NCBI GenBank assembly: GCA_026397235.1
Contig: JAPLVG010000013.1
Location: 1-32,473 of the forward strand
Origin: Candidatus Berkelbacteria bacterium
Lineage (GTDB): Bacteria > Patescibacteriota > UBA1384 > XYA2-FULL-43-10 > CAINNR01
Reading direction: 5' to 3'
DNA: 32,473 nucleotides
A model generated the notes under the pieces. It had not been told where the DNA came from. It saw only the letters and a list, made by a program, of their open reading frames with translations, and made no database searches. Of the stretch, positions 1 to 32,473 are shown one piece after another. How positions within the stretch are numbered: position 1 is the stretch's first letter; every line of letters starts with the position of its first letter. A program made the position numbers and the translations under genes.

Positions 1-2526
1 TAGCTCATCCAAATATTCTTCTACCTGCTCGCGCGAAGTTGCGTATTTCTCTCTGGAGCAGGCCAAGACGGCCTTTTTGACCTCTTCACTACCTTCGATA
101 TCCAAAGGAACTGTGACACCGGAAAAAGCATTCTCGCTAGCTTCATTACTAACCTTCATGTAGAAATGATAAGGGGCTAAGTTTACAATATCGCCCGGCT
201 CAACTTCCGGTTCCATAAACGGTAAGATAAATTTTTCATCATCCGGACTGGCTTTCAAACAAATTATCGTGTTGGCATTACCGGCAACGATTTGTAATAT
301 TTTTTCATCATCGACCTGGGCAATATTCTGATGCGAAGCAATTAGACCGATACGAAACTTTCTACCTTCACTGGTAATCTCCGAAAATCTTGGCGTGGCA
401 AAGTTTTGAAACTCATCAACATAGAGGAAGAAATCCCGTCTTTTGTTTTCCGCAATCTTTGTTCGTTGATAAGCCGCCATCCAAATTATCGAGGTTAGGA
501 TTGTGCCAAAGAAAAAGCTTTGGTCCTCGCCTAAATCGCCCTTGGCTAAATTGACCAGCAATATTTTGCCCTCGTCCATGATCTGGCTAATACTAATAGT
601 GCTTTTTCCCTGAAGTAAGATATGGCGGGACATTTTAGTAGTGATGAATAAACCCAATCTTTGAGTCAACGGTGCAGTAACACTTGAGAGTTGCATTTTA
701 CCAAGCAGTGCAAACTCCTTATTCCAAAATTGTTTCAAGACCGGATCTTTAAGGGATTGAGCTGTTTTCTTTTGGAAGCTTTTATCGGTCAGTAATTTCT
801 GCAAGGTGTAGAGACTTGGGTTTTCGATCTGAAGTGCAGTTAAAGTAGCGTTTCGTAGTATATGCTCCATCCTCGGTCCCCAATATTCTTTAGCTGTTAT
901 CTTGGCAAATACCCCTATAACCGAACTGGTGATCCACTCTTCTTCGTCTTCTTTATCTAGAAACTTAACTCCAGGCGAAAGGATATTCAGCCCAATCGGC
1001 CAAGCTCTATCCGATGGATCGAAAACCACTACATCTTGTCGGCGATTCTCTGGAACGATTTCCAATAGCTCATGAAACATGTCGCCATGAGGATCAAAAA
1101 CAGCTAAGCCTTTGCCATTTAGCATGTCCTGATAGATTGCGCTTTTAAGCAGTGTCGTTTTGCCGGTACCGGTCTTGCCGATAATGTAAGTGTGCTTTCG
1201 TCTTTGCTCCAAAGTTGTGCCAATCGCTGTTTCATTTCCGGCGTAATCATTAACGCCAAATATTACATCCAAATCCGGATTCTCTTTTTTGAAAGAAAGC
1301 GGAACCGGTAATTCGCGGCTACGAACACGGGATAAGTCCTCGCTATGAACATCAGTATTAAAAGGAAAATGATATAGCGCGCCTATTTCCGAAGAAGACA
1401 GCACCAGTGATCCACCTACTCTATTTCTGAGTTTCCACAATTTAATTCGTTGAGAGACAGCTCCAAAGTAATTTCGTTTGACTATAAGTGTTTGTCCGCA
1501 TGTATGGCGGTAGCTCATAAAAGACGAACGCAAACCCTTTTCGCGCTCAGACATCTGATCTTTGCTTACTATAAGAAGAGTTCGGATACTGGCCTCAAAT
1601 AGTGGAGAACTAAGTTTTGTTTTAGACAATTCTGATAATTCTATATCAGATGGTGACGGCTCAAATTTTGTATGAGTAATTGGAAATTTGGCTTCATTAC
1701 CGGAAACAAATTCAGCCAGAAATAGAATTGGAACCATTACTACATGAGTGACAAATTCCAATATCTGAACAAAGACATTGGCCGTTCTTTGGGCCTGGGT
1801 GTTTTGCGACCAATCGATATGAGTATTACGGTGTAATACTTTCCTTAGTCTACCGGTTTCGTGTTTCAAACTGCTTTTATTGGAATGGGCCAAAGGTTTC
1901 AACACAACTTGAAGCGCTAAAAGCTCGCCGTCTTTAAGCCGTGACATATTGGAGGTCAGATACGCCAAGGGATCATGCTTGTTAAGATCTGCCTGCTCAC
2001 TCAACGGCAAACAGAAATGTTTTTGCTGACCAAATTCCAAAATCTTTACATTTTTTGAAATTGTTTGAGGTATATATTCTTTAATATGTTTGATATTCAA
2101 ATCCGGAGTGTACGCCCGCAGAGTTTTCTCAAAAGTCGAGGCATAAGATTTTGGAGCGCGGATAATGAATTGGATGCCGGTTTCTTTTCTGGAGATAATT
2201 TCAAACGATGCGGAGATCTGCCTAAGTGTTAATCTGTCTCGCCATGATCTTTGTTCCAGTAAGCCCATTATCAAGTTAAATAGCTGAGTGTTGGAAACAT
2301 TCTGAATCATTGTATCAACTGGCGGGGTGATTTCCAGAAAAGTGAAAGGTTCTTTCAAATGACGAATAAATCGGATCAGACTGGAAACAATTACAAAAAA
2401 TAGCCATAAGGCTATTAAATAGAGGGCTATGATAACTAGGCGATTGTAGAGGTCAACCATCTGGGGAGACCAAAATATACGGCTGATGCTTTGGAAGAGG
2501 GATAAATTGGAGATACTAAAATTCAT
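1..2526 (-). CDS. VirD4/TraD-like conjugative coupling ATPase (partial, C-terminus cut by window edge)
   Basis: I translated this frame directly: 842 uninterrupted codons run from ATG at 2526 to base 1, so the C-terminus lies outside the window. One membrane helix sits near residues 28-48, followed by a long soluble region. The P-loop GKTGTGKT is near residue 447, then a 'FDPHGD' segment, and a Walker B-like 'LYVDEFQNF' near residue 700 with 'LIASHQN' after it. This order is typical of VirD4/TraD/TraG coupling ATPases, which dock DNA or protein substrates at a type IV secretion channel. Such genes are common in Patescibacteria, where the transported substrate is unknown. An AGGAG lies 3 nt before the ATG. 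No other conjugation gene is visible here. Confidence 0.88.
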   Translation of the reverse strand, partial: MNFSISNLSLFQSISRIFWSPQMVDLYNRLVIIALYLIALWLFFVIVSSLIRFIRHLKEPFTFLEITPPVDTMIQNVSNTQLFNLIMGLLEQRSWRDRLTLRQISASFEIISRKETGIQFIIRAPKSYASTFEKTLRAYTPDLNIKHIKEYIPQTISKNVKILEFGQQKHFCLPLSEQADLNKHDPLAYLTSNMSRLKDGELLALQVVLKPLAHSNKSSLKHETGRLRKVLHRNTHIDWSQNTQAQRTANVFVQILEFVTHVVMVPILFLAEFVSGNEAKFPITHTKFEPSPSDIELSELSKTKLSSPLFEASIRTLLIVSKDQMSEREKGLRSSFMSYRHTCGQTLIVKRNYFGAVSQRIKLWKLRNRVGGSLVLSSSEIGALYHFPFNTDVHSEDLSRVRSRELPVPLSFKKENPDLDVIFGVNDYAGNETAIGTTLEQRRKHTYIIGKTGTGKTTLLKSAIYQDMLNGKGLAVFDPHGDMFHELLEIVPENRRQDVVVFDPSDRAWPIGLNILSPGVKFLDKEDEEEWITSSVIGVFAKITAKEYWGPRMEHILRNATLTALQIENPSLYTLQKLLTDKSFQKKTAQSLKDPVLKQFWNKEFALLGKMQLSSVTAPLTQRLGLFITTKMSRHILLQGKSTISISQIMDEGKILLVNLAKGDLGEDQSFFFGTILTSIIWMAAYQRTKIAENKRRDFFLYVDEFQNFATPRFSEITSEGRKFRIGLIASHQNIAQVDDEKILQIVAGNANTIICLKASPDDEKFILPFMEPEVEPGDIVNLAPYHFYMKVSNEASENAFSGVTVPLDIEGSEEVKKAVLACSREKYATSREQVEEYLDEL

Positions 2527-2842
2527 ATGCTCCTGACCCGCCTCCTTATTCTCATTGTTATTATGTTGTTATTAATGGTTTAGCATATACTAGGCAGAGA
2601 TGTAAAGAAGTGAGCTCATTAAACTCACTGGCAAAAGCGAGGCAAGGTTGCAAACAAAAAACCCAATCGTGAAGATTGAGTGTTTTGTTGAAGCAGCGTC
2701 TTATGAATCGATGATCCGAAGCTTAAGCTCCGGAAACTCCAGAGGAACACAACGGCGAAACGTAAGATATTATTGCATGCTTCAAAAATTATCTTAGTAC
2801 ATTTATGCCAAGAAGTAAAAGTATTTATATATAAAAGAAATA
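2527..2842. other. Intergenic region with possible minus-strand small RNA
   Basis: No convincing protein gene. Read on the minus strand, the stretch from about 2790 to 2656 holds a near-perfect palindrome (2716-2733, core AAGCTTAAGCT) and ends in the terminator at 2656-2680. This could be a small structured RNA, but it matches no family I recognise. An 81-codon minus frame spans it, but its composition does not look like a protein. Confidence 0.25.
2656..2680 (-). terminator. Rho-independent terminator (minus)
   Basis: Arms 2662-2668 and 2674-2680 pair with one mismatch around a 5-nt loop. The A-run at 2656-2661 gives six U's on the minus transcript. It would end a minus-strand transcript from upstream, with no protein gene visible to serve. 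Confidence 0.5.
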
Positions 2843-2888
2843 TTACGAACTCGTAAATGTTTATTGCCATACCATAAAATGGTATAAT
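2843..2888 (+). promoter_or_regulatory. Palindromic operators overlapping a TATAAT box
   Basis: Two palindromes lie side by side: TTACGA-ac-TCGTAA (2843-2856) and ATACCAT-aaa-ATGGTAT (2869-2885). The second overlaps a consensus -10 box TATAAT at 2883-2888 on the plus strand. The -35 at the right spacing is poor. This looks like a repressible upstream promoter for the fic gene; the regulator is unknown. Confidence 0.4.
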
Positions 2889-2934
2889 TTATTTGAAATA
2901 GCTAACTCAAATGTCATTGAATTATAATAATTAC

Positions 2935-3008
2935 CGTGAATATATGACCAAAATAGACTATATTCACGCTATATTGACATTATATCGTGAATATGATAAT
3001 ATCTAAAC
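2935..3008 (+). promoter_or_regulatory. fic promoter with three operator half-sites, leaderless start
   Basis: A perfect -35 TTGACA (2974-2979) and TAATAT (2997-3002) are 17 nt apart. The expected transcription start falls on or beside the ATG at 3009, so the mRNA is probably leaderless; no Shine-Dalgarno site is present. An inverted pair CGTGAATATA (2935-2944) and TATATTCACG (2959-2968) precedes it. A third half-site, CGTGAATAT (2986-2994), sits between the -35 and -10, where a bound repressor would block RNA polymerase. Autoregulation by the Fic protein's C-terminal winged-helix-like region is possible but only inferred. Confidence 0.6.
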
Positions 3009-3884
3009 ATGATCAACAAAGACATTAAACAAAAAATTAACGACCTGAAGAAGCAGTATGATACTTTGAAAATCGGCAAAGGTTCTCTTTTGGCTATGCT
3101 AGCTGAGGCTGAGATTCCAGAGTCAGTTTATAACTCAAACGCAATCGAAAACTCAACCCTAACTATCGAAGAAACTGAAAAGATCCTGCTAGAACTTGAA
3201 GTTGCACGTAAAGTATCGGCTAGAGAAGTTTATGAAGCTAAAAATTAGGCCAGAGTTTTTGAATATATCAAGAACAAAACTCTAAGTAGCGACTTAAACG
3301 AAGAATTGATCTTGTTTTTACACAAGATGCTGATTTCCGGAATTGATGACGAGATTGCTGGTAGATTCAGAACTACAGGGGAATATGTTCGAGTTGGAAC
3401 GCACATTGCGCCGGCACCGGAACATGTGGCAACTATGGTTGAATCGGCACTTCTAGATTATTCCGGCGATCACATGTCTTATTTTCTAGAAAAGATTGCT
3501 AAATTCCATTTGGAATTCGAGCATATTCATCCTTTCTGTGATGGTAATGGCCGGATCGGCAGAGTTTTGATTAATTATCTCCTGCTACAGACTGGTTTTC
3601 CACCTGTAATTATTCGTGATAAGGAGAAACATCTATATTACAAAACTTTTCAGGAATATAAAGAAAACAAAAAAACTGCAGATATGGAAAAAGTTCTCTA
3701 TCTTGCACTATTGGAATCTTTACATAAAAGAGTCGCTTATTTGGAAGGTCACAAGATTACTTCACTTTCTGAGTACGCAAAAAATACAAAACAGCCCTTG
3801 AACGTGCTTCTAAATATGGCAAAGCGTCAGACTCTGGCGGCATTCAGAGAAAAAGGAGTCTGGAAAATCGGGCAAAGCAATTAA
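3009..3884 (+). pseudogene. fic: Fic/DOC family protein (AMPylase-like), interrupted by an in-frame TAG
   Basis: Codons 1-79 and the frame from 3249 to 3884 are in the same phase, separated only by TAG at 3246-3248. The text on both sides of the stop reads as one Fic protein of about 291 residues. The N-terminal part carries the inhibitory helix motif SNAIEN (S-x3-E-N), as in class II Fic proteins that block their own ATP site. The catalytic motif HPFCDGNGR is intact downstream, and a winged-helix-like tail follows. Fic enzymes usually transfer AMP from ATP to Ser, Thr or Tyr of a target. A single nonsense mutation is the simplest reading; stop readthrough or a sequencing error remain possible. 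Downstream re-initiation at 3306 would give a catalytic domain lacking the inhibitory helix. Confidence 0.82.
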
Positions 3885-3893
3885 TCTCTTTCT

Positions 3894-3932
3894 CGTATCA
3901 AAATGATACGATTAAAGTGGCAAATTGATACG
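3894..3932. repeat. GTATCA palindrome plus third half-site downstream of fic
   Basis: CGTATCA-aaa-TGATACG (3894-3910) is a perfect palindrome and a further TGATACG follows at 3926-3932. The layout, an inverted pair plus one direct copy, mirrors the different operator set in front of fic. It could regulate transcription toward the DGR, but no strong promoter is visible beside it. From 3933 to 4110 I see only AT-rich DNA, a possible -10 TATACT at 4024-4029 and an SD-like AAGGAGGG at 4068-4075 with no good start codon after it. Confidence 0.4.
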
Positions 3933-4110
3933 ATAATTTCTAGGAAAATCCCAGTTGCTATTAATTTTAATTTTTGGCATTTACAACAAAATTACAAATG
4001 ATGTATTATTAATTCAGTTGTTGTATACTTAAAATAATCATTTCAGAGATCGTGTTTTCAGGTAGCTAAGGAGGGAATATTAAGTTAGGCGGGAACCAAA
4101 AAATCTTAAA

Positions 4111-4157
4111 TCGAGTTCGAAGTTCCGAACTCGAGAGAGAGAGAGAGAGAGAGAGAG
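4111..4157 (+). repeat. Hairpin-(GA)12 element upstream of the DGR target gene
   Basis: TCGAGTTCG (4111-4119) pairs perfectly with CGAACTCGA (4126-4134) across a 6-nt loop. The right arm runs into a 25-nt tract (GA)12G at 4133-4157. The same stem and tract recur inside the RT gene at 6386-6434. In the untranslated leader its length could affect folding of the RNA or spacing to the terminator at 4211. See the matching finding. Confidence 0.85.
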
Positions 4158-4210
4158 TAAAAGACTCTCCGATTTCGTGTCTAAGCTTAAATACAGAGCA
4201 AATAATTTAA

Positions 4211-4233
4211 GCGCCCTTTTAGGGTGTTTTTTT
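4211..4233 (+). terminator. Terminator or attenuator in the target-gene leader
   Basis: GCGCCC (4211-4216) pairs with GGGTGT (4222-4227), two of the six pairs being G-U, followed by T7. It lies 53 nt before the target ATG and after the (GA)12 element. It either ends an upstream transcript or attenuates transcription into the DGR. Confidence 0.55.
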
Positions 4234-4286
4234 AGTATTAATAATTTAGCAAATGATACATCAGCAAATGTAAATTGGAGGCAAAT

Positions 4287-5129
4287 ATGAAAAACAAGAG
4301 CAAGCTCTTCATTATAGTTGCGGCAGTCTTGCTGTGCGCCGGCAGTTTCGGGGCTTATAAAGTTTTTGCCGAACAATCCGGCAGTACTCCGGAATCAAAC
4401 GCAACTTCGCGGATAAAAACACTCTATACAGATCTGACAAGTTTAACATATGGCTCCGATACCGACACGCCCGACTGGGGAGCTTATTGGAACCGCATCA
4501 AGACCGCTGCCAAATGGGTGCCTACTGGTAATGTTGCAGTTGGAGATGTTCGCTCGGGCAAAACATTTTATAACGCTAATCGCAGCGTTCAAACCGGTAA
4601 CTGGTCGCCGGCTTCCGGCAGTCCCTGCCCAACTCAGCAGTACTATGATGGGCACGCTTCAGCTACGCAGGGGAACAACTGTTCTCTAACCTGGACGACC
4701 AATCCCGCTCCGGTTGCAGGCGACGACAACCACGCAGGCAATACCAACAAAGATCCGCTGACTGGTTTAACCTGGAGTCAATACCTTAAGAATAATGCGG
4801 GAGTCATACAATTTGTTTCATCGTCCGGATCTTCCTGGACTTGGGACGCGAGCGGAGCAGCTAATGTAGCCGTTGGGAATAAAACTGCCGCACAGCTTTG
4901 TAATAGCAGCGCCAATCCTGCCGGTGCAGGCGTTTGGAGATTGCCAACCGAAAAGGAATTGATGCAGGCCTATATTGACGGTGCCTTTTGGAATCTGACG
5001 CAGCCATCTTACTATTACTGGTCATTGACGGAGTACTATAGCACGCTCGCGTACAACGTGTACCTGAATGACGGCACCACGAACTACAGTAGTAAGACGA
5101 ATGGCTACTCTGTTCGTTGTGTCCGGTAA
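4287..5129 (+). CDS. DGR target: secreted DUF1566/C-type-lectin-like variable protein
   Basis: The 280-residue protein starts at ATG 4287, five nt after GGAGG; an upstream TTG in frame overlaps that ribosome site and is not the start. Residues 1-28 form a Sec signal peptide ending in KVFA, so the protein is exported. Residues 82-106 resemble the 'GDVRSGKTFY' linker found in tail- and surface-type proteins. Residues 155-280 match the DUF1566/Lcl fold (TGLTWSQYL, WRLPTEKEL, closing SVRCVR), a known form of the C-type-lectin-like scaffold used by DGR targets. The VR encodes residues 243-280. Eleven residues are diversified: 243, 250, 251, 254, 259, 264, 267, 268, 269, 274 and 275; all are Asn in the template, and six are Tyr here. 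It is probably a surface binder whose ligand changes. Confidence 0.9.
   Translation: MKNKSKLFIIVAAVLLCAGSFGAYKVFAEQSGSTPESNATSRIKTLYTDLTSLTYGSDTDTPDWGAYWNRIKTAAKWVPTGNVAVGDVRSGKTFYNANRSVQTGNWSPASGSPCPTQQYYDGHASATQGNNCSLTWTTNPAPVAGDDNHAGNTNKDPLTGLTWSQYLKNNAGVIQFVSSSGSSWTWDASGAANVAVGNKTAAQLCNSSANPAGAGVWRLPTEKELMQAYIDGAFWNLTQPSYYYWSLTEYYSTLAYNVYLNDGTTNYSSKTNGYSVRCVR
5012..5126 (+). repeat. DGR variable repeat (VR)
   Basis: This 115-nt stretch aligns without gaps to the TR at 5856-5970. I count 13 differences, at 5013, 5034, 5037, 5046, 5047, 5061, 5077, 5085, 5089, 5092, 5106, 5109 and 5110; every one is an A in the TR. None of the 73 non-A template positions differs. The next base differs the other way (T here, C in the TR), making the TAA stop and marking the boundary of the initiation-of-homing region. 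The last 15 shared bases carry no substitutions. Confidence 0.97.
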
Positions 5130-5159
5130 CGCTGGGTGATTAATAATTTGATTATTTTC

Positions 5160-5172
5160 CCGCCGAAGGCGG
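5160..5172 (+). other. Short hairpin downstream of VR
   Basis: CCGCC-gaa-GGCGG lies 33 nt past the VR and before avd. In studied DGRs a hairpin just downstream of the VR raises homing efficiency. This one is smaller than the classical type, so the role is only suggested. Confidence 0.4.
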
Positions 5173-5188
5173 TCGAGCGAAAATTTTT

Positions 5189-5536
5189 ATGGCCAGATAT
5201 GAGCATTTACCAATCTACAAAAGCGTTTATGACATCAATTTATACTTTTTCCGCTTAGCTAGAGGATTTCCGAAAGATTACAAATATGGATTAGCACAGG
5301 AAATTGAAGGTTTGCTTACCGAATTGATGGACATTATCGTTGAAGCCAACAACATAGAAGACAAAACCAATAAATTAAAGGAGGGCTTAGTAGCGATTGA
5401 GAGAATTAAGTTCAAGGCCAGGATGCTGCATGATTTGAAGGCAATGAATATAAAGAGTTACAAGTTTTTCTTCGAGCAGCTGATTGAAATATCAAAGCAG
5501 TTCGAAAAATGGCTGAGTTGGTCAAAAGCACATTAA
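5189..5536 (+). CDS. avd: Accessory variability determinant (Avd), four-helix-bundle protein
   Basis: This 115-residue, highly charged, all-helical protein lies between the VR and the template RNA, the usual place of avd. Its text (YKSVYDINLYFF, LAQEIEGLLTELMDIIVEAN, then ERIKFKARMLHDLKAM) fits the Avd/23S-intervening-sequence four-helix family, and the size fits too. Avd forms a basic pentamer that binds the DGR RNA and the RT and is needed for mutagenic cDNA synthesis. No clear ribosome site precedes ATG 5189, so it may depend on translation of the target gene 60 nt upstream. It is intact, unlike the RT. Confidence 0.88.
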   Translation: MARYEHLPIYKSVYDINLYFFRLARGFPKDYKYGLAQEIEGLLTELMDIIVEANNIEDKTNKLKEGLVAIERIKFKARMLHDLKAMNIKSYKFFFEQLIEISKQFEKWLSWSKAH

Positions 5537-5855
5537 AATTTTAGGTAGAAAAGGGCACTGATGCCTGTCTCACAACTGCATCTGATAACTGCGAACAGTT
5601 TATTTCGGCTGCGAAACACGAATTGCTTCTCAAGATAGAATGATCTATCTTTCGTCGCATTTCCCGTTTCTCGCTCGAAATATTCCCGTTCTCGTTTCAA
5701 GAGGAGTTATGAGACAGGCATCCGCAAGAACCGTTCGTATTTGCGCAAGCTTATGATCGGGAGTGCGACTGCCCCGTTACGGCTGCCGCCCCGCAAGGGA
5801 TAAACGCAAATTTTTCTGCTTCGCTTGCCGGAGATGAAAAATTGAGCAACAAAAG
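5537..5855 (+). ncRNA. Structured DGR RNA leader between avd and TR
   Basis: There is no protein gene here, but the region is rich in pairing. A perfect 13-bp inverted repeat (5560-5572 with 5710-5722) encloses about 137 nt. Inside it AAGATAG (5632-5638) pairs with CTATCTT (5645-5651). A second domain is closed by ATTTGCG (5739-5745) with CGCAAAT (5805-5811). In the Bordetella phage DGR, sequence upstream of the TR folds and is needed for RT-Avd assembly and priming; by analogy this is the 5' part of the template RNA. Its ends are not visible. Confidence 0.6.
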
Positions 5856-5970
5856 CAATTACTGGTCATTGACGGAGAACAATAGCACGAACGCGTACAA
5901 CGTGAACCTGAATGACGGCAACACGAACAACAATAATAAGACGAATGGCAACAATGTTCGTTGTGTCCGG
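5856..5970 (+). repeat. DGR template repeat (TR)
   Basis: This 115-nt copy has 42 adenines, grouped as AAC and AAT codons that would read as Asn in the VR frame. Such codons are typical of TRs because adenine mutation there reaches many amino acids without creating stops. It is followed by C at 5971 where the VR has T, then by a short shared AACG. It lies about 75 nt before the RT start, in the same orientation. Confidence 0.97.
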
Positions 5971-6006
5971 CAACGGGGATGCCTTTTCTGCCTAAAATAA
6001 AGATAG

Positions 6007-6031
6007 ATTGCCGCGCCTTCGGGCTCGCAAT
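6007..6031. repeat. REP-like palindrome at the RT 5' end
   Basis: ATTGC (6007-6011) and GCAAT (6027-6031) enclose GCC-TTCG-GGC (6015-6024). The 'ATTGC...GCAATGACA' form is a dispersed palindromic repeat seen in many bacterial genomes. It overlaps the candidate ATG at 6030, which is why I prefer the start at 6045. Confidence 0.6.
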
Positions 6032-6044
6032 GACAATAAAAACG

Positions 6045-7122
6045 ATGGAAACATACTTTACTTACGAAAATTTATATAAAGCTTATCTAGATTGCCGAAA
6101 AAGAAAATCGATGAGTTTTTACGCCATGAAGTTTGCTGAAAATTTAGAGGAAAATTTGCTAATGCTTGAAAAACAATTACAAAATCGAACCTATCGTCCA
6201 GGCAGCTCAATTGCTTTCATCGTTGAGAAGCCAAAAATTCGAGAGATTTTCGCTGCCGATTTTCGCGACAGGGTTGTCCACCATCTTTTATATAATTACC
6301 TATCACCGATTTTCGAAAAATCTTTCATTTACGATTCTTGGGCTTGCCGAAAAGGCAAGGGAACGCACAAAGCGATGCTTCGGCTTCGAGGGTTCGCGGG
6401 CGAACTCGAGAGAGAGAGAGAGAGAGAGAGAGAGCATGACGCGCCAAAATTTCTACCTCAAAATGGATATTAAAAGCTTTTTTACCAGCATAGACCAGCG
6501 GATTTTGTATGGTTTGGTGACAAAAAGGATTAAAAACAAGGAAATCTTGTGGCTGACCGAAGTTATTATTTTTCACGATTGTGTCAGAGACGCTGCGCCG
6601 AAAGTGCAAAGCCAACCGAGCTTATTTGCCAAATTACCTGTGGATAAGTCATTATTTACTGCCAAAAAAGGAAAAGGATTGCCAATTGGCAATTTGACCA
6701 GTCAGTTTTTCGCCAATGTTTATATGAATGAGATTGATCAGTTTGCAAAGCACAGCTTGAAAGCCAAGTATTATATCCGTTATGTCGACGACTTTCTGAT
6801 TTTAGATACAAATGTTAAAAATCTGGAAAGGTGTCGAGATAAAATTACCGCATTTGCGCGTGAAAAATTAGAGTTAAGAGTTCACCCTGGCAAACAATTC
6901 ATTAGAGAGATTAATACTGGAATTGATTTTGTCGGATACATTGTTCGCGCTGATTACACCTTGATAAGAAAAAGAATTGTCGGCGAATGGAGGAGAAAGA
7001 TGGAGCGAACAGAAAATCCTGAGAAGAAGCAAATAATATTTGATTCGTATATGGCTCACAGCATTTGGGCCAATGCTTTCGGGCTAAGTCAAAAAATGGC
7101 TAATTTCGCAAAAATTTCATGA
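6045..7122 (+). CDS. DGR reverse transcriptase, reading frame broken at a (GA)13 tract
   Basis: The N-terminal part (6045 to about 6434) starts METYFTYENLYKAYLDCRKR and holds 'PKIREIFAADFRDRVVHHLL' and 'RKGKGTHKA'. The C-terminal part, in the +1 phase up to 7122, holds 'YLKMDIKSFF', the DGR-type motif IGNLTSQ (in place of the usual QGxxxSP) and the catalytic YVDDF. Together they make one RT of about 359 residues. The two frames meet only at the GA tract 6408-6434; as read, frame one ends at 6473. One more GA unit, or two fewer, would fuse them. An ATG at 6436 just after the tract could restart the second part. The enzyme should copy the TR RNA into adenine-mutated cDNA for the VR. It is either phase-variably off, decayed, or misassembled. 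Confidence 0.92.
6386..6434 (+). repeat. Hairpin-(GA)13 element inside the RT gene
   Basis: TCGA (6386-6389) and GTTCG (6392-6396), separated by a GG bulge, pair with CGAACTCGA (6401-6409). A 27-nt (GA)13G tract follows at 6408-6434. In the first frame it encodes Glu-Arg repeats between the conserved 'GTHKA' and 'YLKMDIK' blocks, where other DGR RTs have only a short variable loop. Its stem matches the element at 4111-4157. Confidence 0.9.
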
Positions 7123-10100
7123 AAAAACTTTTACTAAAAATTAATCGAGATTACCGACAAATCACAAAAAAGATTTGCGGAATTTTTGAAATTGCTTCAA
7201 ACAAGTTGAAACTTAGATCTCACATAATGAAACTCAGATACAAGAAAAGAAACAATAGCGAAGCTGCACCGATCAGCAACAAGGAATTTAATAGCTGGAT
7301 CGCTAAAAAAAAAAAAAAAGCGAAACCGTATCGTAAACAAATCGGCTGGACGGGATTTGGAATATTTTGCACTTTAATAATAGTAATTGGCGGTGTGCTA
7401 CTTTCGAGCAAGCACTCGGAAGCTACTGGCAGCGCGGTAGCGGTAGTGGGAACAACGGGAACAATCGTAAATACCGGTGAAAAAATTTATTTCGACACAG
7501 GCACATATCACAGCAATGTGACGATAGATAACTATTCCCGCCAAATGGCTGGTTATGCTTGGAGCGGCGATCTTGGTTGGGTTAGTTTTGGTTCTGATAG
7601 TAATCCTTCTGGACCGGTAGTTGCTGACACTAGCGGACATTTATCAGGCAAGGCCAAAGCACTAAATGGCGGCTACATTGATTTTAATGCAAGCCCAACC
7701 GGCGCGAATGTGGTGATAGCGTCAGGAGGAAATTTCTCCGGCTACGCTTGGAGCGAAGATGTCGGTTGGATTAACTTTTCCGGTATCTCATCGCCCAATT
7801 ACAATCCTGATCTTTTACCGCCGAATAATCCAAGTCCAATAACTGCTCAAAGCACTTCGAGTGGCGTTACGCTTGACGCGGCGACCTGGTACAATTACCC
7901 GACTCCATATTTCTCCTGGACGGCACCGGCAGACAATGCAAATGGGATAACTCCGTCAGGAGTTGCCGGTTATTATGTTTATTTCGGCACAAACGCTTCA
8001 GCCGATCCGAGTGTTTGGCAAACTACAACGAACTATACGGCGAGCGATTTGAGCACAAACTACAATCAAAGCTATTATTTGCGAATAAAAACCAAGGATG
8101 TCGCCGGCAATATTTCTACGGCTGCGACTGTATATACTTATAAATATGATCAGGATAATATGGCGCCACCTGATCCGACCCTGAGTAGTGCCAAAAGCCA
8201 AACTCCGGGCGGAAGCGATATTGTTTCCGGTGACTGGCACAACTACGCAGCACCGTATTTCACATTTAACGCCTCTGCAGATGCCACTGACGGCAGCCAC
8301 GCTCATACGGTTTCCGGCACCGTCGGCTACTATGTTTACTTTGGGACTTCGAACTCCGCTGACCCGCATACCGCTGGCAGTTATCAGACGGGCTTGAACT
8401 ATACCGCCGGTTCGCTGGCTTCCGGCTCAACTTATTATTTGAGAGTTAGCTCAAAAGACAATGCAGGAAATATTGGGAGCGGCTCAACAATTTTCACTTA
8501 TAAATATGAAACGGCTACTCCCGATTCGCCAAAGTATGTTTCGGTTTCGCCGTCGGGATATACCAGAACCAATTCATTCACCTTTATATGGCCGACTTCC
8601 GGCGCCGATATGGCAGCCGACACCGGTGGCAGTGGAGTTTATGGTTATCAGTACAAAACGGGTGCGACTGACGGTGTTTATTCCGACTGGTCGGCAACAA
8701 TGACTGGCGGATCACTTGAACTGGGAGATGTGGCTTACCGAACCGGGACAAATATTTTCTATCTCCGTGCGGTTGACACTGCCGGCAATGCTGATCCTAC
8801 ACCGGTTCAGACAAATTTTTACTATAATAATACTGCTCCGACAGCACCGAAAAATTTGGTCGTCACTCCGTCCTCATCTGACTCAAATAACTTTGCTTTT
8901 TCCTGGGACGAGCCAACTACCGGCAGTGGATCAATCTCGGGTTATTACTATTCAATAAACGCCATACCGACACCGTCCAACACTTCTTTTGTGACTGATC
9001 GGTCTTTGTCTGCCGGACCTTACGCCACCCAGCAGGGCGAAAATACTTTCTATATTGTTGCTAAAGACGAAGCCGGTAACTATTCGTTTGATTCCTGTAA
9101 CGCAATTTCCGGCAATCCGGACACTGATGGTTGCGCTAAAACAACATTCACTGCCAATACCACTGCTCCTGGTGCTCCGGCCAGTTTGCAAATCTTTGAT
9201 ATTTCAAACAGAGACGCCTCGTTATTTGCCGCAACCTTAAAATGGATCGCACCAGCAAACACCGGAACCGGCTTTAACGGCTATGAAATCTACCGCTCAA
9301 CTGATGGATCAAGTTACTCATCGGTTGGCACAACCGCCGGTACAACTTATGCCGATACCGATCTTTCCAGCCAAAAATATTACTATTATGTCAAATCCAA
9401 AGATAATGCAGGCCAACATTCGGTTGCCTCATCTATTGTTAATTTGACCCCGACCGGTCGCTACACCAACCCGCCGGCACTTACTGAGAATCCCACATCT
9501 TCACCAAAAGCGTTTTCGGCGACAATTTCATGGGAGACTGACCGTGAAGGATCAAGTTTTGGCTATTTCGCCAAAAGCAAAGATGATCTGAAAAACGCTA
9601 AGGGATTTGGCCAGCCGGAAAAAAGCAAGAAGCATTCGGTTGAAGTCATCGGCCTTGATCCCGAAACAATTTACTATTATCAGGCAATGTGGGAAGACTC
9701 AGATGGCAACCAGGGAAAAAGCGATGTCTACTCGTTCAAAACTGGACTTCGACCAAAGATTTCCGATGTAAAGGTTTCAAATATCACTCTTACCTCGGCA
9801 ACAATCTCCTGGACATCCACTACGATTGCCACATCAACAATTAATTACGGTAAAACTTCAAACTACGGTGGAAACCTTTCCGACAAATCTGGCTCGCAAA
9901 CTACTACTCATTCGATTAATTTAGCTGACCTCGAAGATTCTGCGACTTACCATTTTCAGATAATCGGTACCGATACAGATAATAACCAACTTGTTTCTGA
10001 CGATTATACTTTTAACACCTTAACAATGCCAAAGGTCTCAAATTTCCGCTTTGAAACAGTAAAAGATGCACCGACAACAACGCTAAAATTCAATTGGGAC

Positions 10101-10703
10101 ACTAATGTTCCGACAACTTCCATAGTTTCGTATTCGATCGGCGGTTCTGACAAAACGGCGTCGGAAGCTGAATACAAAACAGCCCATGAGATAACCGTTT
10201 CCGATCTTCAAGATAAATCGACCTATATCTTGAAAGCAAAGGGAGTTGATAACTTCGGCAATCAGGTTGAGTCTGATGCAAATACCTACACCACGCCGCT
10301 AGATACCCGCCCGCCAAAACTGTCATCACTTGCGGTAGAGATAAAATCAAACGGCTTTGGCCAAACTCAACAAGCGCAATTGGTTGTTTCGTGGCAGACG
10401 GATGAACCTTCAACAAGCCAAATCGAATATTCTACCGGCATCAGCGGCTCAGATTATGACTTCAAGACCAAGGAAGATATGGCGCTTTCGACCAGTCATG
10501 TGGTCATTGCCTCTGGCCTTGAACCGTCAAAGATTTATCACTTACGGGCAGTCTCACATGATGGCTCAAGCAACATGGGAACGTCAAATGACACAACGAC
10601 GATTACCGGCAAAATCCAGCAATCGGTCGTTGATATCATTGTCAATTCGTTGCAGAAATCACTTGGCTTCTTGAGCAAAATGTTTTACCCAAACAGTAAT
10701 TAA
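7119..10703 (+). CDS. Giant membrane-anchored surface protein with fibronectin-type-III-like repeats
   Basis: The ATG at 7119 overlaps the RT stop (ATGA), which suggests coupled translation; an alternative ATG at 7227 would drop 36 residues. The basic N-terminus carries a single membrane helix (about residues 76-96), so most of the 1194 residues are probably outside the cell. Two 'GYAWS..GW..F' units at about 145-225 are a repeat common in Patescibacterial surface proteins. From about 235 to 1160 come many beta-sandwich units with 'YYVYFGT', 'YYLRVSSKDNAGN' and 'TSATISWTS' signatures, typical of fibronectin type III domains. No catalytic motif is seen. It is probably an adhesin or envelope stalk, and its place beside the DGR suggests a shared surface role. 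Confidence 0.85.
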   Translation: MKKLLLKINRDYRQITKKICGIFEIASNKLKLRSHIMKLRYKKRNNSEAAPISNKEFNSWIAKKKKKAKPYRKQIGWTGFGIFCTLIIVIGGVLLSSKHSEATGSAVAVVGTTGTIVNTGEKIYFDTGTYHSNVTIDNYSRQMAGYAWSGDLGWVSFGSDSNPSGPVVADTSGHLSGKAKALNGGYIDFNASPTGANVVIASGGNFSGYAWSEDVGWINFSGISSPNYNPDLLPPNNPSPITAQSTSSGVTLDAATWYNYPTPYFSWTAPADNANGITPSGVAGYYVYFGTNASADPSVWQTTTNYTASDLSTNYNQSYYLRIKTKDVAGNISTAATVYTYKYDQDNMAPPDPTLSSAKSQTPGGSDIVSGDWHNYAAPYFTFNASADATDGSHAHTVSGTVGYYVYFGTSNSADPHTAGSYQTGLNYTAGSLASGSTYYLRVSSKDNAGNIGSGSTIFTYKYETATPDSPKYVSVSPSGYTRTNSFTFIWPTSGADMAADTGGSGVYGYQYKTGATDGVYSDWSATMTGGSLELGDVAYRTGTNIFYLRAVDTAGNADPTPVQTNFYYNNTAPTAPKNLVVTPSSSDSNNFAFSWDEPTTGSGSISGYYYSINAIPTPSNTSFVTDRSLSAGPYATQQGENTFYIVAKDEAGNYSFDSCNAISGNPDTDGCAKTTFTANTTAPGAPASLQIFDISNRDASLFAATLKWIAPANTGTGFNGYEIYRSTDGSSYSSVGTTAGTTYADTDLSSQKYYYYVKSKDNAGQHSVASSIVNLTPTGRYTNPPALTENPTSSPKAFSATISWETDREGSSFGYFAKSKDDLKNAKGFGQPEKSKKHSVEVIGLDPETIYYYQAMWEDSDGNQGKSDVYSFKTGLRPKISDVKVSNITLTSATISWTSTTIATSTINYGKTSNYGGNLSDKSGSQTTTHSINLADLEDSATYHFQIIGTDTDNNQLVSDDYTFNTLTMPKVSNFRFETVKDAPTTTLKFNWDTNVPTTSIVSYSIGGSDKTASEAEYKTAHEITVSDLQDKSTYILKAKGVDNFGNQVESDANTYTTPLDTRPPKLSSLAVEIKSNGFGQTQQAQLVVSWQTDEPSTSQIEYSTGISGSDYDFKTKEDMALSTSHVVIASGLEPSKIYHLRAVSHDGSSNMGTSNDTTTITGKIQQSVVDIIVNSLQKSLGFLSKMFYPNSN
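7305..7319 (+). repeat. A15 homopolymer in coding sequence
   Basis: Fifteen A's encode five lysines just before the membrane helix of the large surface protein. Runs this long are prone to replication and transcription slippage, and to sequencing error. Confidence 0.95.
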
Positions 10704-10716
10704 ATAATTGGAAATA

Positions 10717-11463
10717 ATGGAAAAAGAGATTATTAAAATAGATGGACTGTTCAAGGAATTTATTTCACAAGATAAATCAACAAAAACAGAAGTCCTAAAA
10801 GGCATTAACGTCAGCATCAACGAGGGCGACTTCGTTGTTATTTATGGTCCATCAGGTTGTGGAAAATCGACGCTTTTGAATCACATCGTGGGGCTAGAAA
10901 CCCCGACTAAGGGTAATGTTTATCTTTATGAAAAAAATATGAACACTTTGAACGCTGCTCAGCGGGCCAAGGTTCGATCTAGTAAATTCGGCATTGTATA
11001 TCAACAATCATATTGGGCCAAAGCACTTAATGTCGTTGAAAATGTCGCCGTTCCGCTGATGATTGTCGGATCGGGATATAAGGATTCGTTGTTTAAGGCG
11101 CAAGCGATATTAGGTGAAGTTGAAATGGGCCAGTATGCCGAGAAATGGCCATTGCAACTTTCCGGTGGTGAACAACAGAGAATTGGTTTAGCACGAGCGC
11201 TGGTTAACAATCCATCAATCATCGTGGCTGACGAGCCGACAGGAAATCTTGATACCCACTCCGCCGATTATGTGATGGATCTGCTGCAAAAACTCAACAA
11301 GATCTATAAACGAACCGTCATCATGGTTACCCATAACTTGGCTTATCTTCCACTTGCCACCAAAACGATTGCAATGCTGGATGGAAGGATTGTGTCAGAG
11401 AAAAAGGGAGAACTCCGAGCGCAGCTCGAGGGCGAGCTTAAGAATTTGGAGAAAATGATATGA
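10717..11463 (+). CDS. ABC transporter ATP-binding protein, MacB/LolD type
   Basis: The 248-residue ATPase shows the full motif set: Walker A GPSGCGKST (about 44-52), Q-loop 'YQQSYW', signature LSGGEQQ (about 148), Walker B 'IIVADEPTG' and an H-loop 'VTHN'. The MacB/LolD group energises permeases that act on substrates at the outer face of the membrane rather than pumping them through. I chose ATG 10717 over TTG 10708. The stop overlaps the permease ATG by 4 nt, so the two form a pair. It begins 13 nt after the large surface protein, probably one transcript, so the substrate could be a peptide or surface component. Confidence 0.92.
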   Translation: MEKEIIKIDGLFKEFISQDKSTKTEVLKGINVSINEGDFVVIYGPSGCGKSTLLNHIVGLETPTKGNVYLYEKNMNTLNAAQRAKVRSSKFGIVYQQSYWAKALNVVENVAVPLMIVGSGYKDSLFKAQAILGEVEMGQYAEKWPLQLSGGEQQRIGLARALVNNPSIIVADEPTGNLDTHSADYVMDLLQKLNKIYKRTVIMVTHNLAYLPLATKTIAMLDGRIVSEKKGELRAQLEGELKNLEKMI

Positions 11464-12659
11464 AATTGAAAGTTATTGTTAGATTATCTCTAAAAAATTT
11501 ATGGGTTAAGAAATCCAGAACTATAATTACCACACTGGGAATTGTAATAGGAATTGGTTCAATTATTTTTCTTGTTTCATTGGGATATGGCTTGGAGCGT
11601 TTGGTGACAAGCCAAGTGACAAATTTTGAAGCTTTTACGATTTTGGACATCCCATCGGCAAATTTGAAAACACTGAAAATTGATCAAAGCGTAATTGATA
11701 AAACTTCGGCGCTTCCTCATGTTCAAACCGTTGTTCCTGTGGATAGTATCGCCGGCAGACTCGGTCGTGACGGCACAGGAACCTCGGCTGAGACAGTCGT
11801 TGTTGCGGCCGGCAAGGATTATTGGCCTATGGCGAGTATTAGTGCTGACAAAGGCTCTCTACCACTTGCTGACGGACAGGCGATGATTAACCGAGCTGCC
11901 TTAAAATTGCTAGGTGAGAACGAGGACCAAGTTATTGGCCAAACTATGGATTTAGATTTATTGATTCCAGCAGAGATTCGCTCAGATAACGCCGACTCGG
12001 TCAAAACTGTCGAAAAAGTTCCGCTGAAAATTGTCGGGGTAGAAAAAGATGAACAAAGCCCAATTATTTACGTGCCGATTTCGTTACTTAACAAAAATGG
12101 TGCCGATAAATTTATCTCCCTGAAATTAAAAGCCGACACCAAAGAAAGTATTCCGGAGCTTCGCAAACAACTTGAAAATTTGGGACTGTCAACAGAGTAC
12201 GTTGGAGATACAGTTGACCAGATTAGCCAAGTATTCGTTTTATTCAGAATTGTTCTGGCGATATTCGGTTTGATTGCACTCCTGGTCGCCGCCCTTGGAA
12301 CATTCAACACTTTGACTATCAATCTTCTTGAGAGAATCCGAGAAATTGGTCTATTTAAAGCTCTCGGCATGCAAAACGCTGATATTTACAAGCTATTTGT
12401 CACAGAGTCCTTCCTAATTGGTGCTTTCGGTGGTTTTTTCGGCATAATCCTAGGGTTGTTAATGGCGACTGCCATAAACGCTCTTTTGGCGGTTTTTGCC
12501 TCGAAGGCAGGGGCCGATACTATTAATCTTTTTGTCACGCCTTGGACTCTTGAATTAGTCGTTGGATTGTTTTCTATATTGGTCGGCCTAGCAACAGGGC
12601 TGTATCCTGCTTACAGAGCAATCAAGATCAATGCACTTGACGCGCTAAAATACGAATAA
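11460..12659 (+). CDS. ABC transporter permease, MacB/FtsX type
   Basis: The protein has 399 residues. An N-terminal helix (about 18-42, 'TIITTLGIVIGIGSIIFL') is followed by a periplasmic-type domain to about residue 255. Three C-terminal helices then carry the FtsX-family segment 'ERIREIGLFKALGM', which contacts the ATPase. This four-helix layout is typical of MacB-like exporters and mechanotransmission permeases. It pairs with the ATPase just upstream and has no partner membrane-fusion protein nearby. Confidence 0.9.
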   Translation: MKLKVIVRLSLKNLWVKKSRTIITTLGIVIGIGSIIFLVSLGYGLERLVTSQVTNFEAFTILDIPSANLKTLKIDQSVIDKTSALPHVQTVVPVDSIAGRLGRDGTGTSAETVVVAAGKDYWPMASISADKGSLPLADGQAMINRAALKLLGENEDQVIGQTMDLDLLIPAEIRSDNADSVKTVEKVPLKIVGVEKDEQSPIIYVPISLLNKNGADKFISLKLKADTKESIPELRKQLENLGLSTEYVGDTVDQISQVFVLFRIVLAIFGLIALLVAALGTFNTLTINLLERIREIGLFKALGMQNADIYKLFVTESFLIGAFGGFFGIILGLLMATAINALLAVFASKAGADTINLFVTPWTLELVVGLFSILVGLATGLYPAYRAIKINALDALKYE

Positions 12660-12687
12660 GATTCTTAATTTTTATATTTCTCAATCG

Positions 12688-12712
12688 CGAGTTTCTATTA
12701 CTCGGTATTTTT
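12688..12712 (+). terminator. Weak terminator after the ABC permease
   Basis: CGAGT (12688-12692) pairs with ACTCG (12700-12704) across 7 nt, followed by a T-rich run. The stem is short, so readthrough into the next small gene is likely. Confidence 0.4.
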
Positions 12713-12728
12713 GTAATAATGGGAGCAT

Positions 12729-12899
12729 ATGAAATATAAGGTTTGTGACAAATGTGGCGAAGTAGTTGCACGAACGGGAATTATCTCGTCGATTTTGATT
12801 TCGGACGAGAAAAGTTGTTTTGCAAGGTGTAATAACAAAGATTGCCAGAAATATTTTTCTAAAATGAGATTTGAGAAATTGAAAGAGGAAGAGTTTTAA
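12729..12899 (+). CDS. 56-residue zinc-ribbon-like microprotein
   Basis: ATG at 12729 follows GGGAG with short spacing. The protein begins MKYKVCDKCGEVV and contains a CxxC pair near residue 6 and further cysteines at about 34, 38 and 43, consistent with a zinc-binding fold. The tail is basic and acidic (RFEKLKEEEF). I do not recognise a family. Its TAA stop overlaps the stop of the convergent PLD-like gene by 4 nt, sharing the sequence TTAA. Confidence 0.6.
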   Translation: MKYKVCDKCGEVVARTGIISSILISDEKSCFARCNNKDCQKYFSKMRFEKLKEEEF

Positions 12900-13618
12900 T
12901 GTTGCAACGATGCGATGATCGAATTCGCTAACGAAGTATATATTTGCGCCGGTCTTAAATTTACCAAGCCGACAATCAACCAAACTATTATCGGAATCGC
13001 CATTCCCAGCAAAAATATCTTCGTTTTTAATTTAAAGCTATGCTTGGAGTTGTTTACCAAGCCCTTATATAATTTTTCGTATTTTAGCTTATATGCCGCC
13101 GCAATTTGATCATTTAGGCCGATATATTGCATAACCTGCGTTGCAGATTCCCCGTGAGCCGTTCTTCTCATCATTTCATTGCTTGCTCGGTGCGATAAAA
13201 TATTCAGACTGCCCTCCCATAGCACTTCTCTGTCCACGATTGCTACCTTTTGATGAATATACCTTCCTGGATAGAAAATGCAGACACCCAGCTCTTCGAG
13301 GCGTTTTAGCGCACATCCTATCTGTGGCTGCATAGTGGAATCGTATTCTTCAATCGGTCGAGTAAAGATGAAGATGTCGATATTTCGGTCGATCAATTTC
13401 TCAATTGTCGGTTTGAGAAAATCTGTTCTAAATTTTGAGACAAACGGACTATATATTATCACTTCCTTTTTTGCAGCCAGCATATCAGCAGTAAGTGCTT
13501 TGTAAAAAGTATTTTCGTTATACAAGTCAATTGATTGCGATTCTGATATTTTCTCAGCCTTAATCGCGTCGTCTCTCCTTTTTAATAATTGTTTGAATGA
13601 TTGAGCGTGTGAAATCAT
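12896..13618 (-). CDS. Phospholipase D-like protein with C-terminal membrane anchor
   Basis: The 240-residue protein has one HKD motif, H122-x-K124-x4-D129 followed by GS, placing it among PLD-superfamily proteins that act as dimers: nucleases, phosphodiesterases or lipid enzymes. A single hydrophobic helix at about 200-219 anchors the C-terminus. The start has a strong AAGGAGG a few nt upstream. It is divergent from the XRE regulator at 13691 and shares its upstream region, so that regulator may control it. Substrate (DNA, RNA or lipid) cannot be told from sequence. Confidence 0.82.
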   Translation of the reverse strand: MISHAQSFKQLLKRRDDAIKAEKISESQSIDLYNENTFYKALTADMLAAKKEVIIYSPFVSKFRTDFLKPTIEKLIDRNIDIFIFTRPIEEYDSTMQPQIGCALKRLEELGVCIFYPGRYIHQKVAIVDREVLWEGSLNILSHRASNEMMRRTAHGESATQVMQYIGLNDQIAAAYKLKYEKLYKGLVNNSKHSFKLKTKIFLLGMAIPIIVWLIVGLVNLRPAQIYTSLANSIIASLQH

Positions 13619-13645
13619 ATTCCTCCTTAAATTATTTAAATTGAT

Positions 13646-13690
13646 ATCCAGTCTGGATTTTTGAACCGAGATTTGCTATATTGTTCTCAT
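13646..13690. promoter_or_regulatory. Divergent promoter region with palindromic operator
   Basis: ATCCAG-t-CTGGAT (13646-13658) is a perfect palindrome between the PLD-like gene and the XRE gene. An extended -10 (TGCTATATT, 13674-13682) lies 8 nt before ATG 13691, so the regulator mRNA is probably leaderless. XRE proteins often bind such sites and repress themselves. Confidence 0.5.
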
Positions 13691-13909
13691 ATGGTCAAGA
13701 AAAATGATGAAAAAATCTTTATCGATCTGGGCAACAAGCTGAGAAAAGCCAGAGAGGAAGCCAGACTTACACAAGCAGAAGTTGCCAAGGCAGCTAATGT
13801 TAATGTTAGTTATTATGCCGAGATCGAACGAGGAGAAGTAAATCCTTCATACATCAAGTTACAGGCCATTATGAAAGCCTTGAAGATAAAGTCCCTCGAC
13901 ATTATCTAG
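13691..13909 (+). CDS. XRE-family helix-turn-helix regulator
   Basis: The 72-residue protein is almost entirely a Cro/CI-type HTH domain (KLRKAREEARLTQAEVAKAA, then 'YYAEIERGEVNPS'). I place the start at ATG 13691 rather than TTG 13661 because a promoter -10 box lies between them. It has no sensory domain, so it probably acts as a simple dimeric repressor. The palindrome at 13646 is its likely site. Confidence 0.88.
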   Translation: MVKKNDEKIFIDLGNKLRKAREEARLTQAEVAKAANVNVSYYAEIERGEVNPSYIKLQAIMKALKIKSLDII

Positions 13910-14083
13910 TCTTTCTCTTGATCATTTTCACTAAATGCACCCATTAACTGGTTCAGCCAGCTCAAAAGGTGTTCAAAAGAAAGTCGGTCGAGGGTACCAA
14001 CACATGTCGTTCTGGGCGACCGGTTCGCCGTGGGTGCGTGAATTGTTCGGTTTAGCTTAAACAATTGAAGTTTGAATCAAAAA

Positions 14084-14106
14084 ATCCAGTGTTACTGGAT
14101 TTTTTT
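14084..14106. terminator. Bidirectional terminator
   Basis: ATCCAGT-gtt-ACTGGAT is flanked by six A's on the left and six T's on the right, so it can end both the XRE transcript and the convergent zincin transcript. The 170 nt before it contain small hairpins (for example 14040-14067) but no gene. Confidence 0.82.
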
Positions 14107-14127
14107 ATTCCCCAAATTGGCCTCTGA

Positions 14128-14493
14128 TTATTCTTTAGTTGTGTCTGCTCTATGGATAATATCAGTCAAATCTTTAGCAGTTTTCTCCAAGAGTTCAAAA
14201 TACTGGTCTTTTTTGTCATCAGGAACATTGTCTTCAACAAAATGATCATATTCCCAGAGAACCAGATGAATGAGTTCATGTAAAATAACGTAGTCATCTC
14301 GTCCGGTTTCGGCATCACAAATGAGAACTGATGCTTTTTTGTTTTCAACATCAACTTCGATATCACCGGATTGAACAAAATCCTTTCGCTCGAATTTCTT
14401 AATTTTAAAATCGATCTGCCAGCTTCCTAAGTTTAGAAACCGCTGCCAAAATCGCAATGACTTTTCAATTTTCTCTTCTCGATTCATTTTCAT
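14128..14493 (-). CDS. Small zincin-like metallopeptidase fold protein
   Basis: The 121-residue protein contains H72-E-L-I-H76, the HExxH zinc motif of gluzincins, preceded by a beta-rich segment (QIDFKIKKFE, ASVLICD). No signal peptide is present, so it is cytoplasmic. Small HExxH proteins of this kind appear in phage, toxin and Patescibacterial genomes and are mostly uncharacterised. Start MKMN at 14493 has no clear ribosome site; 14487 is an alternative. It ends at the shared terminator. Confidence 0.65.
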   Translation of the reverse strand: MKMNREEKIEKSLRFWQRFLNLGSWQIDFKIKKFERKDFVQSGDIEVDVENKKASVLICDAETGRDDYVILHELIHLVLWEYDHFVEDNVPDDKKDQYFELLEKTAKDLTDIIHRADTTKE

Positions 14494-14519
14494 ATTTTAA
14501 TCAATTGTTTATGTGGTTA

Positions 14520-14541
14520 GGGGCGACACTGTGGTCGCCCC
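14520..14541 (-). terminator. Strong hairpin closing the radical SAM cassette
   Basis: GGGGCGAC (14520-14527) pairs perfectly with GTCGCCCC (14534-14541) over a 6-nt loop. It lies 23 nt past the peptide stop. The run of U's after it is poor, so it may protect the 3' end rather than terminate efficiently. Confidence 0.5.
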
Positions 14542-14564
14542 TGTTGTTCCGGGCGCAGTCGCGC

Positions 14565-14648
14565 TTAGACTTGCCCCCGGCAGCACCGACCGCCATTCGT
14601 CGCAGACGATGGCTCAGACGACTTGTTGGCCTTTCTCAAGACCTTCAT
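14565..14648 (-). CDS. 27-residue Cys-Cys peptide, candidate RiPP precursor
   Basis: On the minus strand, AAGGAGGG (14656-14663) lies 7 nt before ATG 14648, one of the best ribosome sites in the window. The frame encodes a basic, Ser-rich leader-like half (MKVLRKANKSSEPSS) and a compact core (ATNGGRCCRGQV) with adjacent cysteines at 22 and 23, then TAA. It starts 4 nt after the stop of the radical SAM/SPASM gene, so the two are co-translated. SPASM enzymes commonly crosslink Cys, Gly or side-chain carbons in short peptides, so this is a fitting substrate. The peptide is shorter than most precursors, matches no family I know, and could instead be a leader or chance frame. Confidence 0.55.
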   Translation of the reverse strand: MKVLRKANKSSEPSSATNGGRCCRGQV

Positions 14649-14652
14649 GATC

Positions 14653-15948
14653 TTACCCTCCTTCCCTGTTTTCTTCGCTCCGACGTAGAACCCGCAGGAA
14701 ATCGTCCTTGACATGCTTCAGTTCGACACAAGGACTTTCCGTTGGCTTCCACTTGCGCTTCATTGAGCAGCCACCCATACAGATTGGCAGGAACTGACAG
14801 CGCACGCACTCGTCGTTGGCGAACGGATCCTTTGAGATCCAACTTCGCCACTTCGGCTCATCGAGAAGCAGGTTGCCACTTTTGGTCAGGGCACCGACTT
14901 TCTCGCTGGCGTCGAAGTTTTCGCCGCACTTGTAGAGCGAACCGCTCGGGTCGATAATGAATTGTCCAACCGAGTCGACGATGCAGAATTCGTGACCCTG
15001 CAATGCGTCGGCATAAGGTAGAACAATCCAACCGTCGTTGGCAGCGTCCATGTACGTCTGCATAATGACAGATGACGCTTCCGCCGGCTCAAGACAGAGT
15101 AAAGCGCAGGGGTTGGCATCGGAAGACAGGACTGGTTTGGCCAACACCGCGACCTGATTCTTAAGACCATTTGCTTCAAGTATACCATACAGATCGGCAA
15201 CTTTTGAAGCATTCGGTCTCCAGACATTAACTCGGATGCTGACTGGCAATCCAGCTCCCCTTGCTCGACAGATGTTCGCCAAGATGGTTGCGAAGGTCTT
15301 GCCTCCGCTGGTCAACTTGCGACTCAGGTTATGCGTCTCCGGTGGCCCATCGAGGGTAATCTGCAGATGACCGACTTTGAACTTGGAGAGATAGTCAATC
15401 ATCTCCTTGTCCAGCAGATACCCATTTGTGGTCACGGTCACGATATACTCTGTGTCGTGCCGCTTGCACAGCTCGGCGATCCAACTGTTCAGCCGGAAAA
15501 GCGTTGCTCTTTCGAGCAACGGCTCGCCGCCGTACCAGTCGATTGATAGTCTGTCGAGCTTCGGGATTTTCTCCAAAAGCATCGACATGATGCTACTCTC
15601 GACTGTCTTGGTCAAGCGTTTTTGACACCGTTTCTGGAAGCAGTAGCTACATCGGAAGTTGCAGCGGAGCGTTGTCATGACTGACAGAATCAGCTCGTTT
15701 TGGGTTCGCCCGGTTAGGTTTCTGACACGAATTACCGCTTGTTCGTCATAGTCTGCATCGACTATGACCCCCAAGTCGTGAAATCCTGGCCAGAAAGTTG
15801 ACGGCAGTCGTGAGATATCACGATGTTCAATCGCCTCGCGAACCGCGTCAGCGTCTTGGTTGATGACGACCAGTGCGCCAGTCAAAGTGTTGTAGACGAT
15901 CAGGTCTCCGCCGTCTGCCATAGAGAGATTGTAAGCTGAGAGTTTCAT
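14653..15948 (-). CDS. Radical SAM/SPASM peptide-maturase-like enzyme
   Basis: The 431-residue protein carries the radical SAM cluster motif C96-x3-C100-x2-C103 and a SPASM-type C-terminus with C341, C381, C384, C390, C394 and C407, which would bind auxiliary Fe-S clusters. The GGEPLL segment (about 140-145) binds SAM. The N-terminal 85 residues, including 'YNTLTGALVVIN', resemble the front domain of RiPP-modifying radical SAM enzymes. Such enzymes make thioether or carbon-carbon crosslinks in peptides. GGAGGT lies 8 nt before the ATG, and the start overlaps the upstream stop by 4 nt. GC content is clearly above the neighbours, suggesting horizontal acquisition. Confidence 0.88.
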   Translation of the reverse strand: MKLSAYNLSMADGGDLIVYNTLTGALVVINQDADAVREAIEHRDISRLPSTFWPGFHDLGVIVDADYDEQAVIRVRNLTGRTQNELILSVMTTLRCNFRCSYCFQKRCQKRLTKTVESSIMSMLLEKIPKLDRLSIDWYGGEPLLERATLFRLNSWIAELCKRHDTEYIVTVTTNGYLLDKEMIDYLSKFKVGHLQITLDGPPETHNLSRKLTSGGKTFATILANICRARGAGLPVSIRVNVWRPNASKVADLYGILEANGLKNQVAVLAKPVLSSDANPCALLCLEPAEASSVIMQTYMDAANDGWIVLPYADALQGHEFCIVDSVGQFIIDPSGSLYKCGENFDASEKVGALTKSGNLLLDEPKWRSWISKDPFANDECVRCQFLPICMGGCSMKRKWKPTESPCVELKHVKDDFLRVLRRSEENREGG

Positions 15949-16586
15949 CGGCGGTTACCTCCATCGTGGATTGACTGGCTCATCTGACATTTGCTTCGAC
16001 CGATTGCGGCTTTTCTTTCGGCTTCCGAGATTGCTTTCATCCTTTCAATCAACGCCCCCAAAGCGTTGACGTACTGATCGGACGATGTGTCTCCGGGTTT
16101 GATGCCATACATCGCATCGAGCGGTGACCGGACACCTAGCAATTCATCGATCTCGCAGTTCCCGCCATGTTTGGGATTTTGGCACAACTTCAGGTCGACC
16201 AAAATCCTGACCATGTGAGAACAAACCAGTGTTGAACAGCTTGGCGGACGCATGCAAGAAAGTAGACAACCTCGCTCACAGAGCGCTTTACACGGACCGT
16301 TATTTGGCATGCGCCGTTTACCGGTTGTAAAGCTGTTTTGCTCGATCGCCTTAGCCCAGTTTGGACCATTAGTCATTTCCTGGGCATTGGACAGAGACTG
16401 CCAGTGATCGTGTGCCTGGTTATCAACCAAGCAACAACACATGTCTTTGTGTGGACGGACTCCAGAGGAGATTGCTCCCATGCTTTCAGAAAAGCAGTGG
16501 GCGCAAAGATCCTCGAAGAGTGAGAAGAATCTCTTCAGCATCTTCTCCAATTCTCGGAACTTTTTCAGCCCTGCTTTGTCTGGCAC
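15945..16586 (-). CDS. Cysteine-cluster protein (possibly YkgJ-like), partner of the radical SAM enzyme
   Basis: I place the start at GTG 16586 (GAGGTG six nt upstream) instead of ATG 16670, because good promoter boxes lie inside the longer reading. The 213-residue product has 14 cysteines: a CAHC pair, a CCC triplet, and the run 'CKALCERGCLLSCMRPPSC' followed by more. The 'C..L...GC....RP..C' spacing recalls YkgJ-type cysteine-cluster proteins that bind Zn or Fe-S, but the match is partial. It is first in the operon. It could donate a cluster, bind the peptide or take part in modification; none of this is proven by the sequence. Confidence 0.6.
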   Translation of the reverse strand: MPDKAGLKKFRELEKMLKRFFSLFEDLCAHCFSESMGAISSGVRPHKDMCCCLVDNQAHDHWQSLSNAQEMTNGPNWAKAIEQNSFTTGKRRMPNNGPCKALCERGCLLSCMRPPSCSTLVCSHMVRILVDLKLCQNPKHGGNCEIDELLGVRSPLDAMYGIKPGDTSSDQYVNALGALIERMKAISEAERKAAIGRSKCQMSQSIHDGGNRR

Positions 16587-16608
16587 GGTAATCACCTCGT
16601 TGTGATGT

Positions 16609-16661
16609 ACTGCAGAATATACTGCCGAATTTGTTATATCACAAATACACAAATTCTGCAA
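16609..16661 (-). promoter_or_regulatory. Promoter of the radical SAM cassette
   Basis: Read on the minus strand, TTGTGA (16639-16644) and TATATT (16616-16621) are 17 nt apart. A second set, TTGCAG (16656-16661) and TATAAC (16633-16638), also has 17 nt spacing. Either would start RNA 20-40 nt before the GTG at 16586. Confidence 0.5.
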
Positions 16662-16711
16662 TCCTATCATGGCAAATTAACAGAATTATTTTAACATTGG
16701 ATTAATCACTA

Positions 16712-16900
16712 TTATTTAATCACCGTTATCTTTTTATCCTTTAAGCTCATCTTAATTTTCAGGCAGTTAAGGAGTTCTCGCTTTTCTTCTCTGGCACCTT
16801 CTCGGAGTACGAATTTGGAGTAATCTCTAAGGTCAACCTCGTTATTTAAATCTTTGCTGACTTTTTGTTTTAGGATTTTTTGCAAACCTATTGATAATAG
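16712..16900 (-). pseudogene. C-terminal relic of a serine site-specific recombinase
   Basis: A minus-strand frame of 62 codons with no start codon reads 'GLQKILKQKVSKDLNNEVDL' and ends 'REEKRELLNCLKIKMSLKDK' plus a short tail. The 'EKRELL...L.LKDKKI' ending is typical of the tail of large serine recombinases and resolvase-like enzymes. The frame is closed by TGA at 16901-16903, and no catalytic domain is found. It sits just upstream of the radical SAM cassette and may record the event that brought that cassette in. Confidence 0.45.
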
Positions 16901-16941
16901 TCAGTCGATTTGCTTTAGTAGAGGTAATAAATTCTAGAAAT

Positions 16942-18114
16942 ATGAAGAAAGAACTTAAAACATTAGTTAATATTGTAAAAACCGGTTCTCGAGAAGAAGT
17001 CAAAAAAGCCCAAAAAGAGATCGAGGATTTTACTCATTGGCGTGGCAAAAAAGATCGTAATTCCCGAGACGAAAGTTTTAGAATCTTTCTCGGTGAGATA
17101 AAAAAATTTGAACAAATACCAGATATTGATCATCAATGTTATTTTATCAGTTCTCTAAAATGGGCATTTTTTACACTTGGAAGTAAACATTTTGATGAAT
17201 TTTCTAAATTTGTGTTGGGGTGCATTCAACATCCGTCGGGGAAAATTCGACAAAGTATTTTAAAAGCTTCTGATTGGCTGATAATGTCGTTCCACACAAG
17301 TTTGATTTTTGATCTTCCAAAAAACTCAACCAACGAACAAAAAGAGGAGATAAATCGTGATCAGCTTAAATTTTGTCAATTTGTTGATAAAGTTGGCGAA
17401 CTTTCCGAACAATATTTTTTGCCGAAGTATGGGCGAATAAAATACATATCAAGTTTGCCTGTCAGTGAATATAAAAGTATTCAAATGTTGCTTACAGAAG
17501 TTTTGTTACGGAGTAATGGTTATGAGAGAATATACGATGATTATCTCCGAAAAATAAATCAAGATGATGCAGTTGCTGATGCTGAAACAATATTGACTGA
17601 AATAAAACTTAAATATTTTCAACATGATATTGACGGGAAGAAATTAACTTACCCTGACGCAGTTTGTTCTATTTGCAACAAAAAAGATATCGCGATCGGC
17701 GCCACCAGAAATGTGTTTTTGAACAAGCCTGAATTTGTTTGCGAAGACTGTGCAATTATTGAATACCAAACAAGATACGGTTTTCTCTCGAAGGAAGCGG
17801 CAACAGCTCATCGGCGAAGAATTTTTGATATACAGTATTTATTGCACGAAATGGTTATCGACGAATACCTTGCAGACAATAATATTGATGATTATGAAAA
17901 AATCGATACTGAAATTATGGGATTTTTGCAAGAATTATCTCAAAATATATATAACGAAAAGCTGTCGAAAGCAGAAAAAATTGTGCTCGAAAATGAACAG
18001 GATCAAGATGTGGTTGAGTCAAAAATTCGGATATTATTGAGTATTACGCTAGATAATCAGCAAGAATCGATTGGCAGACGATTGTCAAGAAGCCAGTGTT
18101 GTCGACCTAAATAA
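16942..18114 (+). CDS. Uncharacterised helical protein with zinc-ribbon-like Cys pairs
   Basis: The start at ATG 16942 gives 390 residues; the longer TTG start at 16891 overlaps the recombinase relic. The first 240 residues are helical and HEAT-like in feel (ASDWLIMSFH, LLTEVLLRSNGYERIYDDYL). Near residues 252-285 CSIC and CEDC are separated by about 28 residues, as in a treble-clef or zinc-ribbon finger. The rest is a long charged helical region. No signal peptide or membrane helix is present. I do not recognise a family. It lies 46 nt upstream of the PIF1-like helicase, in the same direction, so a shared nucleic-acid role is possible. Confidence 0.65.
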   Translation: MKKELKTLVNIVKTGSREEVKKAQKEIEDFTHWRGKKDRNSRDESFRIFLGEIKKFEQIPDIDHQCYFISSLKWAFFTLGSKHFDEFSKFVLGCIQHPSGKIRQSILKASDWLIMSFHTSLIFDLPKNSTNEQKEEINRDQLKFCQFVDKVGELSEQYFLPKYGRIKYISSLPVSEYKSIQMLLTEVLLRSNGYERIYDDYLRKINQDDAVADAETILTEIKLKYFQHDIDGKKLTYPDAVCSICNKKDIAIGATRNVFLNKPEFVCEDCAIIEYQTRYGFLSKEAATAHRRRIFDIQYLLHEMVIDEYLADNNIDDYEKIDTEIMGFLQELSQNIYNEKLSKAEKIVLENEQDQDVVESKIRILLSITLDNQQESIGRRLSRSQCCRPK

Positions 18115-18160
18115 TTTGATGTTATGATTTAACCATAACAAACATCTAATTGAATTTTTT

Positions 18161-19861
18161 ATGACTCAAAACCAAGCGCTTGAAATTTTGAAAACCGGCG
18201 CCAATGTTTTTTTAACCGGCGAACCGGGTAGTGGCAAAACATACACCATCAACCGATATGTCGAATATTTGCGTTCGCACAGAATTGAGCCGGCGATCAC
18301 CGCCTCTACTGGCATCGCCGCTACTCACATCAGTGGTATGACAATTCACTCATGGAGCGGTATTGGGATTAAAAATCGTCTGAATTCCTCCGAGCTAGCT
18401 AAAATTGTCGCAAATGATTATGTCGACAAGCGAGTCTCCGAGGCGAAGGTTTTAATAATCGATGAAATTTCAATGCTACCGCCGGAAACCTTGCAATCAA
18501 TCGAATTAATTTGCAGGAAAATAAAGAAAAACCAGAAACCTTTTGGCGGAATTCAAGTTGTTTTGGTCGGTGATTTTTTTCAGTTGCCTCCGGTTATAAA
18601 AAATCAATTTAATAATAACCGCTATGAAGAATTTTTTGAGGAAAATCCAGCCCGTTTTGCCTACGATTCGCCGATTTGGGAAACGGCCGAGTTTATTACC
18701 TGCTACATTAACGAGCAATATCGCCAAGATGATACTATGCTAGTTTCAATTTTATCGAAAATTCGAAGTAATACTTTTGATGACATCTCTTTATCAATTA
18801 TCAGTAAAAGAAAAATAGGGTTGGCAAAAATTCCCTCGGACACACCGAAACTTTTCTCTCACAATGTTGATGTTGATCGAGAAAATAATCGTCTCTTGGC
18901 AAAAATTCCAACTTGCGCTCGGGTTTTCCAGATGGAGTCGAAAGGCAGAGCAGCGTTAGTTGTGGCGATGAAAAAAGGTTGTTTATCGCCGGAAAATCTT
19001 GAATTAAAGGTCGGGGCATCAGTGATGTTCACCAAAAATAATTCGAAAGAGGGTTTTGTTAATGGAACACTGGGAGTAGTGGACAAGTTCGATAATGATT
19101 CCAGACAACCGATTGTTAAAACCTTAAATGGCAGGAAAATTAAAGTCTCACCAATGGAATGGACAGTCGAAGAAAACGGTAGGGTCAAGGGGTTGTTGCG
19201 GCAAATCCCCTTACGGTTAGCGTGGGCAATTACTGTTCATAAAAGTCAGGGAATTAGTTTGGACGCCGCAATTATCGATCTGTCAGCTGTTTTTGAATTC
19301 GGTCAGGGCTATGTTGCAATTTCCCGCGTTCGGCGACTTTCGGGAATTTTTCTTTTGGGCTGGAACAATATGGCATTTCAGGTTAACCCTGAAGTTTTGA
19401 AAAGGGATCGGGAATTCCAGCAACATTCGGCAGAAACAGAAAAATCTTTTGCTAATTTTTCGGCCAAAAAAATTGAAAAAATGTCAGAGGATTTTATCAT
19501 TTCTTCTGGTGGCAGGCTAAAAGCATTCGCTGACTTTGGCCGAAATAAAAAACCTAAAGTTTCGACATACGACACTACATTTAATCTTTGGAAAGAGGGG
19601 AAAAATATCGAACAAATATCAAAGGCACGCAATCTCGCCGACGAGACAATATTAAGTCATATTGAAACTTTGGTTGAGCAAGGACAAATTAACCAAACCG
19701 AACTTTTTAGAATAATACCGGCAAATTTTGTCACAGATTTGGAAAAAATTCAGCAAGCGTTTTCCGATCTGAAAACAGACTCATTGTCATCAGTTTTCTA
19801 TCATTTAAATGCCAAATATTCTTACTCCCAAATTCGAATTGCACGAATGTTTAGGGAGTAA
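18161..19861 (+). CDS. PIF1-like superfamily 1 DNA helicase with C-terminal HTH_40-like domain
   Basis: The 566-residue protein has Walker A GEPGSGKT (20-27), the 'TASTGIAATHI' motif Ia, 'LIIDEISML' (motif II), 'VGDFFQLPPV' (motif III) and the C-terminal 'AITVHKSQGISLD' and 'YVAISRV' motifs. These define the PIF1/RecD-like 5'-3' helicases. The last 100 residues (TFNLWKEGKNIEQISKARNL, then 'ETILSHIETLVEQGQI') look like the helix-turn-helix_40 domain seen fused to PIF1 and RecQ-type helicases. It probably unwinds forks, R-loops or G-quadruplex DNA. The terminator at 19953-19994 follows. Confidence 0.93.
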   Translation: MTQNQALEILKTGANVFLTGEPGSGKTYTINRYVEYLRSHRIEPAITASTGIAATHISGMTIHSWSGIGIKNRLNSSELAKIVANDYVDKRVSEAKVLIIDEISMLPPETLQSIELICRKIKKNQKPFGGIQVVLVGDFFQLPPVIKNQFNNNRYEEFFEENPARFAYDSPIWETAEFITCYINEQYRQDDTMLVSILSKIRSNTFDDISLSIISKRKIGLAKIPSDTPKLFSHNVDVDRENNRLLAKIPTCARVFQMESKGRAALVVAMKKGCLSPENLELKVGASVMFTKNNSKEGFVNGTLGVVDKFDNDSRQPIVKTLNGRKIKVSPMEWTVEENGRVKGLLRQIPLRLAWAITVHKSQGISLDAAIIDLSAVFEFGQGYVAISRVRRLSGIFLLGWNNMAFQVNPEVLKRDREFQQHSAETEKSFANFSAKKIEKMSEDFIISSGGRLKAFADFGRNKKPKVSTYDTTFNLWKEGKNIEQISKARNLADETILSHIETLVEQGQINQTELFRIIPANFVTDLEKIQQAFSDLKTDSLSSVFYHLNAKYSYSQIRIARMFRE

Positions 19862-19868
19862 TATTACT

Positions 19869-19934
19869 CTATTCGTTTTTTAGCACTTTAATAAAAATGT
19901 CGCTTGGCATGTTAACACGGCCGATTTGTTTTCC
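19869..19934 (-). pseudogene. Relic of a second lepA C-terminus
   Basis: On the minus strand, beyond the lepA stop, a 22-codon run ending in TAG reads 'GRVNMPSDIFIKVLKNE'. It closely matches the lepA end 'GKVQIPSDTFIQVLKS'. No frame joins it to anything upstream. It seems to be what is left of another lepA copy or of a partial replacement of the gene's 3' end, separated from the present gene by a palindromic repeat. Confidence 0.7.
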
Positions 19935-19952
19935 CGACGCTTGCGGCCGGAA

Positions 19953-19994
19953 TCCCGTATCCCCGACAGATGTCGGGGCATCGGGACATTTTTT
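19953..19994 (+). terminator. REP-like hairpin acting as terminator
   Basis: CCCCGACA-ga-TGTCGGGG (19961-19978) sits inside an outer TCCCG/CGGGA pair, followed by T6 at 19989-19994. On the plus strand it would end the helicase transcript. The core is a palindrome type often dispersed in genomes, so it may be a mobile REP unit recruited as terminator. Confidence 0.7.
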
Positions 19995-19995
19995 C

Positions 19996-21733
19996 TTATG
20001 ATTTCAATACTTGAATAAATGTATCACTTGGAATCTGAACTTTGCCGACTCGAGCCATCCTCTTCTTGCCTTTTTTCTGTTTATCTAGGAGTTTATTCTT
20101 TCGAGTCACATCTCCGCCATAGAGCTTAGCGGTAACATCTTTGCGTAGCGCTGAAATTCGTTCCGATGCGATGATAGAGCCGCCAATAGTTGCCTGAATT
20201 TTTATTTCAAAGTTTTGGCGCGGGATCAGTTCCTTTAGTCGCTCAACAATTCGGCGCCCCTCGGCCCCAGCCTTCGGGGTAAACACGATAAATGATAGGG
20301 CATCAACTTTATCCTCGGCAATTAAAATATCAATTTTTGATAAATCGGCCTGGCGCCAATTTAGAATTTCATAGTTCATCGAAGCGTAGCCAGAAGACAC
20401 AGTTTTTAATTGATCATAAAAATCAACGATTAATTCAGCCAATGGAATTTCATATTTCAAAAGTGCCCGACCATCGTCAAAGTATTCGGTATTTTTGTAA
20501 GTTGCCCGTTTTTTCTGGGCAATATCCATAATGTTGCCAATGTAATCTTTCGGCGAGATTATCTCCAGTGTCGCCCAAGGCTCAGAAATTTCCTTGTAGG
20601 TATTAGCTTCAGGCATATCCGATGCTCGCTCAACGATTGTTTCATCACCCGAATTTTTTACAATGTGATATTCAACAGTTGGCGAAGTAATAACAATGTC
20701 TAAGTCGAACTCTCGTTCCAATCGCTCGCGGACAATATCCATATGTAATAAGCCTAAAAAGCCACAGCGAAAACCAAATCCCAGCACCTCCGAGCGCTCT
20801 GGTTCGTAGGATAGGGAAGAGTCATTCAGTTTCAACTTTTCAACTGCATCTTTCAACTCGGGATATTTGTCCTTTTTTGTAACCCGGAAGAGGGGAGAGC
20901 GCTGCTTCCTTTTTGGATGTAATGGTATCACCGACGGCAGCTTGTGAAACTTCGCGAAAACCGGTTACGCAGTAGCCAATTTCCCCTGCCGAGAGGGGAG
21001 AGCGGGAAATTAATTTCGGTTTAAAAACTCCAACATCCTCTGCCCTACCTTGCGAGTTGGTTTGCATTAAGATAATTTCGTCGGTATTTTTTAGATTTCC
21101 GTCAATCATTCGCAAGTAAGCGACTACTCCGCGATAGGGGTCATAGACCGAATCAAAAATTAAGGCCTTGAGCTTTCCATTTGACTCCCCCTTTGGAGCT
21201 GGAACTCGTTTGATAATTTCATTTAGAATATTTTCTACACCCTCACCAGTTTTACCAGAAGCGAGTAAAATATCCTCTTCTTTGCAACCCAGCAGTTTGA
21301 TAATTTCGTGTTTTACTTCCTCCGGGCGTGCTGCCGGTAAGTCGATTTTATTTAAGACCGGAATGATTTCCAAGTCATGTTCCAAGGCCGCGTAGAGAGT
21401 TGATAATGTTTGGGCCTCAATTCCTTGCGCCGCATCAACCAAAAGAATGGCGCCTTCGACCGCCGCTAAAGAACGGGATACTTCATAGGAGAAATCGACG
21501 TGGCCTGGAGTGTCGATAAGGTTTAAGACGTGTCCACAATAATCCATTCTAACAGGAGCCAACTTTATGGTGATACCTCTTTCTCTTTCCAGGTCCATAG
21601 AATCCAAAAGTTGGTCCTTCATATCACGTTTTTCTACTGTATGTGTGAATTCCAACATCCTGTCGGCTAATGTCGATTTTCCATGATCTACATGGCTTAT
21701 GATGCAAAAATTTCTAATGTTTTTTATTTCCAT
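19996..21733 (-). pseudogene. lepA: Elongation factor 4 (LepA), disrupted by a small out-of-frame deletion
   Basis: The N-terminal part (from 21733) has the GTPase motifs SHVDHGKSTL, DTPGHVDF and NKIDLP. The C-terminal part in another phase has the LepA-specific 'GFGFRCGFLGLLHMDIVRER' and the tail 'YGGDVTRKNKLLDKQKKGKK'. At about 20880 the text runs 'LPGYKK' directly to 'DKYPELKDAVEKL'. LepA normally has about 14 more residues there (a P-x-V-x-A-G-x-x-P block). So roughly 41-44 nt are missing and the frame is shifted, at an A-rich direct repeat. EF4 remodels stalled ribosomes by back-translocation and is dispensable in many bacteria, so loss is tolerable. An assembly collapse could look the same. 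Confidence 0.85.
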
Positions 21734-21766
21734 AATCTAAACATATCATTTCTGAGCTTGGAAAAC

Positions 21767-21795
21767 TAGACAAAAACTACCCATTATGATATATA
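21767..21795 (+). promoter_or_regulatory. Promoter of the GC-rich orphan gene
   Basis: TAGACA (21767-21772) and TATATA (21790-21795) are separated by 17 nt and lie about 30 nt before the ATG at 21824. Confidence 0.45.
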
Positions 21796-21823
21796 TTAGT
21801 CATCACTGCCAGCGAGGTGAATC

Positions 21824-22108
21824 ATGTACAGGGTAATGCAACAATTTGCAGTTGATGACCCAGTGGAGGTCTCGGCCAACAAATGCCCAAAGCTAGCTTT
21901 GGCAGGGTGTCTATGCTCGCCAATAAGTTACGACTTCGTCAGTATCGCGTTTCCTGGCGATCCACCGGAACTGGTTGACCTTGACACGGCGTCACTCGAT
22001 CACCTGGTGGCACAGATAGAGGCAGGGAGGCTGCTCCACGCTACCTTCAGGCGTCCAGGTGCCGCACCCGAGCTGGAAGACATCCATCAATTCATCCTGA
22101 GGGTTTGA
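21824..22108 (+). CDS. GC-rich orphan small protein
   Basis: The 94-residue product (MYRVMQQFAVDDPVEV at the start, 'IEAGRLLHATFRRPG' near the end) has no motif I recognise. GAGGTG lies 4 nt before the ATG. With its own promoter and a textbook terminator it forms a self-contained unit. Composition is richer in G and C than its neighbours and similar to the radical SAM cassette, so it may also be imported. Three cysteines (two as CLC) fall near residues 21-31. No signal peptide or membrane helix is present. Confidence 0.65.
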   Translation: MYRVMQQFAVDDPVEVSANKCPKLALAGCLCSPISYDFVSIAFPGDPPELVDLDTASLDHLVAQIEAGRLLHATFRRPGAAPELEDIHQFILRV

Positions 22109-22115
22109 CCCGGTC

Positions 22116-22140
22116 GGCGCGACGTTCGCGCCGTTTTTTT
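22116..22140 (+). terminator. Rho-independent terminator
   Basis: GGCGCGA-cgt-TCGCGCC (22116-22132) is followed by T7. It ends the 94-residue orphan gene 8 nt after its stop. Confidence 0.93.
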
Positions 22141-22150
22141 ATTATTAAGT

Positions 22151-22192
22151 TTGTATGCTGAAAACGCACGATCGTGCGTTTTCAGCATACAA
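22151..22192. repeat. 42-bp perfect palindrome
   Basis: TTGTATGCTGAAAACGCACG reads inward from both ends and the centre is A|T (22171/22172), giving 21-bp arms with no spacer and no mismatch. It sits between convergent genes (orphan gene and nfo). It can act as a terminator in both directions, but the length and perfection exceed that need. Confidence 0.95.
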
Positions 22193-22218
22193 TTGAGATC
22201 AAGATCCTGTCTGTAACT

Positions 22219-23052
22219 TTATTTTCTCAAACTTTTTAAAAGTTCGATGTCGGAAATTTCCTCGGAGGTTTTCATATTTGGAGTTTCGATGATGCCGGGC
22301 AAGTGTGACAATTTTGGATGATTTACAATTCGGGCAAATGCTTCTTTACCAATGTATCCCTTGCCGATGTCGGCGTGACGGTCGCGATTGGAAAACAGCG
22401 GAGCAGTTGAATCGTTTAAATGCAAACAAACTAAATTTTCTAAACCGATATATTTATCAAATTCTTTCAAAGTTTCTTCCAACCCATCTTCCATTGCGAC
22501 ATTATAGCCAGAGCCGTATGCGTGAGCGGTGTCGAGCGTTACTTTCAGCCGTGGCGAATTTACTTTAGCCATAATTTCTGCCAATTCTTCAAATTTATCA
22601 CCTATAATATCACCAGCACCGGCAGAGTTTTCCAAAATCAAATAAGGCTTTTCGCTGGCAGCCAAAACTGTTTTAATGCCAAGCACAATTTTATCTATGA
22701 CCTCGGAGAGTTTTTTTCCTTTGGTTGAGCCTACATGAAAGTTAGCACCGATCGCGCCCAATAGTTGGGCTTTTTTCATGTCATCAATTAAAGTTTTGAT
22801 TGAGGCTTCGTAGAAAAATGAATTACTCGATGCCAAATTAATCAGGTATATACTATGAATGACAATTGGGTTAATATTGGCTTTCTTATTCAGATCGATA
22901 AATCTGCTGATTTCTTTTTCCGGAATCGCAACCGGATTCCAGCGCTGCGGCGGATTGGCAAAAATCTGCATGCATTCACAACCAACAGACTCGGCACGAT
23001 TTATCGCCTCGGAAAATGGCGCTTCAGTTGAAATGTGAGAGCCAAATAACAT
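22219..23052 (-). CDS. nfo: Endonuclease IV (AP endonuclease)
   Basis: The 277-residue TIM-barrel enzyme starts MLFGSHIST at 23052, with a weak GGGAA site before it. A longer reading to 23151 is encoded by the inverted-repeat element at 23067-23182 and is not native. Zinc-site motifs are in order: 'VIHSIY', 'FHVGS', 'LILENSAG', 'VTLDTAHAYGSGY', 'HLNDS', 'NRDRHADIGKGYIG' and 'GIIETPN'. It cuts DNA 5' to abasic sites in base excision repair. It ends close to the 42-bp palindrome, which probably serves as its terminator. Confidence 0.95.
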   Translation of the reverse strand: MLFGSHISTEAPFSEAINRAESVGCECMQIFANPPQRWNPVAIPEKEISRFIDLNKKANINPIVIHSIYLINLASSNSFFYEASIKTLIDDMKKAQLLGAIGANFHVGSTKGKKLSEVIDKIVLGIKTVLAASEKPYLILENSAGAGDIIGDKFEELAEIMAKVNSPRLKVTLDTAHAYGSGYNVAMEDGLEETLKEFDKYIGLENLVCLHLNDSTAPLFSNRDRHADIGKGYIGKEAFARIVNHPKLSHLPGIIETPNMKTSEEISDIELLKSLRK

Positions 23053-23066
23053 AATATTTTCCCTTT

Positions 23067-23182
23067 TGTCATTTCGACATCGCGATATTTTTTCGCGACG
23101 AGAAATATACAACTTATTGTTTTTATAAAACCTAATCGGTAGATTTCTCATCCTTCGACAAGCTCAGGATGTCGAAATGACA
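23067..23182. repeat. MITE-like element with 15-bp terminal inverted repeats
   Basis: TGTCATTTCGACATC (23067-23081) is the exact reverse complement of 23168-23182. The interior folds further (TCGCG...CGCGA; CATCCT...AGGATG). No target duplication is obvious and there is no room for a transposase. It fills the gap between nfo and the next gene almost exactly, 14 nt from the nfo ATG and 2 nt from the next stop. Confidence 0.8.
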
Positions 23183-23184
23183 GA

Positions 23185-23594
23185 TTATTTGATTTTCGCT
23201 AAGTCACCATTAATTACAACTGGTTTCATAGCAATAATTTCTGTTGCATATATTATATCGGGAATTGGATTCAAGAGAAATATTTCTGATTTAAAACATG
23301 GGCAAATCCCATTTCCAAAAATGTATTTCCCCCAATGTAATTTTTGATTCCATTTTTATCGTAATTCAAAACCAAAATTCCATCAGCTCCTTGCATTGCT
23401 CGCCAAAACTCACGAATCGCATCATTATTGTATTTTTGTTTCAATTTCAGATGTTCTTTTTCTGTGTCAGTTTTTCCATGAAAACCTTTGTGCAAATCAG
23501 TCAAAAATGCTTGATGTCCATTTTTAGCAAGCTTTTCTTTCATTTCAAGCATTTGTTCCGCAAATTGCATACTGCCAACAATTCCAATTTTCAT
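23185..23594 (-). pseudogene. DUF4406/deoxyribosyltransferase-like protein with a 1-nt frameshift
   Basis: The frame from ATG 23594 (MKIGIVGSMQFAEQMLEM) stops at 23271 after 'AHVLNQKYFS'. If one A is added in the AAA run near 23283 the reading continues 'NQKIFLLNPIPDIIYATEI' to a natural stop at 23185-23187, giving about 136 residues. The Rossmann-like start and the 'GILVLNYDKNGI..YIGGNTFLEMGFAHVLN' pattern fit the nucleoside 2-deoxyribosyltransferase/DUF4406 group. The lesion is a homopolymer indel, so sequencing error is a strong alternative to a true mutation. Confidence 0.7.
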
Positions 23595-23615
23595 TTTTTG
23601 CTTTTCACTTAAGAT

Positions 23616-24254
23616 TTATAAGATAACTCTATCATATTTCTTCATCTCGATGAAATCGACTTCTAGTGTTTTTGTGTCGAGTGATGCCGCCATCATATCA
23701 AGTCCGGCTGGCATTTTTAAAACCTTGGTGCGGCCGATCCAAGCAACTCCCCAATTGTGGTGAATATGTCCGGAAATTTGAATTTTCGGCGCCGCGGATA
23801 ATTTCAACTCAGCGAACTTTTCCGGCTGCCAATCAAACTTTTTTAAATTTTCAATTTTTTTCGGTGGTATATGCGACAAAAATATACTATCTTCAATTTC
23901 TTTTGCCGACACTTTCGGCGGAAAAATATTGTGTCCATACAAATCCGGGATTCCGCCCATGCCAACAATTTTCTCCCCCTGAAATTCAACAAAGTTATTT
24001 TCCACTGAAGTTAAATTTTCCTGCAATGTTCCAAATGCCTCACCGACATCATTATTTCCCGGTACCCAAAAAGTTGGAATTTTGTGGGAATGAATGACAT
24101 CCAAAAATTTTAGAACATATTCCATGCTGTGACCGCCGCTGGTAATGTCCCCGGTGCAAAGTATTAAATCGAATTTTTTCTCTTTTAATAGTACGTCTAA
24201 GGCTAAAACAAACTTTACCTTATCATGCAAATCAGCAATACACAGGGCTTTCAT
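23616..24254 (-). CDS. Calcineurin-like metallophosphoesterase
   Basis: The 212-residue protein shows the metal-binding series of the family: D8-x-H10 ('ADLHD'), 'CTGDITSGG', 'PGNND', 'LSHIPP' and 'SGHIHHNWG'. Two metals would sit in a cytoplasmic active site. Substrate is not predictable; related proteins act on cyclic nucleotides, nucleotides or phosphoproteins. Its start overlaps the upstream gene's stop by 4 nt, so it belongs to the murJ-led transcription unit. Confidence 0.87.
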   Translation of the reverse strand: MKALCIADLHDKVKFVLALDVLLKEKKFDLILCTGDITSGGHSMEYVLKFLDVIHSHKIPTFWVPGNNDVGEAFGTLQENLTSVENNFVEFQGEKIVGMGGIPDLYGHNIFPPKVSAKEIEDSIFLSHIPPKKIENLKKFDWQPEKFAELKLSAAPKIQISGHIHHNWGVAWIGRTKVLKMPAGLDMMAASLDTKTLEVDFIEMKKYDRVIL

Positions 24255-24910
24255 TTCGCTAATTTAACTACTTGAAACTCAATCCGGTCATCAGAAACCG
24301 AGAGACTTTTAGCAATCATATTTTTATTTTTCAAAACTTGGTTGATATTCTGATTGAAAGTACTTTCAATTTTGTCTTTGTTGCTACCATAGACAATAAT
24401 ATTTTCTAAATCATTCGGCACGACTATAAAAGTAGCCTTTCCATCCACGGCTGCCGCATCAATTTTTACTTTGACTGAAATTGGGATCCAAGAATCACGA
24501 ATTTTCCCGGTTAGCAATATATTATCTTTTGATAAAATAAATTCTGGATCTTTAATTGGAAAATCAGAACTACTGGCGCCGCTAGCAGCGACAAACTCTT
24601 GACCAGAAAATTCCAAAGTTGTCATACCAAGACTGTTGATCGATGATAGCCGGTCAGCGAAAGAGAGATTTAGATTTCCTGAAGTTTCAGCCGGGTTTGC
24701 AATTGATATATTCGATCGTTTTAAACTAATTGCCGCTATAATCAAACCAATAAAAATAACTAGCAATATAATAATCGCTACAGACCAAAAACCGCTGAAT
24801 TTGTTTTTTGCTTTGTCGAGATCAGCAAAAAACGAACTGTCCCGCTCCATAGATTTGCGAGTCAGGCCATCAACACTTCTCTTCTTAGGTGGAAGACTCC
24901 GCCTTAACAT
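24251..24910 (-). CDS. Single-pass membrane protein of unknown function
   Basis: The 219-residue protein has a basic cytoplasmic N-terminus (about 40 residues), one membrane helix (about 43-63, 'VAIIILLVIFIGLIIAAI') and an extracytoplasmic domain with beta-rich text (DSWIPISVKVKIDAAAVD). It overlaps the end of murJ by 26 nt and the phosphoesterase by 4 nt. I recognise no domain. The tight overlaps suggest co-expression with cell-wall export. Confidence 0.7.
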   Translation of the reverse strand: MLRRSLPPKKRSVDGLTRKSMERDSSFFADLDKAKNKFSGFWSVAIIILLVIFIGLIIAAISLKRSNISIANPAETSGNLNLSFADRLSSINSLGMTTLEFSGQEFVAASGASSSDFPIKDPEFILSKDNILLTGKIRDSWIPISVKVKIDAAAVDGKATFIVVPNDLENIIVYGSNKDKIESTFNQNINQVLKNKNMIAKSLSVSDDRIEFQVVKLAK

Positions 24911-26471
24911 TGACTCTCCGTTTTATTGCCCAAGTAAGTTCTTCACAACCAAATAAATATGTGATGATAATATATACCATCAAGCCAACAATAATTGTCA
25001 CTGCCGCCTGCCCTAAAACTCCAAAGAATTTTAACATATTAAAATAGTTGTATAAATAATGACCAAAATATCGGACAACAGCAGCCATAACAAATGAGGC
25101 GAAGATAATTTTTAATGTTGACCAAATTATCTCAGTATTGAAAATTTTTGGCACAAGTTTGTAGAGCCAAATATAAAGTGCAAGCGCATTTAAATAACTT
25201 CCGATTGAAAAGGAAAGTGCCAAGCCGGCAACACCCATTGATTTTGAAAGCGGATAGGCGATAGCGATACTAACAATAATCGAGGCAACTGAAATTATCG
25301 TCGGGGTTTTAGTATCATGACGGGCATAAAACGCTTTGGCGAAAAGTGGAATTAAACCTTGTGCAACGAGTGAAAATGAAAACCAGCCCAAAGTCAGTGC
25401 TGCCATTCTGGTATCTGTCCAATTAAATTTTCCCGAGCCAAGAATTAAGCGGATAATTTGCGCCCGTAACAGAATAAAAATTACTGTTGATGGGGCTAAG
25501 AGATAAATTATTACCCGCATCGATCGGGTTAAATACGATGAAAAACTTTCATGGTCACCGATTGATGCTCGGTGAGCCAAGGTTGGAAAGATGGCGGTCG
25601 AAAAAGATGTTGCAAAAACAACTGTTGGCATTGTTTGAATATTGTTGGCCAAATTAAAAACAGCTATTGAACCTGCCGCTAGCGCCGAAGCCAAAGCAGT
25701 ATATACCACAAGTAAGATATTATTTGCCCCCATGCCAATGGCTCTTGGGATCATTAACCTGAAAACTTTTTTGACTCCGGAATCTCTAAAATTAAATACG
25801 GAGTGGTATCGCCAGCCCAATTTCATCGCCGTCGGTACCTGAACCAACATATGCATAAAAGCCCCAATGACAACAAACCAGGCCACAGCCACAACACCAA
25901 AATTCCCAGCGAAAAAAACGGCGGCAATAATAATTGATAAATTATAAACTATCGGCGCAAAGGAATAGGCGATAAAGCGTTTGAAGGAGTTTAGCATGCC
26001 GCCGACAAAATAGGAGATTGAGAAAAATATTGGTGTAAGGAGTAGAATCCGCGAAAGTTGAACAGTTTTTTCCATTCGGAAGCTATCAAAATCGGGAACG
26101 ATTAGGTGGGAAAGTTGTGGCATTAAAAAGTAGAGGACAATCGCCAAAACAATTAGTCCAGCCGCGCCAATAGAAATTAGGGAATTGGCTAACTTAAAAG
26201 CATCTTTTTTGTCACCTTTGGTAACATATTCGGTAAAAACCGGAATAAAAGCGGCGGAAATTGCACCAAAAATTAAGATATTAAAAATAAGGTCGGGGAT
26301 ACGAAAAGCCGCATAGTATATATCAAGATCAGCTGTCGCAATGTTTCTGGCCAGATAGTGGTCACGCAAAAGACCCAGAATATTCGACAGGGCCATGGTA
26401 ACAATTAAAACTCCCGCCGCCCCAATTAATGAGTTCTCCCGATGAATAAAATTTTGAAATCGTTTCCACAT
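24885..26471 (-). CDS. murJ: Lipid II flippase MurJ
   Basis: The 528-residue polytopic protein has about 14 membrane helices and the MurJ/MviN signatures: N-terminal 'TMALSNILGLLRDHYLARN' and 'IFGAISAAFIPVFTEYVTKG'. It moves lipid II across the membrane for peptidoglycan synthesis. The C-terminal tail (EELTWAIKRRVNVKAESS) is short. It is followed, with overlap, by the 219-residue membrane protein and then the phosphoesterase. Confidence 0.93.
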   Translation of the reverse strand: MWKRFQNFIHRENSLIGAAGVLIVTMALSNILGLLRDHYLARNIATADLDIYYAAFRIPDLIFNILIFGAISAAFIPVFTEYVTKGDKKDAFKLANSLISIGAAGLIVLAIVLYFLMPQLSHLIVPDFDSFRMEKTVQLSRILLLTPIFFSISYFVGGMLNSFKRFIAYSFAPIVYNLSIIIAAVFFAGNFGVVAVAWFVVIGAFMHMLVQVPTAMKLGWRYHSVFNFRDSGVKKVFRLMIPRAIGMGANNILLVVYTALASALAAGSIAVFNLANNIQTMPTVVFATSFSTAIFPTLAHRASIGDHESFSSYLTRSMRVIIYLLAPSTVIFILLRAQIIRLILGSGKFNWTDTRMAALTLGWFSFSLVAQGLIPLFAKAFYARHDTKTPTIISVASIIVSIAIAYPLSKSMGVAGLALSFSIGSYLNALALYIWLYKLVPKIFNTEIIWSTLKIIFASFVMAAVVRYFGHYLYNYFNMLKFFGVLGQAAVTIIVGLMVYIIITYLFGCEELTWAIKRRVNVKAESST

Positions 26472-26563
26472 AAATTATACGGATCTTTCTGAACGGATCG
26501 GCACGGATCCGGGGAGTGTTTTATCCGCAAAAATCCGTGTGATAAATCCGTGTTCGAATTACA
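26472..26563. repeat. Short gap with ATCCGTG-type repeats
   Basis: The 92-nt gap between ftsH and murJ carries repeated CGGATC and AATCCGTG words. AAATCCGTGTTC also occurs at about 28938-28949. This looks like a dispersed intergenic repeat; no promoter is clear within it. Confidence 0.4.
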
Positions 26564-28396
26564 TTATAATGCTTTTTCTTCAGCTTTGATTTTGCGTTGA
26601 ACTTCTTTTGGAAAATAGGTTAAAAATTCATCTTCGACAATAACTTCCTTTTTCAACAAATCGGTAGATATTTTGTCCAGAATCTTGCGATTTGAGTTAA
26701 TGGTTTTTTTCGCTAGTTGATATGCATTGTCGATTATTGATGCAACTTCTTTATCAATTTTTGCTGCAACTTCATCACTATAATTTTTCGATTCGGAAAT
26801 TTCCCTACCTAAAAAAATCAATTCTTCTTTCTCGCCATAAGTCTGCGGGCCAAGGACATCACTCATGCCAAATTCAGTAACCATTTTTCTTGCCAACTTC
26901 GTCGCTCGCTGCATATCATTTGAAGCACCAGTGGTAATTTCTCCAAAAACAATTTCTTCAGCCGCCCGACCTGCCAACATTGCGGCCAAGTCATCAAGAA
27001 ATTTTGATTTTGACATTAGACGACGATCCTCCTGCGGTAAACTCCAGGTATAACCTAGCGCTGATCCTCGAGAAATAACTGAAATTTTATGAATTGGATC
27101 AGAATTCGGCAGAATATGAGAAACGATTGCATGGCCAGACTCGTGGACTGAAGTAATTTTCTTTTCCTCTGCTGAAAGGAGTCGTGATTTGCGTTCCGGA
27201 CCCATCATAACCTTTTCGATGGCATTGTCTAAATTTAGTTGACTTACTGTTTTTGAGTTTCCTCTGGCGGCTAAAATTGCAGCTTCGTTCATTAGATTCC
27301 GTAAGTCAGCACCTGAAAAACCGGCAGTTGAAACCGCAATTTTTTCTAAATCAACTCCTTCGGCCAATGGTTTATTTTTCACATGAACTTTTAGAATTTC
27401 AGCTCGCTCGTTTTTGTCAGGTAAATCAATGGCAATTTGACGATCAAAACGACCAGGACGAAGCAATGCTGCATCTAAGATATCCGGCCGGTTAGTTGCG
27501 GCCATAACAATAACATTGGCGTCGGTATCAAACCCATCCATTTCAACTAGTATTTGATTCAAAGTCTGCTCGCGTTCGTCATGTCCGCCTCCCATACCAG
27601 CACCACGTTGACGGCCAATAGCATCAAGTTCATCAATAAAAATGATCGATGGTGCATTGCGCTTGGCTTTGACAAAAAGATCGCGAACTCTGCTGGCACC
27701 AACACCAACAAACATTTCAACAAACTCTGAGGCCGAGATTGAGAAGAAGGGGACACTGGCTTCGCCGGCAACAGCTTTAGCTAAAAGGGTTTTCCCCGTA
27801 CCCGGAGGACCAACCAAAAGAACGCCGTGAGGGATCTCCGCTCCCAGCTTTTTGAATTTGGCTGGCGAACGCAAGAAGTCCACTACTTCATAAAGCTCTT
27901 GCTTCGGCTCAACCAAACCCGCTACATCATCAAAAGAAGTTTTGGTGTCACCAACAAGTTTAGCCCGAGATTTTCCAAAACTCATGGCTTTAGCGTTATT
28001 TCCCTGTGCTGATCGGAACATAAACCAAATAAATCCACCGATTAATAGAATTGGGATGATGGTTGATAAAATTGTTGCCCAAGCAATACTATTAGTTGTA
28101 TTTGTAACATTAATTGTAATTTTGTCGGGGGTGATACCATAATCTTTGAGTGTTGCACCCGTCTCGATGGTAGCAATTTCCTTGCTGCCATCTTTAAGAT
28201 TAGCAGTTACCTGGTTGTCTTTAACATCAACTGATGAAACATTACCACCAGTAACATCAGAGACGATATTTGAGATGCCAACATTTTTTGTTTTGGCATT
28301 TTTTTGGGAATAGTAACCGGAAACGACAACACCAATAATAATCAGAATAATGGCATAAAGTGCAACTCGACTCCAGATGGAGGGTTTATTATTCAT
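26564..28396 (-). CDS. ftsH: ATP-dependent zinc metalloprotease FtsH
   Basis: The 610-residue protein has two N-terminal membrane helices (about 10-27 and 107-127) around a small extracytoplasmic domain. The AAA+ module follows, with Walker A GPPGTGKT (196-203), Walker B '[11 protein letters not shown]' and 'RPGRFDRQI'. The protease domain has H418-E-S-G-H422 and a later Asp in '[11 protein letters not shown]'. FtsH is a membrane hexamer that degrades misfolded membrane proteins and regulators. AAGGAA lies 7 nt before the ATG. Length and motif order are normal and there is no lesion. Confidence 0.96.
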
Positions 28397-28740
28397 TTGA
28401 TTCCTTTTTGATTAGATGAAATAATTCTAGCATTTCTGAGTTCAAACTTCAAGACAGGGGAGCGAGTGGAGGATTTTTAAATTGATAAAAAAATTTCCAG
28501 TTTCATTTTTGGAAATTTTTGCCAAAATTTTCTTTCGATGCAGACAATATTTTCAAACCGATATGATCAAACCCAACAAATGTCGCATAATGTCATGACT
28601 TAACATGGCAAAGGCTAATCCTATTCCCCCTTTTTTAAATGCAATTTTATCTTTATCTACTTGCAAAAAGAAGAGTAAATTTTTATTGTTGGATTTTTAT
28701 TGCTTGGACCAACATCAGTCCCCTATTTTTTCGAAAAAAA
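28397..28740. other. AT-rich gap between ftsH and tRNA-Met
   Basis: I find no convincing gene. A minus-strand terminator lies at 28487-28518 (9-bp stem AAATTTCCA/TGGAAATTT followed by U7), implying a transcript upstream of it, perhaps readthrough from the tRNA or a small RNA. A minus frame near 28570-28690 reads 'KKGGIGLAFAMLSHDIMR' but has no good start codon, so I do not call it. Confidence 0.35.
28487..28518 (-). terminator. Rho-independent terminator (minus)
   Basis: AAATTTCCA (28491-28499) pairs with TGGAAATTT (28510-28518) across 10 nt, and the A-run from 28487 gives U7 on the minus transcript. It lies about 90 nt upstream of ftsH. Confidence 0.6.
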
Positions 28741-28760
28741 TCAGGCTTTTGCTCGCCTGA
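28741..28760 (-). terminator. Terminator after tRNA-Met
   Basis: TCAGGC and GCCTGA pair over an 8-nt loop; the minus transcript then runs into seven U's. It lies 36 nt beyond the tRNA 3' end. Confidence 0.8.
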
Positions 28761-28796
28761 ATTTTTTTAATAATATCTACTTTTGTAATTTAATAC

Positions 28797-28873
28797 TGGT
28801 AGCTGCGGCAGGATTCGAACCTGCGACCTCGGGCTTATGAGTCCCACGCTCTAACCAACTGAGCTACGCAGCC
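28797..28873 (-). tRNA. tRNA with CAT anticodon (elongator Met, or Ile2)
   Basis: The cloverleaf is complete: acceptor GGCTGCG/CGCAGCT, D-stem GCTC/GAGC, anticodon loop CTCATAA, T-stem GCAGG/CCTGC with TTCGAAT, and an encoded CCA. The base pair closing the anticodon loop (31-39) is A-G, a mismatch. A CAT anticodon may be elongator Met or lysidine-modified Ile2; sequence alone does not settle it. Confidence 0.93.
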
Positions 28874-28976
28874 GCAACAACACTGACCTTGAGACACTGA
28901 ATGTGCACTGACGGAGTCCAAAACATTTTTTGGTTTGAAATCCGTGTTCATGTCTGTGTACAAAATCCGTGAAGTT

Positions 28977-29000
28977 AATTTGGTTGCGGGAGTTGGATTT
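28977..29000. repeat. 24-bp duplicate of the tRNA-fMet 3' end
   Basis: This stretch is identical to 29118-29141, which is the last 20 nt of the tRNA-fMet gene plus 4 nt beyond. The 117 nt between the copies hold three hairpins (about 29004-29021, 29034-29050 and 29058-29077). A direct repeat of a tRNA 3' end is the mark left by tRNA-targeted integration, or by partial gene duplication. Confidence 0.85.
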
Positions 29001-29121
29001 TCACAAGTTGGCGAGCCAACTTTTCAAAACCCACGGTTTTGAAGTATTCCTTCGCGGGAAACTCCCGTTTCCCGACCCCTTCCCTGTTTCAAATCCAAGC
29101 ACCAAATTTTTTATAAAAATT

Positions 29122-29198
29122 TGGTTGCGGGAGTTGGATTTGAACCAACGACCTCGAGGTTATGGGCCTCGCGAGCTACCGGGCTGCTCCACCCCGCA
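29122..29198 (-). tRNA. Initiator tRNA-fMet (CAT), with C at position 33
   Basis: The cloverleaf TGCGGGG...TCCCGCA with encoded CCA, D-stem GAGC/GCTC (the initiator-type A11-U24 pair) and loop ATAA-ending anticodon arm match bacterial initiators. Two oddities: the anticodon loop is CCCATAA, so the nearly universal U33 is C, and the anticodon stem is CGAGG/CCTCG, with only two of the three initiator G-C pairs. A T1-A72 pair replaces the usual C1-A72 mismatch. Confidence 0.9.
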
Positions 29199-29262
29199 AA
29201 TGAATAGTACCAAAAAAATGTCAAGAGGTCAACCTAAATCAAACTTTTAGAGATAGGACCAA

Positions 29263-30204
29263 TTACTCTGCTTGAGTTCGAGAATCGATTATAAAGTAAA
29301 CGATCAAAGTTAGAATTTCTATCGCCCAGAACCAGTGACAAAAAATTGTTTGCTGGTAGCTTCTATCAACAAAATAATGTGCAACATATAATACACCAGA
29401 AAATAGAATCGGCCACAACCACCAAGCAACCACTTTCCCCTCTTTCTTTTGGTAGCGATGATACAGAATCAGGGAAATAATTAAGATGATTAATGCTGCC
29501 AACCACCAGAAACAAAGTTCTTTGGCGACAGTCGTTGCACCGGCAACAGTGGATGCCCCAGCAACTTGGCCCGGTGTACTAGGCGTTGTTGACACCGAAT
29601 TCTCTGACGGGCTAGATGCCGGTGGGTTATAGGTTATAGCGTTAACAACTCTTCGCCCTAAAGACGCCGGAGGTGATGTAAAACCACTCGGCTCCGCCTG
29701 ATCAGTTGATTCTGTCCCCATATTAAAATTAAAATTAACTGTTGCCTGTCCTTGCATCTCGTTGCCAACTGAGGTTGGTAGAATTGCTGCAATTTGCAGA
29801 TTCTTGGTTGCACCGGGAGCGATTGCTGGAACAATTACTTTTGTTCCGTTTGACAATGACGCTAATTGTGATAAAGTTTGATTCCAAACCGCCACCCCAC
29901 CGTCTCGCGGTTCGATCTGCAACACTGTCGCTAAACTGCCAGTAACGCTACCAGCAGATATTGAAAATGAATGTGGCAATGTTCCGTTATTTTTGACTGA
30001 CAAATCTTTGACAATCACACTGCCTGGAGCAAGGTTTGATTCATTAAATAATTGATTGCCAATATAAGAAATCGTCAGCGGCCCAGCAGATAAATTCGCT
30101 GCATAAGTCTTGTAGCTAGTCGCCACCAAACCAACTAGTCCCATTGCCACTGACACAAGGCCAACAATCACACCAATTTTTCTAGAATATATTTTTTTCA
30201 TCAT
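29263..30204 (-). CDS. Surface protein with TasA-like N-terminal domain and three C-terminal membrane helices
   Basis: The 313-residue protein begins with a signal or anchor helix (about 10-34), then a beta domain whose 'NESNLAPGSVIVKDLSVKNN' resembles 'EANLAPGDVIPEHTFTVSN' in the TasA-like protein of the same operon. A Pro/Ser/Thr-rich linker leads to three membrane helices (about 228-310). It is the last gene of the operon and overlaps its upstream neighbour by 4 nt. It may anchor the fibres made by the other genes; this is inferred. Confidence 0.72.
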   Translation of the reverse strand: MMKKIYSRKIGVIVGLVSVAMGLVGLVATSYKTYAANLSAGPLTISYIGNQLFNESNLAPGSVIVKDLSVKNNGTLPHSFSISAGSVTGSLATVLQIEPRDGGVAVWNQTLSQLASLSNGTKVIVPAIAPGATKNLQIAAILPTSVGNEMQGQATVNFNFNMGTESTDQAEPSGFTSPPASLGRRVVNAITYNPPASSPSENSVSTTPSTPGQVAGASTVAGATTVAKELCFWWLAALIILIISLILYHRYQKKEGKVVAWWLWPILFSGVLYVAHYFVDRSYQQTIFCHWFWAIEILTLIVYFIIDSRTQAE

Positions 30205-30845
30205 GCTCCTGGTGTTGGTACTGTCTGATCTTGCCAGTCAGCTACCAAATTATTATCTATACCAATTAATTCCATTGAATGACCTTGAACAAATATTGGG
30301 ACAAAAGTATTATCAGTCCAAATTCCAGCCGCCACCGCCTTCGGCTCGCTATCTTGATCTTTTGCACCATATTGGACAAAATCAACAATCGTTGTTTCGT
30401 CCTTTGGTAATTTTTTGAATAAAGCTACAGAGCCATAAGAATTACTCATATTGATTCCATTTGTATCTACCCAATAAAGTTCAGAGGCAGAGTTCACTCC
30501 AGTTGCCCTAACATGTACAACAACTCTTGCGCCAGTTGCCAAACTAAATGTTGGGAAAATAAAATCATGACTTGATGTTCCATCAAAATGCAAAACGTAA
30601 TCGGTCATATCGAGTGCATAACCACCGGTATTTTTGATTTCAATCCATTCTCTGCCAGTGTCTACCGGCGGAGAAATTGGATCATAAAAAACTTCAGAGA
30701 TTGTCGCCTTACCAGGATTCCAAATACCAGAAGAAAACATATTTCCTGATACTGAGATCGAATCAGAAAAGTAGGCACCGGTGTAAGTTACGGCTACAAA
30801 AAACATAGCAACTATTAGAAAACCTCGATGAAAATATCTCATCAT
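30201..30845 (-). CDS. Secreted lamin-tail-domain protein with SipW-type signal
   Basis: The 214-residue protein starts with a signal of the SipW-dependent kind (MFFVAVTYTGAYFSDS), like the TasA-like protein upstream. Residues about 45-160 form a lamin tail domain ('ISEVFYDP', 'GREWIEIKNTGGYALDMTDY', 'SYGSVALFKK'), an Ig-like fold found in secreted bacterial proteins. It is probably processed by the signal peptidase encoded just upstream, with which it overlaps by 4 nt. Confidence 0.82.
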   Translation of the reverse strand: MMRYFHRGFLIVAMFFVAVTYTGAYFSDSISVSGNMFSSGIWNPGKATISEVFYDPISPPVDTGREWIEIKNTGGYALDMTDYVLHFDGTSSHDFIFPTFSLATGARVVVHVRATGVNSASELYWVDTNGINMSNSYGSVALFKKLPKDETTIVDFVQYGAKDQDSEPKAVAAGIWTDNTFVPIFVQGHSMELIGIDNNLVADWQDQTVPTPGA

Positions 30846-31417
30846 TTTTTCTCCTTTTTGGGAGATTTATTCAATTTACTTTTAGCTCTAATTTCTTTTG
30901 CTTCTCTAGCAATTTTTTTTGTCTCTTCATAAATAATTATTGTGGCAGGGATTACAATGATAAGAATTAATCCAGGCAATGTTTTTAAATATTTAAGTAA
31001 ATAACCTAAAAGAGCAATGCCGAAGCGATATTTGCCAACAATTTGATCGTCCGTGATAGTTCGTGAATCGGCAGTATTGTTAGCATCACCCTTTGTGGCA
31101 TAAATCTTTTCACCGTTTTTTTCAGATATTGACTGAATTCTGTGAGTCGTTACGCTTTTTTCCGAAGCGGTCTTCTCTGAAGTGAAAGTAACGATATCGC
31201 CGATGCCATACTCACTTGCCGGTTTTACTACTACCAAACTCCCAACGCCAATCGCCGGTTCCATCGACCCAGAAGTAACTGCTAAAAGCTTATAATTATT
31301 TTTTATAGGCAAAAGTGCAACACCTATGATAATGCCAATAATGATAAGTAAAGCTAAAATGACATTAGCAATAAGTGATAAAACTTTTTTTATTTTCAAT
31401 TTATTTTTTAAAACCAT
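30842..31417 (-). CDS. SipW-type (ER-type) signal peptidase I
   Basis: The 191-residue membrane protease has S51 in 'TSGSMEPAIG' and H92 in 'TTHRI', the Ser-His pair of ER/SipW-type signal peptidases instead of the bacterial Ser-Lys pair. 'ATKGDANN' and the loop after it are also conserved. A membrane helix sits at about 13-36 and a second at about 148-165, with a basic cytoplasmic tail. It would cut the signal peptides of the TasA-like and lamin-tail proteins in the same operon. Confidence 0.9.
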   Translation of the reverse strand: MVLKNKLKIKKVLSLIANVILALLIIIGIIIGVALLPIKNNYKLLAVTSGSMEPAIGVGSLVVVKPASEYGIGDIVTFTSEKTASEKSVTTHRIQSISEKNGEKIYATKGDANNTADSRTITDDQIVGKYRFGIALLGYLLKYLKTLPGLILIIVIPATIIIYEETKKIAREAKEIRAKSKLNKSPKKEKK

Positions 31418-31421
31418 ATCA

Positions 31422-31445
31422 ATCTCGGCAATTACTTGCCGAGAT
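31422..31445 (-). promoter_or_regulatory. Intercistronic hairpin between tasA-like and sipW-like genes
   Basis: ATCTCGGCAA (31422-31431) pairs perfectly with TTGCCGAGAT (31436-31445) over a 4-nt loop. It ends 4 nt before the peptidase ATG, so it would hide that ribosome site and protect the upstream mRNA, favouring the abundant structural protein over the enzyme. There is no U-run, so it is not a typical terminator. Confidence 0.7.
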
Positions 31446-31459
31446 AATATAGCTTCAAA

Positions 31460-32173
31460 TTAGAACTGTGAAGCGTCTTGGTGCAATGTCCAAGTGAAAG
31501 TAGCTGTCACTGTTTTGCCCTGCATGGAATCAGGGGTTGCAGGATCAAGCTTAGAATTAAACCAAAGCGTAGCAGTAGTACCACTGGCAATACCTGCGTT
31601 TACTGTCCCAGGAGTGATTCTTACCTTGCCTGCAGCGAAGTCGGCAAGAGTTACTCTGCCATCAAGATCTCGGTCCATACCGTTTCCTGGGCCAGGAAGC
31701 AAAGGAAGCACAGCATTCGGACCAGTGATGTTTAAACCAGTCAAACCATCGGAGACACCATATTCCGTATCTCCAGCAGTCCAACCAGCGACATCAAACC
31801 TTACCGTGTCTGTACCCGCTTTTGTCGGTCCACCGAATCTTGCCCCATCGGATCCATTCAAAACAATGTAAGGAGCCAATGCAACGTCACCAGATAATGT
31901 AACCTCTAAATCCAAGTGGTTAGCATTGAGTGATCCCACATTTGATACTGTGAAGGTGTGCTCCGGTATGACATCGCCGGGAGCCAAATTGGCTTCACCA
32001 AAGACTGCGGTCTGACCTGCTTGATCTGTCCCATTCACATTCAAAGCCAACGTTCCAGTCGCAAATGAGTTGCCATTATTCGAGATTGAGCTTGAAAAAT
32101 AAGCCCCAGTTGCTCCAGTTGCAATCGCAGCAACAGCAACAATTGTCAAAAGACTTTTTGCAATTTTTAACAT
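31460..32173 (-). CDS. TasA/camelysin-like fibre or matrix protein
   Basis: The 237-residue protein has a SipW-dependent-type signal ending 'GATGAYFSSSIS' and the camelysin/TasA opening 'GNSFATGTLALNVNG', then 'ANLAPGDVIPEHTFTVSN'. A DxDxDG-type calcium loop, 'DRDLDGRVTLADF' (167-179), is inserted before the C-terminal strand 'VTATFTWTLHQ'. TasA proteins assemble into biofilm or surface fibres after cleavage by SipW. AAAGGA lies upstream of the ATG. It heads the four-gene operon. Confidence 0.85.
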   Translation of the reverse strand: MLKIAKSLLTIVAVAAIATGATGAYFSSSISNNGNSFATGTLALNVNGTDQAGQTAVFGEANLAPGDVIPEHTFTVSNVGSLNANHLDLEVTLSGDVALAPYIVLNGSDGARFGGPTKAGTDTVRFDVAGWTAGDTEYGVSDGLTGLNITGPNAVLPLLPGPGNGMDRDLDGRVTLADFAAGKVRITPGTVNAGIASGTTATLWFNSKLDPATPDSMQGKTVTATFTWTLHQDASQF

Positions 32174-32238
32174 GATTTTTCCTTTCTTTTAAATCTGTTC
32201 ATATTTTTAGCAGATTTTGGGTATCGACCAAAACCCAT

Positions 32239-32285
32239 AAAAAAATCAGCGGTAGGGCAATCTAAACAACGACCCTTTCCGCTGA
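32239..32285 (-). terminator. Terminator or attenuator upstream of the TasA-like gene
   Basis: A stem of seven base pairs, with a second inner stem and U7 (A-run 32239-32245), lies about 66 nt before the ATG of the TasA-like gene. I could not match it to a known riboswitch. Confidence 0.6.
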
Positions 32286-32346
32286 CTTATTTTTTTCAAT
32301 CTGCATAAATATCATATAAGATATCTCTCCCTCGGAAAATTCTGTT

Positions 32347-32392
32347 TTGAAATGCAATTTTTCTAGGTTAAAATAGAGGTCTGAAAAACCTC
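32347..32392 (+). promoter_or_regulatory. Promoter and leader hairpin of the transposase
   Basis: TTGAAA (32347-32352) and TAAAAT (32369-32374) are 16 nt apart on the plus strand. GAGGT (32376-32380) and ACCTC (32388-32392) form a small hairpin just before the GGAG ribosome site. Confidence 0.5.
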
Positions 32393-32404
32393 AAATGGAG
32401 ACCG

Positions 32405-32473
32405 ATGAAAAATTATCAAGGACACCTAAAACAGTTCGACAGGGATCGAATCCAAGCGATGAAAGATAGTGGA
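32405..32473 (+). CDS. IS30-like transposase, N-terminal fragment (window edge)
   Basis: Only 23 codons are inside the window, after a GGAG 5 nt before the ATG. The text 'HLKQFDRDRIQAMKDSG' matches the helix-turn-helix start of IS30-family transposases (L-x-x-x-x-R-x-x-I-x-x-x-x-x-x-G). The catalytic DDE domain and the inverted repeats lie outside. The call rests on this short stretch. Confidence 0.5.
   Translation, partial: MKNYQGHLKQFDRDRIQAMKDSG

What the first reader, a model, noticed from the sequence alone, without database searches (positions are those of the whole stretch)
6386..6436. RT reading frame broken exactly at a (GA)13 tract: possible phase-variable DGR switch
Seen: conserved RT blocks on both sides of the tract lie in different frames, and the frame changes only here. 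One extra GA unit or two fewer (11, 14 or 17 units) restores a single RT of about 359 residues. Known: dinucleotide tracts in coding DNA slip at high rates and drive phase variation. Inference: hypermutation of the target could be switched on in a minority of cells and shut off afterwards. I know of no described DGR controlled this way.
Basis: partly seen in the sequence, partly recalled or inferred. Interest (0 to 1): 0.9.

Follow-up and report, generated by a model that had tools for sequence, protein, structure and literature searches.

The report
Slippage switch in protein-diversifying retroelements
In these tiny bacteria the gene machinery that deliberately hypermutates a surface protein appears to be turned on and off at random by a stuttering DNA repeat inside its own genes, and the same arrangement recurs across their relatives with different repeats, which seems not to have been described.

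Summary
The window holds a genuine diversity-generating retroelement (DGR): Lcl_C-domain target, bAvd-family gene, TR/VR pair (12 of 13 mismatches at TR adenines) and an RT whose two open, conserved halves change frame only at (GA)13.

It is not a one-off. The genome has three (GA)>=7 tracts, all in DGR parts: this RT, the target's leader, and a second DGR RT, also out of frame. Relatives carry the tract at the same RT loop, in frame. In other Patescibacteria and two DPANN archaea the tract is (G)n, (GT)n or (CCTGT)n, mostly just after the start codon of avd. Of 57 phased tracts, 16 are in frame, consistent with the one third expected at random. Enrichment over flanks is about 10-fold (p=1e-13); 80 viral DGR RTs and 21 from other bacteria have none.

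Best explanation: slipped-strand phase variation of the DGR itself, a reversible switch on a hypermutator. Slippage within a population is not shown; read-level tract lengths would decide. I found no description in the literature I could search.

The parts
6045..6407 (+). RT gene, 5' half (ATG 6045), open up to the tract
   Evidence: 70-75% identical to in-frame relatives, dN 0.18-0.22
6386..6407 (+). imperfect stem-loop directly 5' of the tract (TCGAGGGTTCG / cggg / CGAACTC)
   Evidence: sequence; perfect versions abut 10 of 39 GA tracts, 0.2 expected
6408..6433 (+). (GA)13 tract, the only place where the RT frame changes; proposed slippage switch
6436..7122 (+). RT gene, 3' half in another frame, with LKMDIKSFF, IGNLTSQ and YVDDF motifs
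   Evidence: RVT_1 hit 2e-14 on the ORF that holds this half
5858..5975 (+). template repeat (TR)
5014..5131 (+). variable repeat (VR) at the 3' end of the target gene; 12 of 13 differences from TR are at TR adenines
4287..5129 (+). DGR target protein gene (Lcl_C domain)
   Evidence: PF07603, 6.6e-14
5189..5536 (+). avd gene (bAvd family), intact, no tract
   Evidence: PF22296, 6.8e-12
4113..4132 (+). perfect 7-bp stem-loop in the target leader (GAGTTCG / CGAACTC)
4133..4157 (+). second GA tract, (GA)12, in the leader of the target gene
   Evidence: the same leader occurs before a large surface-protein gene in two relatives
4209..4239 (+). terminator-like hairpin with T run between the leader tract and the target start

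Best explanation
This is a DGR whose own machinery is a contingency locus. The (GA)n tract lies in a loop of the RT that tolerates extra residues. It gains or loses units by slipped-strand mispairing, so about one length in three gives a full RT and the rest give a truncated one. Cells drift reversibly between a hypermutating state, in which adenine-directed retrohoming rewrites the VR of the target, and a locked state in which the current VR is inherited faithfully. In related DGRs the same job is done by a tract in another RT loop, or by a tract just after the start codon of avd, with G/C, GT/AC or pentanucleotide units as well as GA. Shown here: tracts, frames, positions, conservation, TR/VR signature, enrichment. 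Inferred: that lengths change within populations, that out of frame means no retrohoming, and that selection keeps the tract for switching.
For: Both RT halves are open and conserved, with no other lesion, and as constrained as in-frame relatives. All three (GA)>=7 tracts of the genome are in DGR parts, including a second out-of-frame RT. Same RT position in three relatives, in frame. 22 of 28 TC(GA)7 tracts in the class are in or beside a DGR RT, and 7 of 8 tracts outside the class are in or near DGR genes. Units of 1, 2 and 5 bases sit at recurrent places in RT or avd. In frame 6/25 in RT and 10/32 in avd. About 10-fold enrichment over flanks, p=1.2e-13; 0 of 80 viral DGR RTs. Most of the loci have TR/VR pairs with mismatches nearly all at adenine. 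Both RT positions are loops in the model.
Against: No read-level or within-species evidence of length change. Start codons of avd are inferred. Lengths of long tracts in short-read assemblies may be off. About 20 of 47 Patescibacterial or unnamed bacterial loci in the sample lack a tract. The sample is the best 80 hits, not a random one. Retrohoming by any of these systems has not been tested.
Confidence: 0.85

Rival explanations
1. Expression-level recoding: transcriptional or ribosomal slippage at the tract makes a steady low level of full RT or Avd from an out-of-frame gene, and DNA tract length is not a switch.
For: Most assembled alleles are out of frame (41 of 57). Stem-loops often sit next to GA tracts, and repeats are slippery templates.
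Against: Both wrong frames occur, as well as the right one, so one programmed shift would not suffice. A pentanucleotide tract is a poor recoding site. In avd the tract is a few codons after the start, a usual place for DNA-level phase variation.
Confidence: 0.07
2. Assembly or sequencing error in tract length: the RT is always in frame in the cells and the tract is not variable.
For: Repeats of 26 bases or more can be miscounted, and an error would also give about one third in frame. The second RT breaks across two contigs.
Against: Error cannot create the tracts, their repeated placement in RT or avd, or their near absence elsewhere. Poly-G tracts of 9-10 and several independent projects show the same pattern. 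Frame-sensitive hypermutable repeats inside genes are themselves the mark of contingency loci.
Confidence: 0.04
3. The RT is a dying gene that was disrupted by tract expansion.
For: It is out of frame, and a third RT in the same genome does carry an in-frame stop.
Against: No other lesion in either half; dN to in-frame relatives is no higher than between them. The VR carries an adenine-only signature. The same state recurs in many genomes at the random-phase ratio.
Confidence: 0.02
4. The hairpin-plus-GA is a small mobile or self-spreading element that happens to land in DGR genes.
For: Perfect stems abut 10 of 39 GA tracts (p=1e-14). The tract occurs in leaders and RTs, and in both orientations relative to the RT (L058, L065).
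Against: Most GA tracts lack a perfect stem, other lineages use unrelated units, and the stem sequences differ. At most it explains how some GA tracts arose.
Confidence: 0.02

Closest known systems
Patescibacterial diversity-generating retroelements (DGR clade 2 of Roux et al. 2021, PMC8144416)
   Same: RT with DGR fold and motifs, Avd, TR/VR with adenine-specific differences, C-terminal VR in a surface-type target.
   Different: RT or avd carries a slippable repeat that puts the gene out of frame in about two thirds of assemblies; the survey text mentions no such feature and required RTs of 250-550 residues, so split RTs would tend to be missed.
Simple-sequence-repeat phase variation (contingency loci) of Neisseria, Campylobacter and Haemophilus (for example PMC8437040, PMC5084427)
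   Same: Poly-G or short tandem repeats in a coding region, often just after the start codon, with random phase among genomes.
   Different: The usual products are surface or modification enzymes; here the switched product is the enzyme system that itself hypermutates a gene.
Bordetella phage BPP-1 DGR (prototype; from general knowledge, with PMC10053308)
   Same: Same components and adenine-directed retrohoming logic.
   Different: I know of no tract in brt or avd; 80 viral DGR RT loci scanned here have none.
Phase-variable mutator genes (mismatch-repair genes inactivated by repeat-tract changes; from general knowledge)
   Same: Reversible tract changes toggle mutability.
   Different: Those alter genome-wide mutation rate; here only the VR would be affected.

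Membership tests
Diversity-generating retroelement | RT of DGR type | tested here: met
   RVT_1, SQ-type motif 4 IGNLTSQ; the model of a related RT matches DGR RT 8ub7 best (E 3e-24)
Diversity-generating retroelement | TR/VR pair with adenine-specific mismatches | tested here: met
   12 of 13 mismatches at TR A
Diversity-generating retroelement | VR in the 3' end of a target gene, Avd gene nearby | tested here: met
   Lcl_C target and bAvd
Diversity-generating retroelement | Mutagenic retrohoming activity | not testable with these tools
   needs an experiment
Simple-sequence-repeat phase variation | Hypermutable tract inside a gene whose unit changes shift the frame | tested here: met
   (GA)13 in RT, frame changes only there
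Simple-sequence-repeat phase variation | Coding potential kept on both sides and in both phases across relatives | tested here: met
Simple-sequence-repeat phase variation | Tract length varies within a population or strain | not testable with these tools
   one genome per species held and no reads; no near-identical pair usable
Simple-sequence-repeat phase variation | Frame change alters the phenotype (here, VR retrohoming) | not testable with these tools
   needs an experiment

The most novel reading that the evidence does not exclude
Across Patescibacteria, and in some DPANN archaea, targeted hypermutation is itself under a stochastic, reversible genetic switch that evolved repeatedly, hitting whichever essential DGR gene (RT or Avd) and using whichever repeat was at hand. 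In some lineages, including this one, a further tract with an attenuator-like leader also switches expression of the diversified target or its neighbour.
Probability: 0.65. Interest if true: 0.93.

Novelty: new variant of a known kind. Interest (0 to 1): 0.9.

Why it matters
How cells limit a machine that rewrites their own surface proteins is, as far as I know, an open question for DGRs. A slippage switch is a simple answer that needs no regulator: bursts of diversification in a minority, then faithful inheritance of the variant that works. It would explain how bacteria with tiny genomes control DGRs, and it can be tested at once in existing metagenome reads. It also implies that DGR surveys that require an intact RT gene undercount them, and that split RT or avd genes should not be discarded as pseudogenes.

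Tried and rejected
Rfam search of the locus gave nothing. I first suspected that the hairpin-plus-GA was an insertion element; a perfect stem abuts only 10 of 39 GA tracts. I first took tracts at the RT 5' end as RT switches; translating the other strand showed that they lie inside the divergent avd gene. Folding 32-40 nt on either side of GA tracts gave no strong overall bias (mean z about -0.5), so hairpins are a subset feature. I looked for near-identical loci in two genomes to compare tract lengths within a species; none was usable. The C23/C27 contig break in the second RT is not simply explained by tract-length branching, since the 141-base overlap starts after the tract. One match (L081, a methyltransferase, GA8) and two leader-like copies (L073, L074) are not DGR-linked.

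Full report
Observation. The window contains a complete DGR on the + strand: target gene (4287-5129, Lcl_C domain), avd (5189-5536, bAvd family), TR (5858-5975) and RT. TR and VR differ at 13 of 118 positions, 12 of them at TR adenines. The RT is open in one frame from ATG 6045 to the tract and in another from 6436 to 7122; the change of frame is exactly at (GA)13, 6408-6433.

Not a one-off in this genome. The host genome (G000, 925 kb, 28 contigs) has only three (GA)>=7 tracts. One is in this RT; one (4133-4157) is in the leader of the target gene; the third, (GA)19, lies in another DGR RT split over contigs C23 and C27, where again the two conserved halves are in different frames. That second DGR has its own TR/VR pair with 6 of 6 mismatches at adenine. 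A third RT (C20) has no tract but an in-frame stop, which is what ordinary decay looks like.

Class and phylum. In 55 genomes of the class, TC(GA)7 occurs 28 times in 17 genomes; 22 of the 28 are inside or right beside a DGR RT gene and 4 are in leaders next to DGR targets or a surface-protein gene that neighbours the DGR. In 380 genomes of the phylum, 8 tracts of TC(GA)8 were found outside the class and 7 of them are again in or near DGR genes. In RT the tract sits mainly in one of two loops. Position A, as in the window, is between a helix and the strand carrying LKMDIKSFF; position B is just before IGNLTSQ. On a confident model of a related RT (mean pLDDT 94; best solved match the DGR RT 8ub7) both are loops.

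Phase. Of 18 RT-internal tracts in the class search, 4 are in frame and 14 are not. With seven more (L076, L079, L123, L142, L149, L164, L189) the count is 6 of 25; the frames of L076 and L079 were read from alignment coordinates. Both halves are open on either side. The window RT (out of frame) is as constrained as its in-frame relatives: dN 0.18-0.32 to them, against 0.27-0.32 between them, with dS of 2 or more or saturated.

Other repeats, other gene. A scan of 80 named RT loci from GTDB genomes and of the class loci showed that GA is only one version. Many other Patescibacteria carry (G)9-13 at a nearly fixed distance 5' of the RT core, and single loci carry (CCTGT)9 or (GT)8. Translation of the opposite strand showed that these tracts lie within the first codons of the divergent avd gene. 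An automated test found 32 such loci: 10 have an ATG in the avd frame upstream of the tract and 22 do not; 21 of those 22 have an ATG within 25 codons in another frame. Avd is reported as essential to retrohoming (PMC10053308), so either gene could be the switch. Four more loci have GA just after the apparent RT start, one of them in frame on my reading. Leaving those four out, the in-frame fraction is 16 of 57, p=0.48 against one third.

Enrichment and controls. In the 80 named loci, slippable tracts other than A/T runs number 29 in 93.5 kb of RT/avd-start windows against 14 in 476 kb of flanks, p=1.2e-13. By my sorting of record titles, 27 of 47 Patescibacterial or unnamed bacterial loci, 2 of 12 DPANN and 0 of 21 other bacterial loci have a tract; 0 of 80 viral DGR RTs do. 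On an RT tree the tract types are scattered: 25 parsimony changes between tract and none, of which at least 6 are forced by well-supported branches, so repeated gain or loss is likely. The tree rests on few columns. Poly-G tracts also occur elsewhere in these genomes (39 in the class, 2 of them at avd), so poly-G alone is not diagnostic, whereas GA tracts of this kind are almost DGR-specific.

Element anatomy. In the window's class many GA tracts follow a perfect stem-loop whose 3' arm ends at the first GA (10 of 39, 0.2 expected). The window's RT copy has an imperfect version and the target leader a perfect one. The leader also shares an AGGAGGGA motif and a terminator-like hairpin with leaders of a large surface-protein gene in two relatives, which suggests a second, expression-level use of the tract. 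This is a lead only.

Mechanism. I judge slipped-strand phase variation of the DGR most likely (0.85). Established: tracts, frames, positions, conservation, DGR identity, enrichment, recurrence. Inferred: length change in populations, loss of retrohoming when out of frame, benefit from switching. Recoding during expression is the main rival; it is disfavoured because all frame offsets and units of 1, 2 and 5 bases occur. Miscounting in assembly could corrupt individual lengths but cannot create the tracts or their distribution.

Literature. Searches combining DGR terms with phase variation, homopolymer, slipped-strand and related repeat terms, frameshift, microsatellite and candidate phyla turned up no description of a phase-variable DGR. 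The DGR survey and the papers I checked do not mention it. The library is open-access only, and the main CPR DGR paper (Paul et al. 2017) was not held, so novelty is probable rather than proven.

Noticed in passing
L110, L053, L056, L061, L063 (RT linker before IGNLTSQ): A QLxLF-like motif (SQSQLGLFDC, GQLQLFDF, IQLGLFDF, TQIGLFDF, RLQLFDL) recurs in the RT, also in one RT without a tract; it resembles the bacterial sliding-clamp binding motif and could be a link to replication.
   Followed up: partly
4050-4240 in the window; L054 and L060 around 1380-1640: Conserved leader with AGGAGGGA, stem-loop, (GA)n, CTCTCCGG-like stretch and terminator before the DGR target here and before a large FN3-type gene in two relatives; it looks like an attenuator whose tract length might matter.
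   Followed up: partly
L073 and L074 around 1500 (G031): Two copies of another leader with (GA)9 before genes not linked to a DGR.
   Followed up: no
L133 6044-6053 and L138 6199-6207 (Omnitrophota): Poly-G tracts inside what look like DNA methyltransferase genes next to DGRs, a usual phase-variation target.
   Followed up: no
L181 2267-2276; L161 1543-1566; L196 3074-3084: Tracts in a DGR target gene, in a target leader (Thiobacillus) and near the C-terminus of an avd gene: slippable repeats may touch other DGR parts and other phyla.
   Followed up: no
G000:C20 about 63700-64550 (L045): A third DGR of the same genome with two VRs (all mismatches at A) whose RT has an in-frame TGA near the start and no tract.
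   Followed up: partly
L142 and L149 (Pacearchaeota): Poly-G10 inside the RT at position B in two archaeal DGR-type RTs, one out of frame and one in frame.
   Followed up: partly
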